From: Planctomycetota bacterium | GTDB taxonomy: Bacteria > Planctomycetota > Planctomycetia > Pirellulales > Pirellulaceae | Assembly: GCA_016872775.1 (NCBI GenBank) | Contig: VGZA01000005.1 | Coordinates: 62,001-126,000, forward strand | Length of the DNA stretch: 64,000 nt | Reading direction: 5' to 3' | In this document: in pieces, positions 1-64,000 of the stretch | How positions within the stretch are numbered: position 1 is the stretch's first letter | Layout of the letters: every line of letters starts with the position of its first letter | Made by a program: the position numbers and the translations under genes | The notes under the pieces: generated by a model | What the model saw: only the letters and a program-made list of their open reading frames with translations | The model's database searches: none | Told to the model about the DNA's origin: nothing

Positions 1-106
1 TCGTCACTCCCAGGCTGTCGCGAATCAAGCGCACGTTCTGGTCTCGAGCACCAAACAGCGGCAGCACCAGCTTCGGATCGACCAACGAAATTGTCGCTTC
101 GGTCAT
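1..106 (-). CDS. PhoH-like protein, N-terminal fragment (runs off left edge)
   Basis: Only the first 35 residues are in the window. The ATG is at 104-106 and the frame stays open to base 1. The stretch VDPKLVLPLFGARDQNVRLI resembles the start of PhoH/PhoL-family proteins, where a short strand-helix element with the pattern LFGxxDxNLxLIxxxxGV precedes the P-loop ATPase domain. PhoH proteins are cytosolic ATPases linked to RNA metabolism. No P-loop is visible because the rest lies outside, so the assignment rests on this short pattern alone. Confidence 0.5.
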   Translation of the reverse strand, partial: MTEATISLVDPKLVLPLFGARDQNVRLIRDSLGVT

Positions 107-296
107 TCAAAAAGGTCGCCTTTGCCGGCCACCCCACGCGCTTCAGAACTGTCAAACGCAATAAGCAACTATAGCTAATCCCTCCGGCGAGAGGAAAGCC
201 TTTGGCGAATCAACAGCCAACAACTCGCGTATTTGCAGGCATTTACGGCAATCGCCTTTCTGTCCGGATTCGCCGGTCACAGCGATTTTGTCAGCC

Positions 297-354
297 GTAG
301 CACGGACATCTTGTCCGTCAGAACATTCTTGGACGGACAAGATGTCCGTCCTAC
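297..354. repeat. Inverted repeat of family A (copy 1 of 2)
   Basis: Two arms of about 23 bases are separated by a 12-base spacer. Each arm contains GGACATCTTGTCC or its complement GGACAAGATGTCC, and the outer ends read GTAG and CTAC. The element ends 4 bases beyond the stop codon of the rhomboid gene. A second copy with the same arm and spacer lengths lies at 31838-31895. It could act as an mRNA hairpin or terminator, or be a REP/MITE-like intergenic repeat. Confidence 0.85.
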
Positions 355-358
355 AGGC

Positions 359-1246
359 TCAGTCCCGCCCGCTCCGCCGCCGCAGCTTCTCGCGGGTCCG
401 TCGACTGTACTCTTCAAGCACCCGCCGTTCCCGATCGGTCAAACTGGAATCGCCGCTGGCGTTCAGTTTCGCCAGGACGCGGTCGCCCTCGATTTCCAGA
501 TCGGAATCGTCGTCGTCCAAGGCCGGGGCGTGGACCTTAAGCCGCGAACGTGATGTCCGCCACTTCCGTCGCAGGTTCGCCAGCCATGAACCGCCCGGCA
601 TCCGCCTCGTCAGTCGAATTCCCAGCCAAAAATAGACCGCACTGAACGCCAGCCCACAGAGATGGATATCAAACGCCGTTTGACGCGCGCCGAACCCTAA
701 CAAGTTCATCGCGACCACAACGATCCCGAGGACCCATGCAGGCATCGGCACAATAAAGATCAACGTCCGCTGCGGATGGTTCAGGATGAACAGCAACAAC
801 GTCGCCGCACAGGCTCCGGACGCTCCAAGAGCATCTCTTCCCGTAAAACCATATCGAATCAGGACGACCTGCTCCAAGGCAAACCACAATCCACCGACCA
901 ACAGCGAGACCAGATAAAACGCCAGGAACTCACGCTTGCCGTAACGATCTTCCAACTCTCGCCCAAAGATCCAGAGTGTAAACATGTTCAGGGCGAGGTG
1001 CAGCAGATCGGCATGCGCAAACCCGTAGCTGACCAGTTGCCAAATCTGAACGGGGTTGGTGATCGACTGGCTGGAAACGCGCATGCCGTGCTGGAACCAA
1101 TTAGGCCGGCCAGTGTCTTCGAGCACCAGGCCCGCCAGAAAAAAGAGTCCATTCAGCACGATCAGACCAGTGACCACACTTCGATTCGAGGAAACGAACG
1201 ATTCCCCTTCGTCGCCTCGGTAGTAATCTCGATCGTGAATTCCCAT
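359..1246 (-). CDS. Rhomboid-family intramembrane serine protease
   Basis: A 295-residue polytopic membrane protein. The catalytic dyad is visible: Ser143 in GASGA and His195 in FDIHLCG, in successive membrane segments. The upstream HxxxN element of rhomboid TM2 is present as HLALN (residues 83-87), followed by the conserved L1-loop side. Rhomboids cleave single-pass membrane proteins within the bilayer. A basic, charged cytosolic tail of about 75 residues follows the last membrane segment and ends in an Arg-rich stretch; that tail is not part of the core family. The gene is followed by family A repeat copy 1. No substrate is suggested by neighbours. Confidence 0.85.
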   Translation of the reverse strand: MGIHDRDYYRGDEGESFVSSNRSVVTGLIVLNGLFFLAGLVLEDTGRPNWFQHGMRVSSQSITNPVQIWQLVSYGFAHADLLHLALNMFTLWIFGRELEDRYGKREFLAFYLVSLLVGGLWFALEQVVLIRYGFTGRDALGASGACAATLLLFILNHPQRTLIFIVPMPAWVLGIVVVAMNLLGFGARQTAFDIHLCGLAFSAVYFWLGIRLTRRMPGGSWLANLRRKWRTSRSRLKVHAPALDDDDSDLEIEGDRVLAKLNASGDSSLTDRERRVLEEYSRRTREKLRRRSGRD

Positions 1247-1425
1247 CGCGGAGCGCCCTTATCGCAGCAGCAACTCTACGTTGCCTGCGCAAATCGAGCA
1301 AGCGTCATTCCGCCATCGACCCCTTCAGGAATAGGAAACGCTCGCCGGCGGGGCCGTGCGAAATGCGTCGTCAAGAAAGGGGCCGTCCTGCGACGCCGCG
1401 GTTCCAAACAGGCTACTCAGACAAG

Positions 1426-2958
1426 CTATTTGGCGGCGCGTTCGTTGGCCGCCTGCTGTGTATTCCTGATGATCTCGTCCGCCATCTGGGACTGCAGCAG
1501 CGCGATATCGTCGAACAGTTTCTGGTTCGATTCCTCGAAACCGGCAATGCGGTTGCGAACCGTTTCCAATTCGGTCCGAATTCGCTCCTCATATTCGGTT
1601 ATCGCGGCCAGATCGGCCTTGTGTCCCACGAGATCCTGCTGCAAGCGCATTAACTCTCGGGTACGGTAGTCGACTTGGGCCTGAAGTTTTTTCTGGATTT
1701 GATCGGTGTCGGATATCAAACGGGAGAGGAATTCAATCCGGATATCCATGTCGACAAGGCGACTGAAAATCTCATGGTAATGGAACTTGAAATCCTGCAA
1801 CGGACGGCGATAAACCGTTTCGAGCTTTTCACAAATGTCCTCGTTCGTCAGTTGATCGGCCGCTTGTAACGGAAGCAGTGCCAGGTCTCCGGCAACGAAC
1901 TTCGCTTTTTCCGAACGGCGCAGGTCGGACTGGACCGCCAGACCACTCAAATCAAAATACTCGGAATCGAGCCGCTGTTCCTTATTGGGGCTGTCGACCT
2001 CCATTTCGTACGGCTTCTTGAAGCGAACGCGCGCGTAAATACGGTCGGGCGGATCGTCTGGCTGCACCGCTTTGCCGTCGCGCAGAAACTGCAGTATCGT
2101 TTTCTCATAAGCCTCTTCGGTGACATCGGCCGGTCGCTTGATAAGGTATCGGATGATACCGTTGACCATCTGCTCCTGCTCTGCGTTCGGCGGCTGCCCG
2201 CCGTTTCGGAATTTCAGAAAATCCTCGAATGCATAATGAGAATCGGTCGGAATTCGTTCGTAGACCGTCACCGACGCTGCGCGCGTAACCAGGATCTGGT
2301 CCTGCAGGGGATCACCGGGCAACGTCCTTTTCAGCGAGACCGCGTCGGGGGAAGTGGCGAACACATCGAACTCACCAAGATAGGCGTCGGGAACGCTGAA
2401 CCCTTCTTCGACTTTCTCGGAAAACAGGTAGACAATCGTGTGCTCTTGAATGCCGTGGGCGCGGCCTTCCGCGGCCGGATCGGCGGCCGCAGGCGGCACC
2501 ACACCAGGCTGGGCCGGATTCGGCGCGGGTGGGACCGCGGGCGCTAACGGAACGCGCACCAGAACGTTGCCCTTCTCAGGGCCTTGATCGACGATGCCTT
2601 GAATTGCACAGTTACGAAAGACTCGGCCGCGTCCGACGAGCAAGCGATCGACCGCTCCTTTCGCCGCCGGCTGCGTCGCCATTTCGTCCTCCTTTAACAT
2701 CTGCGGCGTGCCTTGGATCAACTCCTCGTTCTTTTCTTTGGCTGTGTTCAAGTCCTTGAGCGTCTTGACGTATAGTTCGCCCCAAAACGCCCGCGTCTTC
2801 AACGACATCGACGCCATCGCCAGATACCAGAAGGACGACAGCATCACAAACGACAGAAACAGCAGGTGATACCACTTCCACGTTCGCGACGCCGGCCAGA
2901 AGCCAACGAAAAACAAAATGACCAGCAGGATCACAACCAGCAGGAGCACAGTTTCCAT
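1426..2958 (-). CDS. Membrane-anchored coiled-coil protein of unknown function
   Basis: 510 residues. Two hydrophobic segments lie at the N-terminus (about residues 3-20 and 30-50) with a short WPASRTWKW link, so the protein is probably inserted as a hairpin. The middle (about 110-380) is soluble and includes a short Pro/Ala-rich linker near 145-165. Residues about 395-500 are rich in Glu, Gln, Arg and Leu with heptad-like spacing, which suggests a coiled coil. I recognise no enzyme motif. It is separated from the rhomboid gene by about 180 bases with nothing recognisable in between; co-transcription is possible but not shown. Confidence 0.7.
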   Translation of the reverse strand: METVLLLVVILLVILFFVGFWPASRTWKWYHLLFLSFVMLSSFWYLAMASMSLKTRAFWGELYVKTLKDLNTAKEKNEELIQGTPQMLKEDEMATQPAAKGAVDRLLVGRGRVFRNCAIQGIVDQGPEKGNVLVRVPLAPAVPPAPNPAQPGVVPPAAADPAAEGRAHGIQEHTIVYLFSEKVEEGFSVPDAYLGEFDVFATSPDAVSLKRTLPGDPLQDQILVTRAASVTVYERIPTDSHYAFEDFLKFRNGGQPPNAEQEQMVNGIIRYLIKRPADVTEEAYEKTILQFLRDGKAVQPDDPPDRIYARVRFKKPYEMEVDSPNKEQRLDSEYFDLSGLAVQSDLRRSEKAKFVAGDLALLPLQAADQLTNEDICEKLETVYRRPLQDFKFHYHEIFSRLVDMDIRIEFLSRLISDTDQIQKKLQAQVDYRTRELMRLQQDLVGHKADLAAITEYEERIRTELETVRNRIAGFEESNQKLFDDIALLQSQMADEIIRNTQQAANERAAK

Positions 2959-3409
2959 GGAACGCTCGACGACAGGCGATGCGACGATCGCGCAATAGTG
3001 CGGCAGTGCGGGCGATAGAGTACCGTTCGATGATAAACTGGGTGATTTGGGGTGTCAAGAAAAGCGAAATTAGCTGTGGCCCCGGGCCGATTCCGCGTCC
3101 GGTATTTGCCATCGCTCGGCGGAAACCTCCAGTACGGCGGCACCTGGGCCTAAATTATCGCCGGAACTGGCAACCTTTACCGCTACCATTGGCACAATCG
3201 TTCAAGTCGGAACCTTCGCATGCCGAAACTTTCTGCTGGGAACCATTTCTCGGTGAAAGCTGGTCTGGTTGAAGGAAACAACCCCACCAAACGGTACCCG
3301 TACGGAAGTTGGATACGGCGGCATTGTCCAGAAGATCAACGGGTCGGCAGCGCAAAGCCAGCGGAGTGGGGTCCAAAACCGATTGGATTTTGATGGAGGG
3401 AGTGGGGGG
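2959..3409. other. Divergent intergenic region
   Basis: 451 bases between the membrane/coiled-coil gene (minus strand) and the MarR-type gene (plus strand). It must carry promoters for both. The short reading frames here have no coding character. A purine-rich GGAGGGAGTGGGGGG tract at its right end serves as the ribosome binding site of the MarR gene. I see no clear operator palindrome. Confidence 0.5.
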
Positions 3410-3949
3410 ATGGAAGACGCCAACGGGTCAGCCGGCGGCGAGCGAAGGCCTGAGCAGGGCCCGACTCATTGGCTGGAACTGGTCACGCAGATTTCGCTTT
3501 GCGGTCGGCAATTGCGCCGGCTGCTGGGCGAGGTCACGCTGCCGTGGAACCTTTCGGACACCGAATTTCTCTGCCTGTGGAGCTGTGCTCGGGGAGCGGG
3601 CAGTGGCGTAGCCCAACACGATCTTGCGGTATCGCTAAGTGTTTCGGCGGCCCAGATGAGCGGGCTGGTCTACGACCTTCGAGATCGAGGACTGCTGGAT
3701 CTTGAGCGCCCCGCCCGGGATCGTCGTCGGCAACAGTTGCGAATCACGGGTGCCGGCCAGCTGCTGCTGAAGCGCGTATTGGAGTCGATGACGGGACTGC
3801 TTGCCGAATTGGATCGACAGGTACCCCGCGACGATCAAAAAAGATTACACGAGAAACTGTTGCGGCTGAATACGTTGGCGCACCTGCAATCGGCCGGCAG
3901 CGTTTCGCGGGGACCTGCCGAGGATCGGCCGATGCGGAGGGCGTCGTGA
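3410..3949 (+). CDS. MarR-type winged-helix transcriptional regulator
   Basis: 179 residues from the ATG at 3410, chosen because a GGAGGGAGTGGGGGG tract sits just upstream; the frame is open further left, but that part looks non-coding. Residues about 60-130 have the MarR fold order: a recognition-helix stretch (LAVSLSVSAAQMSGLVYDL), then the wing with RDRRRQQLRITGAG, matching the family's DxRxxxxxLTxxG wing. A dimerisation helix follows. It lies about 105 bases upstream of, and on the same strand as, the TolC-adaptor-ATPase-permease run. MarR proteins often repress adjacent drug pumps, so local control of the pump is a reasonable inference. Confidence 0.8.
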   Translation: MEDANGSAGGERRPEQGPTHWLELVTQISLCGRQLRRLLGEVTLPWNLSDTEFLCLWSCARGAGSGVAQHDLAVSLSVSAAQMSGLVYDLRDRGLLDLERPARDRRRQQLRITGAGQLLLKRVLESMTGLLAELDRQVPRDDQKRLHEKLLRLNTLAHLQSAGSVSRGPAEDRPMRRAS

Positions 3950-4056
3950 GTGGCTCCCGAGATCGCTGCGGCGGCAAGCGCCTCAAAGTTGACCTCCCGA
4001 CCCCGCCGCAATAAGAGATCGCACAAGAGCTTTCAACTGCAACGAAAGGTCATACC

Positions 4057-6918
4057 ATGGACGGCGAACGACGACGGATCGAAACCTGTTGGATGTGGTT
4101 GGCTTGTGGATTGGCGTTCCTGATGCTGGCGAACGCCTGCAGTCGGTCACGCTATCGTCGTCTCGCGGATGCGGAGGCGGTTGATCTGATTCGCGAGAAG
4201 TCCGACCATCCCCACTGGGATCTACCGGACTACCATGTTTACGTCGATCCGCGTTCGCGCATGTTCGATCCGTTTGACCCGGACGGACCGCCGATGCCGC
4301 CGGACGATCCGACGTCGCACAAACTGATGCGTTTTGTGGACGGCAAGCGCGGATTCCCGCAGTGGCATCGCAACGGCGACACCCCTTTTGTCGAGAATCC
4401 TACCTGGCTCGACTACCTGCCGATGGACGAACGCGGAGTGCTGAAACTCGATTCCGAAAACGTCGTCGAGCTGGCGTTGATCCATTCGCCGACTTACCAG
4501 CGGTTGCAGGAGGAAATTTACCTTTCGGCGCTGGACGTCAGTTTCGAACGTTTCCGATTTGACACGCAGTTCTTCGCCGGTTATCAGACCTTTTTGACGG
4601 CGGACGGGCGTCAGCGCGCCGGCAGTGGCGGGAACTCCCGCAGCAACTTGACCACCAGCCTGTTCTCCAAAGGTCGTCGCGATATGGCGCTGCAAAAGTC
4701 GTTCACCACGGGGGCCGACCTGGTGGTCGGCATGGCCAATTCCCTGGTCTGGCAGCTGTCGGGTCCCGATGATTACAACGGCTCAACGCTGATCGACTTC
4801 GCCCTGGTGCAGCCACTGTTACGCAACGCCGGCCGGGACCGGATTCTGGAACGTTTGACAGTCGCCGAGCGAATTCTGCTGGCGAACGTGCGGCAGATGC
4901 AACGGTATCGGGGCGCTTTCTACGTGGACTTGTTGACCGGGCGTAACCCGGGGCAGGGGCCATCCCGTCGCGGTGGTGTTTTTGGCGCAGGTCTCGAAGG
5001 ATTTACGGGGGTTGGCGGCGGCGGCTTCGGCGGCGTCGGCGGCCAAGGCGCGGGGGCGGGCATTGGGGGCGGTGGAGCGACCGGCGCGGGTGCCCAGCAG
5101 GCCGGAGGCTACATCGGACTGCTACAACAGCAGCAACAGATTCGCAACCAGGAAGACAACATCGACCGACTGCGCGTCAATCTGCTGCGGCTCGAAATCA
5201 GCCTGCAGGAAATGCTCACGACGTTGCCCACCGATCAGGAAGCGATTCCACGACAACGCTTACAGGTGGCTCAGGCTCGTCAGGCATTGTTCCAGGCCGA
5301 AGGCCGATTACTCAACTCCCGAAATCAGTTCGAGCAGCAGCTCGACGCGTACAAAGCGCAAGTCGGATTGCCGCCGGAGATCTGCGTGGAGATCAAAGAC
5401 ACGATGCTCGACAAGTTCAATCTGATCGACGAAGCGATCAAGCCGCAACAGGCTCTGGTCGACGAGGTGATCGAGCGGATCGGGGAGATCAACGGCAAAA
5501 TTCTGGCAACCGCGATGGAGGAGAAGGACGAGACCACGAATATCACAAGACGTTCGATGGTCTGGACCGATGCCCTGCGTTTGCAATTGATGAAGCTTCG
5601 CGAGGAGCTGAAACCGATTGAGACCCTGCAGCAGGAGCTTCGCGGCACGAATTTGCCGCGCGTGGAAGACGATTTGCTCCATCTGGCCGAGGTACTTCCA
5701 GGCCGCCGAGCCGACCTGGCAAAACTGCGCAGCAAGCATGCCGAACTGGCAAAGTGCCCCTGCCCGCTCTTACCGGTACCGACTATCGATCCGATCGTAT
5801 TCGACGTCAAACGACTGGACGGCGTGCAACAGTCATTACGCACCGAAGTTAATCGGTTGACGGAACGGTTCCAGAATTATCCCGAGCGACTTGCGAAACT
5901 GAATGCCGACCTGGACCAGTTGTTGAAGCAGGGATCACAACTCGATCCTTTCCAGCTCTTCGAACAGATCCGCGACCTGGCGCTTCTTGGCAGCCAGGAT
6001 GTACTGATCGATTTGCGACTCGATATCCTTGCGCTGGAGATTGCTCAGGTTCGAGCGCGTACCGAGAGTATCTCCCTGGTGGACATTGACATTCCGGCCT
6101 GCGAAGCGATGCAGATCGCGTTGCGGTACCGGCATGACCTGATGAACGCCCGCAGCCAGCTTGTCGACTCGTGGCGCTTGATCGAGTTCAACGCCGACAA
6201 CCTCGAAAGCACGCTCGACCTGTTCTTCTCCGGCGACATGGGTAACACCACAAGCAATCCCTTTAATCTTAAGAGTACCACCGGCCGATTGCGCGTCGGC
6301 GTTCAGTTCGACGCACCGATCGTGAGACTGGCGGAACGGAATACGTATCGCCAATCGTTGATTGAATACCAGCAAGCGCGGCGTACGTATTATGCCGCCG
6401 AGGACGCAATCGCTCGCGGACTGCGAACGACGATTCGCACGCTCGAAAACAACCGTCTGAACTTTGAGTTCCAGCGGTTCTCCGTGCTGGTTGCGGCTGA
6501 ACAGATCGACTTGAACGAGGACATCCGAGTGCTCCGGGAAGCTCTGCGGCAGCCTTCGGGCGCTACCGCCGCCCGCGACTCGGTGTCGGCCTTGACCGAC
6601 CTGCTGAACGCTCAAAACGACTTCCTCAGCATCTGGGTGAACTACGATGTGCTGCGCCGCGCTCTGGACCTCGACCTGGGAACACTGCAACTGGACGAGC
6701 GGGGACTGTGGATCGATCCAGGCCCTGTCGGGCCAGATTTCGCAACGGTTGTTGCCGAGCGAATCCCGTTGGGGGACGAGGGATCGGTAATCGAACGGTG
6801 GGAATCGGAAGGAGTGATCCCGGAATACCGGCACACCCAGCCGGGATCAGGTCCGCAGCCTGGCATGTCGCCGGTGCCAACTCCTTCCGGTGCCCCAGTT
6901 TACTACGACGATCCGTAG
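4057..6918 (+). CDS. Enlarged TolC-family outer-membrane lipoprotein
   Basis: 953 residues, about twice the usual TolC length. A signal segment ends in a lipobox (LANAC, Cys28), predicting an outer-membrane lipoprotein. Residues about 125-300 form a first TolC-like alpha/beta portion (SENVVELALIHSPTYQRL). A Gly-rich stretch of about 45 residues follows (305-350), then long Gln/Leu/Arg coiled-coil segments (350-650). The second TolC-like half follows, with CEAMQIALRYRHDLMNA. Efflux outer-membrane factors of tripartite pumps have two such repeats. It is first in the run TolC, adaptor, ATPase, permease. Palindromic repeat B starts directly after its TAG stop. Confidence 0.82.
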   Translation: MDGERRRIETCWMWLACGLAFLMLANACSRSRYRRLADAEAVDLIREKSDHPHWDLPDYHVYVDPRSRMFDPFDPDGPPMPPDDPTSHKLMRFVDGKRGFPQWHRNGDTPFVENPTWLDYLPMDERGVLKLDSENVVELALIHSPTYQRLQEEIYLSALDVSFERFRFDTQFFAGYQTFLTADGRQRAGSGGNSRSNLTTSLFSKGRRDMALQKSFTTGADLVVGMANSLVWQLSGPDDYNGSTLIDFALVQPLLRNAGRDRILERLTVAERILLANVRQMQRYRGAFYVDLLTGRNPGQGPSRRGGVFGAGLEGFTGVGGGGFGGVGGQGAGAGIGGGGATGAGAQQAGGYIGLLQQQQQIRNQEDNIDRLRVNLLRLEISLQEMLTTLPTDQEAIPRQRLQVAQARQALFQAEGRLLNSRNQFEQQLDAYKAQVGLPPEICVEIKDTMLDKFNLIDEAIKPQQALVDEVIERIGEINGKILATAMEEKDETTNITRRSMVWTDALRLQLMKLREELKPIETLQQELRGTNLPRVEDDLLHLAEVLPGRRADLAKLRSKHAELAKCPCPLLPVPTIDPIVFDVKRLDGVQQSLRTEVNRLTERFQNYPERLAKLNADLDQLLKQGSQLDPFQLFEQIRDLALLGSQDVLIDLRLDILALEIAQVRARTESISLVDIDIPACEAMQIALRYRHDLMNARSQLVDSWRLIEFNADNLESTLDLFFSGDMGNTTSNPFNLKSTTGRLRVGVQFDAPIVRLAERNTYRQSLIEYQQARRTYYAAEDAIARGLRTTIRTLENNRLNFEFQRFSVLVAAEQIDLNEDIRVLREALRQPSGATAARDSVSALTDLLNAQNDFLSIWVNYDVLRRALDLDLGTLQLDERGLWIDPGPVGPDFATVVAERIPLGDEGSVIERWESEGVIPEYRHTQPGSGPQPGMSPVPTPSGAPVYYDDP

Positions 6919-6940
6919 TAGCTCGAAACTTGTTTCGAGT
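6916..6940 (+). repeat. Palindromic repeat of family B directly at the TolC stop codon
   Basis: After the TAG stop (6916-6918) comes TAGCTCGAAACTTG, and 6922-6939 is a perfect palindrome with 8-base arms CTCGAAAC and GTTTCGAG around TT. Related copies lie at 13546-13568 and, inverted, at 13814-13853, in each case containing or touching a TAG stop. It is not followed by a T-run, so if it terminates transcription it is not a classical intrinsic terminator. Confidence 0.75.
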
Positions 6941-7402
6941 CTTACTCCGCGTCGCGTGCCCCAGCGATCACGCACAACACTTTCACCGCAGAGATCACTG
7001 AGACCGCGGAGTCAGAGTACGGAAATGCCGCGGGAGATGGCCTGGAAGGGTCGTCGCAACTTTGGATCGGTCGGTCGGTTTAAATAACCGAAGGATCGAG
7101 GCGGTTACGGCAGCGCGCAGTGCCTTTCGATGGGAATGGCGGATTTTCCATCTGGGCTCTGGCAGACGCATAGGCAACTCGGGCTGGCGATTCCCTTGGT
7201 TTGCACACCCCCGGTTTTTCCGCCCGATCCCCTCGCCGGACCAATTTTGAGAGTGGCGGATCAGTCCGGCGCGACTATAATGACGGCGATCGATGCTATC
7301 GATGAAACCGACCCCCACCTGACAACTTGAGCCTGCCTTACGAGTCGGCGCGTAAGCCGACGATTGGAATCCCCCAAGAATCGGGGGAAAAAGGAGAATG
7401 CC
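6941..7402. other. Intergenic region between TolC and adaptor genes
   Basis: About 460 bases without a gene. It holds a stretch at 6984-7017 (CACCGCAGAG...GACCGCGGAG) that looks like a decayed internal repeat. A TATAAT lies at 7276-7281, a GTCGGC/GCCGAC hairpin at 7344-7361, and a CCCCC/GGGGG hairpin at 7371-7387 just before the AAGGAG ribosome binding site. The size of the gap and the TATAAT suggest that the adaptor and ABC genes have their own promoter in addition to any read-through from TolC. Confidence 0.5.
7276..7281 (+). promoter_or_regulatory. Possible -10 element upstream of adaptor gene
   Basis: A perfect TATAAT about 120 bases before the adaptor start. The best -35-like sequence (TTGAGA, 7248-7253) is 22 bases upstream, longer than the usual 16-18, so the assignment is weak. 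Confidence 0.3.
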
Positions 7403-9274
7403 ATGTCCCGTCCACGCTCGCGCGGAAACGCGATACTGCTGATTCTGGCCGTGATGGTCGTCGTTGCTATGGTGGCCGGCGGAATCTACTTTTTCATGCG
7501 TTCCGAAAATGCCAGCGGCGAAGGTCCCCTGGTCAAGGAAGTCAAGCTAGGCCCTTTCGACCATATCGTCTTGGAACAGGGCGAAGTGGAAAGCTCCAGC
7601 AACATCGAAATTCGCTGTGAGGTCAAATCGCGAAATACCTCCGGCACGCAGATCATCTGGGTCGTGCCGGAAGGTACGCATGTAAAAAAGGCGGATGTTC
7701 TGGTGCGACTCGATTCGTCCGCCTTGGAACGGGAACGGGATCAGCAGCAGATTTCCTGCAATTCCAGCGAAGCGGTGATGATTAACGCCCAGAACGTCTA
7801 TGAGGCGGCCCTGGTCTCCAAGGTCGAGTATCTGGAAGGGGCGTACAAGCAGGAGGAACAGGCTGCCAACAGCGAGCAGTTCTTCGCGGAGCAAAACCTG
7901 CGTACAGCGGAATTGCTCTATCGATCGGCCGAACGTCTCGCGGCCAAAGGCGTCATCTCGCCGTTCCAGTTGGAGGGCGACAAATTCGCAATCGACAAGG
8001 CGCAAGCGGAACTGGCCAAGGCCAAAACGCGCTTGCACGTGTTGCAGCAGTATACGAAGCCGAAAATGCTGAAGCAGTTCGACGCCGATATCGCCACCGC
8101 CAATGCTAAATGGAATGCCGAGAAAAGCAGTCACGATCTGGAGAAGAAAAAGCTCAAGGACATTCTCGATCAGATCGTCAAATGCGAGATCAAGGCGCCG
8201 GCGGACGGACAGGTCGTCTTTGCGAATGTGGCCAGCAATCGTGGCGGCGGTTCGGGTGAGTTTGTCGTCGAGGCAGGCGTGAACGTCCGCGAAGGTCAGA
8301 CGATTTTGAAACTGCCCGATCCAACCCAGATGCAGGTCAAAGCGAAGATTAACGAATCGCGGGTGACGCTCGTGCGGGCCGGCATGCCCGTATTAGTTCG
8401 ACTCGAAGCGTTTGGCGACCGGATCAGTCAAGGCGAAGTCACCAAGGTCAATCCCTATCCCGAACCGGGCAGCTGGTTCAGCAGCCAGGTGAAAGAGTAT
8501 GCCACGTACGTGAAAATCACCGATCCCCCCGAGGGAATTCGACCTGGTCTGAACGCCGAAGTCCGCGTGTTTGTCGAACAGATTCCCGAAGTGCTGCAGG
8601 TTCCGGTTCAAGGGATTTTTGAACATGGCCCCGACTTTTATTCGGTGGTCCGAAAAAGCGCCGAAGGCCAGCCTCTGAAACATGAATTGCGGAAAATCAA
8701 AGTCGGTTCGTCCAACGACAAGTTTGTGACGATCAAGGAAGGCCTTAAAGAAGGCGAAGAGGTCATGTTGGACGCTCGCAAGCTCGTCGAAAAGGAACTG
8801 CCCAAAGTGGAACGAGTTCCGGACAGCGTACCCAACAAGGGTTCAGTCGCTGGCGGCGCGGCTCCGACGGGCAAGAGCGATGGTGCTCCTGGCTCCCCAG
8901 GCGCAGGTCCCAGCCCTGGCGCGGTTGCGGGTGGTCCTGGCGCGGGTGGTCCTGGCGCGGGTGGTCCCGGCGCGGGTGGTCCCGGCGCGGGTGGTCCCGG
9001 CGCGGGTGGTCCTGGTGGCGGCGGAGGCGGACGCGGCAAGCGTGGCAATTTCAGTCCCGATCAGATGTTTGCCGCGCGAGATACAAACGGGGATGGAAAA
9101 ATCACTTCCGATGAACTCGAGGGGATTCCCGAGCAGTTTCGCGCGGGGATGATGCGCATGGATACGGATAGCGACGGTGCCATCTCCAAGGATGAATTCA
9201 CTCAAGGAATGGCGCAGTTTTCTCGAGGTGGCGGAGGTGGTGGAGGCGGCCCGCCTGGAGGGGCTGGTCCGTGA
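7403..9274 (+). CDS. MacA/HlyD-type periplasmic adaptor with EF-hand tail
   Basis: 623 residues from the ATG at 7403, chosen for AAGGAG at 7391-7396; an upstream in-frame ATG lacks such a site. An N-terminal membrane anchor (about 10-30) precedes a lipoyl/barrel-sandwich half, a coiled-coil hairpin (about 95-250), the second lipoyl half (CEIKAPADGQVVFANV) and beta-barrel/membrane-proximal domains. The C-terminus is unusual: five Gly-Ala-Gly-Gly-Pro repeats, then two EF-hand loops (DTNGDGKITSDE and DTDSDGAISKDE), then a Gly-rich end. Adaptors link inner-membrane transporters to TolC. The stop overlaps the ATPase GTG start (GTGA), indicating translational coupling. Confidence 0.85.
   Translation: MSRPRSRGNAILLILAVMVVVAMVAGGIYFFMRSENASGEGPLVKEVKLGPFDHIVLEQGEVESSSNIEIRCEVKSRNTSGTQIIWVVPEGTHVKKADVLVRLDSSALERERDQQQISCNSSEAVMINAQNVYEAALVSKVEYLEGAYKQEEQAANSEQFFAEQNLRTAELLYRSAERLAAKGVISPFQLEGDKFAIDKAQAELAKAKTRLHVLQQYTKPKMLKQFDADIATANAKWNAEKSSHDLEKKKLKDILDQIVKCEIKAPADGQVVFANVASNRGGGSGEFVVEAGVNVREGQTILKLPDPTQMQVKAKINESRVTLVRAGMPVLVRLEAFGDRISQGEVTKVNPYPEPGSWFSSQVKEYATYVKITDPPEGIRPGLNAEVRVFVEQIPEVLQVPVQGIFEHGPDFYSVVRKSAEGQPLKHELRKIKVGSSNDKFVTIKEGLKEGEEVMLDARKLVEKELPKVERVPDSVPNKGSVAGGAAPTGKSDGAPGSPGAGPSPGAVAGGPGAGGPGAGGPGAGGPGAGGPGAGGPGGGGGGRGKRGNFSPDQMFAARDTNGDGKITSDELEGIPEQFRAGMMRMDTDSDGAISKDEFTQGMAQFSRGGGGGGGGPPGGAGP
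8939..9013 (+). repeat. Five tandem 15-bp repeats inside the adaptor gene
   Basis: The unit GGCGCGGGTGGTCCY occurs five times in a row and encodes Gly-Ala-Gly-Gly-Pro each time. It forms a flexible linker between the adaptor body and the EF-hand pair. In-frame units like this can change copy number by slippage. Confidence 0.9.
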
Positions 9275-9954
9275 ATATTGCGTGCCGGGCAACTGAGCTG
9301 ACGAAGGAATACGTGCTGAAGGGCGAAACGGTCCGAGCCTTACGTGGGGTTTCGTTCGACGTACCCGAAGGCGACTATGTTGCCATCATGGGTCCGTCCG
9401 GTTCGGGAAAAAGCACCCTGCTGAACCTGCTGGGATGCCTCGACCGACCGACGCTGGGGAACTTGTTCCTCGGTGACAAAGACGTCGCGAAAATGAACGA
9501 CGATCAGCTGTCGAATATCCGAGCGACTCGCATCGGTTTTGTCTTCCAGTCGTACAATTTGATCCAGCAACTGACGGTCGTCGAGAATATTGAAGTTCCG
9601 CTTTACTACCAGGGTCGCGCTTCGTCCGCCAGTCGCAAACGCTGCAAGTACCTGGCCGAAATGGTCGGGTTGGGGGATCGGCTCGGTCACCGGCCTACCC
9701 AGCTTTCCGGTGGTCAGCAACAGCGCGTGGCAATCGCCAGGAGCCTGGTCAACGACCCGTATTTTATTCTGGCGGACGAGCCGACCGGAAACCTCGATTC
9801 GAACACGACGCTGGAAATCCTCAATTTGTTTGCCGAACTCAACAAGAACGGCAAAACGATCATTCTGGTCACACATGAAGACGAAGTCGCTCGTCATACC
9901 AAACGGATCGTGCGGCTGCGGGACGGGTTGATCCAGTCCGACACGAGGAACTGA
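9271..9954 (+). CDS. MacB-type ABC transporter ATP-binding protein
   Basis: 227 residues, the usual size for a stand-alone MacB/LolD-class ATPase. Walker A is GPSGSGKST, the signature is LSGGQQQRVAIARS, Walker B is FILADEPTGNLD, and the switch histidine is in LVTHE. It starts at GTG 9271, overlaps the adaptor stop by 4 bases, and has GGAGGGG upstream. In canonical MacB the ATPase and permease are one chain; here they are separate genes 3 bases apart. It powers mechanotransmission by the FtsX-type permease rather than transport across the inner membrane. Confidence 0.92.
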   Translation: MNIACRATELTKEYVLKGETVRALRGVSFDVPEGDYVAIMGPSGSGKSTLLNLLGCLDRPTLGNLFLGDKDVAKMNDDQLSNIRATRIGFVFQSYNLIQQLTVVENIEVPLYYQGRASSASRKRCKYLAEMVGLGDRLGHRPTQLSGGQQQRVAIARSLVNDPYFILADEPTGNLDSNTTLEILNLFAELNKNGKTIILVTHEDEVARHTKRIVRLRDGLIQSDTRN

Positions 9955-9957
9955 GGC

Positions 9958-11286
9958 ATGGTGGTGTTCTTTCGAACCTGGGCACTAGGTATCAAGAGTC
10001 TGATGCTGCACCCGCTGCGGTCCGGGCTTACGGTGCTCGGAATCCTGATCGGCGTGGCGGCGGTGATCTGGCTGCTGGCGTTCGGCGAAGGGATCAGCCG
10101 GGAAGCACAGAAGCAGATCGAAGGGCTCGGTGCGGAGAACATCCTGGTTCGATCGGTCAAACCGCCCAGTGAGGCAACAGCGAACCAGCGCGGAGCTATC
10201 CCCTACGGGCTGACGCGCGAGGAGTTTGACACGTTGGTGCAGACCATACCCACGATCAAGAGCGCGATTCCGATCCGGGAAATGCGGCGTCAGATCCGCT
10301 ACCAGGGTCGACTTATCGATGGACGCCTGGTCGGTTGCACCCCGGAATATGCGGAAGTGACCCGGCTGGAAATCGATCGCGGCATGTTCTTGACCGACGA
10401 CCACCAACGGCACAAACAGTCGGTTTGTGTATTGGCGGCTAACGTTGCGGAAAGGCTGTTTCCTTATGAGGATCCGATCGGGCGCCGCGTCTATCTGGCA
10501 GACCACACCGACTACTATGTGGTGGTTGGCGTGCTGAGGCCGAAGAATGCGACCGCGGCCATCGGGGGATCGCTCGATGCGCAGGACTTTTCCAACGACA
10601 TGTATATTCCGATTTCGACTTGCCGTCAGCGCATCGGTGACATCGTGGTCAACCGAGGCAGCGGCACGTTTAGTGGAGAGATCTTGCAGCTGAACCAGAT
10701 CACATTTCGCGTCAACGGCATCGACAACGTGATGCGAACCGCCGACCTGATCAAGGAAACGTTGAAGTCGCACGACCGCAAGCAGGACGTGGCGGTGATC
10801 GTGCCGCAGGAGCTTCTGGAACAAGCGAAAACGACCAGACTGATGTTCATGGTCCTGATGGGATTCATCGCCGGGATTTCTTTGCTGGTGGGTGGCATCG
10901 GAATCATGAATATCATGCTGGCTACCGTCACCGAGCGGACGCGCGAAATCGGTATTCGCAGAGCGTTGGGCGCTCGTCGCACGGATATCGTGCGGCAGTT
11001 CTTGATCGAAACGGTATCGCTGTCGGTTGTCGGCGGCGCCACGGGCATCGGGATCGGATTGCTCTGTCCCTATATGGTGGGATGGGTACGGGATTTCGCA
11101 TTTAGAAACTGGGCCGAAGTCATGAATTCGCTGCCCGCCGTTGTCAAGTCCGTGGAGCCGCATATCGTGCCGCTCTCGATTCCGCTCGCTTTTAGTGTCT
11201 CGGTCGTGGTGGGAGTTCTGTTCGGTATTTATCCCGCCATCCGCGCCGCTCAAATGGATCCGATCGAGGCTTTACGGCACGAGTAA
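9958..11286 (+). CDS. MacB/FtsX-type ABC transporter permease
   Basis: 442 residues. One N-terminal membrane helix (about 15-38) precedes a long periplasmic domain (about 40-290). Three C-terminal helices follow, with the family pattern FIAGISLLVGGIGIMNIMLA followed by TERTREIGIRRALGA, the cytosolic coupling helix of MacB permeases. The gene follows the ATPase by 3 bases with GAGGAA before its ATG. Together with the adaptor and the upstream TolC it makes a complete MacAB-TolC-like set. Known members export peptides, macrolides, siderophores or lipoproteins; the sequence does not say which substrate applies. Confidence 0.9.
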   Translation: MVVFFRTWALGIKSLMLHPLRSGLTVLGILIGVAAVIWLLAFGEGISREAQKQIEGLGAENILVRSVKPPSEATANQRGAIPYGLTREEFDTLVQTIPTIKSAIPIREMRRQIRYQGRLIDGRLVGCTPEYAEVTRLEIDRGMFLTDDHQRHKQSVCVLAANVAERLFPYEDPIGRRVYLADHTDYYVVVGVLRPKNATAAIGGSLDAQDFSNDMYIPISTCRQRIGDIVVNRGSGTFSGEILQLNQITFRVNGIDNVMRTADLIKETLKSHDRKQDVAVIVPQELLEQAKTTRLMFMVLMGFIAGISLLVGGIGIMNIMLATVTERTREIGIRRALGARRTDIVRQFLIETVSLSVVGGATGIGIGLLCPYMVGWVRDFAFRNWAEVMNSLPAVVKSVEPHIVPLSIPLAFSVSVVVGVLFGIYPAIRAAQMDPIEALRHE

Positions 11287-11449
11287 TCGGCTGGGCGAAG
11301 CGGCGAAGCCGGTAAACTGGGCAACAGCCGCCCGAAAACTGCTCTGGATTTCGCCCTCCATTTTCGCATAGCATCCCGCCGCTTTGCAAAATCGGCCCGT
11401 ATCGCCGTCCACCGTTGGCGTCGGCGAACGTCGATGGGAGACGGCTGGG

Positions 11450-12337
11450 ATGAGTCACCGCCCGTGGATTACAAGCCTGCTTTTCGTACTGGCCATTGTC
11501 GGATTGGCCGGCGGACTGACCGGCTGCCATACGGCACCGATCACTGGACGCCGTCAGCTCCTGGTGATTTCAGAACCCGCGGAACTGCAGATGGGCCTAT
11601 CGGCCTACCAGGAAGTACAACGGACCGAGCGACCGTCGAGCAACGCACTTGCCGCGGAGATGGTTCAGCGTGTCGGTCAACGAATTGCCGGGGTATCCGG
11701 CCGTCCCGATTACCAATGGGAGTTTCGACTTTTTGCCTCGCCGGAGCAGAACGCGTTCTGTCTGCCAGGCGGCAAAGTCGCGGTCTACGAAGGCATTCTT
11801 CCGGTCTGCCAGAATGAAGCCGGACTGGCGGTCGTGATGGCGCACGAAGTTGCCCACGCGCTGGCCCGCCATGGCGGAGAGAGAATGAGCCAGCGCTATG
11901 TGATCGACGGCACGCAATCGCTCGGTTCGTACGTGATTCAAGGACGGTGGCCCGAGCAGCACGCGGCGATCATGAAGGCGTACGGATTGGGAACCCAATA
12001 TGGCATCGTGCTGCCGTACAGCCGATCGCACGAATCGGAAGCCGACCATATCGGATTACTGCTGATGGCGCGGGCCGGATACGATCCCTCCGAGGCACCT
12101 CGATTCTGGTCACGGTTTGCCCATAGCCATGGCGCGGCCCAACCGCCGGAATTTCTCTCGACGCATCCCAACGACGAGCATCGCGCGGAGGCACTGACGA
12201 AATTGTTGCCCGAAGCGAGCCAGCTCTACCTGGCCACGTCGGCGCGCTTTGGACTTGGCGATCCGATTCCTGGAGTGGCGGCAGTTGCGGCCCAATCGAG
12301 CGGTCCGCGGGTAGCGAACGGGCCGGAACTACGGTAG
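11450..12337 (+). CDS. M48-family zinc metalloprotease, lipoprotein
   Basis: 295 residues from the ATG at 11450, with GGGAG nine bases upstream; the frame is open further left but lacks a signal there. The signal peptide ends at a lipobox (LTGC), then comes the TAPITGRRQL stretch typical of LoiP/BepA-like M48 proteins. The zinc site is HEVAH in MAHEVAHALARH, and the third ligand is the Glu of ESEADHIGL. These periplasmic proteases clear misfolded outer-membrane proteins. The C-terminus lacks the TPR domain of BepA, so LoiP-like is the better comparison. Confidence 0.88.
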   Translation: MSHRPWITSLLFVLAIVGLAGGLTGCHTAPITGRRQLLVISEPAELQMGLSAYQEVQRTERPSSNALAAEMVQRVGQRIAGVSGRPDYQWEFRLFASPEQNAFCLPGGKVAVYEGILPVCQNEAGLAVVMAHEVAHALARHGGERMSQRYVIDGTQSLGSYVIQGRWPEQHAAIMKAYGLGTQYGIVLPYSRSHESEADHIGLLLMARAGYDPSEAPRFWSRFAHSHGAAQPPEFLSTHPNDEHRAEALTKLLPEASQLYLATSARFGLGDPIPGVAAVAAQSSGPRVANGPELR

Positions 12338-12391
12338 GCTGTTTTCGATCGCCGTAGGCCACATCCCGTTTCTCCATGAGGTCTCTCCATT

Positions 12392-12805
12392 ATGCTTCGA
12401 GCTTCCCTGTTCTGTTTGGCGCTGACAACGCTTCTGTTCCCTTCCTATGGCCTGGCGGTCGACCATACCAAAGACCCGCTTGCGGAGGTCAAGCAGCGCG
12501 TCCAGGAGAAAAAGGCGATTCTGCTTGATGTTCGTGAGCAGAAGGAATGGGACGAAGGGCACCTGAAGGACGCGGTCCTGCTGCCACTGTCCAAGATTCA
12601 GTCCGGTACGGAATTGAAGGACGCCGTCAAGGACTTGAAGAAGGACACCCTCATCTACTGCCATTGTCGAGCCGGCCGACGGGCACTGACCGCCGCCGAG
12701 CAACTGATCAAACAGGGATACGATGTGCGGGCTCTAAAACCGGGCTACGAGGAACTGTTGAAGGCCGGTTTCGATAAAGCGGGTGACAGCAAGAACTCGA
12801 AATAA
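12392..12805 (+). CDS. Exported single-domain rhodanese
   Basis: 137 residues. A cleavable-looking signal peptide (about 1-23, SYGLA end) is followed by one rhodanese domain with LLDVREQKEWDEGHL and the active-site loop YCHCRAGRRA, whose Cys is the persulfide-forming residue. Periplasmic single-domain rhodaneses move sulfur or act on thiol/cyanide chemistry. It lies 55 bases after the protease gene and 23 before the LutA-like gene, on the same strand, so the three may be co-transcribed. Confidence 0.85.
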   Translation: MLRASLFCLALTTLLFPSYGLAVDHTKDPLAEVKQRVQEKKAILLDVREQKEWDEGHLKDAVLLPLSKIQSGTELKDAVKDLKKDTLIYCHCRAGRRALTAAEQLIKQGYDVRALKPGYEELLKAGFDKAGDSKNSK

Positions 12806-12828
12806 CCACTGCCAGCCTGCCGCACCTT

Positions 12829-13548
12829 ATGAAGATTCAGTTGATGGTAACATGCCTGGGGGATGTCATTCGGCCTTCGGCGGGCCAGGCGACGGTTTCT
12901 CTGTTGCGTCGATTGGGCCATTCGGTCGAGTTCCCCGCCGCGCAAACCTGTTGCGGCCAGCCATTGTTTAACAGCGGTTACGCCGAACTGGCTCGCAATC
13001 AGGCGCGCCATACGATCCAGGTCTTTGCCGGCGGCGACCCCGTAGTGACGCCCTCGGGATCGTGCGCCGCGATGGTGAAAGCGGAGTTCCCGCACCTGCT
13101 GGCCAACGACAGCATCTGGCAGGCGCGCGCGGTCGAACTGGCCGCGCGCACGTTTGAGCTCAGCGACTTTCTCGTCAACCAGTTAGGGGTCACCGATCTG
13201 GGGGCTCGCTACCAGGGTCGCGTCGCGTATCACTATGCCTGCCACCTGCGAGCACTCGGGTTGCTGCCATCGACGGTGGAGAGCCTGCTGGCCAACGTGG
13301 AAGGACTGACCTATGTGCCGCTGATCAGGCAGGATCAATGCTGCGGATTCGGCGGTTCCTTCGCCGTCCGCTATCCGCATGTTTCGGGTGCCATGGTCGA
13401 CGATAAAATGCGATGCCTGATTCAATGTGGCGCGGATACGGTGGTTTCGACCGACACCGGCTGTCTGATGAACATCGGCGGCAAGTTGCATCGCGACAAC
13501 CGCGATATCAAAGTACTGCACCTCGCGGAATTGCTCGATTCACGGTAG
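12829..13548 (+). CDS. lutA: LutA/YkgE-like iron-sulfur oxidoreductase subunit
   Basis: 239 residues, the normal LutA length. Two cysteine-rich CCG modules are visible: TCCGQPLFNSGY in the first half and DQCCGFGGSF in the second, with YHYACHLR and DTGCLMNIGG completing the sets. LutA works with LutB and LutC to oxidise L-lactate, but neither is adjacent, so the partner must be elsewhere or the role may differ. The TAG stop is part of palindromic repeat B. Confidence 0.82.
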   Translation: MKIQLMVTCLGDVIRPSAGQATVSLLRRLGHSVEFPAAQTCCGQPLFNSGYAELARNQARHTIQVFAGGDPVVTPSGSCAAMVKAEFPHLLANDSIWQARAVELAARTFELSDFLVNQLGVTDLGARYQGRVAYHYACHLRALGLLPSTVESLLANVEGLTYVPLIRQDQCCGFGGSFAVRYPHVSGAMVDDKMRCLIQCGADTVVSTDTGCLMNIGGKLHRDNRDIKVLHLAELLDSR

Positions 13549-13568
13549 CTCAAAACTTGTTTTGAGCA
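13546..13568 (+). repeat. Family B palindromic repeat containing the lutA stop codon
   Basis: The lutA stop TAG (13546-13548) is the first triplet of TAGCTCAAAACTTG, and 13549-13566 is a perfect palindrome with arms CTCAAAAC and GTTTTGAG. Same design as the copy after the TolC gene, with compensating A/T changes in both arms, which points to hairpin conservation. Confidence 0.75.
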
Positions 13569-13813
13569 AAACGGCCCGCACCGACGAAGCTGGGCGTTCA
13601 AAAGGCAGTCTTTTCGCTACCAACCAAATCTCGGCCCCACGCTCCGTCCGGTTCGCGTTTCTGGCGAGCCCAGCGGGGCGTTTTCGTCATCTTGGCCACG
13701 AACCGGCTAGGTCAACGAGTAGAGGGCCTTGTGCCTTCCCCAGTGAAAACGGCCACGACGAAAGCGGCGTGATCTGCGAGATGCCCAACCCCGGCCGCTG
13801 GCGCGACGGAGCT
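13569..13813. other. Segment between two inverted family B repeats
   Basis: About 245 bases between convergent lutA and the ABC ATPase gene. A short reading frame crosses it but has no family resemblance and poor codon character. The flanking inverted copies of repeat B give the whole 13546-13853 block the outline of a small inverted-repeat element, though no transposase-like sequence or target duplication is visible. Confidence 0.4.
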
Positions 13814-13853
13814 GCTCGAAACAAGTTTTAAGCTACGGACAAGTTTCGCGCTA
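13814..13853 (-). repeat. Family B repeat (inverted) reaching the ABC ATPase stop codon
   Basis: On the minus strand the ATPase stop TAG (13853-13851) opens TAGCGCGAAACTTG, a half element. It is followed at once by a full copy, TAGCTTAAAACTTG with GTTTCGAGC after it. This is therefore a third case in which the TAG of the repeat is the stop codon of the preceding gene. Confidence 0.7.
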
Positions 13854-14591
13854 CTCCATCACGCGGGAGAGAAATCGTCGCGTGCGTTCTTCGGCGGGCG
13901 CGGCGAACAGTTCCTGCGGCCGACCGTGCTCGATGATCCTGCCTTCGGCGAGCACGAACACGCGATCCGCGGCCCGCCTGGCAAAGTGCATTTCATGGGT
14001 CACCAGGATCAACGTCATCCCCTCCGCACGCAGCTGTTCCAGCGTCGTCAGCACTTCGGCTTTCAGTTCCGGATCGAGCGCGCTGGTGATTTCGTCGCAG
14101 AGCAGGCATTCCGGTTCCATCGCCAGGGCCCGCGCGATCGCCACGCGCTGCTTCTGACCTCCGGAGAGCTGTCGCGGGTAGTCGTGCGCCCGTTGTTCCA
14201 GCCCGACGCGTCGCAGCAGGTCCAATCCCCGCCGTCTGGCTTCGGCGGTCGATTGCCGCAGCACCTGACGCGGCGCCTCCATCACGTTTTCCAGCGCGGT
14301 CATGTGCGGGAACAATTGAAAGTCCTGGAAGATCATCCCCACCACGCGCCGGACGCCGGCCAGGACTTGCGCCGGGGTGCGGGGCGTCAGTTGCCAATCG
14401 CCGACCCGCACGCTCCCTTCTTCAAAAGGGTTCAATCCGTTGATGCAGCGCAACAGCGTTGACTTGCCGCCGCCGCTGGGTCCGATCAGCGCAACCGTTT
14501 CGCCGGGCTGGATCTCGAGACTCACCTTCTCCAGGATCGTCCGCGAATGGAATCGCTTGGTCAGATTGTCGATACGGATCGCGTGCGACAT
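13851..14591 (-). CDS. Polar amino-acid ABC transporter ATP-binding protein
   Basis: 246 residues from the ATG at 14591; another ATG at 14618 would overlap the upstream gene by 16 bases and add nine residues not typical of the family. Walker A is GPSGGGKST, the signature LSGGQKQRVAIARAL, Walker B CLLCDEITSALD, and the switch His is in VTHEMHF. This is the GlnQ/HisP class that energises polar amino-acid uptake. It follows the fused binding-protein/permease gene by 11 bases, so together the two genes encode a complete importer. Confidence 0.9.
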   Translation of the reverse strand: MSHAIRIDNLTKRFHSRTILEKVSLEIQPGETVALIGPSGGGKSTLLRCINGLNPFEEGSVRVGDWQLTPRTPAQVLAGVRRVVGMIFQDFQLFPHMTALENVMEAPRQVLRQSTAEARRRGLDLLRRVGLEQRAHDYPRQLSGGQKQRVAIARALAMEPECLLCDEITSALDPELKAEVLTTLEQLRAEGMTLILVTHEMHFARRAADRVFVLAEGRIIEHGRPQELFAAPAEERTRRFLSRVME

Positions 14592-14602
14592 GCGGCGCCC
14601 GG

Positions 14603-16138
14603 TTACCCTTTCCCCCATCTCTTTTCCAACCGACGTGCCACCCAGCTCAACGGCACCGACATACAGAGATAAATCACGGCGGTAATCAACCCTATCTCAA
14701 AATACTTTTGGCTCGACTTCGACAGCAGTTGATACTGCTTCGTCAGTTCGACGACGGCGATGCCGCTTACCAGGCTAGTGTCTTTGAACAGCGCCACAAA
14801 GTCATTCGTCACCGGGGGCATGATCACGCGCAGCGCTTGGGGCAGAATGATCCGGTAAAACGTCTTGACGGGTGACATTCCCAGCGAAGCGGCGGCTTCC
14901 CACTGTCCGAGCGGGATCGAGGAGATCCCGCCACGATAAATTTCCGCTTCGTACGCGCCGTAATTCAATCCGAAGGTCAGCACGGCGACGGTCCAATCGG
15001 TGAAGTTCAGCGAAAAGCCGAGCTGCAACGTTTCGCTCAACGTCGGCAGTCCGTAGTACAGCACGTAGAGCAACAGCAGGACCGGTATCCCGCGAAACAA
15101 TTCGACATAGCCGACCGCCAGCCAGCGCAGCGGCGCCGGTCCATACATTCGCGCCAGGGAGACAAACAGCCCCAATACCATCGCCAAGGTCATGCTCTCG
15201 ACCGAAATCAACAGCGTAACCCAGGCTCCATGGCACAGCAGCGGAAAATACCGATCGAAGGTATACTTTCGCCGGGACTCGGTGAGAAAATCCGAGCCCT
15301 TGGCGAGTTCGGCGTTTCCCAGTTCCCGTTGATCGTCGTTCCACAAATCCCATTTCTCAAGAATCCGCCGCAATTCCCCTGACTCCAGCAATCGTTGCAG
15401 CGCAGCATCGATCCGTTCGGCGAGTTCGGTTCGGTCCTTGCGGATGGCGGCGGCATACAGTCCCTTGCCCACCGGAGCGCCGACAAACTTCAGTTTCGGA
15501 TTCGGCTTGGCGCAATACTGGGCGATCGGCAGGTCAAGCAGCACCGCGTCGACGTTGCCCACTTCCAGATCGCGGTACGGCTCCATCTGTCCATCGTAGA
15601 CTTTGGCTTCGATTCCCATCTGTTCGAGCAGGCGGGAGGCAGCCGTTTCTCCCAGCGTGCCGACTTTGGCCGCGAGCGTTTTGCAGTCCTGCAGCGTGGC
15701 GATTCGGTCGTCGTCCGCGCGCGTCACCAACTGCAATCGATAGACGTAATAAGGACGGGTCAAGCGGAAATTCGCGGTCCGCTCCGGCGTGACCTCAAGA
15801 CCATTCAAGGCGATGTCCAGATCGCCGCGTTGCAGGCCCAGCAGCAGGTTTTCGAAGCCGTACTGGTGGAACTTGATCGGAACACCCAATTCGCGGGACA
15901 GTGCGTCGATCAGATCCACTTCAAATCCGATGTTCCTGCCCAGGTCGTCGGGGTCTTTGAAGATATACGGCGCGCCCCCTTCGGAATCGGCGCCCCAGTG
16001 CAGCGACTCACGAGTCGCGGCAGCGGAGACATCGGCGGCAGCGGAGACGGTCGCTAACGCCAAGCTGGCGCCAAGCGCCATGGCGGCGGCGAGGCAGCCC
16101 GGTGGGGCGACGCGCCGCGGCGGGTCCGTCAGTGACAA
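14603..16138 (-). CDS. Fused amino-acid binding protein and ABC permease
   Basis: 511 residues. A signal-like hydrophobic segment (about 12-35) precedes a solute-binding domain of the SBP_bac_3 type (about 45-275), containing GGAPYIFKDPDD and GFEVDLIDALSRELG. This is followed without a break by a HisM/GlnP-type permease domain (about 285-505), with EAEIYRGGISSIPLGQWEAA as the cytosolic EAA loop that contacts the ATPase. Fused binding-protein/permease chains are known among polar amino-acid importers and tether the receptor to the channel. The substrate is not readable from the sequence; glutamine, arginine or related amino acids are plausible. Confidence 0.88.
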   Translation of the reverse strand: MSLTDPPRRVAPPGCLAAAMALGASLALATVSAAADVSAAATRESLHWGADSEGGAPYIFKDPDDLGRNIGFEVDLIDALSRELGVPIKFHQYGFENLLLGLQRGDLDIALNGLEVTPERTANFRLTRPYYVYRLQLVTRADDDRIATLQDCKTLAAKVGTLGETAASRLLEQMGIEAKVYDGQMEPYRDLEVGNVDAVLLDLPIAQYCAKPNPKLKFVGAPVGKGLYAAAIRKDRTELAERIDAALQRLLESGELRRILEKWDLWNDDQRELGNAELAKGSDFLTESRRKYTFDRYFPLLCHGAWVTLLISVESMTLAMVLGLFVSLARMYGPAPLRWLAVGYVELFRGIPVLLLLYVLYYGLPTLSETLQLGFSLNFTDWTVAVLTFGLNYGAYEAEIYRGGISSIPLGQWEAAASLGMSPVKTFYRIILPQALRVIMPPVTNDFVALFKDTSLVSGIAVVELTKQYQLLSKSSQKYFEIGLITAVIYLCMSVPLSWVARRLEKRWGKG

Positions 16139-16184
16139 CTTGGGATCGGCGATCGGGAATCCTCCCTAAGTCGGTCCGCGCCGG

Positions 16185-17951
16185 TCATTCGCGGATCATT
16201 TCATCCACCGTCTGGCCGGACGGAATCATCGGCAACACATGTTCCTGGTAGGGCACTTCGACGTCGAGCACAAACGGCCCGGGATAGTCGATCATCTCCC
16301 GCAAGGCGGCGGTCAGGTCGGATTTTCGGCTGACGGTCGCCGCTCCGCAACCAAACCCTTTGGCGATGCCGACGAAGTCGGGATAGCGCGTGCTGGCGTA
16401 GCGCCCTTCGCCTTTACCGATCGCCTCGGCCTGGTCGATCGGCCCAAGATAGGTATGGGCGCGGTTGCCGGAATAGAATCGATCTTCCCATTGCACAACC
16501 ATCCCCAGATGCTGGTTGTTGAGCAGCAGGACCTTTACCGGCAGTTTTTCGCAGAAGCAGGTGGCCAGTTCCTGGACGTTCATCAACAGGCTGCCGTCGC
16601 CGTCGATATCGATGCAGAGTGCGTCGGGATGGGCCGCCTGGGCGCCCATGGCGGCGGGCAAGCCAAAACCCATCGTTCCCAATCCAGAGCTCGACATCCA
16701 GGTCCGCGGCTCACGGAACTTGAAGAACTGCGCCGCCCACATCTGGTGTTGCCCCACCCCGACTGAAACCATCGTTTTCCGGTCGCGGGTCATGCGCGAC
16801 AGCTCGGAGATCGCGTGCTGTTGCACGATGCCTTCACCGCTCAAGGCGTACTTGAAAGGTTGTTCGCGTTTCCAGGTCTGGCATTGACCGACCCAAGGGC
16901 TGATCTCTTCCGGCGGTTCGACGATCTTCAACAGTTCCTCGAGCGCATATTTGACGTCACTGACGACGGGGATGTGGGCCGGTTTATTCTTGTTGATCTC
17001 GGAGGGATCGATGTCGACATGGATGATCTTGGCGTGCCTGGCGAAGGCGCTGACTTTTCCGGTCACGCGATCGTCGAAACGCACCCCCAGTGCGATCAGC
17101 AAGTCGCAATCGCGCACCGCCCAATTTGAATAGACGCTGCCATGCATGCCGAGCATATCCAGGGACAACGGATCGTCGCTGGGAAATGTCCCCAGCCCCA
17201 TGACGGTCATCGTCACCGGAATACCGGTTTTTCGCGCGAGTGCCCGCAGCGCGGCGCTGGCGTTCGAGGCGATCACACCGCCGCCGGCATAGATGACAGG
17301 ACGCTTGGCCAACTTGATCGCCGCCGCAATCCGACGGATCTGCTCGGGATGCGCCCGGCGGTCATCGACCCGATACCCGGGCAGCTTCATCGATTCGTCC
17401 CAATCGGGCACGCACGTATCCTGTTGGATGTTCTTGGGCATATCCACGAGCACCGGCCCGGGCCGGCCCGTCGACGCCACGTAGAACGCCTCCTTCATCA
17501 CGCGGGCGATCTGGTTCACATCGGTGATCAGGCAATGATGCTTGGTGATCCCCCGGCAGACCTCCACGATCGGCGTCTCTTGAAAAGCGTCGGTGCCGAT
17601 GACATGCGTCGAAACCTGACCCGTAATCGCCACCAGGGGGATACTGTCGAGTTTCGCGTCGGCCAGGGCGGTAACCAGGTTGGTTGAGCCAGGGCCGCTG
17701 GTCGCCATGCAGACTCCGACACGCCCGGTCGTCCGGGCGTAGCCTTGCGCCGCGAAGGCGCCGCCCTGTTCATGCCGCGGCAGAATCGTCCGCAGGCGAT
17801 CGGAGTAGCGTGTCAGTGCCTGGTGCAACGGCATGCTGGCGCCACCGGGATAGGCGAAAATGACGTCGACCCCATGATCGACCAGCGACTTCACCAGGAC
17901 GTCCGCTCCGGACATGCATTGGGTGGCCGCTACAGGCTGGACATTCGACAT
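16185..17951 (-). CDS. ilvB: Acetolactate synthase large (catalytic) subunit
   Basis: 588 residues, full family length. It condenses two pyruvates, or pyruvate with 2-ketobutyrate, at the first common step of branched-chain amino-acid synthesis, using thiamine diphosphate. Visible features: [12 protein letters not shown] near the N-terminus, HEQGG carrying the ThDP-activating Glu, the central FAD-binding region, and the C-terminal ThDP/Mg motif starting at DGDGSLLMN with [14 protein letters not shown] after it. No regulatory small subunit (ilvN) is adjacent on either side; it must be encoded elsewhere or be absent. The 138 bases upstream show no attenuator or riboswitch that I can identify. 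Confidence 0.93.
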
Positions 17952-18089
17952 GATTGTTATCCCTCAACTTCCGATCGGTTTCGGCGGGCGATCGCCGGTA
18001 GATCCGTATTCACGAATCGGCGCACAGGACCAATCTACTTCAAGTTACGCGACATAGTTCGGGCTTTCAAGGTTCGATGCAGGTTGTGG

Positions 18090-20984
18090 TTAGCCCGCCA
18101 GCGGTCCCATAGCACCGCCGGCCGCTGGATCCTGCAACGTCTTCCGCAGGAATAAACCGGTGCTGTTTTCGCGGAGCGCCGCGATTTCCTCGGGAGTACC
18201 GCTCGCCAGCAGGTATCCGCCCGCGGTCCCGCCTTCCGGTCCCAGGTCGATCAGCCAATCCGCCGACTTGATCACATCCAGATGGTGCTCGATCACAATG
18301 ACGGAATTGCCCTTGTCGACCAGCCGGCTGAACACCGCCAGCAGGCGGCGAACGTCGTCGACGTGCAAGCCGGTCGTCGGCTCGTCGAACACATAAAGCG
18401 TGTTGCCGGTTTCGGTGCGCGCCAATTCCGTGGCCAGCTTGATCCTTTGCGCTTCGCCGCCGGACAACGTATTCGAAGCCTGCCCCAGTCGCAGGTAGCC
18501 CAGGCCGACGTCGCCCAACGCCTGCAGTCCACGGACGATCACCGGGAAATTTTCGAAGAATCCGATCGCATCCTGTACCGACATGCTCAGGACATCGGCG
18601 ATCGATTTGCCCCGATAGCGAACCTGAAGTGTCTGCGGGTTGAATCGCGCACCGCCGCATGCCGGACAGGCCACGTACAGGTCGGGGAGGAAGTGCATTT
18701 CGATCTTTTCCGTACCCTGGCCTTGGCAATGTTCGCAGCGCCCACCTTTCGCGTTGAAACTGAAACGGCTGGCGCGGAAACCGAGCAACTTCGCCTCGCG
18801 GGCGCTGGCGAAGACTTTGCGGATCTCATCAAAAAGTCCGCTGTAGGTGGCGGGGTTGCTGCGAGGGGATCTGCCGATCGCCGACTGATCGATCGGAATC
18901 ACTTTATCCAGCTGATTAACGCCACGAAGGCTCTGGAATGGACCCGGTTTTGATCCCAGCCCTCCCAGCCGGCGGACGACGGCCGGGATCAAGGTCTCGT
19001 TAATCAATGAGCTTTTTCCCGAGCCGCTCACCCCCGTAACGCAGACCAGAACGCCGAGCGGAATCATGACGTCGATGCGCTTCAGGTTATTCGTGGCGAC
19101 CCCTTCCAGCATCAGAGAACGGGTTTTCGCGACCCGGCGACGCGTGGCCGGAATGGGAATCCACTCCCTTCCACTGAGGTAGCGGCCGGTGATCGAGTTC
19201 TCCTGGGCCTGGACTTCCGCCGGCGCGCCCTGAGCCACGATCAGGCCACCCGATTCGCCAGCGGCCGGTCCGACGTCGATCAGATGGTCGGCCTGCCGGA
19301 TCATTGCTTCGTCATGTTCCACAATCAATACGCTGTTCCCCATCCGTTGCAGGTCACGCAGCGCGTCGAACAGCCGCTGGTTGTCGCGCGGATGCAGCCC
19401 GATCGACGGTTCGTCGAGAATGTAACAGACGCCGACCAGTCCCGATCCGATGCTGGTGGCGAGTCGCACACGCTGCAGTTCACCGCCACTGAGCGTATCG
19501 GCGGACCGATCGAGTGTCAGATAATCCACTCCGACCCGCTCGAGAAAACAGAGTCGCCGCGTCATCTGGCCGATCAACGGTTCCCCGATCGCCGATTCCG
19601 GTCCTTCCCAGCGTAATTCTTCCAGAAATTCGCGGGCTTCGCGCACCGACATCCGGGTAAGTTGATGGATCGCCTTGCCCGCGATATTGACGCTGGTCGC
19701 TTCCTTGCGCAATCGAGAGCCCTCGCAAGCGGTGCAGCTGACGGGACCGCGGTATGTTTCGAGTTCCTCTTTGCGCCGGGCGTCGGTCGCGGTGGCATAT
19801 TCCCGCTCGAGTGCCATCAGCAGTCCGATATATTTCTTGTTGTCGCCGTGGAACAACCGCTGCAGATCCTCGGGCGGCCATTCGCCAACCGGTGTGGCCG
19901 GCGACAGCGACTGACTCTGCAGGAAAGTTTCCACGTCCGCCAGCGCTTGGCGGACCGCAGCCGCCTTCTGCGCTCGCCAGGGAGCGATCGCACCGTCTGC
20001 CATGGTGCGGGTCTTGTCGGGAATCACTAGGTCGGGGTCGAATTCGACCCGGGACCCCAACCCTTCGCAGACGGGGCATGCGCCGTAGGGGCTGTTGAAG
20101 CTGAAGGTGCGGGGCTCAAGCTCCTCGTAACTGATCTCGCAGTTCGGGCAGGCGTACCGCGTACTGAACAACTCGTCGCGCCAGAGAAGCTCGCCGCCGT
20201 TGGTGGCGGCTCGTTCCGCCTCCGGCAGCAGGTAGCATGCGGCCACGAGTCCCTGGCCGTGGCGAATGGCCAATCGAACCGACTCTCCCACACGCGACTC
20301 AATTCCCGCGCGAATGATGATGCGATCGACAACCGCATCGATATGGTGCGTTTTCTTGGCGGACAACGGCGAAATCTGGTCCAACTCCAGAACCTCCCCG
20401 TTGACCCGCGCTCGCAGCAGCCCGGCCTTCCGAATTTGCGCCAGCACGTCGCGGTGCTCGCCTTTCCTGCCGCGCACCATCGGCGCCAGAATCATCGTCT
20501 TGGTGCCTTCGGGAAGTTTCATCAGCCGTGCCTCGATCTGTTCCGCCGTCTGCTGCTTCACCGGGGCGCCGCACTGGTAGCAAGAGACCGAGCCGAGCCG
20601 CGCGAATAACAGCCGCAAGTAGTCATAGACTTCGGTGACCGTTGCCACGGTGCTGCGGGGATTCTGAGCGCCCTGGCGCTGATCGATGCAGATCGTCGGC
20701 GGCAAACCCTCGACCGATTCCAGGTCGGGCCGCTCCAGTTGATGCAAATACTGCCGGGCGTAGACGGAGAGCGTTTCCAGGAACTGCCGCTGGCCCTCGG
20801 CATACAGCGTGTCGAATGCGAGCGAACTTTTGCCGGAACCGCTTGGTCCGGTAATCACGACCAGTTGGTCGCGTGGGATGTCGAGGTCCAGATTCTTGAG
20901 ATTGTGGACGCGCACGCCGCGAACTCGAATCATACTCGGGGGCGAGTCCGGTTCTGGTTTCGAGTTGGGCCTGCCGCGGGACAT
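18090..20984 (-). CDS. uvrA: Excinuclease ABC subunit A
   Basis: 964 residues from the ATG at 20984; an upstream in-frame start at 21113 adds 43 residues without family character, and an ATG at 20933 is also possible. UvrA finds DNA damage for nucleotide-excision repair. Two ABC modules are complete: Walker A GPSGSGKSSLAFDTLYAEG and GVSGSGKSSLINETL; signatures LSGGELQRVRLATSIGSG and LSGGEAQRIKLATELAR; Walker B YILDEPSIGLH and YVFDEPTTGLH. The zinc modules CPNC...CPVC and CEHC...CPAC are intact. It diverges from the dGTPase gene across about 140 bases. No sign of damage. Confidence 0.96.
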   Translation of the reverse strand: MSRGRPNSKPEPDSPPSMIRVRGVRVHNLKNLDLDIPRDQLVVITGPSGSGKSSLAFDTLYAEGQRQFLETLSVYARQYLHQLERPDLESVEGLPPTICIDQRQGAQNPRSTVATVTEVYDYLRLLFARLGSVSCYQCGAPVKQQTAEQIEARLMKLPEGTKTMILAPMVRGRKGEHRDVLAQIRKAGLLRARVNGEVLELDQISPLSAKKTHHIDAVVDRIIIRAGIESRVGESVRLAIRHGQGLVAACYLLPEAERAATNGGELLWRDELFSTRYACPNCEISYEELEPRTFSFNSPYGACPVCEGLGSRVEFDPDLVIPDKTRTMADGAIAPWRAQKAAAVRQALADVETFLQSQSLSPATPVGEWPPEDLQRLFHGDNKKYIGLLMALEREYATATDARRKEELETYRGPVSCTACEGSRLRKEATSVNIAGKAIHQLTRMSVREAREFLEELRWEGPESAIGEPLIGQMTRRLCFLERVGVDYLTLDRSADTLSGGELQRVRLATSIGSGLVGVCYILDEPSIGLHPRDNQRLFDALRDLQRMGNSVLIVEHDEAMIRQADHLIDVGPAAGESGGLIVAQGAPAEVQAQENSITGRYLSGREWIPIPATRRRVAKTRSLMLEGVATNNLKRIDVMIPLGVLVCVTGVSGSGKSSLINETLIPAVVRRLGGLGSKPGPFQSLRGVNQLDKVIPIDQSAIGRSPRSNPATYSGLFDEIRKVFASAREAKLLGFRASRFSFNAKGGRCEHCQGQGTEKIEMHFLPDLYVACPACGGARFNPQTLQVRYRGKSIADVLSMSVQDAIGFFENFPVIVRGLQALGDVGLGYLRLGQASNTLSGGEAQRIKLATELARTETGNTLYVFDEPTTGLHVDDVRRLLAVFSRLVDKGNSVIVIEHHLDVIKSADWLIDLGPEGGTAGGYLLASGTPEEIAALRENSTGLFLRKTLQDPAAGGAMGPLAG

Positions 20985-21123
20985 GGAGCTAGATAGCCAG
21001 GAAAGTGACCGGGAGTTAAACTTCCCACGGTAACAGACGAGCGCGCTGACGACAATTGGAATTTCGCCGCTCGGGGCGGCGAATGGGGCGGCGCGAGCAT
21101 CTGAAATTGACAAGCGGCTTAAA

Positions 21124-22329
21124 ATGAACAGCGAACCGCCGCCCGGTAGGCCCGACGCGTTCGGAACGCGCTTACAAACGGTAACAGAGCGGGAGCTGCT
21201 GCTGGCACCCTATGCAACGTTCAGTGCGCAGTCGCAGGGTCGCCGCTATCCCGAGCCGGACCATCCCTACCGCGGACCGTTTCAGCGCGACCGCGATCGA
21301 ATCGTTCACAGCGCCGCCTACCGCCGACTGAGTGGCAAGACCCAGGTCTTTATGGGCGAACTGGGCGACTATCATCGCACGCGACTGACACATACCTACG
21401 AAGTCGCCTCGATCGCCCGCACCATGGCCCGCGCTCTACGCCTCAATGAGGATCTTGTCGAGGCGCTGGCGTTGTTCCACGACATCGGTCATCCGCCCTA
21501 TGGTCACGCCGGCGAGGACGCTTTGAATGAATGCCTGGCAGACGACGGCGGCTTCTCGCATAACCGCTTCGCGCTGACGCTCGCCGAGGAACTTGAATCG
21601 CGTTACCCGGGTTTTCCAGGCCTGAACCTGTCGCTGGAGGTGCTGGCCGGCCAGCGGGAACGGACAAGCAAACTCGATCGAACCCTGTCGGCCGACCGCT
21701 CCAGCCTCGAAGCTCAAGTCGTGGACCTCGCCGACAGCATCACGTACGACGCACACGATTTTGACGATGCGGTCAAACTGGGCCTGGTTACGATCGAGCA
21801 ACTCCTGGAAGTTCCGTTGGTGCGCGAAGCGGCCGACCAGGCGCGGGCGCGGCATGGCAATATCAGCGGGAAACTGCTGCGCATGGCGATCGTTCACGAA
21901 TTGATCGACCTGCAGGTCGGTGACGCACTCGATCACGCGCGGCAAGTCCTGCGGGTGCTGGAGCACGACATGCATCGTACGCTCAGCGAAGCTCACCCGT
22001 CCGTTCGCCTCGGTCACTCCATTGCAATCGCCGAACGCAAAAGGGTACTGGAGGATTTTCTTTACCAGAATGTCTACCGGCATCCGCGGTTACTCGCCGT
22101 TCGCGCCGTCGCTCAAGCGCGCCTCCGCTCGATGTTCGACCTGCTGACGCAAAACCCGGAACGGCTGCCGGTTCGATTCCGCGAGCGGGCGAAAAACGTG
22201 GGCTGGAACCGGTCGGTCGGCGATTATCTCGCCGGCATGACCGATCGCTATTGCGATGCCGTCCATCAGCGCTTGTTGGGTTACGGGACGGATTCCGGGC
22301 CGGGTTGCGGGCCGACCAGCCCCCGCTGA
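21124..22329 (+). CDS. dgt: dGTPase-like deoxynucleotide triphosphohydrolase
   Basis: 401 residues, matching the class of bacterial dGTPase-like HD proteins. The HD metal site is clear: the His of RLTHTYEV, the HD of LFHDIGHPPYGHAGEDALN, and a later Asp in VDLADSITYDAHD. RDRIVHSAAYRRLSGKTQVF near residue 60 is the usual N-terminal signature. The enzyme hydrolyses dNTPs to nucleoside and triphosphate and so trims dNTP pools. It diverges from uvrA, a sensible pairing for DNA metabolism, but shared control is only inference. Confidence 0.92.
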   Translation: MNSEPPPGRPDAFGTRLQTVTERELLLAPYATFSAQSQGRRYPEPDHPYRGPFQRDRDRIVHSAAYRRLSGKTQVFMGELGDYHRTRLTHTYEVASIARTMARALRLNEDLVEALALFHDIGHPPYGHAGEDALNECLADDGGFSHNRFALTLAEELESRYPGFPGLNLSLEVLAGQRERTSKLDRTLSADRSSLEAQVVDLADSITYDAHDFDDAVKLGLVTIEQLLEVPLVREAADQARARHGNISGKLLRMAIVHELIDLQVGDALDHARQVLRVLEHDMHRTLSEAHPSVRLGHSIAIAERKRVLEDFLYQNVYRHPRLLAVRAVAQARLRSMFDLLTQNPERLPVRFRERAKNVGWNRSVGDYLAGMTDRYCDAVHQRLLGYGTDSGPGCGPTSPR

Positions 22330-22396
22330 CCATCACTCGCAAAATCCCGGGATGGCTAGCATGGTGTCCCGTCCAGGGACTAAGATAGGGCTCATT

Positions 22397-23461
22397 ATGG
22401 ATGCGACAAAGATCTTTCCTAGGAATTTTTCGCTTTGGCTGCTGCGCGCCGTTTTTCTGCTGGTCGCCGCCGGGGTCGCCGTCTACATCGTCAACATTAA
22501 CCGGCCCCAGGCCGAACATGTACCGATCGGATCCAGTATCGTGTTTTTCGTGCTGGTGATGCTCGGCGCTGTGACGATCGTCACCGTCGATACCATGTTC
22601 CCCCGCAAACGGCTGGACATGATCACTTCGGTCTACTTCGGCATCCTGATCGCCCTGTTTCTGACCTACGCCGCCAGCATCGCCCTCGAACCGCTGCTGC
22701 TGACCCCCGACCTGCAGATTTCCAGGATAAAACCGGTGATCCAGCTGCTGATGGGCATCGCCTTCAGCTATATCTGCATCAGTCTGTTGATGCAGACCAA
22801 AGACGATTTTCGGTTCATCATTCCGTACGTGGAATTCGCCAAAGAGGTCAAGGGACTGCGGCCGTACGTGCTGGATACCAGCGTGATCATTGATGGCCGA
22901 ATCGCCGACCTGGCCGAGACTCACATTCTGGACAGCCAGCTGATCATGCCGCGTTTTGTGCTGGCCGAGGTTCAGGCAATCGCCGATAGCGGTGACAAGT
23001 CGCGCCGGGCGCGAGGGCGGCGCGGCCTGGATGTGCTCGACAGGCTGCGAGCCAACACCGAGATCGAGCTGAAAATCTACGACTCCGAAACCCCGGAAAT
23101 GGCCGGGCAGCCGGTCGACATGAAACTGGTGCTGTTGGCAAAGCACCTCGGCGGCAAAGTCGTTACCGGCGATTACAACCTGAACAAGGTGGCTCGGATC
23201 CACAGCGTTCCCGTCATCAACCTGAACGATATTGCCAACGCGCTTAAACCGGTCTTCCTGCCAGGCGAAACCCTGGACGTCAAGATTGTCAAATCCGGCG
23301 AAGAAGCGGGACAGGGCGTTGGCTATCTCGACGACGGTACGATGATCGTCGTCGAGGGAGGGCGGGAGCATCTGCAGAAAACGGTGCGGGTCTCGGTAAC
23401 CAGCGTTTTGCAGACCAGTGCGGGGCGCATGATATTCGGTCGATTCCTCAGCAATCTCTAA
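22397..23461 (+). CDS. Membrane protein with PIN and TRAM domains (YacL-like)
   Basis: 354 residues from the ATG at 22397, chosen because the upstream part of the frame overlaps dgt and is not membrane-like. Four membrane helices fill residues about 10-130. A PIN nuclease domain follows, with acidic residues in YVLDTSVIIDGRIADL, the Glu of VLAEVQAIAD and VVTGDYNLNKVA. A C-terminal TRAM RNA-binding domain runs from about residue 290. The same layout is seen in Bacillus YacL and many Gram-positives. It is probably a membrane-tethered endoribonuclease; the target RNA is unknown. Confidence 0.85.
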   Translation: MDATKIFPRNFSLWLLRAVFLLVAAGVAVYIVNINRPQAEHVPIGSSIVFFVLVMLGAVTIVTVDTMFPRKRLDMITSVYFGILIALFLTYAASIALEPLLLTPDLQISRIKPVIQLLMGIAFSYICISLLMQTKDDFRFIIPYVEFAKEVKGLRPYVLDTSVIIDGRIADLAETHILDSQLIMPRFVLAEVQAIADSGDKSRRARGRRGLDVLDRLRANTEIELKIYDSETPEMAGQPVDMKLVLLAKHLGGKVVTGDYNLNKVARIHSVPVINLNDIANALKPVFLPGETLDVKIVKSGEEAGQGVGYLDDGTMIVVEGGREHLQKTVRVSVTSVLQTSAGRMIFGRFLSNL

Positions 23462-23478
23462 CCAACCGCGAGGCTACC

Positions 23479-24231
23479 ATGGCGGAACTCACGCGTCGCT
23501 CGTTCAATACGCAAACGGTCGCATCGTTGTTGACGTTCTCGCTGCTCGACACGCTGCTGGTGCGGCGGGCGTTTTCCACGGAAATCGAGCCGCTGATTGC
23601 GCGGTGGCTGAAGCAGGTCAACGACCTCGGACTCGATCTCAAAGGCAAAGCGTTGCCGGCAGTTCAATGGCAACAGCAGGTGGAGGAACTCTTCGGGAAA
23701 TGCGAGTTGTCCGAACTGTTGCGGTTCATCGACTTCGACAAACTCACGGCAAACATCTCCTTCCGGGACCAGGGAGAGGTCAGTCTACGGGCGACGATTC
23801 CGTCCGTCGAAGGGCTGCCGACCAACCTGGTGTTCGGGCACCAGGTCTTCGCGCTGAAAAAAGATCGCTCCGTGGTGCCGCATGGCCACGAGAACATGGC
23901 GACGGCGTTTCTCGTCCTCCGCGGTAGGTTCCACGGCCGGCATTTTGATCGCCTGGAAGATGCTCCCGAGCATATGATTATCCGCCCGACGATCGATCGC
24001 GCGTTTGGTGCCGGGGAGCATTCCTCGATTTCCGATGAAAAAGACAACGTGCACTGGTTCAAAGCCACCAGCGAATCGGCGTTTATCTTCAATATCCACG
24101 TGAACGGGCTGGTCGCGAATCGGCGTACCGGCCGCGTCTACATCGATCCCCAAGGTGGCGAAAAACTGTCCGACGGCCGTATTAAGGCGCGAAAGATCGG
24201 CAGTGACGAAGTGTATCGAAAGTATGGATAA
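23479..24231 (+). CDS. Exported cupin-like protein of unknown function
   Basis: 250 residues. The N-terminus TRRSFNTQTVASLLTFSLLD resembles a twin-arginine signal with a hydrophobic core, but there is no clear cleavage site. Residues about 125-215 contain HGHENMATAFLVLRGRFHGRHF and later EHSSI and VHWFKA. This spacing of His and Glu around beta-strands looks like a cupin barrel with a possible metal site. The gene starts 17 bases after the PIN/TRAM gene and may be co-transcribed. Enzymatic role unknown. Confidence 0.65.
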   Translation: MAELTRRSFNTQTVASLLTFSLLDTLLVRRAFSTEIEPLIARWLKQVNDLGLDLKGKALPAVQWQQQVEELFGKCELSELLRFIDFDKLTANISFRDQGEVSLRATIPSVEGLPTNLVFGHQVFALKKDRSVVPHGHENMATAFLVLRGRFHGRHFDRLEDAPEHMIIRPTIDRAFGAGEHSSISDEKDNVHWFKATSESAFIFNIHVNGLVANRRTGRVYIDPQGGEKLSDGRIKARKIGSDEVYRKYG

Positions 24232-24301
24232 GCCGGTTCATCGCGTGGAGGTGGGGAAGGCGGGCAGTTACGGGACGGATCATCGCAGCCGCCGCTAGCG
24301 C

Positions 24302-27198
<2,897 letters not shown>

Positions 27199-27250
27199 TC
27201 CAGATCCTTCGCTCGCGTGGGCCTGTGCCACGGCATCAACGCAGATGTAT

Positions 27251-28366
27251 TCAATGTTCTTTCGACATCGGCATGATCACATATTGGTAACCGTCGTCGG
27301 TCGAAAACAATGCCGCCGACTCCGAGGACTCAATTTCGCAGGTGATCATTCTTTCGGCGTCGAGCACACGCAGAAAGTCAGCAACATATCGGTTGTCCAA
27401 TGCGATCGTGATCGGCTGGCCCACGTAGCTGATCGGCATTTCCACTCGCGAACGGCCGACGTCGGCGGTGGACGCCATCAGGATCAGCGAACCATCGCCA
27501 AAGCAAAAATCGATTCCGCGACTATCTTCGCTCACGACGATCGAAGCCTGGCGCAACGCAGCATAAACGGCTCCCGCAGGCAATTCGATCCGAATTGGAT
27601 TCGTGCGTTGTGGCAGCACGTCGCGCCAACGCGGGAATCGGCCCTCGACCAGCCGCGAGAAAATGGTCCCCCGCGGGCTGCGGATCAGAATGTCGTTGCC
27701 TCGCGCACCGACGCGAATTTCCGCGTCCGAATCAAACAGTGCTCGATCGATAAGTTGCATGGCGCGCGTCGGAACAATCGTGGTGTAGTCGCTCGAATGG
27801 TGGTTGCCGACCGAGATTGCCGGACCTTCCATTTTCGCGAGCCGTCGACCGTCCGTTCCGACAGCGATCACCCGCTGCTCTTCGAACTCGAGCAGCACGC
27901 CCCCCAACGCGTAACGGCTGTTTTCCGTGTCGGTGGCGAAGGCAGTGCGGCGAATCAACTCCTTGAAAAACCGTGCCGGAATTTCCTGATATCGCTCCTC
28001 GTGAAATCCCTCAATCACGGGAAACTCGTCGGGGTTCCCACCCGCCAGTCGGAATTCACTGCGGTCACCACGAATCACCGTCCCCTGGCCTTCCACTTCC
28101 AGACGCAACTGAGCGTCGGTCGATTCCCGCAGGATCAGTCCAAACCGGCTGGCCGGCAACAGCGCTGTCCCGGGAACCTGGACTTCTATATCCGGCACCT
28201 CCATCCGAATGGCGACATCCAGGTCGGTTGCCATCAGACTTATTGAGTTACCCGACGCGTCCAGCTTCACGTTCTGCAGAATCGGTTTCGGCGTTCGAGC
28301 CGGCACAATGTTCGACACGACGCCAAACGCGGCGAGCAACGAATCTCGATTGCACTTCAATTTCAT
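27251..28366 (-). CDS. dnaN: DNA polymerase III beta subunit (sliding clamp)
   Basis: 371 residues, normal for the clamp. It starts MKLKCNRDSLLAAFGVVSNI and shows three repeated clamp domains, ending with YQYVIMPM near the C-terminus, the conserved strand that helps to form the protein-binding pocket. The dimeric ring tethers polymerase to DNA. It is downstream of dnaA across a 308-base gap that also contains AT-rich repeats. A GGAG site precedes the ATG. Nothing odd in the product. Confidence 0.95.
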   Translation of the reverse strand: MKLKCNRDSLLAAFGVVSNIVPARTPKPILQNVKLDASGNSISLMATDLDVAIRMEVPDIEVQVPGTALLPASRFGLILRESTDAQLRLEVEGQGTVIRGDRSEFRLAGGNPDEFPVIEGFHEERYQEIPARFFKELIRRTAFATDTENSRYALGGVLLEFEEQRVIAVGTDGRRLAKMEGPAISVGNHHSSDYTTIVPTRAMQLIDRALFDSDAEIRVGARGNDILIRSPRGTIFSRLVEGRFPRWRDVLPQRTNPIRIELPAGAVYAALRQASIVVSEDSRGIDFCFGDGSLILMASTADVGRSRVEMPISYVGQPITIALDNRYVADFLRVLDAERMITCEIESSESAALFSTDDGYQYVIMPMSKEH

Positions 28367-28674
28367 CGCAGGTGAACTCCACGGTTTTCCGCAGTCAGTT
28401 TTGGTGATCTCTAATAGTATTTTTTAAGTCAGTAATAGTAATAGTCCGCTGTCTTCTGTCGGCACGGCGAATGACCCGTGAACGCAACACGCAGCGGTAT
28501 CGGAGGTTGTTGTCACGAGCGGAAGGCGGACAACCTGTAAAAATAATGGCAGATTTGTGAACGACGGCTGTTGCTGGAAAGTGGTTGTCGTTCGCGTCCG
28601 TCGCCTGGCGCGTCGAGAGGCAATTTCAGCGACATGCTGTGACATCAATTTTGCAGATTTTCCCCAAGAGTGTC
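28367..28674. other. dnaA-dnaN intergenic region, candidate replication origin
   Basis: 308 bases between dnaA and dnaN, a position where many bacterial origins lie. The left third is AT-rich (28408-28445), containing direct repeats and a trinucleotide run. Between 28446 and 28674 the sequence is GC-rich. I find no perfect DnaA box TTATNCACA; the closest are seven-of-nine matches at 28556-28564 (TGTGAACGA) and 28658-28666 (TTTTCCCCA). The dnaN promoter must also be here unless dnaN depends on read-through from dnaA. Confidence 0.5.
28412..28446 (+). repeat. TAATAGT repeats with DnaA-trio-like run
   Basis: TAATAGT occurs three times (28412, 28433, 28439). From 28433 the plus strand reads TAATAGTAATAG, which is four consecutive DnaA-trio units in the sense of the 3'-[G/A]A[T/A]-5' motif described for bacterial unwinding elements. 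The run is beside a homopolymeric T6 stretch, adding to its ease of melting. Function is inferred from motif and location only. Confidence 0.5.
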
Positions 28675-29763
28675 TCACGATAACACACGCATTTTTTCAA
28701 TCGCGTCGCGTAACGCGCCGTCAATCGACAACAGCTCCTCCGTCTTGCGGCAGGCGTGCATGACGGTTGTATGGTCGCGGCCGCCGAATTCAGCGCCGAT
28801 CGCGTCCAGACTCATTCGCGTGAGCTGACGGCAGAGGTAAATCGCCACGCCCCGAGCCCGCACTACGCCCTGACGGCGCGAGGGTCCCGTGAGGTCGTTC
28901 AAGCGGACACCGAACAGCGACGCCACTTCCTTGCAGATGGCGCGTAATCGGGGAATCTCATTGTCCACTTTCTCAAAACTGCTCTGGAGCTGTTCGACCG
29001 AAACGGCCTGCACCTGACCGGCGATCCGTTGGGCGAGCGCCAATAGTAACTGGTTCATCTGCAACACCGTGCAATGCAGAGGCAACAGGCCCGGCATACC
29101 ATCAGCGAGCAGATCGATCGCCGATTCGTGGAATTGGATTCCGTGCAGCCGCGCGAGTCGTGTCAGCAGAATTCTGCGTGCGGCCGGACCAGGGGCGGTC
29201 ATTGGAATCGCCAGGCCGCTCGAGAGGCGGCTAACGAATCGCGGGTTCAGACCGCCGATTTCGCCCGGCAAGCGTCGCGCCGTGAATAAGATCCTGTTCT
29301 CGAACTCCGGGAGACGATCCAGATACTGGCAGATTTCCAGCTGCGCGGTCGATTTGCCGGCCAACTCTTCGATGCCATCAATAATGACCAGTCGCAATTG
29401 ATTCAGCCGATGGCGGAAATCGTCCAGACCGTCGGTGTCGATGGCATGGGCGACCGCGCGGGCAAAATCCGATCCGGTCCAGACCTGAACCCGACCGTTG
29501 CCGGGCTGGGAATGCCAGCGTTCCGCAAGGATATTTGCGAGCAGACTCTTGCCCGTACCGGTGGGGCCATAGAGCAGCAGCGACTCCAACGTTCGCACAC
29601 TTTCGCTCATCCGCGCGATGGCGAACTGGATCAACCCCCGATCGTCGGATCCGACGAATTCATCGATCTCCGGACTGGCAATCCGGGATCGGCGAAGCGT
29701 GCGTGCCGACAATGTAAATGCACTCCCTGACACCGTCCGACTGGCCCCCTGAAAATTCGCCAT
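28675..29763 (-). CDS. dnaA: Short, diverged replication initiator DnaA
   Basis: 362 residues. The AAA+ domain begins almost at the N-terminus, so the helicase-interacting domain I and the linker domain II are missing or reduced to about 35 residues. Walker A is GPTGTGKS. Walker B reads LVIIDGIEEL, where most DnaA proteins have IDD, so the second acidic residue is Gly. The sensor-1 region is LFTARRLP instead of the usual TSDR pattern. The box VII arginine (SRLSSGL) is kept. Domain IV has the DNA-binding signature GGRDHTTVMHACRK. Location beside dnaN supports an initiator role, but another dnaA elsewhere cannot be excluded. Confidence 0.88.
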   Translation of the reverse strand: MANFQGASRTVSGSAFTLSARTLRRSRIASPEIDEFVGSDDRGLIQFAIARMSESVRTLESLLLYGPTGTGKSLLANILAERWHSQPGNGRVQVWTGSDFARAVAHAIDTDGLDDFRHRLNQLRLVIIDGIEELAGKSTAQLEICQYLDRLPEFENRILFTARRLPGEIGGLNPRFVSRLSSGLAIPMTAPGPAARRILLTRLARLHGIQFHESAIDLLADGMPGLLPLHCTVLQMNQLLLALAQRIAGQVQAVSVEQLQSSFEKVDNEIPRLRAICKEVASLFGVRLNDLTGPSRRQGVVRARGVAIYLCRQLTRMSLDAIGAEFGGRDHTTVMHACRKTEELLSIDGALRDAIEKMRVLS

Positions 29764-29777
29764 TTTTGCCAGCCGAA

Positions 29778-29783
29778 ATTATA
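29778..29783 (-). promoter_or_regulatory. Possible -10 element of dnaA
   Basis: TATAAT on the minus strand, 14 bases before the dnaA ATG. No good -35 box is present at the normal distance, and no Shine-Dalgarno sequence lies before the ATG. If this box is used, the transcript would start within about ten bases of the start codon, that is, with almost no leader. Confidence 0.3.
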
Positions 29784-29841
29784 GAAAATCGGGCTTCGAC
29801 TGAGGAGGTCCCCGGGGTCGGAATTTCGGTGTCTGCGGGGG

Positions 29842-30966
29842 TCAATTCCGCCAGCAAACCGCGACGATCCGGTCGATCGCTTCGGAAACGTCCTGGAGGC
29901 TGTTTGTTCGAGCGAAGCTGAACCTCAGTGCTGACCCGATGAGTTCCTCGGCGACCCCCATCGCCTGCAAAATGGGGGACGGCTCGCTGGAACCGCTCGC
30001 ACACGCGGATCCAGTCGAACAGCTGATTCCGGCCAGATCGAGTGCGAGGAACAATCGCTGGCGATCCGCGCCGGGGAACGAAATACAGCTCGTCTGAGGC
30101 ACGCGAAGCGCCTCACTCCCGTGCACAACGATCGGCACCCGACCAGCCAATCCCGCCTCAAAACCATCCCGCAGTTGGGAGAGTGTCCGCAGCTGTTTCC
30201 CGGACACCGCCACGGCCTGTTCCAGGGCCACGCGGAACCCGACCGCTAACCCGACCGATTCCGTGCCGGGTCGAAGCCCAGCTTGCTGGAAACCCCCGCG
30301 AAACAGCGGTACCAGCGGTAGACCTTTACGCAGCAGGAGCCCTCCGATTCCCACCGGACCGTGAAACTTGTGCGGAGCAATCGACATGGCGTCCACTCCA
30401 AGTTGAGCGAATTCGATCGGCAATTTGCCGACCGCCTGGGCTGCGTCGGTATGGAAGGGGATGCCATTCGATCGACAGATGGCGGCGAGTTGTTCGATCG
30501 GCTGTATGACGCCCGTTTCGTGGTTGGCGTAGATCACACTTACAAGACAAACCTGCGGCGTCAACCGCCGGGAGAACTCGCCCGGGTCGATCCGCCCGCA
30601 CCGGTCGACGGGTAGTTCCGCGACCGTAAAACCCCGCTCGCGCAACAGCGAAGTCGCTCCCTGAAGACAAGGGTGCTCGACCGACGAAATCAACACGGTT
30701 GCAGGCGGGCTGCCGGCCATCCCGAGCAGCGCCAGATGATTCGATTCGGTCGCGCCGCTGGTGAAGACCAGACGATCGTCGCGGCCGGCACCCAGCGCCG
30801 CACAAATGGCGTCGCGAGAATCCTCAAGGACCGCGCGTGCCGCCTGGCCATCAGCGTGCTGGCTGGCGGGATTCGCCAGGCACCGCGCGTCGATCCGGTC
30901 GATCGCTTCCCTGACCAGCGGATCGAGAAAAGTGGTAGCGTTATTGTCGAGATAGATGCGTCGCAT
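29842..30966 (-). CDS. Cysteine desulfurase (NifS/IscS-like)
   Basis: 374 residues from the ATG at 30966; an upstream start at 31029 would overlap the preceding gene by 52 bases. The protein opens MRRIYLDNNATT, the family start. The PLP lysine is in SIAPHKFHGPVGIGGLLLRK. The catalytic Cys loop is SCSTGSACASGSSEPS, the long group I type loop. It transfers sulfur from cysteine for iron-sulfur clusters or tRNA thiolation. No iscU or mnmA is adjacent. It lies directly upstream of dnaA on the same strand, separated by 78 bases. Confidence 0.92.
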   Translation of the reverse strand: MRRIYLDNNATTFLDPLVREAIDRIDARCLANPASQHADGQAARAVLEDSRDAICAALGAGRDDRLVFTSGATESNHLALLGMAGSPPATVLISSVEHPCLQGATSLLRERGFTVAELPVDRCGRIDPGEFSRRLTPQVCLVSVIYANHETGVIQPIEQLAAICRSNGIPFHTDAAQAVGKLPIEFAQLGVDAMSIAPHKFHGPVGIGGLLLRKGLPLVPLFRGGFQQAGLRPGTESVGLAVGFRVALEQAVAVSGKQLRTLSQLRDGFEAGLAGRVPIVVHGSEALRVPQTSCISFPGADRQRLFLALDLAGISCSTGSACASGSSEPSPILQAMGVAEELIGSALRFSFARTNSLQDVSEAIDRIVAVCWRN

Positions 30967-30977
30967 ATTCAAGGAAG

Positions 30978-31700
30978 TTACGTCGCGGTGACGGAATCGC
31001 CCGCCGACGCACGGCGCGAGCGGATCCATTCGGTACGAGGGTCCTCGTCCGCAAGGTGCAGAAGCGCCTCGTCGAGAAGTTCCGCCGCCTGGCGGCTCTG
31101 CCCCAACTCTGCCAGCACCTCGGCGCGGCTTAGCAGCTTGTCTGCCAGGTAGTCGTCGATTCTCCAGGTCAGCGTCTCATCGGGCGTCGCGGCGGCTGCA
31201 AAGTCAAGAAACGGAGGAATGAACTCGTACAACCGCAACTCGGTCAGCCGTTGAACTTCCGGCCAGAGCTTCCAGGCAAGTTCGTCATGTTCGGTCGTCC
31301 ACTTGCGCCAAGGCGATCCGCTGCCGGCAGACTCCAGGGCCCGATAAAGAAAACTCGCGTCTCCGTCGGCTTGGCGGTTCCAGCGGTTGACGCTCACCAG
31401 GTCCCAGTTTCTCGAATCGAGTTCCGGGTTGCTGCTGACGAAACCGTCACCACGCAGAAAATCGACGTCCTGGTGAGTGGCTGCGGCACGAGTGATCCGC
31501 GTAAGTTGCAGTCGAAGCAGCGGGATTTCGACGTAGCGAAAATGGCGGAATCGAAATTCGCGTGGGGAAAACTCCAGTCCCGTTACGGTACCGATCCGGA
31601 TCAGCACGGAACTGGAAACGATGGTTACCGTCGACACGACCAGTCCGATCAGGAGGCGCCGGCGGTATCGCTGCCAAAAACCTCGATTAACCTCTGCCAC
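30978..31700 (-). CDS. Single-pass membrane protein of unknown function
   Basis: 240 residues from a GTG start. A basic N-terminus (WQRYRRR) precedes one membrane helix (about 15-38), so the bulk is outside the cytosol. The C-terminal 60 residues (LLSRAEVLAELGQSRQAAELLDEALLHL) look like a TPR-type helix pair. Its stop is 11 bases before the cysteine desulfurase start on the same strand, suggesting co-transcription with it. No motif gives a function. Confidence 0.65.
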   Translation of the reverse strand: MAEVNRGFWQRYRRRLLIGLVVSTVTIVSSSVLIRIGTVTGLEFSPREFRFRHFRYVEIPLLRLQLTRITRAAATHQDVDFLRGDGFVSSNPELDSRNWDLVSVNRWNRQADGDASFLYRALESAGSGSPWRKWTTEHDELAWKLWPEVQRLTELRLYEFIPPFLDFAAAATPDETLTWRIDDYLADKLLSRAEVLAELGQSRQAAELLDEALLHLADEDPRTEWIRSRRASAGDSVTAT

Positions 31701-31837
31701 GCAATACCTGCCCCTGGGATCGAGACACGAACTTCGATATTCATCTTAAACCTGACCCGCGGGCCTGCCTACCGAGACCCCTGCCGCTTTTTCTCTCTTT
31801 GCCAGATTATCCGGTCCGGGTACCATTCCACGTGCGT

Positions 31838-31895
31838 GTAGGACGGACATTTTGTCCGTTGGAACCTACCCGAACGGACAAGATGTCCGTCCTAC
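31838..31895. repeat. Inverted repeat of family A (copy 2 of 2)
   Basis: Same architecture as 297-354: 23-base arms beginning GTAGG and ending CCTAC, each with a GGACATTTTGTCC or GGACAAGATGTCC core, around a 12-base spacer. Left and right arms differ slightly. It lies between divergent genes, 20 bases before the GTG start of the proline-rich membrane protein. Confidence 0.85.
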
Positions 31896-31915
31896 CAGGA
31901 AGGAGCCGAACGCCC

Positions 31916-32476
31916 GTGACCGTAATGGCTCGCATGAGCGCGATCCTAATCTTCCTAGGCATCATGCCCGTGCTGGCCCTTGTTCCCCAGTTCAGGCCGA
32001 TTTCACGAAACTTGTCGCCGGCGGAGCCACCGGTCGCGCCCCCGCCGCAAACAAGTTCCCCAGGTCGGGAAGACGAGGAATCGCCGGGTGGACCTTCCGT
32101 CGAACCAGACCGAGCGTCGCGGCCGCCCGAGCGGGGATCGGCCGATGTCGGAGTGCCTGGACGGCAACCGGCCGACGGGGACGACAAGTTGCCGGTGCGC
32201 CGGTTCCCGCCGGCGGAACTGCTGCTGGAAGGCGACCGTTTTGAACAATTGCAGGCCCGCCTGCAGGCGCAGGGGGTAGACTATTACGTCCTGGAGCGGC
32301 AGGAGGGTCCCAAGCCAGGATACCGGTTCCATTGCAGAATCCGCGTGCACGGTTCCTCCACTTACGTTCGGCCGTTTGACGCGCAGGACGAAGATCCGCT
32401 GGTGGCCATGGAACTGGTGCTGCGGGAACTCGAACAGTGGAATGCGCGCCGCGAAGCGCGTTCCCAACTACGTTAG
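31916..32476 (+). CDS. Proline-rich single-pass protein, unknown
   Basis: 186 residues from the GTG at 31916, which has AGGAAGGAG ten bases upstream; earlier ATGs in the frame lie inside repeat A and are unlikely. An N-terminal hydrophobic helix (MSAILIFLGIMPVLALV) could be an anchor or signal. A Pro/Ser/Arg-rich linker (about 30-95) follows, then a compact C-terminal domain of about 85 residues with VDYYVLERQEG and YRFHCRIRVHG. No family recognised. It is followed by scpB on the same strand after about 120 bases. Confidence 0.6.
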   Translation: MTVMARMSAILIFLGIMPVLALVPQFRPISRNLSPAEPPVAPPPQTSSPGREDEESPGGPSVEPDRASRPPERGSADVGVPGRQPADGDDKLPVRRFPPAELLLEGDRFEQLQARLQAQGVDYYVLERQEGPKPGYRFHCRIRVHGSSTYVRPFDAQDEDPLVAMELVLRELEQWNARREARSQLR

Positions 32477-32594
32477 ACGACCTGGCCGCCACCCGCCCGA
32501 GCCAAAAATGGTTGGGGGCGGACCGTGGAAAATCCTTTGGCGGATCAGGGGTACCGGGTTGCCTTAAACTGTTACAAAATCGTACCTTAATCCG

Positions 32595-33416
32595 ATGCGA
32601 CAGGTACCCAAGTCACCGGCGCGGCAACTGCGAAGCATCGCGAGTCGATATCGACTGCCCAAGGTTTTCCTCTGGGAATGCCGATCATGCAACAGCGGCG
32701 TGATAATTACGGGCACCCCGGACAGTGACGCGATTTTCGACAGGGACGCTAACCGGGACCTTCGAAACGTCGGCTCGTGGTCGGACGGAGCCCCGGCGGA
32801 GTCCTGCGAGCAACGTTTGAGTCGACTGGAAGCGATCCTGTTCCTGGCGCGCGAACCGTTGTCGGCGCGGCGGTTGAGCCAGTACGCCAACTTGGCGGAT
32901 GGCACCGAAGCACGTACACTAATTTGCCGCCTGAACGAAAGATACGACCAGCAGAGTTGCGCATTTCGAGTGGAGGAGATTGCCAGCGGATTTCAATTAT
33001 TGACCCGTCCCCAATTCGCTTCCTGGCTGCGGCGACTCGGGCATGTGCCAAGTGAAGTCCGATTGTCGGCTCCCGCCCTGGAAACGCTCGCCGTCGTAGC
33101 GTATCGTCAGCCGGTGTTGCGCGTGGACATCGAGGCGGTTCGGGGAGTCAATTGCGGCGAGATCCTGCGGCAGTTAATGGATCGGGACTTGATCCGGATT
33201 TGCGGACGGAGTGAGGAATTGGGCCGGCCATACCTTTACGGGACGACGAAGAAGTTCTTACAGATGTTTGGACTCGTCGATCTCGACCAGTTACCGCGAG
33301 CGGAGTCACTGCGAACACCAGCAGTCCAAGCACCAGCGAGGAAGCTCTCGACTTCGGAAGCCACCCTCAATAACCAGAATTCGATAACAGACCAGAAACT
33401 CGATGCAGAAACGTGA
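32595..33416 (+). CDS. scpB: Segregation and condensation protein B
   Basis: 273 residues. The two winged-helix domains of ScpB run from about residue 75 (SRLEAILFLAREPLSARRLSQ) to about 225 (RPYLYGTTKKFLQMFGL). The conserved LETLAVVAYRQPV and VNCGEILRQLMDRDLI are present. ScpB with ScpA and SMC forms the condensin that organises newly replicated chromosomes. About 70 residues at the N-terminus and 45 at the C-terminus lie outside the family core. scpA is not next to it. The stop codon overlaps the ribosome binding site of the acidic protein gene. Confidence 0.88.
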   Translation: MRQVPKSPARQLRSIASRYRLPKVFLWECRSCNSGVIITGTPDSDAIFDRDANRDLRNVGSWSDGAPAESCEQRLSRLEAILFLAREPLSARRLSQYANLADGTEARTLICRLNERYDQQSCAFRVEEIASGFQLLTRPQFASWLRRLGHVPSEVRLSAPALETLAVVAYRQPVLRVDIEAVRGVNCGEILRQLMDRDLIRICGRSEELGRPYLYGTTKKFLQMFGLVDLDQLPRAESLRTPAVQAPARKLSTSEATLNNQNSITDQKLDAET

Positions 33417-33421
33417 GGAGG
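33415..33421 (+). promoter_or_regulatory. Ribosome binding site overlapping the scpB stop
   Basis: GAGGAGG begins inside the scpB TGA (33414-33416) and is 8 bases before a GTG at 33430. It fixes the start of the acidic protein gene and suggests that its translation is coupled to that of scpB. Confidence 0.7.
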
Positions 33422-33429
33422 AATCTGAC

Positions 33430-33861
33430 GTGAGTGTGACCGTTTTTGCCGGCGTCGCGAACCGTTCCGTTGCCTTGGATACGCCCAACGATTCGATCGC
33501 GATCCTTTCCAGCCGTTTCGCCGACGGGCTGGAAGACCCGTCGCGCCTCGATCCATCCATGGAAGATGACGACTTCGACGACGAAATCGACGACGACGAC
33601 GACGATGACGATGCCGACGACGACGACGATCTCGACGAGTTGGAAGACGATGAACTCGACGACGAGGAAGACGATGAACTCGACGACGAGGAAGACGATG
33701 AACTCGACGACGACGAGTGGGAAGAAGTCGACGACGAGGAAGCGGAAGAGGACGAGGACGAGGAGGAGGACGATGAGGACTGGGACGACGAGGACGATGA
33801 GGACTGGGACGACGACGACGACGACGAGGAAGAAGAGGAAGAAGAGAACGAGGCCTGGTAA
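33430..33861 (+). CDS. Extremely acidic Asp/Glu-repeat protein
   Basis: 143 residues from the GTG at 33430, 13 bases after scpB. The first 40 residues are ordinary (VTVFAGVANRSVALDTPNDS). From about residue 44 to the end almost every residue is Asp or Glu, with scattered Leu, Trp and Ala. The DNA contains a 24-base unit encoding EDDELDDE repeated about three times. Such a tail would be disordered and strongly negative. It may bind basic proteins or metal ions or mimic DNA, but no family is recognised. The stop is 4 bases from the stop of the convergent hemA. Confidence 0.7.
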   Translation: MSVTVFAGVANRSVALDTPNDSIAILSSRFADGLEDPSRLDPSMEDDDFDDEIDDDDDDDDADDDDDLDELEDDELDDEEDDELDDEEDDELDDDEWEEVDDEEAEEDEDEEEDDEDWDDEDDEDWDDDDDDEEEEEEENEAW

Positions 33862-33865
33862 TCGG

Positions 33866-35137
33866 TCATTCGAGCCGGAACAGTCGTTTCAGTGCGTCGA
33901 GTAGTCCATGGGGTGTTCCGTCGTTGGCTTCGCTGCGAAGTGATTCAAGGGGTGGGTGGAGCAGTTTATTGAACGCGCGGTCAAACGCCTGCCGGATTTC
34001 CTCCGCGATGCGTGGTTCGATGGGCTGAATCTTGTTGAGTAATCGCGCCAGTTCATCCTGCTTGACGTTATCAGCCAGTTCCTTGAGCCGGCGAATGGTT
34101 GGCCCGGTGGCTCGGTGGTTTAATTCGCGCATGTAGCGTTCGGTTTCCTCGTCGATGATCTTCTCCGCCAGCGGCCATTCGCGCTGCCGGGCTTTCTGGT
34201 TGGCTTCGCAGACGCCGCGCAGATCGTCGATCGAGTAGAGGTAGACTTCAGGGTACTCCGCCAGCCGCGGATCGAAGTCGCGCGGGATGGCGAGGTCGAG
34301 GATGAACAAGGGGCGCTGTGCACGGGCCTGATGCGAGGCACGAAAACTGTCCCAGGTGACGATCGGTTCACTCGCGCCGGTCGTGCTGACCACGATATCG
34401 GCTTGAACCAGGAGTTCCTCCAGGCGTTCCCAAGGTTCGGCGCGGCCGCCGATCCGTTCGGCCAGTGCCTCGGCCCGTTCCCGGGAGCGATTGACGATCG
34501 CGATATCGGTGGCCGCTTCGTCGCGCAGATAGCGGACGGTTTCCTCGCCCATCTCCCCCGCGCCGATGACGAGTACCTGCTTGTCGTCGAATCGTTCAAA
34601 GAACCCTTTTGCGAATTCGCCGACGGCGACGCTGGGAATGCTGACCCGCTTCTGCTGGATCGCCGTTTCATTGGCGACGCGTCGCGCAACGCGGATTGCC
34701 GCCTGAAAGGCGGTATGCAGCAACGAGCCCGCGGAATTGCCCGCGCGGGCCAATTCGTAGGCCTGCTTGACCTGGGCATGGATCTGGGCCTCGCCGACCA
34801 CCATGCTGTCAAGGCTTGCGGCAACCGTGAACAGATGGCGAATCGCGTCCTGCCCGGTTCGTTCGAACAGCTCTTCAAACACTTCCAGCGGATTCAGCCC
34901 GTGATATTCGGCCAGGAAGGCTGCGATATCGTGATGCGTGGGGCAGCGTTTGTCCTCTTCCGACGCCAGGTACAGTTCCACCCGATTGCAGGTGGATAAC
35001 AGCACCGCTTCGGACCCGGGAAACCGGTGGCGCAACAGGCGCAGCGCGTCGCGGGCCTGGTCGGGGTTGAATGCGAGTTTTTCCCTCACTTGCACCGAGG
35101 CGTTATGGTGACTGCATCCGACAACGTGGACCTTCAC
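33866..35137 (-). CDS. hemA: Glutamyl-tRNA reductase
   Basis: 423 residues. First step of C5-pathway haem synthesis: reduction of glutamyl-tRNA to glutamate-1-semialdehyde. The nucleophilic Cys is in LLSTCNRVELYL, the N-terminus has VGCSHHNASVQVREKLAF, the NADPH domain has VIGAGEMGEET, and MVVGEAQIHAQVKQAY is intact. A dimerisation helix domain ends the chain. It begins at a GTG that overlaps the stop of the upstream hemX-like gene by 4 bases, so the pair is translationally coupled. hemL is not in the window. Confidence 0.95.
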   Translation of the reverse strand: MKVHVVGCSHHNASVQVREKLAFNPDQARDALRLLRHRFPGSEAVLLSTCNRVELYLASEEDKRCPTHHDIAAFLAEYHGLNPLEVFEELFERTGQDAIRHLFTVAASLDSMVVGEAQIHAQVKQAYELARAGNSAGSLLHTAFQAAIRVARRVANETAIQQKRVSIPSVAVGEFAKGFFERFDDKQVLVIGAGEMGEETVRYLRDEAATDIAIVNRSRERAEALAERIGGRAEPWERLEELLVQADIVVSTTGASEPIVTWDSFRASHQARAQRPLFILDLAIPRDFDPRLAEYPEVYLYSIDDLRGVCEANQKARQREWPLAEKIIDEETERYMRELNHRATGPTIRRLKELADNVKQDELARLLNKIQPIEPRIAEEIRQAFDRAFNKLLHPPLESLRSEANDGTPHGLLDALKRLFRLE

Positions 35138-36003
35138 GGCGCATCCCCCGTCGCCGCGCCGTCGCTTGCCGAAGCCGGCTGGCTGGCGTGATTACCCGCC
35201 AGGACAAAAGCCAACGCTAGCGCTAGAAACAAAAAACTGGCCAACGTCAGGTAGGCAATCTTGCGGCCCCGCCGCGCGGGAACATAGCACCATTCGAATA
35301 TGTTCGCCGCCAGCAGCCAGACCAGCAACACAGCGCTGGAAAGGATCACGGGATCGGTCCAGGCAATGGAGTCGGACGTCTTGGCGGAGTTGAGCGCCAC
35401 ACCCGAGATAAGGCCGACGAGCAGCAGTCCGGTGGAAACCAGCAGCGTTCGGCGATTAAAGCGCTGCAGCCATTCCAAAGTTGGCAACCGGATGCCCTGC
35501 TGCGTCGGCAGCTTGTTTTTGAGACGATACGACTGCGCGAGGTACATCACACCGGCTCCAAAGCCCAACGCGACGGTGGAGGTGCCGGCGAGTAACGCGA
35601 TCCCGTGGACGGTGCTCCAGAGTCCGAGCGCTTGATCGCGACTGAATCGCGCATCGTCCCCCATCAGCATCGCGATCAGGATCAGAACCAGTACCAGTGG
35701 CAACAGGAACAGTCCGACCGCGTTTTCCGAATGCCGTAGGATCAGGCCGACATAGGCGCCAGCAAGCAGCCAGGCCGAAAGCAGGCACCATTCGTACCAG
35801 CTGGAAAATAGCGGCAGGTGCTGCTGCAGCGCCGTTGTTGTCCGCTGCCCAAGGAACAGCGAATGGGCCAGGATGCCGGCCAGAGCGAACACCACGTTCA
35901 GCCAGGCGCGGACCCGCGCGCGAAATGCGAAGCGTGCGATTTCGGTGCCCAGTGCGAGCAGGTAGCTCCCCAGGAAACAGGTGATCGTCATCCCCGACAG
36001 CAT
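35134..36003 (-). CDS. hemX: HemX/CcsA-like cytochrome c assembly membrane protein
   Basis: 289 residues from the ATG at 36003; a GTG at 36015 or an ATG at 35991 are alternatives. About eight membrane helices are visible, for example LNVVFALAGILAHSLFL, WCLLSAWLLAGAYVGLIL and LLVSTGLLLVGLISGVALN. This is the CcsA/HemX superfamily; members next to hemA are usually called HemX and influence HemA level or haem handling. The gene is coupled to hemA by a GTGA overlap. It follows the sigma-54 activator gene by about 30 bases, so the three may be one operon. Confidence 0.8.
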   Translation of the reverse strand: MLSGMTITCFLGSYLLALGTEIARFAFRARVRAWLNVVFALAGILAHSLFLGQRTTTALQQHLPLFSSWYEWCLLSAWLLAGAYVGLILRHSENAVGLFLLPLVLVLILIAMLMGDDARFSRDQALGLWSTVHGIALLAGTSTVALGFGAGVMYLAQSYRLKNKLPTQQGIRLPTLEWLQRFNRRTLLVSTGLLLVGLISGVALNSAKTSDSIAWTDPVILSSAVLLVWLLAANIFEWCYVPARRGRKIAYLTLASFLFLALALAFVLAGNHASQPASASDGAATGDAP

Positions 36004-36031
36004 TCCAGCGGCCACTCCACGCGAATACGCA

Positions 36032-37105
36032 TCAATTTTCCAGGTCGTACTCTTTCAGCTTCTTATGCAGGGTGTTGCGGTTGATACCCAGGCGTTTGGC
36101 CGCCTTGATCTGGACATTATTACAGGTCAACATCACCTGGGCCAGCAGTTCCTTTTCGACGCGGTTGACGATTTTGGCGTGCAGGCTGTCTTCGTCCGGG
36201 CCGCAACTGGAGAGTCCTTGTTGGACGACGGCTGAGGTGAGGGTCTCCAGGTTCGCGCCGAGCAGGCGGCTGGAAGGCGCCGGTTGTTTTCCGAGCACGA
36301 CCGGCGGCAACAATTCGACCGTCAGTTCATCGGTCTCCGCCAGCACCACGGCCCGTTCGATGTAATTCTGCAGTTCCCGCACATTTCCCGGCCAGTGGTA
36401 CTCCTGCAGTGCCTGCCGGGCGGCGGGATGAACATGCACCACGAATCGCTCGTTGGCTTCCGAGTAGTGCCGCAGGAAGAAGTGCACCAGTTCCGGGATG
36501 TCCTCGCGACGGTTCCGCAGCGGCGGCAGCGGTATCGAGACAACGTTCAGGCGCCAATAAAGGTCTTCGCGGAACTTATCGTCGTGCACCAGACCGAGCA
36601 AGTCGCGGTTGCTGGCGGCGATTACGCGCGTATCCACGCGCACCGTGTTGGTGTCGCCCACGCGTTCGAACTCGCGTTCCTGCAGCACCCGCAGCAGCTT
36701 GACCTGCAGGTGGGGAGTCGTGGAGTTGATTTCATCGAGAAAAATCGTACCGAAATGCGCCGCCTCGAAGCGGCCGGTTCGGTTGTTGATCGCACCCGTG
36801 AACGCGCCGCGCACATGTCCGAACAGTTCGCTTTCAAGAAGGCTCTCGCTGAGCGCCCCGCAATTGACGCGCACGAACGGTCCGCCCGCCCGGTCGCTCA
36901 ACCGGTGCACTGCACTGGCGATCAGTTCCTTACCGGTCCCCGATTCACCCAGTAGCAGCACCGAGGCATTGCTGCGCGCGACGCGGCGCGTCAGCCGGTA
37001 GACTTCCTGCATTGCCGGACTCGACCCAATCAGACCCGCAATGGGTGGATCCTGGTCCGCGCCCATCTTGGCGGGATTCGACGCTTGGGATTGGGGATTT
37101 GGCAT
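36032..37105 (-). CDS. Sigma-54-dependent transcriptional activator, no receiver domain
   Basis: 357 residues. The AAA+ domain starts near residue 25, with Walker A GESGTGKE, the sigma-54-contacting loop GAFTGA, Walker B TIFLDEI and the arginine region [11 protein letters not shown]. The C-terminal Fis-type helix-turn-helix reads [19 protein letters not shown]. There is no N-terminal receiver, GAF or PAS domain, so activity is probably set by abundance or by a separate partner. It is placed between hemX-hemA and an exported HEAT protein; target promoters are unknown. Confidence 0.92.
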
Positions 37106-37142
37106 GCTGACGAACGAATCGAACCGGCGTTCGTGGAGGTGG

Positions 37143-39386
37143 CTAGGGCGGCGGCTGTTCTAGGATGTCGAGTATATCGCTCAACAACTGTTGCGACTGC
37201 TGATCCAGCCGCGCGCTGCCGTTGTAGCGCCGGTATTGGTTCAGGATTGCGTCGCGCGTCAGCAGGATCGAACGCGTCTGGACCGCGGAGGCGAACGCCT
37301 TTACCGCTTCTCGCCGGTCGCTGACGGGCCAGTGGGCTTCACTGGCGAACTCGATCAATGCCTGCTGGGACCGGGGCGTGCCGAATTGTCCAAGGATTCC
37401 CGCCGCCAGCGACGACAACTCGCCGGTCTGCAAGGCGGTCTCGACCGCCGGCTGCAGGCGAGGCAGATCGTAGAATTCGTAACGCTTCCCTTCCTCGGTC
37501 AGGCGGGTGACCCATTCCAGGCATTGCCGCGCCTGTTCGACCCGGCGGTCCCTGCCTACGTTCTGGCGGGCAGCGATGGCGAATGAACGGTTGATAATCA
37601 GGTCCAGCGCTTCGATCTCGTAGGGCCGGACGAAGACGAACGTGAATTCATCAAGCTGCGCCTCGCGCCGCGACTTCTCGACGTCTTCCGCCCGCGAAAT
37701 GATGCAGACTGGCAGGTGCGCCGTACGAGGCTCGTGACGCACCATCTGCAGCATTTCAGCAACCCGGGGTTGCTCGATCCCTTCGCTCAACAGCAGCAAT
37801 TCGCAATCCGGGTTCTTCACGGCCAGCTGAAAACCGGCCCGTCCTGTGGACGCCGATTCGGCCTCGAATCCGCGTTGATTCAACATCCCGACCAGCGATT
37901 GAACATCGGTCGATCGCGGATGCACCACGACGGCGCGGCGCATGCCGACGGTGGAACTCAAATACGCGAGGCAGTCAGTCAGCATGCTCGACCCGGCAAA
38001 AGCCGACTGGGGATCGATGCGCAGGATCGCCATCGCCGCGGTGAATCGAACGCGTCGGTCGGGATGTTCCAGGCAGGTCGTCAGCGTCGCCGGACGACCG
38101 TCGAGTGTCTCCAGCAGTGATGGGTCGGCAATCGATCCCAGCAAATGGACGATCGCCATCACGCCAACGGATCGCTTGTTGCGCAGGCAGTCGACCAGGG
38201 CTTCGTTCAACATCGCCACGCCCGCCTGGGACGCGTACTGGACGATCGCGGGATCGCCTGACGAGGGTGGATTGTCCAGACCGGCGATCCACTGCGCCGC
38301 CTCGAGCCGCGTGGCCAGCGCCAGTCGTTGATATTCCCGATTGTCCGGCATGAGCAGCGCCAGTTCGCGAGCCAGGCGCGACGCTTCGACGACATTCAAA
38401 ATCCGGGCATCAAAATATGCTGGAACCGGTCGTCGCGTCGTCGCCTCCCAATCCCATAGTTCCCCCGTTCCGTCGACGCCGATGACGACAGGTGACTCGC
38501 CGCCCAGATGGGCCTGAATACGCCGGGCCAGAAATCGGCAGGCCTCGTCCCGTGACGGCATCGCTCCCACCGTCCGCGCCAGCGCATCGCGAGCCGCGGC
38601 CTGTGCTTCCGCGTCGGCCTCCGGCAGAACCGCCGGCGCCAGGAAATAACCGACGCAGCGCGTCGCGTTCATTTTTCCGAGGACTCGGATCACCTGGGCC
38701 TTTAGCTGCGGGTTGTCGGATTGCAATGCGCCGACCAGCGGCTCCACGGCCTCTTTCCCCATGCGCACCAGCAACTGGCGGATCGCCGGATGCTCACTGC
38801 TGCGCGAGGCGTCCGACAGGACGGAAACCAGGGGTGGAATCGCGGATCGCCCGGCGAGCAGGATCTCCGACCCGGCCGCGGCACGGACCTGCAACGAGGC
38901 ATCGGACAGCTTCGGTACCAGCGTCGACAACCGGTCGGCGTCACGCACTACCCGCGCTGACGCATCCAGCACCCGAACCCCGAAGTCGCGCCGCGCGGCG
39001 GTTAACGACTCCTGGGCCGCGACGCGCAGAAAGAAATCGGAGCCAATCCGAGATCGCAACGATGCCAGGGCCGCGTCGTCCAGATTCAATTCCAGCAGCC
39101 GATCCAGGTAGTTGGATGCCTCATCAAACCGCCCCAGATCGAACACCACGCGCACGGCCTGGATCAACTGCTCCGGAGTTTTCGGATTCGACCGACGAAC
39201 GCTGAGGATCGCCGCATCCGTTTCCTCGACGAAGTCCGCCGGCCGTGCCGCCCCCTTCGCCGCCCCGGAACCCGGCCGTTTGTCCGTGGACGGCGCATTG
39301 GTGTCAAACGGGTCACTCTGAGCTGACGCCAGACGCGCGGCAGCAGCCAGACACAAGAGAGATGCGATTGTGATTCGACGATTCAT
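37143..39386 (-). CDS. Exported HEAT-repeat protein with degenerate receiver domain
   Basis: 747 residues. Signal peptide [22 protein letters not shown] predicts export. Residues about 65-480 are helical with HEAT-like repeats (for example [20 protein letters not shown]). Residues about 483-603 align in pattern with response-regulator receivers, but the acid pocket is HP (VVVHPRS), the phosphoacceptor Asp is Ser (LLLLSEGI, residue 534) and the conserved Lys is Arg (VFVRPYE). A further helical repeat region closes the protein. A receiver fold outside the cytosol would be remarkable; check whether the signal is real. The gene sits 37 bases upstream of the sigma-54 activator on the same strand. 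Confidence 0.65.
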
Positions 39387-39396
39387 GCGGGATCAC

Positions 39397-40830
39397 TCAT
39401 GAAATGGTGGCACGGGAAGTAGCGGCATCATCGATGGGCAGCGGGCCGATCTGCTGCTTCCATCGTTCGATCTGGCGGGCCACTTCCTGCGGAGCCGTCG
39501 AACCGTAGCTTACGAACGCCTGTAACGCATTCTGCACGCCTAACACGTGATAGACCGATGCGTCCAGGTCGGACTGCAATTGCTGAAATTCCGATAACGG
39601 CAGGTCGCAAAGTCGACAGCGACGCTCGATGGCGCGCCGCACCAGCGTTCCCACCAGATGGTGCGCGGTACGCTGCGGCGTGCCGCGGAGGATCAGGTAC
39701 TCCATCAGCGAGGTCGCGTCCAGGAACCCCTCGTCCAGTCGAGCCGCGATCGACTCGCGATTCAATTCGGCGCCGTCCACGACGGCGGTCGCCATCTCCA
39801 GGCAGGCTTCCACCGTGTCGACCGCGTCGAACAGCGGCGGCTTGTCCTCCTGCAAATCCCGGTTGTAGGCCAGCGGCAGACCCTTCACCAGCACCAGTAA
39901 GGTCTGCAGGCTGCCGATGACGCGGGCCGTCTTGCCGCGGGTCAGTTCCAGGACGTCCGGATTGATCTTCTGCGGCATGATCGACGATCCGGTGCAGTAA
40001 GGCTGTGGCAGTCGGAGAAAATCAAACTCGACCGTCGACCAGAGAATCCACTCCTCGGCCCAGGTACTCAGATGCTCGGCAATCATCACCAGGCAGAAGG
40101 CGGTTTCCAGCACGAAATCACGATCGCTCGTGGCGTCGATGCTGTTGGCAGCGATCGTGTCGAAACCGAGCCGGCTAGCGACATCGGCACGATCGATCGG
40201 CAACGAAGTGCCAGCGATTGCGGCCGATCCCAGAGGCATCACGTTTACGCGTGCGCGGCAGTCGCGCAGGCGCTGTCGATCCCGTTCCAGCTTCTCGATG
40301 TAGGCCAGCCAGTAATGGGCCGCAAGAACCGGTTGCGCACGCTGCAAGTGGGTGTAGCCGGGCAGCACCACTCCGGCGTCGCGTTCGCACCGCGCCAGAA
40401 AGGCCCTCTGAAGCTCGCGGCATTTGCCGTCGATCCGGTCGATCGCGTCGCGCACCCAGAGCCGAAATACGGTGGCAACCTGATCGTTGCGGCTGCGCGC
40501 GGTGTGCAACTTGCGGCCGGTGTCTTCCAGGCGGCCGATCAATGCACGTTCGATGTGCATGTGGATATCTTCGTCCGCAGTGCTGTATTCAAACCGCCCC
40601 TGCTCGATCCGCGTCTGTACTTTGCGCAGCGTCTGCTCCACTTGTTCGCATTCGATGGCGTCCAGGATTCCAATGCGAGCCAGCATGCGTGCGTGGGCGA
40701 TATTCTGTTCGATATCGTGCGCGTACAGCCGCTTGTCGAAACTGATGCTCTCCGTGAACTGCTCGACTCGGGGGTCTGTGCCCTGTTCGAATACCCCGCT
40801 GCGCGATGGTGTGGTCAATGTCTGCCTCAA
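39397..40830 (-). CDS. argH: Argininosuccinate lyase
   Basis: 477 residues starting at TTG 40830; no ATG is available before the conserved block GTDPRVEQFTESISFDKRLY. Last step of arginine synthesis: cleavage of argininosuccinate to arginine and fumarate. The superfamily signature is GSSIMPQKINPD, with the catalytic Ser in the mobile loop; HMHIERAL and TARSRNDQV also match. It is 10 bases upstream of the HEAT/receiver gene on the same strand. No other arg gene is adjacent. Confidence 0.94.
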   Translation of the reverse strand: MRQTLTTPSRSGVFEQGTDPRVEQFTESISFDKRLYAHDIEQNIAHARMLARIGILDAIECEQVEQTLRKVQTRIEQGRFEYSTADEDIHMHIERALIGRLEDTGRKLHTARSRNDQVATVFRLWVRDAIDRIDGKCRELQRAFLARCERDAGVVLPGYTHLQRAQPVLAAHYWLAYIEKLERDRQRLRDCRARVNVMPLGSAAIAGTSLPIDRADVASRLGFDTIAANSIDATSDRDFVLETAFCLVMIAEHLSTWAEEWILWSTVEFDFLRLPQPYCTGSSIMPQKINPDVLELTRGKTARVIGSLQTLLVLVKGLPLAYNRDLQEDKPPLFDAVDTVEACLEMATAVVDGAELNRESIAARLDEGFLDATSLMEYLILRGTPQRTAHHLVGTLVRRAIERRCRLCDLPLSEFQQLQSDLDASVYHVLGVQNALQAFVSYGSTAPQEVARQIERWKQQIGPLPIDDAATSRATIS

Positions 40831-40957
40831 AGGGAATCGCCAGGCCGACTACCCGAAAAAAAACGACAACCTCTTCATACTAAATGGCTTAGGAAAGGGT
40901 GTCAACGAGCCGGCCGGAAGCCTTTGCGTAAGGATTAGGCAGCTTATGTCGATAAGT

Positions 40958-41659
40958 CTAGCGCGGTTTGCGGCGTTTACGTTCAGGCTTCGCACGGGAG
41001 GGCAACGAACCCTCCCGATCCAGCAGACGCACCTTCATGCGCGTTCCCTCGGGGGCCGAGAAACCGCCAAGTTCGCCCTGGCTACCCACGACGCGGTGGC
41101 ACGGAACAATCAACGGAAAGCGGTTGCGTGCCATGATCGTTCCCACGGCGCGCGCCGCCCCGGGCCGCCCCGCCCGGCGCGCAAGGTCGCCATAGGACAC
41201 AACGTCGCCCCAGCCAACCCGACGACAACATGCCACGACCCGTTTCTGAAACGGCGTCATGCCGTCCAGCGACAAGCGAATATCCCGAAAATTGTCGACA
41301 GTCCCTGCCGCAAAATCCAACAACCGCCGCACCAACGATTCCTGCTCTTCCGTCGGTTCATACGGTTGCAGCGGCTCGAACGGTCCGCCAAGTGGCCGAT
41401 CCAATCCTGGCTCAACATCCCTGGCTTGCGTTGCCGGGACCTGAGGAGCCGTAACGGTAGCCTTCGGTCCATCCGGTCCCAGGGAAGACAGCGCCGTCTG
41501 CCTCGCCTGCCTCGCCGACCGGTGTCCAAAAGTGAAATGGCTCAACAGATCCGCCTCCCAGCGACAACACATCCAGCCAAGTTCCGAGGGGAAAAGGGCC
41601 TGCGTTCGACCGTGATCCCTGGGCGACTGACGCCAGTCAATCGGAGCGGTTTGAGGCAT
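40958..41659 (-). CDS. ogt: Methylated-DNA-protein cysteine methyltransferase
   Basis: 233 residues from the ATG at 41659, which has AGGAGG eight bases upstream; the frame continues left without such a site. The acceptor cysteine is in IVPCHRVVG, preceded by the DNA-binding helix-turn-helix region (VSYGDLARRAGRPGAARAVGTIM) and followed by LGGFSAPEG. The protein removes alkyl groups from O6-alkylguanine by suicide transfer. About 65 residues at the N-terminus extend the usual Ogt form and resemble its poorly conserved N-domain. The C-terminus is basic. Confidence 0.9.
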   Translation of the reverse strand: MPQTAPIDWRQSPRDHGRTQALFPSELGWMCCRWEADLLSHFTFGHRSARQARQTALSSLGPDGPKATVTAPQVPATQARDVEPGLDRPLGGPFEPLQPYEPTEEQESLVRRLLDFAAGTVDNFRDIRLSLDGMTPFQKRVVACCRRVGWGDVVSYGDLARRAGRPGAARAVGTIMARNRFPLIVPCHRVVGSQGELGGFSAPEGTRMKVRLLDREGSLPSRAKPERKRRKPR

Positions 41660-41804
41660 CGTTTGTCCCTCCTGAATCGGACATCGAAATTCGACGATTT
41701 GGGTCCGCCGACGGTGCATCTCCTTGCGACCCTTGCCAGTCGCCTTATACTGAAGTTGGTAATTCTAGCCAGTTCAATCGCGACACAACACCCAGGAGTT
41801 TTCC

Positions 41805-42548
41805 ATGGGGAGGTTTGAATCTTTCGCTGACGACTATTACGTCAACATGAACCTCAATACCGAGATGGACCTCCCCCAAGGTCGCGAGTCAATTCTGCAT
41901 TATTTTGAGCAGTTGCAGAAACTCTATCCGACCATGCGGAATTTCTTCACGCGGGAACGGGGAGAGTTTGTTCTCGAGGAGGACAAAGACCGCGGCAGTT
42001 ATCGTTGGGCGACGGTCGAGACGCGGCGGGTTTGCTCGGGATATGTGAATCCAACTTCTCCTGAGGAAGCGCTGAAGCAACATGCCCGCGTGCTCGAGCT
42101 GGTGCCGTACCACTTGTCCCTGTCGCCGCTGGACTGCGAATCGTTGAACGTGGTGTACGGATTCGATTTCAGTTACCGGGGCAATCAGAATCAGGTGCTG
42201 GTCAACGCGCTCGGGCTGACGCCCGCTTTCGAGCGGATGGCCAATCTGCCTGGTTCGACGGTGCTGTCACATGAACCGTCCATCCAGTTGGCGCTCGACA
42301 GCGATTGCCGGACGCAATGCCGGCTGAGCATCGAAACGCGAACCAATGCCTACCATGTCCGCACGGGCGAATACCCCGAGGATCAAATCAGCGTCTATTT
42401 CACCGTGCGGCGGTATGGCAGTCTCGATTCCAACGAATCGTATGTGGCAGCGATGGCGCGGCTTGCCGAGCTATGCCGCGAATTGGTGGAGGGATACGTC
42501 GTCGACAACGTTTTGCGGCCTCTCGCGCAGACGATCGCCATTCAATAG
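41805..42548 (+). CDS. Conserved-looking soluble protein of unknown function
   Basis: 247 residues with an AGGAG six bases before the ATG. No signal or membrane helix. It reads as a well-folded alpha/beta protein (LPQGRESILHYFEQLQKLYP, YGFDFSYRGNQNQVLVNALG, YHVRTGEYPEDQISVYFTVR) with codon use like its neighbours. No catalytic motif recognised. It has its own intergenic space on both sides and points towards the remnant region at 42.6-43.2 kb. Confidence 0.75.
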   Translation: MGRFESFADDYYVNMNLNTEMDLPQGRESILHYFEQLQKLYPTMRNFFTRERGEFVLEEDKDRGSYRWATVETRRVCSGYVNPTSPEEALKQHARVLELVPYHLSLSPLDCESLNVVYGFDFSYRGNQNQVLVNALGLTPAFERMANLPGSTVLSHEPSIQLALDSDCRTQCRLSIETRTNAYHVRTGEYPEDQISVYFTVRRYGSLDSNESYVAAMARLAELCRELVEGYVVDNVLRPLAQTIAIQ

Positions 42549-42571
42549 ATCCCCGCTTCAGGTCCGTCCGC

Positions 42572-42790
42572 TCATTCGTCGTTTTTTCCGTCCCCCAGTT
42601 TCCTTCGCGTCCGATCTAACGCGTCGAGGAACCACGAGGCCTGATAGTCCCGCTGGGCCTGAAGCAGGTCGGGAACCGCCTCGGTCACCTGCTGCCCTTG
42701 GCCGGCCGACAACCGCAGCCTCAGCCGATCGTTCTCCACCGATGCGAACAGGCCCCATCGATGCCCCGCAAGGCGAACAATGGTCGGGCC
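42572..42790 (-). pseudogene. C-terminal remnant of an unknown minus-strand gene
   Basis: In the frame ending with TGA at 42572-42574 the minus strand encodes IVRLAGHRWGLFASVENDR and then about 50 more well-composed residues ending GDGKNDE, with strongly GC-rich third positions. A stop codon interrupts the same frame near 42800, and no start codon lies in between. It looks like the 3' end of a gene whose front was removed. The parent family is unknown. Confidence 0.45.
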
Positions 42791-43010
42791 TGTGGGTCAG
42801 TCTGCCCGATGTCGATGCGGGGCGCCTTTTTGTCGACGAGCCGTTCGAATCGTTCGCCAACCTTGTCCGCACCCATCGCTCCGCAAACCTGGCCCTGGAG
42901 AAGGTTTGCGCTCGCAACACCGACCAGGGCTTGAAGATGACATCCCTCTGGTTTCCCGCCGCGATCCGCGGCATCAAATCGGCCGCCGACTGGTGCGCCC
43001 GCCAGCGGCG
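42742..43010 (+). other. Coding-like plus-strand fragment abutting the remnant
   Basis: The plus-strand frame from an ATG at 42742 shows clear GC-rich third positions and a protein-like composition (WSGLWVSLPDVDAGRLFVDE, LEKVCARNTDQGLKMTSLWF) up to about 43010. It then turns into Arg-rich, non-protein-like sequence to a stop at 43170. It has no ribosome binding site and no recognised family. It overlaps the start of the neighbouring minus-strand remnant, so it is more likely a fragment than a working gene. Confidence 0.35.
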
Positions 43011-43153
43011 AACGACGGGTCGTAATGCGGGGAGGCAGTTTCGAGTCGACGCCGCGCGAACTGCGTTCCGCAGACCGCACCGCCAGCGTTCCCGCCAATC
43101 CGCGTTATCCCTTCGGCTTCCGCGTTCTATTCCAGGACGGTCCGTTGCGATGA
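42962..43153 (+). pseudogene. C-terminal remnant of a formylglycine-generating-enzyme domain
   Basis: In the frame ending with TGA at 43151-43153 the translation contains PTGAPASGERRVVMRGGSFE, then STPRELRSADR and PFGFRVLF. This is the conserved end of the FGE-sulfatase (SUMF1) domain, which normally reads close to GxxRVLRGGSW...LRSAYR...GFR. Upstream of about 42960 the frame is broken by stops and the rest of the domain is not found. FGE proteins activate sulfatases, which are abundant in planctomycetes. Confidence 0.65.
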
Positions 43154-43160
43154 GTGGGCG

Positions 43161-43790
43161 TCAGCTGTAGATGTCGACCAGAAACAACACCGCTTCGCCC
43201 TTGCCCATGTTCACGATCGCATGCGGCACATCGGCCCGGTACGTGGCGGAATCGCCTGGATTCAGCAGTTCGCTGTCGGTATCCGATTCCACCCGCACCT
43301 GCCCTTTCTGCACCGTGAGGAATTCGCGAGTGCCCTGGAAATGGGCCGCGCTGCGAAGTTCACCGCCCGGCTGCAACGCTAACTCGTAAAACTCAACATC
43401 CTTCTCGAGGTTCAGCGGACTCAAAGTGCGGATCCGGCAGAGCTTGTCCGAGCGGTAGTGATAGGTGCGGTCGTCCGCGCGAATCACCGTGATCGGCGCG
43501 CTGGCCCCAGGCATTTCCAGTAGTTCACCGACCGCCATGCCAAACGCCTGCGCGATGCGGACGGTGACAGCCAGCGTTGGGTTGGTCTGATCGCGCTCGA
43601 TCTGGCTCAACATCGAACGGCTGACGCCGCTCGCACCGGCCAGCACTTCCAGCGACCATCCCCGCTCCGTCCGCAGTTGCCGCACCCGCTGCCCCAGGTG
43701 CCGCGACAGCGCGTCCGGGGTCGGCGCGGTCGTTGGCGCGGGACGTTCGGTGACAGGGGGGCCGGTGCGGGATTTCCTGGAAGCGGCCAT
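43161..43790 (-). CDS. XRE-family regulator with C-terminal cupin domain
   Basis: 209 residues. The helix-turn-helix (about 30-90) reads [20 protein letters not shown], then [20 protein letters not shown], the PuuR/SutR type. A cupin sensor domain (about 125-205) has [30 protein letters not shown] and [14 protein letters not shown]. Such proteins sense small metabolites in the cupin barrel. It diverges from tdh across 86 bases that hold two inverted repeats, so tdh is a likely target, perhaps with autoregulation. Confidence 0.9.
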
Positions 43791-43813
43791 GTTCAGTATT
43801 TTGGAATTGGATC

Positions 43814-43854
43814 TTGTTTATCGAACAACGATCATCTACTGTGTTAAACGCACA
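43814..43854. promoter_or_regulatory. Two short inverted repeats between the XRE-cupin gene and tdh
   Basis: TTGTT-TATCG-AACAA (43814-43828) and TGTG-TTAAACG-CACA (43840-43854) lie in the AT-rich divergent promoter region; a TAATAT follows at 43857. Either could be the operator of the XRE-cupin regulator. Assignment is by position and symmetry only. Confidence 0.35.
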
Positions 43855-43876
43855 TCTAATATATCGGAGACGAAAC

Positions 43877-44911
43877 ATGAAAACCATGCCGGCGCTGGTC
43901 AAGCGCCAATCGGTTCCCGGCCTTTGGCTCGAGGAGGTCCCAGTGCCGACGATCGGCATCAATGACGTGCTGATTCGAGTCGACCGGACCGGAATTTGTG
44001 GTACCGATCTGCATATCTACAATTGGGATGCCTGGGCCCAGCGCACGATTCCGGTGCCGTTGGTGGTGGGTCACGAGTTCGTGGGGGAGATTGTCGAGGT
44101 CGGTTCGAACGTGACCGATTTCTTTCCGGGCGACGTGGTGAGCGGCGAGGGGCACGTGGTCTGTGGCCGTTGCCGGAACTGCCTGGCTGGCCGGAGGCAT
44201 CTCTGCAAGGACACCAAAGGCGTCGGCGTCAATCGCCCCGGGGCGTTCGCCGAATTTATCGCGTTGCCGATGACCAATGTCTGGCATCATCGCCACGATA
44301 TCGACCGCGATGTGGCATCGATTTTTGATCCGTTCGGCAACGCGGTGCACACCACGCTTTCGTTTCCGGTACTGGGTGAAGATGTGCTGATCACCGGCGC
44401 GGGGCCGATCGGCATCATGGCCACGGCGATCGCGCGGCATGCCGGGGCTCGCTTCATCGTGGTCACCGATGTGAACGACTATCGGCTCGATCTTGCCCGG
44501 AAGATGGGAGCAACGCAGGTGCTGAATGTCCGCCAGGGCAACCTGGGCGACGTGCAGAAATCGCTGGGGATGAAAGAAGGATTCGACGTCGGCCTGGAGA
44601 TGTCCGGCAATCCGTCCGCATTCCGTTCGATGCTCGATTCGATGGCCCACGGTGGGAAAATCGCGATGTTGGGAATTCCCTCCGAGCCGATTTCGATTGA
44701 CTGGAACACGGTGGTGTTCAACATGCTCACGATCAAGGGGATCTACGGACGGGAGATGTACGAGACCTGGTACAAAATGACGGTCATGCTGGAGAGCGGG
44801 CTGAATATCTCGCCGGTGATCACGCATCGCTTTGACTTCCAGGAATTCGAGCGTGGATTTGAGATCATGCGGACCGGGATGTCGGGCAAGGTGATCTTGA
44901 ATTGGCGTTAG
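43877..44911 (+). CDS. tdh: L-threonine 3-dehydrogenase
   Basis: 344 residues from the ATG at 43877 with GGAGA six bases upstream. It is a zinc-dependent medium-chain dehydrogenase that oxidises L-threonine to 2-amino-3-ketobutyrate. Very close to the enteric enzyme: [15 protein letters not shown] with catalytic-zinc Cys, GHEFVGE, the structural-zinc cysteines in [15 protein letters not shown], and [25 protein letters not shown] and [13 protein letters not shown] (NAD site). No kbl (the next enzyme) is adjacent. Divergent from the XRE-cupin regulator. Confidence 0.92.
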
Positions 44912-44939
44912 CGCGACACCGCACGAACCAAGGTTCATG

Positions 44940-46118
44940 CTACGCGTATCGGACGGTGTGGCGGCGGACAAACGATTCGTCGACGTTCACGCCCAGGCCG
45001 ATCCCATCGGGAACGGAAACGGTGCCGTCTTCGTTCAATTGCAGCACCCCGCCGCAAACGCCGCGCGTCAGACGGCTCTGGGCGACATTGAATTCCACAA
45101 ACAGCGGTTCGGCCAACGTGCAGGCGAACTGCAGGCTGTAGGCGGTCAGCAGGTCGGTCAACCATGCGTGGGGAACCACGCGCAGCGACTGCTGCTGGGC
45201 GAGTACGGCGATCCGCCGAGCCTCGCTCATGCCACCGCAGCGGGTCAGGTCGGGCTGGACCACGTCGACGCAACCCATCTCGATGAACCGTCGGAATTCC
45301 CAGAAAGTTCCCAATTGCTCTCCGGCCGCGATCGGCACCGGACTTGATTCCCGCACCCGCTGATACTCTTCAAATTTTTCCGGGTGAATGAAGTCCTCGA
45401 TCCAGCGGACATCGAAATCGCTCAGCCATTGGCAAAGGGCTATATTCTCGTCGATCGTTCGGGGCCGCCATGGACCTTGCCAGCCGGCGCCGTACCAACC
45501 GGGATCCACCATCAGCTGGCGCTTGGGGCCGAGTGTTTCCCGGGCCGCGGCGACCAGTTCCCGGTCCCGTACGGGATCCTCGCCGAAAACTCCCCAGCCG
45601 AATTTCACCGCCTGAAATCCCCGTTCGATATAGGACTTGACGGCTTGTTCCATCCCTTCCGGTGTCGGTCGAAAAAGGGTGGACGCGTACGCGGTCAACC
45701 GATCGACGCGCCGCGTTCCCAACAACTGGTGCAGCGGCACGCCGGCTGCCTGCGCGCGAATCGACCATAAACAGTTGTCGACCGCGGATAGACAGTGCAG
45801 GGCCACGCCGCGTCGACCGTAGTAGCTGGAGCCCAAGAACATCGTTTCCCAGAGTTGCTCGACGTCGAGCGGATTCTGGCCGATCAGAAGTTCCTGGAAA
45901 CTGCGAAACCCCAGCACACCTAGTCCGGGTCCGTGCACGCAGGCATGCGCCGCCGACGGCAGAGTCTCGATGTCCGACCAGCCGACCAGACCCTCGTCGG
46001 TCGCGACCCGCAACAGAACTTGTTGATCCCCGTTGTCGGTCGCCTCACCGGTGTCCGCGGTCGCGGAGTAGGTCTGATCTCCGCGCAGCAACAGCGCCTC
46101 GACCGCCGTGATTTTCAT
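44940..46118 (-). CDS. Enolase-superfamily enzyme (mandelate racemase/muconate lactonizing type)
   Basis: 392 residues. A capping domain (1-125) precedes a (beta/alpha)7 barrel. The metal ligands are likely Asp of LMVDPGW, Glu of RWIEDFI and Glu of AAGEQLG; the acid/base candidates are Lys in AVKFGWG and His in VVPHAWLTD. This places it with sugar-acid dehydratases or racemases of the mandelate racemase type; the substrate cannot be read. The start overlaps the stop of the upstream esterase by 4 bases, so the two are translationally coupled. It converges with tdh. Confidence 0.87.
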   Translation of the reverse strand: MKITAVEALLLRGDQTYSATADTGEATDNGDQQVLLRVATDEGLVGWSDIETLPSAAHACVHGPGLGVLGFRSFQELLIGQNPLDVEQLWETMFLGSSYYGRRGVALHCLSAVDNCLWSIRAQAAGVPLHQLLGTRRVDRLTAYASTLFRPTPEGMEQAVKSYIERGFQAVKFGWGVFGEDPVRDRELVAAARETLGPKRQLMVDPGWYGAGWQGPWRPRTIDENIALCQWLSDFDVRWIEDFIHPEKFEEYQRVRESSPVPIAAGEQLGTFWEFRRFIEMGCVDVVQPDLTRCGGMSEARRIAVLAQQQSLRVVPHAWLTDLLTAYSLQFACTLAEPLFVEFNVAQSRLTRGVCGGVLQLNEDGTVSVPDGIGLGVNVDESFVRRHTVRYA

Positions 46119-46903
46119 CGGTCACTACGCGATCGCTTCTGGGCAAACATCCACTCGTGCATCGCGGGGTCTTTGTACGTCGCGGTCCAGGAATCGTGGC
46201 CGACATTCGCGTATTCGGTGTACTTCGGCATTCCTCCGGCTTCGCGCAAGGCTGCGATCATCTGCCGGGAGCGTTCGGTCGGCACCGCCTGATCCTTGTC
46301 GCCGTGAAAGGCCCAGATCGGAATATGGATGATTCGGCTGGCGAGTTTCGTGTCGCCTCCGCCACAGATCGGCACCGCTGCCGCGAATCGGTTGGGATAC
46401 CGCTGCAATGCGTCCCAGGTTCCGTACCCGCCCATCGAAAGCCCGGTGATATACCACCGATCCGGATCGATCGAAAACTCCTTCTCCAACGCGGCGACGG
46501 CATCCATGGTGAGACGGAGCGCGTCGGACGGCTGTTGGGGCATGTCATGTTTCAGCGAACCAAACGGGACGTCGACCCACTGCTTTCCTTTCGGGCATTG
46601 GGGTGCCAGGACGAAACAGGGGTATTTCCCCATCAACGCGTCACTGGCGTAGTCGCTCATGCCGTGGATCAGTTGCGCCTTGTTATCATCGCCGCGCTCC
46701 CCGGCACCGTGCAGGAAAACCACCACCGGGTATTTCACGCTAGGGGAGTAGTCCTTCGGCTTCAGCAAACGGTAAAGCAGCTTGGCTCCGGACGGATCTT
46801 CAAAGACACGAGCCTCAAATCTGTCGCGATCGTCCGCGGACGAATCCGGTACGAACATGAACGGAGCTCCCAAGAAAACCGCCGGAAATACGACGCGCCA
46901 CAT
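46115..46903 (-). CDS. Exported alpha/beta-hydrolase (esterase/peptidase class)
   Basis: 262 residues with a signal peptide (about 1-23, ending near SSADD). The nucleophile elbow is GLSMGGYGTWD, the oxyanion region VVFLHGAGERGDDN, and the catalytic His is probably in NVGHDSWTATY. This group, often annotated as phospholipase/carboxylesterase or prolyl-oligopeptidase-like, is frequent in planctomycete polysaccharide breakdown. Coupling by a 4-base overlap to the enolase-superfamily gene suggests that both act on one carbohydrate-derived ester or acid. Confidence 0.85.
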   Translation of the reverse strand: MWRVVFPAVFLGAPFMFVPDSSADDRDRFEARVFEDPSGAKLLYRLLKPKDYSPSVKYPVVVFLHGAGERGDDNKAQLIHGMSDYASDALMGKYPCFVLAPQCPKGKQWVDVPFGSLKHDMPQQPSDALRLTMDAVAALEKEFSIDPDRWYITGLSMGGYGTWDALQRYPNRFAAAVPICGGGDTKLASRIIHIPIWAFHGDKDQAVPTERSRQMIAALREAGGMPKYTEYANVGHDSWTATYKDPAMHEWMFAQKRSRSDR

Positions 46904-47029
46904 GGTACTTTCCTTCTGAAATGGTTCGTCGCATCGTAACCGCTGGCAATAACGGAGGCAATCGCCAAAGTCGCGGGGCGAGTTTGCCGATCATGACTGT
47001 AAGGCAATATGCGCGCCAGGAGCCCTGCC

Positions 47030-47419
47030 ATGTCTGATGTGAATTTTCCCGACTATGTGCAGCTGTGGGCCAACGACATCTTGACCTGGGTGGGATTCGG
47101 GACGATCGTCGGGTTGCTGGCCAAAGCAATCATGCCCGGCCGGGATCCCGGAGGCTCGATCGCCACCTTAGGGATGGGGATAGGCGGAACGCTGATCGGC
47201 TGTGGTGTCTGGTCGTTTTTCTACAATGCTCGAGTGACCCCGATCAGCCCGATGGGATTCGCCGTAGGCACGGCCGGATCGTTCATCATCCTGTTTTTCT
47301 ACAAGTTATTGGGCGGCTACTGGTTCATCGAGGGTGAGTCGCCGGCGCGCCGATATCGGCATCGGCGGAAAGCGACCTACTTACGGCATTCGCACCCACA
47401 TCATTTGCACGAGGATTGA
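47030..47419 (+). CDS. GlsB/YeaQ/YmgE-like small membrane protein
   Basis: 129 residues from the ATG at 47030, preceded by CCAGGAG; an earlier in-frame ATG lacks a site. Three membrane helices: TWVGFGTIVGLLAKAIMPG, IATLGMGIGGTLIGCGVWSF and GFAVGTAGSFIILFFY. The IMPGRDPGG loop is the hallmark of the transglycosylase-associated GlsB/YeaQ family. The C-terminus is unusual: a basic, His-rich tail (RYRHRRKATYLRHSHPHHLH) that could bind metal, of interest because a metal-efflux set begins 70 bases downstream. Function of the family is not established. Confidence 0.75.
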   Translation: MSDVNFPDYVQLWANDILTWVGFGTIVGLLAKAIMPGRDPGGSIATLGMGIGGTLIGCGVWSFFYNARVTPISPMGFAVGTAGSFIILFFYKLLGGYWFIEGESPARRYRHRRKATYLRHSHPHHLHED

Positions 47420-47488
47420 CGAACACGGGCATGGACTCGTGCGATCACACGGGCCACGGCTGCTGCCAGGGAAGGTGAGCGGGTCGAA

Positions 47489-48940
47489 ATGCATCGCGCG
47501 CTAGGTTATCCCGGTCTTGCCTTATCCTGCACATTCCTTGCGGGTAGCCTGGGTTGCGCGACAGGGAAGCCGAAGCTGGCAACGCAACCCGTGCCGGCCG
47601 CTGCCCACTCGGACTCTTTTCCGTCGCCTACGCAAACGCCAACGCAAGCGCAGCGCGGAACGTCGCCTGTGCGCACTGTCTCCGCGACGGGACAGGCGAC
47701 GATGTCGCATTCTCGCGTGGAAAGTCTGGCCGAAATCGAGGAATTGGCCCTGGCCGGCAATCCGGCCGTACGTCGGATGCGGGAAGAGGCGGCGTCCGAA
47801 TGGGCAAGGGCGGGCTACGCGCGGAAGTTACCCGATCCTACCGTCTCTTCGATGTTCTATTTGCCGCCGATGAATTTCGAACCCGACCGGCAGGTCGCGG
47901 AAGTGCAGGTCATGCAGATGCTGCCCTGGCTGGGTCGGCTGAACGCCGAAGCGCAACGGGCTCATCTCGAGGCTCTGGCGGCGGAAAACCTGTTACGAGC
48001 CGAGCAACTGAGGGTGATCGGCGAGCTACGCGGCACCTGGGCACGCCGGTATGTGATCGGCAAGCAGATCGCCATCACCGAAGCCGAAATGGCTCAACTT
48101 GAATCGTTGGTGGCGACCGCCAACGCACGCGTGGCGGCCGGCGACGCGCAGCCCGGCGATGTGCTGATGGGGACGTTGGAATGGAGCAGTCTGCAGGAGC
48201 AGTTGTTGTCGTACCGACAGCAGCTTTTTTCCACGCAGGTCGAATTGAACCGCATGGTTGGCCGCGATGCGACGACACCTGTCGCCGTTCCGGAACAGAT
48301 CGAAGCGACTCTACCGCCGTGGGATCACGATCAGTTACGGGCCGCGGCGATGAAAGACCACCCGGAACTTACAGCTGCCCGCTTGCGCACCGCCGCAACG
48401 CTATGCGGCCTGGAGGTCGCCCGACTGAAACGCCGTCCCGATATTTCCCTGGGCGGCGGCTGGGTCTCAATGGACGCTCCCACGGCGACGACGGCCGATG
48501 CCGGCCGCGACGTCTGGACGATGGGCATATCGACAAGCCTGCCGATCTGGGGAAAAAAGAACGAAGCCATGGTCTCGGAAGCATGGCACCAGCATCGTGC
48601 GGCGAACGCCGGCGAGGAAGAAGTGAAGCAGCGGATTGACGCTGCGCTGCGCGATCTGTGGGAACAGGCGCTCGCCGCGCAGCGGACCGTCGAACTATAC
48701 GAACGGTCGATCCTGCCGCAGGCTCGACAAACTTATGAGGCGGATCAGAAATCGCTGATCAACAACACGGTGACATTCGATCGGGTCATTCGCGACTACC
48801 GCACCTTGTTGAATCTGGAGCTGGGATACCACCGAGCTGTTGGCCAGCTCGCCACAACGCTCGCCCGTATCCGCCAGACCGTCGCTGTCGATGAGTTACC
48901 GGCCGCGGGCTTGGAACCGCGGTTCGAATCGACGAAATGA
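47489..48940 (+). CDS. TolC-family outer-membrane lipoprotein of a metal efflux pump
   Basis: 483 residues, normal TolC/CusC size. The signal ends in a lipobox (GSLGC). Two OEP repeats are visible: EIEELALAGNPAVRRMREEA and the later DHPELTAARLRTAATLCGLE, with KRRPDISLGGGW. The outer-membrane channel of an RND pump; the downstream CusB/CusA-like genes define the system. No regulator of the CusR/S type is present nearby. Confidence 0.88.
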   Translation: MHRALGYPGLALSCTFLAGSLGCATGKPKLATQPVPAAAHSDSFPSPTQTPTQAQRGTSPVRTVSATGQATMSHSRVESLAEIEELALAGNPAVRRMREEAASEWARAGYARKLPDPTVSSMFYLPPMNFEPDRQVAEVQVMQMLPWLGRLNAEAQRAHLEALAAENLLRAEQLRVIGELRGTWARRYVIGKQIAITEAEMAQLESLVATANARVAAGDAQPGDVLMGTLEWSSLQEQLLSYRQQLFSTQVELNRMVGRDATTPVAVPEQIEATLPPWDHDQLRAAAMKDHPELTAARLRTAATLCGLEVARLKRRPDISLGGGWVSMDAPTATTADAGRDVWTMGISTSLPIWGKKNEAMVSEAWHQHRAANAGEEEVKQRIDAALRDLWEQALAAQRTVELYERSILPQARQTYEADQKSLINNTVTFDRVIRDYRTLLNLELGYHRAVGQLATTLARIRQTVAVDELPAAGLEPRFESTK

Positions 48941-49014
48941 ACGCCTGATGCCGCCACTCTGGACAGTTCCTATCGTCCCATGGACAATGGAAGTTGTTCC
49001 TTTTGGGGTGGACG

Positions 49015-49410
49015 ATGGTCAATTGGCTTAATCGGCAGGCAATCAGAACGATGCTGGTGCTGCTGTCAGCGGCGAGCTATGGAAGCTGCTCCATCGCTGC
49101 CGGCTGGACGGGCGCGGCATCCTGCGACATGCCGACGGCGGCCTGCAAGATCTCCTCGGCCTGCTGTTGCCAGGCGCAGCGGTCCGATCAGGCAAGTTGC
49201 TGTTGTCAGACCCGGAATACGCCTGCGCCAGACCGGTCTTCATCGCCCCAAGACGGTGTGGGAACCGCCAAGTGGCTTTCCACTTTTTCGCCGCCCGGCC
49301 TCCCCGTCAAGACGACCGGTGTCGCGACGTCGTTCGGTTTGACAGCGATCGTTCGATTCTTCTTCCCGGGTCGGTCTCTGCAAACGGTGCTTTGCATCTG
49401 GCGGTTCTGA
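49015..49410 (+). CDS. Small exported cysteine-rich protein, unknown
   Basis: 131 residues from the ATG at 49015 with GGGGTGG upstream. A signal-like helix (AIRTMLVLLSAASYGS) precedes a cluster of nine cysteines in about 40 residues, including SACCCQ and ASCCCQTRN. A tenth Cys lies in the hydrophobic C-terminus. It is located between the TolC and CusB genes of the metal pump and could bind metal in the periplasm, like CusF in position but not in sequence. No known family; coding status is supported by composition and place only. Confidence 0.5.
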   Translation: MVNWLNRQAIRTMLVLLSAASYGSCSIAAGWTGAASCDMPTAACKISSACCCQAQRSDQASCCCQTRNTPAPDRSSSPQDGVGTAKWLSTFSPPGLPVKTTGVATSFGLTAIVRFFFPGRSLQTVLCIWRF

Positions 49411-49620
49411 CAATTGCCTGGGGGTCTCCGTGCGCAGCGCGAATCGCGCGCAGATCGATGCTCCGATAGAGCATCGTCATCCGGTGCAGATTTTGACCTT
49501 GGCCGTAACTCCGGTCCGATCTCTCTCAATGTGAATGGGACGATTGTCGCATGCCAGCGGTATCCCGATGGTAGCCGCGTGGCTTCGAGCATACCTGAAG
49601 CGGTAATGCGCCGTGCAATT

Positions 49621-49625
49621 GGAGG
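49621..49625 (+). promoter_or_regulatory. Ribosome binding site deciding the cusB start
   Basis: GGAGG eight bases before the ATG at 49634; an earlier in-frame start at 49613 would place this site inside the gene. Confidence 0.7.
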
Positions 49626-49633
49626 ATCAAGCG

Positions 49634-51724
49634 ATGAGTGATCCGATGAGACAAACCGATCGGTCGTTCGCGAGGCGCGTATCGCTGGTGGAACGACTTC
49701 GATTGGCTGGCCGGCGACTGTTGCCGGTCGGGTTGTTCTTTCTAGCCGGTATCGCGCTGATCTTTGTTTTGGGCTGGGCCCAACGTCAGGGATTCCTGGA
49801 ACCGGCCCGCGACGCGTCGGCCAGCGGGTCTGGCGGGGGTTTGACCGGCGCTGTCTATACCTGCTCGATGCACCCGCAGATACGGCAACCCTTAGAAGGA
49901 CGTTGTCCGATCTGCGGTATGGCTCTGGTTCCAGCGTCGAATGCCGTAGCCGACCTGAACGAATTCGCGGTACGGATCGAGCCGGCCCAACGGCGGTTGG
50001 CCAATATCCAGACAGCCGCGGTTGAGAGTGCTCCTCTGGAAGCCACGTTACAGACGATCGGCGCGATCGCGGTCGACGAAAGCCGGCAGGCGTCGATCGC
50101 GGCGTATGTCGACGGCCGGCTGGAACGGCTCTACGCCGACTACACCGGCATCGAGATCAACGCGGGAGACCATCTGGCGATTATCTATAGCCCGCAACTC
50201 TTCGGCGCCCAGGTCGATTTTGTGGAAGCACGGCGTGCGGTTGCAACGTCGAGCGGTTTGCCCGCCGTCCGGCAGGCACAAGAGGCGCTTGTAGCCAATA
50301 CACGGCAGCGATTACGCGAGTTCGGAATGAGCGACGAGCAGATCGTCGAACTGGAACGGACTGGAACGCCCCGTTCGCGGCTCACGATCTATGCGCCCCA
50401 GGGCGGCACGGTGGTGGAGAAACTGACAGTCGAGGGCAGTTACGTCAAAGCCGGCGAACCGATTTATCGCATCGCGGAGCTTTCCACCGTTTGGCTGATG
50501 CTGAAACTCTTTCCGGAAGACGCCTCGCGAGTACGATTCGGACAGCGCGTGGAGGCCGTTGTCCAGTCCCTGCCCGGCGAGAAACTGCGTGGCCGCGTGG
50601 CCTTCATCGATCCGACGGTCGATCCGCGGACGCGCACGGTGGGTGTCAGGGTCGAGCTCATCAATGACGGGCGGTTGCGGCCCGGCGACTACGCCGAGGC
50701 GACGATCACGTTGCCGATCGGCCTTCGCGGCGATGTATTTGATGCCGATCTGGCCGGGAGGTGGATCAGTCCGATGCACCCGCAGATTATTCGCGACCAG
50801 GCAGGCGAGTGCCCGATTTGCGGGATGGCATTGGTGCCGACCTCGCGCTACGGCTTCGCCGCCGAACCTGTGCCGCAGCCGACGTCGATGTTCGTGCCGC
50901 GACCGGCAGTGCTCCTGGCCGGGGGCAATAGCGTGGTGTATGTGGAATCGCAGACAGGCGTGTTCGAAATCCGTCCGGTGGTGCTCGGTCCGATCCTGCG
51001 CGATCGGATCGTGATTCTCGACGGCCTGCGCGTGGGCGAACAGGTCGCCACCGCAGGGAACTTCCTGATCGATTCCCAGATGCAACTGGCGGGAAAGCCC
51101 AGCTTGATCGACCCGGCGCGTGCGATCGCGAAAGCGACACAGCAGGCGGGGCCGTTGCAGCTCGGGCCGCTACTGACCGCGTTGATCCCCGGGGAGTCCG
51201 GCATGGTCCTGGAACGCCTCTACGCCGCGTACTTTGAACTGCAACAGGCTCTGGCCTCGGACAAATCTCCGCCGGAAGCGGCGTCGCACTCGCTGCACGA
51301 AAGCGCCCATCATCTGGCGGATGACCCTTCGGTTGCAGAACCGCTTCGCCAGCTCGCGCGGGAGATCGCATCGAGCTCGGAACATCTGCGGCACCTTGAC
51401 TTGAAAAGCGTGAGGCGGGAGTTCAAGACGATCAGTCGAAACGTAGTGACGCTGGCCAGCAAAGCGCGTGGGGATTCGAGCCACGTTCCCTTCGTTCATT
51501 TTTATTGCCCGATGGTCCCGGGTGGCGGCGGTGACTGGCTGCAGATGCGCGACGAACTGTTGAATCCGTACTTTGGCAGCGAAATGCTCCGGTGCGGCGA
51601 GAAAGTAGAGATTTTTCCGTCCGCCATGGACAAAGATGCGACCGACGAATCGTTGCAGCGCGACAACGAATCCAAACCGCGTCAGCCCGATGAATGGGCG
51701 GGACGTGAAAAAGGAGACTGCTGA
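49634..51724 (+). CDS. cusB: CusB-type metal efflux adaptor with two heavy-metal-binding modules
   Basis: 696 residues. A membrane anchor (about 25-50) is followed by a heavy-metal-binding module with YTCSMHPQIRQPLEGRCPIC and GMALVP. Next come the adaptor core (VDGRLERLYADYTGIEINAGDHLA, IYAPQGGTVVEKLTVEGSYV) and beta-barrel. A second metal module, ISPMHPQIIRDQAGECPICG, is inserted around residue 380-405. A C-terminal DUF3347-like helical domain (about 510-690) contains FYCPMVPGGGGDW. The adaptor links CusA to the TolC partner and hands over Cu/Ag or similar ions. The stop is directly before the cusA ATG. Confidence 0.9.
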   Translation: MSDPMRQTDRSFARRVSLVERLRLAGRRLLPVGLFFLAGIALIFVLGWAQRQGFLEPARDASASGSGGGLTGAVYTCSMHPQIRQPLEGRCPICGMALVPASNAVADLNEFAVRIEPAQRRLANIQTAAVESAPLEATLQTIGAIAVDESRQASIAAYVDGRLERLYADYTGIEINAGDHLAIIYSPQLFGAQVDFVEARRAVATSSGLPAVRQAQEALVANTRQRLREFGMSDEQIVELERTGTPRSRLTIYAPQGGTVVEKLTVEGSYVKAGEPIYRIAELSTVWLMLKLFPEDASRVRFGQRVEAVVQSLPGEKLRGRVAFIDPTVDPRTRTVGVRVELINDGRLRPGDYAEATITLPIGLRGDVFDADLAGRWISPMHPQIIRDQAGECPICGMALVPTSRYGFAAEPVPQPTSMFVPRPAVLLAGGNSVVYVESQTGVFEIRPVVLGPILRDRIVILDGLRVGEQVATAGNFLIDSQMQLAGKPSLIDPARAIAKATQQAGPLQLGPLLTALIPGESGMVLERLYAAYFELQQALASDKSPPEAASHSLHESAHHLADDPSVAEPLRQLAREIASSSEHLRHLDLKSVRREFKTISRNVVTLASKARGDSSHVPFVHFYCPMVPGGGGDWLQMRDELLNPYFGSEMLRCGEKVEIFPSAMDKDATDESLQRDNESKPRQPDEWAGREKGDC

Positions 51725-51725
51725 G

Positions 51726-54700
51726 ATGGTGCGCGCGGTAATCGGTTTCTGCGTAAGGCAGCCTGTACTGGCCCTGCTGGTTATTCTGGCGGTTGCGGCG
51801 CTGGGAGGTTACTGTACGACCGTCGTGCCGATCGACGCGATCCCCAACGTTGGCGAAAACCAGGTCATCGTGTTCACGGAATGGCCCGGCAGGTCGCCCA
51901 AGGACGTTGAGGACCAGATCACCTACCCGCTGTCGGTCGCGCTATTAACCGTGCCCCACGCCGACAGCGTGCGCGGGAAGAGCATGTTCGGTTACAGCTT
52001 CGTTCAGGTGACGTTCGCCGATGGCACCGACTTTTACTGGGCCCGCAGCCGCGTGCTGGAGCGGCTGGGGACAGCCGCCGGGTCGCTGCCAGCCGGTGTT
52101 ACGCCAACGCTGGGACCCGACGCGACAGCACTCGGCCAGATCCTGTATTACGTGCTGGAGGGTCCTCGCGATATGAACCTGGCGGAATTGCGGTCGCTGC
52201 AGGACTATGTCGTGCGGTACGAGCTGCAGTCGGTGCAGGGGGTCAGCGAGGTGGCGAGCGTGGGTGGGTACGTGCGTCAGTACCAGATCGAAGTCGACCC
52301 GGATGCGTTGCGCTTCCACGACATTCCGCTGGAGCGATTGATCACCGCCGTGCGGGATTCGAATATCGACGTCGGGGCGAAGACGATCGAATCGGGTGGA
52401 ATGGAATATGTGATTCGCGGTCGTGGTTTCATCGGGCAGAACAAGGATGCGACGCAGGCTGTCGTCGACATCGAGAATACGGTCGTCACCTCTCGCGACG
52501 GAGTGCCGGTGCGCATTCGAGACGTCGCGCAGGTCCAGTTGGGACCGGATTTCCGCAGCGGCGCGATCGATCTGGACGGCAGCGAAGCGGTTGGCGGCGT
52601 CGTTGTGATGCGCTTTGGGGAAAACCCCCGTGATGTCATCGAGCGCGTCCGCGAAAAAATCCGACAGATTGAACCGGGGCTGAAAGGAGTGCGGATTCGG
52701 GCGATCTACGACCGCACGGGGCTGATCAATGAAACCGTGGCGACGCTCACCGAATCGCTGCGCGAAGAACTGATCATCACGTCGGTGGTCATCGCGCTGT
52801 TCCTGCTGCACGTTCGCTCCAGCATTATCGTTGCGATGACGTTGCCGTTGGCGGTGCTGATGTCGTTTGTCGGCATGCGTTGGTTTCAAATCGACGCGAA
52901 CATCATGTCGTTGGCGGGAATCGCAATCGCCATCGGAGAAGTTGCGGACCTGGCGATCATCATTTCCGAGAACATCTATCAGCATCTGGTGGAATGGGAA
53001 ATGTCGCAATCGTGCCGACCGGAAAACGGGGGGCGCCCCATCGCGGCCGATCCGCGAACGAGAACGGAAGTGATCATCGACGCGGCAGCGGAAGTGACGC
53101 CCGCCGTGATCACGGGGGTCTCGACGACGATCGTCAGTTTTCTCCCCGTGTTTTTCCTGACGGGTCGGGACTTCAAATTGTTCGCCCCGCTGGCCTGGAC
53201 GAAGTCGTTCGCGATGGTTGCCGCCCTGCTGGTGGCGGTGCTGCTGGTGCCGGCGATGTGCCGCCTCTGTTTCCGTGGTGCGCCGTGGCCGGTGCTTCGC
53301 GGGTTGATGGCGGCGGGGATTGCGGCACTGCTGGCGGCCGCGGCGACCTTCCTGTTTTGGGATCCCTGGATCCGGCAGGAGATGCCCTGGCCGCGAACAC
53401 CCACGGTAACTTTGACCGCCTTGCTGGTCGGTGGGCTTGCCTTTGCTTTGACGCGCGAGCGGATGCGGCCGATCGAGGCCAATCCGGTGAGCCGTATGAT
53501 CCTCTTCGTCTACGTGCCAACCTTGCGCATGTTGCTGGCCCACAAGCTGCTTTTCGTCAGCATTCCCGTGCTGATCATCGGCCTCGGCGTAGGGGCCTGG
53601 TTCGGGCTCCCCGCGCTGCTCTACCCCGTGGAACGAATGGCGAGAGGAATGGGCACCGAACTGAATACCGTTCCCGGCTATGTCGAATGGAAGCACCGCC
53701 TTCCGGGCTTGCGTACCGATGATTGGATCGCGTTGGACGAGGGCACCTGGTTCTACATGCCGACGCTCTATCCCGCCGCGAGTTTTTCCCAGGGTCTGGA
53801 AGTGCTGCAGACGCAAGGGGCGCTGATTCGGCAGATTCCCGAGGTCGAGAATGTTCTCGGAAAACTGGGCCGAGTTGAATCGGCCCTCGACCCGGCCCCC
53901 GGTGCCATGATCGAAACCTATGTGATGCTCAAGCCGGAATCGGAATGGCGTCCCGGGGTGACGATGCAGTCAATCTGGGAACAGATCAACGCCGTCGGTA
54001 CGTTGCCAGGGATCACACCCGCTTCGCCACTGCAGCCAATTGAAGGTCGCGTGGTGATGCTGCAGAGTGGTATCAAGGCGCCGATGGCGATCCGCATTTA
54101 CGGCGATAACCTGGATGGACTGGCGGAGGCAGCTCGTCATGTCGCCGAACAACTACGCCAGATGCCGCAAGTCAATGCCGCGACGGTCAACCCGGATATT
54201 GTGCTCGGCGTTCCCTATGTTGAATTCGACGTCGATCGCGAAACGGCTGCCCGATTCGGCATGACCACGATGTCGGTGAATCAGATTATTGAGACGGCGT
54301 TGGGCGGAATGAACCTCACGCAGACGGTCGAGGGCCGGGAGCGCTATCCGATCCGCGTGCGCTACCAGCGCGACTTGCGGGAAAGGATGGACGAACTGCC
54401 ACGGTTGCCGGTGGTCACGGAGACCGGCGAAGTCGTGCCGCTCGCCAAGCTGGCGCGCATGAAAACCACCTGGGGTCCCGGAATGATCAGCAGTGAGGAC
54501 GCCCGGCTCGTCGCGCACGTCGCTTTCTCTCCTTCGGGCGTCATGGGCGATCTGGAAACCGTGCAGGCCGTCGAGCAGCAATTGCGGCAGGCACAGGATG
54601 TCGGCGCCCTGCCACTGCCCACAGGCTATTCGTTGCTCGCCGTCGGCTCCTTCCAGAACCAACTTGAAGCCAATCAGCGGTTGCGGATCATCATTCCGGT

Positions 54701-55208
54701 CGTGATCCTGGTCGACTTGTTGATCATCTATTTGAACTTCCGCAACCTGCCGCTGACGCTGATCATATTCTCTCAGATACCGATCGCGATCTGTGGTGGC
54801 ATGATCGGTCTGGGGATTTATGGTGTCGAGTTGAACACGGCGATTTGGGTGGGATTGATCGCGTTGATCGGGATCGCCGAGGACGACGGCGTCGTGATTG
54901 CGACCTATATGGAGCAGCTTTTTGCGATTCGGTCGATTCGGTCGATCCAGGACCTGCGCGATGCGACGGTGGAAGCGGGTCGGCGACGCATCCGCCCTTG
55001 TCTGATGACCGCTTTCACCACATTTGCCGCGTTACTGCCGGTGATGCTGGCCACCGGTCGCGGCGCCGATGTGGCAAGAGCCATGGCGCTGCCCGTTTTC
55101 TTCGGGATGTTCATTGAACTTGTTTCGCTGTTTGTGGTCCCCGTGCTCTATTGCGGCTACATGGAATGGAGTACTGGAGACGATCTAGCGCCCCCTCCCA
55201 ACGCCTGA
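51726..55208 (+). CDS. cusA: CusA-type heavy-metal RND efflux permease
   Basis: 1160 residues from the ATG at 51726, 1 base after cusB, with AGGAG upstream. Proton-driven inner-membrane pump of the HME-RND class: IDAIPNVGENQVIVFTEWPG near the start, TM4 relay GEVADLAIIISENIYQHLVE with the essential Asp, and GRVVMLQSGIKAPMAIRIYG carrying a Met equivalent to a metal-site residue of CusA. About 100 residues longer than CusA, the extra part lying between TM5-6 and the second half (around 530-660). Ion specificity is uncertain; Cu/Ag fits the Met. Confidence 0.93.
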   Translation: MVRAVIGFCVRQPVLALLVILAVAALGGYCTTVVPIDAIPNVGENQVIVFTEWPGRSPKDVEDQITYPLSVALLTVPHADSVRGKSMFGYSFVQVTFADGTDFYWARSRVLERLGTAAGSLPAGVTPTLGPDATALGQILYYVLEGPRDMNLAELRSLQDYVVRYELQSVQGVSEVASVGGYVRQYQIEVDPDALRFHDIPLERLITAVRDSNIDVGAKTIESGGMEYVIRGRGFIGQNKDATQAVVDIENTVVTSRDGVPVRIRDVAQVQLGPDFRSGAIDLDGSEAVGGVVVMRFGENPRDVIERVREKIRQIEPGLKGVRIRAIYDRTGLINETVATLTESLREELIITSVVIALFLLHVRSSIIVAMTLPLAVLMSFVGMRWFQIDANIMSLAGIAIAIGEVADLAIIISENIYQHLVEWEMSQSCRPENGGRPIAADPRTRTEVIIDAAAEVTPAVITGVSTTIVSFLPVFFLTGRDFKLFAPLAWTKSFAMVAALLVAVLLVPAMCRLCFRGAPWPVLRGLMAAGIAALLAAAATFLFWDPWIRQEMPWPRTPTVTLTALLVGGLAFALTRERMRPIEANPVSRMILFVYVPTLRMLLAHKLLFVSIPVLIIGLGVGAWFGLPALLYPVERMARGMGTELNTVPGYVEWKHRLPGLRTDDWIALDEGTWFYMPTLYPAASFSQGLEVLQTQGALIRQIPEVENVLGKLGRVESALDPAPGAMIETYVMLKPESEWRPGVTMQSIWEQINAVGTLPGITPASPLQPIEGRVVMLQSGIKAPMAIRIYGDNLDGLAEAARHVAEQLRQMPQVNAATVNPDIVLGVPYVEFDVDRETAARFGMTTMSVNQIIETALGGMNLTQTVEGRERYPIRVRYQRDLRERMDELPRLPVVTETGEVVPLAKLARMKTTWGPGMISSEDARLVAHVAFSPSGVMGDLETVQAVEQQLRQAQDVGALPLPTGYSLLAVGSFQNQLEANQRLRIIIPVVILVDLLIIYLNFRNLPLTLIIFSQIPIAICGGMIGLGIYGVELNTAIWVGLIALIGIAEDDGVVIATYMEQLFAIRSIRSIQDLRDATVEAGRRRIRPCLMTAFTTFAALLPVMLATGRGADVARAMALPVFFGMFIELVSLFVVPVLYCGYMEWSTGDDLAPPPNA

Positions 55209-55257
55209 ATTGTGGGAAGCACGTTGCCGAGACCGCAACGGTTGCGCGACTCCCGCC

Positions 55258-55327
55258 GCATTCCGTTGCGTCTTTGCGACTCTGCGAGAACTCTGTTTCC
55301 TCGAGCGCTCACGCGAAGGCGCAACGT
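55258..55327. repeat. Degenerate inverted repeat of GCGTCTTTGCG type
   Basis: The left arm has GTTGCGTCTTTGCG (55265-55278) and the right arm CGCGAAGGCGCAAC (around 55312-55325), an imperfect inverted pair about 60 bases across. It resembles a class of intergenic repeat with GCGTCTTTGCG arms that I associate with planctomycete and related genomes. Only one copy is seen here. Confidence 0.45.
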
Positions 55328-55444
55328 CGACAAACGACAAGCGACGGCCGTGAACACCGTCGCCTTCACGGGTGGATCGAAGACGGTACCGGACCTCCCT
55401 CGGATCCGGCTGCGAGATTCTCGCGCATCGCAAGAGCGTTCTGC

Positions 55445-55654
55445 CCGTTCCGCCAACTGCTGTTCCAGGATACGCAGGTTTTCTTGATTGGCATGGATGG
55501 CCTCTTCGAGGAACGGTGCGGTCACACTCGACTGCTTCAATTTCTGGAATTGCTCAAACGCCAGGATCGGCCGGAAACCGCGATTGACCAGGGGCGGCAC
55601 TTGGAGCCGTTCACGCGGGCCGGACTGTTCAATGCCCAGCGACCTTTGCCGCAA
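55445..55654 (-). pseudogene. Coding-like minus-strand fragment, unknown
   Basis: From about 55654 leftwards the minus strand encodes VPPLVNRGFRPILAFEQFQK and then a helix-rich stretch (EAIHANQENLRILEQQLAER). Third positions are GC-rich up to about 55445; beyond that the frame continues as Arg-rich, non-protein-like sequence over the 55258-55327 repeat. No ATG start and no ribosome binding site, only a TTG. Probably a truncated gene; family not recognised. Confidence 0.35.
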
Positions 55655-55766
55655 TGTGGTCGGTCCTGATCAGGACGTCAGTTGCGTGTTTGCCTGCCCG
55701 CATAACGCGGCGTTTCGGATGAGCGGTTCCGAATTGTTGCAGCGCGTGCGGGGTGGTGACGGTTAG
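55632..55766 (+). pseudogene. C-terminal remnant of a 4Fe-4S ferredoxin-type protein
   Basis: The last 44 codons before TAG 55764-55766 read DLCRNVVGPDQDVSCVFACP, then HNAAFRMSGSELLQRV. This is the layout at the end of bacterial ferredoxin-domain oxidoreductases: CxxC...CxxxCP, with a short helix following. Upstream of 55632 the frame loses coding character, so the front is missing. It overlaps the lysA stop by 3 bases in convergent orientation. Confidence 0.45.
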
Positions 55767-57022
55767 CCGGGGATCGACTCGCCGCGGACCAGGTCCTCAT
55801 TCGTCTGTCGCGCTCGAGCTAGGTACGCCTGGCCGTCGCAAATCAGCACTTCGGCGGCCAGCGGCTTGGAATTATAGTTCGATGCCATCACGAAGCCGTA
55901 GGCGCCGGCGCACTCCAGAATCAACAGATCGCCGACACCCGCGGAGGGCAGGCTGCGCTGGCAGACGAAACCGCCTTCTTCCTGCGTGAAAATGTCGCCC
56001 GATTCGCACAACGGTCCGCCCACGACAACCGATTGCAGCGGCCGTCCAGTCGCGTTCGCGATCGACATCGGATGGTAGGCGCCGTAGAGAATCGGCCGCG
56101 CCAGATTGTTGAAGCCCGCGTCCAGCAGATAAAACGTGTTCCCGCCCTGCCGCTTCACCGCGCGGATCTCGGTAATCAAGAAACCACTCTCCGCCACCAG
56201 GTACCTGCCCGGCTCGATTTCCAGCGAGATTTTGTGTCCCAGTTCTTCCTGCAGCCGCTCGCGCGTCGCGTTCCAAAGCCGATAATATTCCTCCAGGTCA
56301 ACGTAGGACTGCCGCGCATGATAAGGAACCGGCAGTCCGCCACCCGCGCTGATCGACGTGACCGTTCGTCCGATCTTGGCAACCGTTGCTTCCAGCGCGC
56401 CACAGACTTGACCCAGGTGTTCAAGATCGGTACCCGACCCGATATGCATATGGATGCCGCTGACCGCCATTCCATGCCGATCGATCTGCCGCAGGCATTC
56501 GTCCAGTTCGGCATGCCAGATGCCGTGCTTCGACTGTTCGCCGCCCGTATTGGTCTTCTGGCTGTGACCATGCCCGAACCCCGGATTGATACGCAAAGTG
56601 ACCGACCGGCCGGGGGCCCGCGTTCCCAACTGATCGATCATGTCGATCGAACCGGCATTCACGTGGATATCGCGTTGCACGACCAGTTCGAGCGACTCGC
56701 GATCAAAAATGTCGGCGGTATAGACCACCGGAGGCGGATTACCGTGCAGCGAGTATCCCGCGGCCAATGCGCGATGAACTTCTCCGGCGCTGACGGCATC
56801 GACCAGCACCTTTTCACGTCGAACCAGATCGAGAATGGCCAGGTTCGAGCAAGCTTTCTGGGCGTAACGAATGTGATCGAACCGCTGAAGATCGGCGACC
56901 CGCTCGCGAATTTTGGCAGCGTCATAAACATAGACGGGCGTTCCGTACCGCGCCGCCAGTTCGCTGACAGGCAATCCGGCGATTTCGTCTCGAGTCACCG
57001 GAAACGTTCCCACCTGGGGCAT
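55763..57022 (-). CDS. lysA: Diaminopimelate decarboxylase
   Basis: 419 residues from the ATG at 57022, with AAGGA upstream; a TTG six bases earlier is less likely. Final step of lysine synthesis. The PLP lysine is in RYAQKACSNLAIL. The alanine-racemase-type barrel shows GIHMHIGSGTD and SISAGGGLPVPYH, and the second active-site Cys is probably in GGPLCESGDIF, followed by the C-terminal CGAYGF-type region (LILECAGAYGFVMASNYN). Normal length. It is separate from other lys genes; dapF or dapA are not adjacent. Confidence 0.93.
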   Translation of the reverse strand: MPQVGTFPVTRDEIAGLPVSELAARYGTPVYVYDAAKIRERVADLQRFDHIRYAQKACSNLAILDLVRREKVLVDAVSAGEVHRALAAGYSLHGNPPPVVYTADIFDRESLELVVQRDIHVNAGSIDMIDQLGTRAPGRSVTLRINPGFGHGHSQKTNTGGEQSKHGIWHAELDECLRQIDRHGMAVSGIHMHIGSGTDLEHLGQVCGALEATVAKIGRTVTSISAGGGLPVPYHARQSYVDLEEYYRLWNATRERLQEELGHKISLEIEPGRYLVAESGFLITEIRAVKRQGGNTFYLLDAGFNNLARPILYGAYHPMSIANATGRPLQSVVVGGPLCESGDIFTQEEGGFVCQRSLPSAGVGDLLILECAGAYGFVMASNYNSKPLAAEVLICDGQAYLARARQTNEDLVRGESIPG

Positions 57023-57123
57023 CTTCAAGGTTCCTTACCGGGCAAGTAAATGGATCAACGATCGATTCAACAGGGGCAGTTGCTGAGCCTACAAGGGCGC
57101 GGGCGGGAATGCAACGAGTGATC

Positions 57124-57606
57124 TCAGCCGTCGGCCGCATACCCCTCCGCGAATTCGAGTACCCAGCGGTCGATCTGGTCCTTGAACTTCGTCAAGTCGA
57201 TCTTGTTGGGCGCCTCGAACAGGTTGCGGCTCATCATCTCCCGATTGCGAATCGTGCCGCGGGCCACGATTTCCAGGATCATCATCGGCCCGATCGGCCG
57301 GACGGTGATTTCAAGCCTGCTGAAATCACGATCCCGCTGGCCACGCTCGATCCGCAGCGCGTCGCGCGACACCGCCGTGCCCCAGCCTCGTTCGCCAAAG
57401 ATGGATTCCAATTGAAACCCAGGCAGATGATGGGCAAGTCTTCTCAGGCAATCCTCGATATGCTCGGATAACTCAAGCCGGCACCTCGAGTGCAACTGAC
57501 GCATCTCGTCCTGCGACATTGCCCGGGCAGCAGCCTCGCGCGATTGGACCTCGCCTCGTTGCTGGCCCCGTTCGATTGCCTTCTGCAAACGCTGCTCGAA
57601 ATCCAT
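57124..57606 (-). CDS. Small soluble protein of unknown function downstream of tex
   Basis: 160 residues. A charged helical N-terminus (QRLQKAIERGQQRGEVQSRE) is followed by a mixed alpha/beta domain with GFQLESIFGERGWGTAVSRD and FSRLEITVRPIGPMMILEIV. It starts 3 bases after tex ends, on the same strand, so it is almost certainly translated from the same message. No family recognised; no signal or membrane helix. Confidence 0.7.
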   Translation of the reverse strand: MDFEQRLQKAIERGQQRGEVQSREAAARAMSQDEMRQLHSRCRLELSEHIEDCLRRLAHHLPGFQLESIFGERGWGTAVSRDALRIERGQRDRDFSRLEITVRPIGPMMILEIVARGTIRNREMMSRNLFEAPNKIDLTKFKDQIDRWVLEFAEGYAADG

Positions 57607-57609
57607 GAC

Positions 57610-60600
57610 TCAAGAACCTTGTTTCCCCGACGCGTCCGGGGCATCATCGTCGTTCTTGTGCTGATAGAATTGCAGCAGATCTCCAAACGTCCGCATCGGT
57701 TCCTTGCCGTCAATCATCTTCTTGGTAATCGGTTTCAGCGGAACCGGTTTGGGTGGCGGCTGCTTGAATTTTGGCGGGCGGGTGGATCGTCGACCGGGCG
57801 GCCCATCGGTGCGCTGCGACGTTCCTCCTTGATTCGATCGCGAAGCGGGTGGACGTCCTCCAGCCGGCCGGGCGGTTTCCTGTCCCGCTCCCTGTCGGCC
57901 CGCGGGGCGGTGGTCGTGCGCCGGGTGGACCGGGCGAGACTGCTGCGGCCGTTGCTGCTGGCGGGGTTGCTGTGGCCGCTGACTCCCCGGGCGAATCGCC
58001 GTCAACGATACGCGCCGCCGTTGCTTATCCACGTCAACGACCCAGACCGTGAGGATGTCACCGACGCCCACAACCTCATGCGGATCGCGAATGAAGCGGT
58101 CGGCAAGCCGACTGATATGGATCAAAGCGCTGTCGGACAATCCGATGTCCACAAACGCACCAAAGTCGACGACGTTCAAGACCGTTCCCGACAGTTCCAT
58201 GCCAGGTGCCAGGTCCTCGAGCTTCATGATGCCACGGCGAAACACTGGCGGCGGCAGATCTTCACGAGGATCCCGAGCCGGACGCGCCAATGCGGCGAGC
58301 ATATCGTCCAGCAACATCTGTCCAATTCCCAGCTCCCTGGCGAACTCGGCCGAATTCACCGACGCGATTCGCGCCGCCAGCGATTCGCTGATCGCCGTCG
58401 TCGACCCGCCCTCCGCGGTCGACTCCAGCACCGGCGCATTCGACAATTCGCTGGCCTGCGGCGACAGCGCCGTCGGCGGCGCCTCCACAACGAGAGCGCC
58501 CAACGGCTCCCCAGTGCCGGTTTCCCCAGTGCCGGTTTCCCCGGATGGCTCATTCACGACCGCGGGCGACTCGGTGGCAGGAACGGTGGCGGCTTCTTCC
58601 GCCGTGGGCGGTGTCGCGGTCCCGGTCGCCGCGCCGGCGGGCGGGGGAGGGACCAGCGCTTCGACGCTGGCGCCTAGCTTTTCAAGGACGCGTCGCGCGA
58701 TGTCGTAACTCTCCGGGTGAATCCAGGTGGAGTCAAGCGGATTATCTCCGCCGCTGATTTTCAAGAAGCCGGCGGCCTGCACAAATGTGGCGTCACCAAA
58801 TCCCGGCACCTGCTTGAATTGCTCCCGATTCTTGAACGGTCCGTGCTGCTGCCGGTATTCGTAAAGCCGCCGCGCCGTCAGCTGGTTCAAGCCCGATACG
58901 TAGCGCAGCAGCGCCGGGCTGGCGGTGTTGACGTCCACGCCGACGAAATTCACGCAGGAAGCGACGACATCGTCGAGCGATTCACGCAAGTGTTTCGCCT
59001 TGACGTCGTGCTGGTAGAGTCCGACGCCGATATTCGCCGGATTGATCTTGACCAGTTCCGAGAGTGGATCGAGCAGCCGTCGGCCGATCGAAACCGCGCT
59101 ACGAACCGTAACGTCGTACTTGGGCAGCTCCTCGCGACCGATCGGGCTGGTGGAATAGAAACTCGCGCCAGCTTCATTGACGATCACGTAGGCCAGGTCC
59201 CGATCGGAGAGTTCCTTGGCCAGGACGTCCGCGATCAGCAGTTCGGTCTCCCGGCACGCGGTGCCATTGCCGATCGCGACGACGGCAATGGCGTTCCGCT
59301 CGATTATCTCGATGAGTCGGCTTCGGCAAAGCAGGCGATGTTGCTCGCTGCCGATGACATGGATCATTCCGTGGTCGAGCACACTGCCGAACTCGTTGAG
59401 TGCCGTCAACTTGCATCCACTGCGAAATCCGGGATCGACGGCCAGCACGCGTCGGTTGCGCACCGGCGGCTGCAACAGCAGTTTCCGCAGGTTACGGATG
59501 AACACTTCAACGGCATGCGTTTCCGCGCGCTCTGTCAATTCACGGCGCAATTCGCGCTCGAGGCTGGGGATCACCGACCGGCTCAACGATTCCTTCAAGC
59601 AACCGCGGAGAAAGTCGGCATGCGGATGATCGGCGCGTATCAGCAGTTCCTCGGCTTCGCGATGCAGCGCATCGAGGTCGACGTCGATTTTGACGCGCAG
59701 CACCCGAGCCCGTTCGCCGCGATTCAGGGCGAGGATGCGGTGGTGGGGAATCTTGCCGAGCGGTTCCTGGAAGTTGTAGTAGTCCTTGAACGCGCTTTCC
59801 AGCAGCTTTTGCCGCTTCTTTTTCTTGGCTTCCCGGGCCGCTGCCCGCGCTTGCTGTTTCGCGGAGATCCGTGCTGCCAGCGCCGTACGCGGGAACGATT
59901 TGGCTACAGGAGCCGTCGCCGACCCGGGTGAATTGGCCGCCGTCAAGGTTGCCGCATCGTGAGCGGCTTCGCCGCCGGCCGCCGGTTCGCTATTCTCGGG
60001 GTCCGTTTCCGAGTGTGGTTCGGATGCCGCACCCTCGAGACTGGAAAAGTCGGCCAAGTCGTTCGGCGCCTCCTGGGCGATCGATGTTGGCTCCGCCTCC
60101 ACCGGAGGCTCCGCGTCGGCGTCATCGGCCTCGTCGTAGGCCAGGTCCGAGGCCAGGTCCGTTTCCTCGGCGTGAATCTCCTCATGATCGTCGACGTCGA
60201 TGGCATCGCCGCCATGCTCGAGGTCTGTGAATTCCTCGGCAGTTGGATGGTCCTCGACCAACCCGAGTTCGTCGCTGCTGGCATGCGGCTCGAGTTCTGG
60301 GTCGATGATATTCACCGCGTCACTTGAACTGGTGTCATTCCGCGTGGAGTCGTTCGGCGAGTTCATTGCCGCATCCGTCGATGGACCGGGCTCGAATGCG
60401 CCTGGCTGCGACGCGGTGCCCGCGATTTCCGGAGATTGGTTGGCCGGTACCGAATTTTCGGTTTTCTTTTCCGATTCGATACGCGTCGACACGATGCGTC
60501 CCGTTCGCTGCATCGAACGGCGAAGTCGACTGCGCAATTCGGCTCGATCGGCAAGATTCTCGACGATCAAATGACCGACCCCGGCCAGCACGTCATCGGT

Positions 60601-61068
60601 ACTGGCGAGTCCGCGTTCCGCCGAAACAAATTCGGCCGCGCGCGCCGACAGGTCGAGCGGCTTGCCTTCGAGAATTTCTTCCGCGAACGGTTCCAGCCCG
60701 CGTTGCCGCGCCAACGTCGCCAGCGTTTGCTTTTTCGGTTTGAACGGGAGGTAAAGATCTTCGAGGTGCTTGATGGAGCGTGCGGAGCGGACCTGCTCGA
60801 CCCATTCCGGCGTCAATTTGCCTTGCGCCTCGACTGACTTCAAGATCGTCTGCTTGCGGTCGGCCAGCTGCCGGACCTTGACGATCGCCTCCTGGATTCG
60901 CCGAACCTGTTCTTCGTCCAGGCCGCCGGTCTGGTCTTTGCGAAAACGGGTGATGAACGGGACTGTGTTTCCCTCGTCCAGCAACTCCACGGTGCGTTGA
61001 ACTATGTCCGCCGGCAGTCCGAGGTCACGGGCGACGTGACCCAAATCAATACTCATCTTATTATCCAT
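57610..61068 (-). CDS. tex: Enlarged Tex-family RNA-binding transcription accessory protein
   Basis: 1152 residues from the ATG at 61068 (61056 and 61116 are possible), against about 770 in typical Tex. All Tex parts are present: N-terminal helices (LLDEGNTVPFITRFRKDQTG), the YqgF-like domain (AVDPGFRSGCKLTALNEFG), helix-hairpin-helix (GLNQLTARRLYEYRQQHGPF) and S1 (GTVLNVVDFGAFVDIGLSDS). Three extras are seen: a very acidic insertion of about 215 residues (59811-60465) just before the DYYNFQEPLGKIPHHR element, a Pro/Ala/Thr-rich linker before S1, and a Gln/Arg/Pro-rich tail. Tex binds nucleic acid and affects transcription and pathogen fitness; the extras are unlike the family. Confidence 0.92.
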   Translation of the reverse strand: MDNKMSIDLGHVARDLGLPADIVQRTVELLDEGNTVPFITRFRKDQTGGLDEEQVRRIQEAIVKVRQLADRKQTILKSVEAQGKLTPEWVEQVRSARSIKHLEDLYLPFKPKKQTLATLARQRGLEPFAEEILEGKPLDLSARAAEFVSAERGLASTDDVLAGVGHLIVENLADRAELRSRLRRSMQRTGRIVSTRIESEKKTENSVPANQSPEIAGTASQPGAFEPGPSTDAAMNSPNDSTRNDTSSSDAVNIIDPELEPHASSDELGLVEDHPTAEEFTDLEHGGDAIDVDDHEEIHAEETDLASDLAYDEADDADAEPPVEAEPTSIAQEAPNDLADFSSLEGAASEPHSETDPENSEPAAGGEAAHDAATLTAANSPGSATAPVAKSFPRTALAARISAKQQARAAAREAKKKKRQKLLESAFKDYYNFQEPLGKIPHHRILALNRGERARVLRVKIDVDLDALHREAEELLIRADHPHADFLRGCLKESLSRSVIPSLERELRRELTERAETHAVEVFIRNLRKLLLQPPVRNRRVLAVDPGFRSGCKLTALNEFGSVLDHGMIHVIGSEQHRLLCRSRLIEIIERNAIAVVAIGNGTACRETELLIADVLAKELSDRDLAYVIVNEAGASFYSTSPIGREELPKYDVTVRSAVSIGRRLLDPLSELVKINPANIGVGLYQHDVKAKHLRESLDDVVASCVNFVGVDVNTASPALLRYVSGLNQLTARRLYEYRQQHGPFKNREQFKQVPGFGDATFVQAAGFLKISGGDNPLDSTWIHPESYDIARRVLEKLGASVEALVPPPPAGAATGTATPPTAEEAATVPATESPAVVNEPSGETGTGETGTGEPLGALVVEAPPTALSPQASELSNAPVLESTAEGGSTTAISESLAARIASVNSAEFARELGIGQMLLDDMLAALARPARDPREDLPPPVFRRGIMKLEDLAPGMELSGTVLNVVDFGAFVDIGLSDSALIHISRLADRFIRDPHEVVGVGDILTVWVVDVDKQRRRVSLTAIRPGSQRPQQPRQQQRPQQSRPVHPAHDHRPAGRQGAGQETARPAGGRPPASRSNQGGTSQRTDGPPGRRSTRPPKFKQPPPKPVPLKPITKKMIDGKEPMRTFGDLLQFYQHKNDDDAPDASGKQGS

Positions 61069-61222
61069 GTCGGTTGCATTGGTCGCCGACGAGTTGACTG
61101 CCCGATCTCTATGCATTCGTGCCGCAGTTTTTCCCGCGGATATACTCGTTGCAGTTTCGCAATCTAGGGTTCTCGATACTGCTTGTCAAGGATTGCACGG
61201 CGGCGACCGAGTGTCCCTGCGG

Positions 61223-62242
61223 TCACCGGCAACGCCATAAAATGTCGTCGGAAATGCCGAGCGACGATTGCAACGGGCGGATTTGGGCGCGAAACCGCAA
61301 TGCGTCCACCGGATAACCGGCGGTCGGTCGCAGACCTTCGACATGCGCGCACCAGAAGGAATTAAATGCCTCCATTGCCAGCTCGCGCAGATACTTCGAG
61401 ACCATCGACGCCAATGCCGTCGGAAGAAATGACTCGCCCCGCACCGAAAACCGGCAGTCAATTCGACGGGAATTCGTTCCCCAGCGGTAAGTGCTGGCCG
61501 TCCGCCCTTCCTGGATCACTCGGATCCAATCGTCGGAAAAGACGGTCTGCAGCAGGGCGCAGTACCGGTCGCGCCCTCCGTGCTTGTCGCAGCAGACCAG
61601 TACGGCACTTTCGGGAAGCGACCCAAGCAGGTCCCGCACCAACTGCAACGTTACCAGCGACAAGGCCGACGCCTTGTTGCCGTGTGCGGCGATTAGTTGG
61701 TTGAACGCGCGGGGGAATACGGCGCGGGACTGGATACCGATAATTCGCACGCTTTGTGCCTCCAGCCGGCGTCGCAGCCACTGTCCCCAGCCGTGTGCGG
61801 TGCGTCCCTCCGCGGCGCGTGGAATCGGGACGTCGTAACCGGCGAACCACGGTTCGGCGTCAAGTTCCTCTACGCGCGCGGCGCGGAGGGCCTGCCAGAT
61901 CCCACGCCAACTGGACGGAAGATCGCCTGAGGCCGCAATTCCAGTCAAGACGCCATACTCGAGCGTCCGCAGGCCGGTCGCTGGGCCGTAGAGTACTTTC
62001 GAGTCCGCGATCAGCAGCGGCGGGTAGGCTTCTTCGGAGTCGATGCCCAACTCGGAATCGCCGGAAGCTGCCGATCGACCTTCCTTCGCGCCGCGAATGC
62101 ACCCTTGCAGTCGAACTGCGAGATTTCTTCCGATCGAATGGTCCAACCAGTCATCGGGTACCTCCCATGCCGTGGCGCTCACGACGAGCGGCCCCAGGTT
62201 TGGGCCGTAGCCGGCTTCGTCCGTGCCAATCAAGAATGCCAC
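61223..62242 (-). CDS. Diverged RNase HII-like nuclease
   Basis: 339 residues from a GTG start. The N-terminus GTDEAGYGPNLGPLVV matches the RNase HII motif that carries the first two catalytic acids (Asp8, Glu9). ADSKVLYG (Asp80) corresponds to the DSKxL block, Asp219 in VCCDKHGGRDRY is a candidate third acid, and LASMVSKYLRELAM matches the last block with Glu instead of Asp. It is 120 residues longer than RNase HII, with the extra between motifs. It may cut RNA in RNA:DNA hybrids, but the spacing is unlike known types. The start is 15 bases after the stop of the upstream gene. Confidence 0.6.
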   Translation of the reverse strand: MAFLIGTDEAGYGPNLGPLVVSATAWEVPDDWLDHSIGRNLAVRLQGCIRGAKEGRSAASGDSELGIDSEEAYPPLLIADSKVLYGPATGLRTLEYGVLTGIAASGDLPSSWRGIWQALRAARVEELDAEPWFAGYDVPIPRAAEGRTAHGWGQWLRRRLEAQSVRIIGIQSRAVFPRAFNQLIAAHGNKASALSLVTLQLVRDLLGSLPESAVLVCCDKHGGRDRYCALLQTVFSDDWIRVIQEGRTASTYRWGTNSRRIDCRFSVRGESFLPTALASMVSKYLRELAMEAFNSFWCAHVEGLRPTAGYPVDALRFRAQIRPLQSSLGISDDILWRCR

Positions 62243-62257
62243 AGTTGTCCCCGAACG

Positions 62258-64000
62258 CTATTCGAGTGTCAAAATACCCAACGCTTCGAACTGCTGTTGG
62301 GCCGCCGCGGGCTGCGTCCAGGACTGCAATCCAACTCCCGGAACAATCCGCTTGACGCCGAATGCCCACACCGGCGGTCCCTGGCCGACAACGGACGCCA
62401 GATCGCGTTTGGCGATCGCCGCCTCGATGGTCCAGGAATCGCTGGTCTCCACCGCCGCAACATACCATTCCGGATTCCAGGTCGGATCACCAGCGCACGA
62501 CTCGGCGGTCCAGCCGCGATGATCCACGGTCAGGTCGTACCAGGTTGCGTAGTCGCGATCGACGTCGATAAACAGTTCCAGTCGATCGTTGTTCGAGAGA
62601 TCCGGATCACGTGGTCGAGCCGCGTCGCTCTTGGTGTAGGTGCCCTTGGTCGCTTTCACGCACGTTGCGGTCAAATAAAGAAATTCGTCGTCGTGTGCCA
62701 AAGTGATCTCGGCGGGCCATGCCTCGTCGTCATACTGCGGGCTGCGCAGCGCCGTGGGAGAAAGACCTTGCCACGATTCATCATCAAGTTGTCCATCCAG
62801 TCGCGGTCGGACAGTGACGCGGCGGCACGGCATATGGGCCGGTAACGCGGTGCGTCGATTTCCCAAGAGGATCAGCTCCGTCTCCGCCGCCCGTCCCGCC
62901 GTCTCCGGCTCCAGCGCCAGCACGGACCGATATTGCAATTCCGCCTCGCGCAGTCGGTCGGCCATGCGGTCATTGGCTGCGACGATCAGTCGCGTCGAGC
63001 TGCGCGCCGCCAATTGGGGTGCCGTTTGGCGAAGCTGCTCGGTGATCAGGTCCAACCGTTTGCGTCGCGTCGCCGAACCATCCCGTCCCGCCACCGGTCG
63101 GCGAGCATCCAATTCCGCGCTGGAATCGAGGAGCAGTCGCAACCATAACGCGGCCGATGCCAGTTCGTGCCGAGGCACGCGTTCACCCATCACCTGCAAT
63201 ACCTCGAGCGCCAGATCCGAGCGACCGGCGGCATGAAACCGTAAGGCGAGCGGGAACAAGGCATCGCCGATGGCGTCCTGGTCCAGTCCTTTTGTCAGGT
63301 CACCGAGCTGAGCCAGCCAGGCGGTGCTCTGCTCGGACCCCGCCGCGTAGGCGATCAGTTTCTGCACATTGCGCTGCCTCTGTGCGATCTGATTCAGTTC
63401 GGCAAGCTCCTGCGCAGGTACCGTCGAAAGCAGGCGCCGAGCCGGTCCGCCCGAGGCGAGCGGCAGTCCGGCGAAAAAATCGCGACGACCGACCTCCGCC
63501 GGCAAGTGGTCGACGAGCAGATGGAATTCCAGCGACGCCGGCCCGACATCAATCTGGCTTGTGATCAGCGCTCGGCAGGCGCTGCCAATATTCGTCAAGC
63601 TGCGGCCCAGCCGGGCCGCCACCTGCGAGGTATTCAGTACGATCGTTCCTTTACCTTGACCGGCTCGGCCCACAACGATTTTCTGGACTTTCCAGGCATG
63701 GAGCCCCTGCTCGCTGATCTGCGCCGGATATTGCTCCGCATGCGCCGCCTTCTGGATCGCGGCGACCAGCAACGGGCCCAGCCATTTGGCTTCACTATCG
63801 GCGTCCCGGGCGGTGAAGTCCTCCATCAAGACGATCTCGGGGCGCCATTGGCGAACATATTTCACGATCGATTCATCGAGTGCATCGAGACCTGGTCGGC
63901 CCCAGACCTGCGACCAGCCTTCCACCGAATTTTCCTTGCTGATCCCCAAGACTCGTTGACGCAGCGGAAATCGCGGCGCGATCGCAACACCCCCGGCGCC
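62258..64000 (-). CDS. Large protein with PIG-L-like and CBM9-like regions (5' end outside window)
   Basis: The frame is open to the right edge, giving 580 residues without the start. Near the edge RQWRPEIVLMEDFTARDADS, and then AAIQKAAHAEQYPAQISEQG followed by LHAWKVQKIVV, resemble the end of a PIG-L-type deacetylase domain. A helical middle follows. The last 190 residues (VRPRLDGQLDDESWQGL, DDEFLYLTATCVK, NDRLELFIDVDRDYATWYDL) look like a family 9 carbohydrate-binding module. It is likely exported, acting on or binding glycans. It precedes the RNase HII-like gene by 15 bases on the same strand. Confidence 0.55.
   Translation of the reverse strand, partial: GAGGVAIAPRFPLRQRVLGISKENSVEGWSQVWGRPGLDALDESIVKYVRQWRPEIVLMEDFTARDADSEAKWLGPLLVAAIQKAAHAEQYPAQISEQGLHAWKVQKIVVGRAGQGKGTIVLNTSQVAARLGRSLTNIGSACRALITSQIDVGPASLEFHLLVDHLPAEVGRRDFFAGLPLASGGPARRLLSTVPAQELAELNQIAQRQRNVQKLIAYAAGSEQSTAWLAQLGDLTKGLDQDAIGDALFPLALRFHAAGRSDLALEVLQVMGERVPRHELASAALWLRLLLDSSAELDARRPVAGRDGSATRRKRLDLITEQLRQTAPQLAARSSTRLIVAANDRMADRLREAELQYRSVLALEPETAGRAAETELILLGNRRTALPAHMPCRRVTVRPRLDGQLDDESWQGLSPTALRSPQYDDEAWPAEITLAHDDEFLYLTATCVKATKGTYTKSDAARPRDPDLSNNDRLELFIDVDRDYATWYDLTVDHRGWTAESCAGDPTWNPEWYVAAVETSDSWTIEAAIAKRDLASVVGQGPPVWAFGVKRIVPGVGLQSWTQPAAAQQQFEALGILTLE

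Follow-up and report, generated by a model that had tools for sequence, protein, structure and literature searches.

A HEAT-repeat protein with a predicted signal peptide and an inserted pseudo-receiver domain in Planctomycetota

Gene layout and neighbourhood

The window analysed here, a stretch of 64,000 nucleotides from a planctomycete of the family Pirellulaceae (GenBank assembly GCA_016872775.1, contig VGZA01000005.1, positions 62,001 to 126,000 of the forward strand), contains on its minus strand, at 37143..39386, a gene encoding a protein of 747 amino acids. The gene begins with ATG, its open frame reaches just two codons further upstream, and it is found as one copy in its own genome; the open reading frame, coordinates, length and quoted motifs of a first-pass annotation of the same DNA were correct on re-check. 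The protein, all parts of which are given here with their minus-strand positions, starts with a predicted signal peptide (residues 1-23, 39318..39386), proposed from composition and conservation and ending in a predicted AxA cleavage site. N-terminal TPR-like and HEAT repeats follow (about residues 60-275, 38562..39209; Pfam TPR_19 and HEAT_2, all-helical in the model), then an inserted W-x-W beta-hairpin (about residues 307-326, 38409..38468; two strands in the model), central HEAT-like helices (about residues 327-480, 37947..38408; Pfam HEAT at 435-457, and the model), a CheY-fold pseudo-receiver (residues 482-608, 37563..37943; profiles, AlphaFold and structure matches), and C-terminal HEAT-like helices (about residues 612-745, 37152..37553; model and family alignment), in which the family alignment reveals a conserved RG.LLT...I..QY.RYN motif.

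The HEAT repeats read from the sequence in the first-pass annotation were recovered by Pfam above cut-off (HEAT_2, PF13646, E=1.6e-11, 44.7 against 27.7 bits; HEAT, PF02985, E=2.4e-5, 24.6 against 23.5 bits), and the Pfam match to TPR is weak. The mature protein was modelled as a helical solenoid (pLDDT 85), into which the W-x-W hairpin and the CheY-fold domain are inserted; a Foldseek search with the full-length protein matched generic HEAT/armadillo proteins alone, with TM about 0.2. The hairpin lies between HEAT blocks, is matched by none of the Pfam models and carries a Trp that is nearly invariant across the phylum; it may represent a second functional site.

Five genes on the minus strand follow one another head to tail, separated by 10, 37, 16 and -4 bp: argH (argininosuccinate lyase, 39397..40830, identified by Pfam and lying 10 bp upstream), the HEAT/pseudo-receiver gene, a sigma-54 activator (36032..37105), a multipass membrane protein weakly resembling CcsB of cytochrome c biogenesis (35134..36015; NCBIfam TIGR03144, E=1e-8, below cut-off) and, at the end of the conserved string, hemA (glutamyl-tRNA reductase, 33866..35137; Pfam). 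As the first-pass annotation had stated, the activator is without a sensor domain of its own: Pfam finds only a Sigma54_activat AAA+ domain with GAFTGA and a Fis-type HTH, and rpoN is present in the genome. Against the PspF equivalog TIGR02974 it scores 285.8 bits, below the cut-off of 443.55. A search of the window for sigma-54 promoters returned 21 matches, where 26 are expected by chance, none of them useful. Beyond this string, an open reading frame following scpB (33403-33861, plus strand, 152 residues) encodes a product whose C-terminal half consists nearly entirely of Asp and Glu and which has no match in Pfam.

That the adjacency to the activator might be conserved, a check proposed in the first-pass annotation, is borne out: the activator lies directly 3' of the HEAT/pseudo-receiver gene in all 27 loci read in the window's family, with argH upstream in 25 of them, and the HEAT/pseudo-receiver gene adjoins 26 of 30 activator loci taken from across the order (a contig end truncates one of the remaining four), the median gap between the two genes being 51 bp. 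In a sister family (f3), the string lysA, HEAT/pseudo-receiver gene, sigma-54 activator, ccsB-like gene and hemA is kept in some branches, and the link is lost in most. Outside the class, members of the HEAT/pseudo-receiver family mostly have no adjoining sigma-54 gene. Since the link is absent in other classes, the pairing is a class-level feature and younger than the pseudo-receiver domain. The activator itself is unusually well preserved, with 63-77% identity across the families of the order, compared with about 30% for its HEAT/pseudo-receiver neighbour, and may be a core regulator.

Fold and lost phosphorylation site of the inserted domain

Pfam assigns nothing at residues 480-610 of the window protein, and the Response_reg model (PF00072) does not match the protein up to E=1, which places it outside Pfam membership. 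The same model matches 10 of 26 distant homologues below 0.01 (best E=1.6e-8), and in NCBIfam residues 495-610 weakly match AtoC, an NtrC-type regulator (E=0.0015). Searched against PDB sequences, a profile built from 31 homologous segments (A5) found CheY of H. pylori (E=1.8e-7), and one built from 25 closer segments (A6) found receivers (E=1e-7) followed by PleD, the pseudo-receiver FrzS being among its matches as well. Modelled alone by AlphaFold, the domain is a (beta-alpha)5 fold, running from beta1-alpha1 to beta5-alpha5 (pLDDT 84). With this model Foldseek returned CheY3 as the best match (E=2.6e-7, TM 0.74-0.82) and PmrA, PhoB and similar structures as well, VIA gave Z of about 17-18 to NtrX, CheY and YycF over 120-128 residues, and a search of a viral structure library yielded chiefly viral receivers and kinases. 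Residues 482-608 form a domain of CheY fold whose ancestors were true receivers; the receiver fold noticed earlier at residues 483-603 is thus recovered by profiles, AlphaFold, Foldseek and VIA alike, and a structure unlike CheY, which the first-pass annotation had named as grounds for abandoning the idea, did not emerge.

The phosphorylation chemistry of this fold is gone. CheY residues D12, D13, D57, T87 and K109 correspond to H489, P490, S534, S564 and R587 in the window protein, so that the earlier claim that all phosphorylation residues are changed holds for four of the five: S564 is an accepted substitute for Thr, and the exchange of Lys for R587 is conservative. We took as a functional phospho-receiver a domain possessing all five residues (D, D, D, S/T, K), which the window domain does not. 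Neither does any of the 117 domains of the family; three of them have four, and the phospho-Asp is kept in only eight, His being the commonest residue at its position (29 of 117). The most receiver-like members retain the E-D pair, the T/S and the K and lack the Asp, which fits an early loss of the phospho-site. A shift of the site by one residue was also considered, given that near relatives show S-D where the window protein has S534-E535; profile alignments set the Ser against the phospho-Asp, and whichever way S534-E535 is aligned, the DD pair is missing. By definition, a pseudo-receiver is a receiver lacking any one of the five catalytic residues (PMC12632262), and the window domain as well as the domains of its family are pseudo-receivers in this sense.

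Predicted export, distribution and history

Receiver domains are usually located in the cytosol. All 124 homologues nevertheless have a signal-like N-terminus with a positive n-region and a hydrophobic core, whose mean hydropathy is 2.51 compared with 1.27 when the same rule for choosing starts is applied to control genes of cytosolic proteins, although this rule favours signal-like starts and the highest cytosolic control value was 2.79. The charge bias predicts an N-in orientation in 119 of the 124, an A-x-A motif is found under a strict pattern in 59, and 123 lack a second strongly hydrophobic segment. The mature window protein contains eight cysteines, the family median being one, and eight is an unusual count for a periplasmic protein. 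Positive n-region, hydrophobic core and AxA site, the sequence hallmarks of Sec export, are all present and conserved in the homologues, and they strongly suggest that the signal peptide directs the HEAT/pseudo-receiver protein to the periplasm. The signal peptide proposed earlier is thus backed by composition, conservation and charge bias, whereas the signal anchor of a cytosolic protein, offered as its alternative, is disfavoured by that bias, by the conserved AxA-type signal peptides and by the lack of any other membrane helix.

Homologues were surveyed among Planctomycetota genomes and found in 229 of the 294 sampled, and likewise in 60 of 60 from the window's family. Of the 124 aligned homologues, 117 have the CheY-fold domain, and its absence from orthologues, the other finding that could have told against the receiver reading, is limited to seven (L023, L024, L028, L046, L050, L148 and L123), which keep the signal peptide and the HEAT repeats; 42 residues of the domain are left in L123 and none in the other six. 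In a FastTree phylogeny with the domain columns left out (midpoint root, local support), members with the domain stand on either side, and the seven without it form two nested groups. This placement implies that the domain is ancestral and was lost twice, and we infer that the ancestor of the phylum members sampled already had the pseudo-receiver. Such a phylum-wide ancestral family had not been recognised in the first-pass annotation.

The pseudo-receiver is under purifying selection, as the repeats are, with a median dN/dS of 0.074 in close pairs compared with 0.07-0.13 for the repeats. Conservation within it is highest from alpha3 to beta4 and lowest at alpha4, beta5 and alpha5, i.e. the usual output face of receivers; the pattern is clear in the wider family and milder near the window, and conservation is also fair in the loop that follows beta1. 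Two orthologues from the window's family (L169 and L172) continue, immediately C-terminal of the pseudo-receiver, with about 140-150 additional residues, which resemble further degenerate receiver-like units and would possibly represent a tandem expansion.

Possible role and comparison with known systems

We propose, with about an even chance of being right, that the protein is exported and acts as an alpha-solenoid scaffold in the cell envelope of planctomycetes, with the pseudo-receiver as its docking module. Sitting inside the HEAT-like array, the domain would serve constitutive protein docking, either gripping the flanking HEAT helices or binding an envelope partner, possibly through the conserved side (beta3, alpha3, the alpha3-beta4 loop and beta4), which is unlike the usual alpha4-beta5-alpha5 output face. 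In the periplasm, ATP-driven His-Asp phosphotransfer would be ruled out twice over, by the missing active site and by the want of an ATP-driven kinase on that side of the membrane. Against docking counts the fact that the domain proved dispensable in two lineages (seven of 124 homologues), and the alpha3-beta4 conservation could reflect mere packing against HEAT helices. The main rival is a fossil receiver turned into a structural insert that stabilises the HEAT solenoid without itself taking part in binding, which we regard as possible, if rather unlikely. The two lineages that dropped the domain while retaining signal peptide and HEAT repeats agree with it, as do the free variation at the catalytic residues and the predicted position of the domain between helical segments in the full model; yet the domain is kept in 117 of 124 homologues despite very low overall identity, its dN/dS is as low as that of the remaining protein, and filler would need no patterned conservation, such as is seen on one side. 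Were the old active-site pocket instead to bind a small ligand or metal and so report an envelope condition, the fairly conserved loop after beta1 and the frequent His at the phospho-Asp position would find an explanation, but the family as a whole retains no constant set of residues in the pocket and we hold this to be improbable.

The remaining readings turn on the activator, which had been suggested as the real partner of the protein. If the signal peptide were unused, a cytosolic or cytosol-facing pseudo-receiver might regulate the activator directly, replacing a receiver or PspA-type input; the short spacing and conserved adjacency, the missing sensory domain of the activator and the eight cysteines would all suit this. 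However, the positive n-region with its neutral or negative flank indicates an N-in/C-out orientation in nearly all homologues, the signal peptide is retained where no sigma-54 gene adjoins, and adjacency need not mean binding when argH and hemA belong to the same conserved string, so that we give this reading little credence. Still less can be said for the domain being the detached N-terminal receiver of its NtrC-type neighbour, moved by gene fission and fusion. The activator is indeed NtrC-like without a receiver, the NCBIfam match is to an NtrC-class protein and NtrX shares the top rank among the structure matches, but CheY, PhoB and YycF match equally well and the domain occurs phylum-wide in homologues with no adjoining activator; the tree disfavours such an origin, the domain predates the pairing, and we have rejected it as highly improbable. 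It is also conceivable, though unlikely, that the exported receiver fold senses the state of the envelope from within the periplasm and, in Planctomycetia, feeds back through the conserved co-operonic sensor-less activator, which, if true, would amount to a phylum-wide signalling design with a phosphorylation-free exported receiver-fold domain.

Under the scaffold proposal, direct contact with the activator is not expected. Within the order to which the window belongs, cotranscription of the gene with argH, the activator, the CcsB-like gene and hemA is probable, and the dosage of the protein would then likely be set with the operon. Of the suggested partnership the conserved adjacency stands; the partnership itself is weakened by a family that is phylum-wide and mostly lacks a sigma-54 neighbour outside the class, by predicted locations on opposite sides of the inner membrane, and by the longer conserved string (argH, hemA and others) to which the activator belongs. 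As an exported protein cannot reach a cytosolic activator and the domain predates the pairing, partner here probably means co-transcribed. Overall, what the first-pass annotation observed holds, and now applies to a family spanning the phylum; its reading is partly supported. A non-phosphorylatable, probably exported family across most of a phylum offers a clear-cut example from nature of a receiver fold that serves binding only, the conserved pairing with the activator is a testable route into the biology of the family, and the seven domain-less homologues are natural domain deletions and useful controls.

In the open-licence literature we found no paper on this family and no description of a comparable receiver or response regulator, whether periplasmic, secreted or extracellular, such absence being weak evidence; the one match for periplasmic receivers concerned the sensor kinase CitA instead. 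Among planctomycete alpha-solenoids, the membrane-coat-like proteins of the PVC group, one studied example of which is located at paryphoplasmic vesicle membranes, require an N-terminal beta-propeller followed by an alpha-solenoid (PMC2799638). We rejected this identity: there is no beta-propeller, and outside the helices the model has just the two-stranded hairpin and the CheY fold. With PspF-type activators the neighbour shares an AAA+ domain and a Fis-type HTH alone and the missing N-terminal sensor, but it scores below the PspF cut-off and none of the named genes adjoining it is pspA. The window domain shares its fold and the order of its motifs with CheY and the PF00072 receivers, and its descent is detectable in the sequence; the protein differs from these receivers in lacking phospho-site chemistry and any DNA-binding or enzymatic output domain and in being predicted to be extracytoplasmic. 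The mechanisms of bacterial pseudo-receivers are still "a mystery" according to a 2025 review, which makes no mention of periplasm, signal peptide, extracellular or Planctomyc. Within this known kind, the window domain is a pseudo-receiver predicted to have left the cytosol. FrzS-type pseudo-receivers, FrzS itself being among the profile matches, likewise have a (beta-alpha)5 fold without the catalytic residues, including the Asp, and FrzS binds via alpha3-beta4-alpha4 (PMC12632262), a surface resembling the conserved side of the window domain; the described pseudo-receivers are tied to cytosolic signalling, whereas the present one lies in a predicted exported protein, within a HEAT array.
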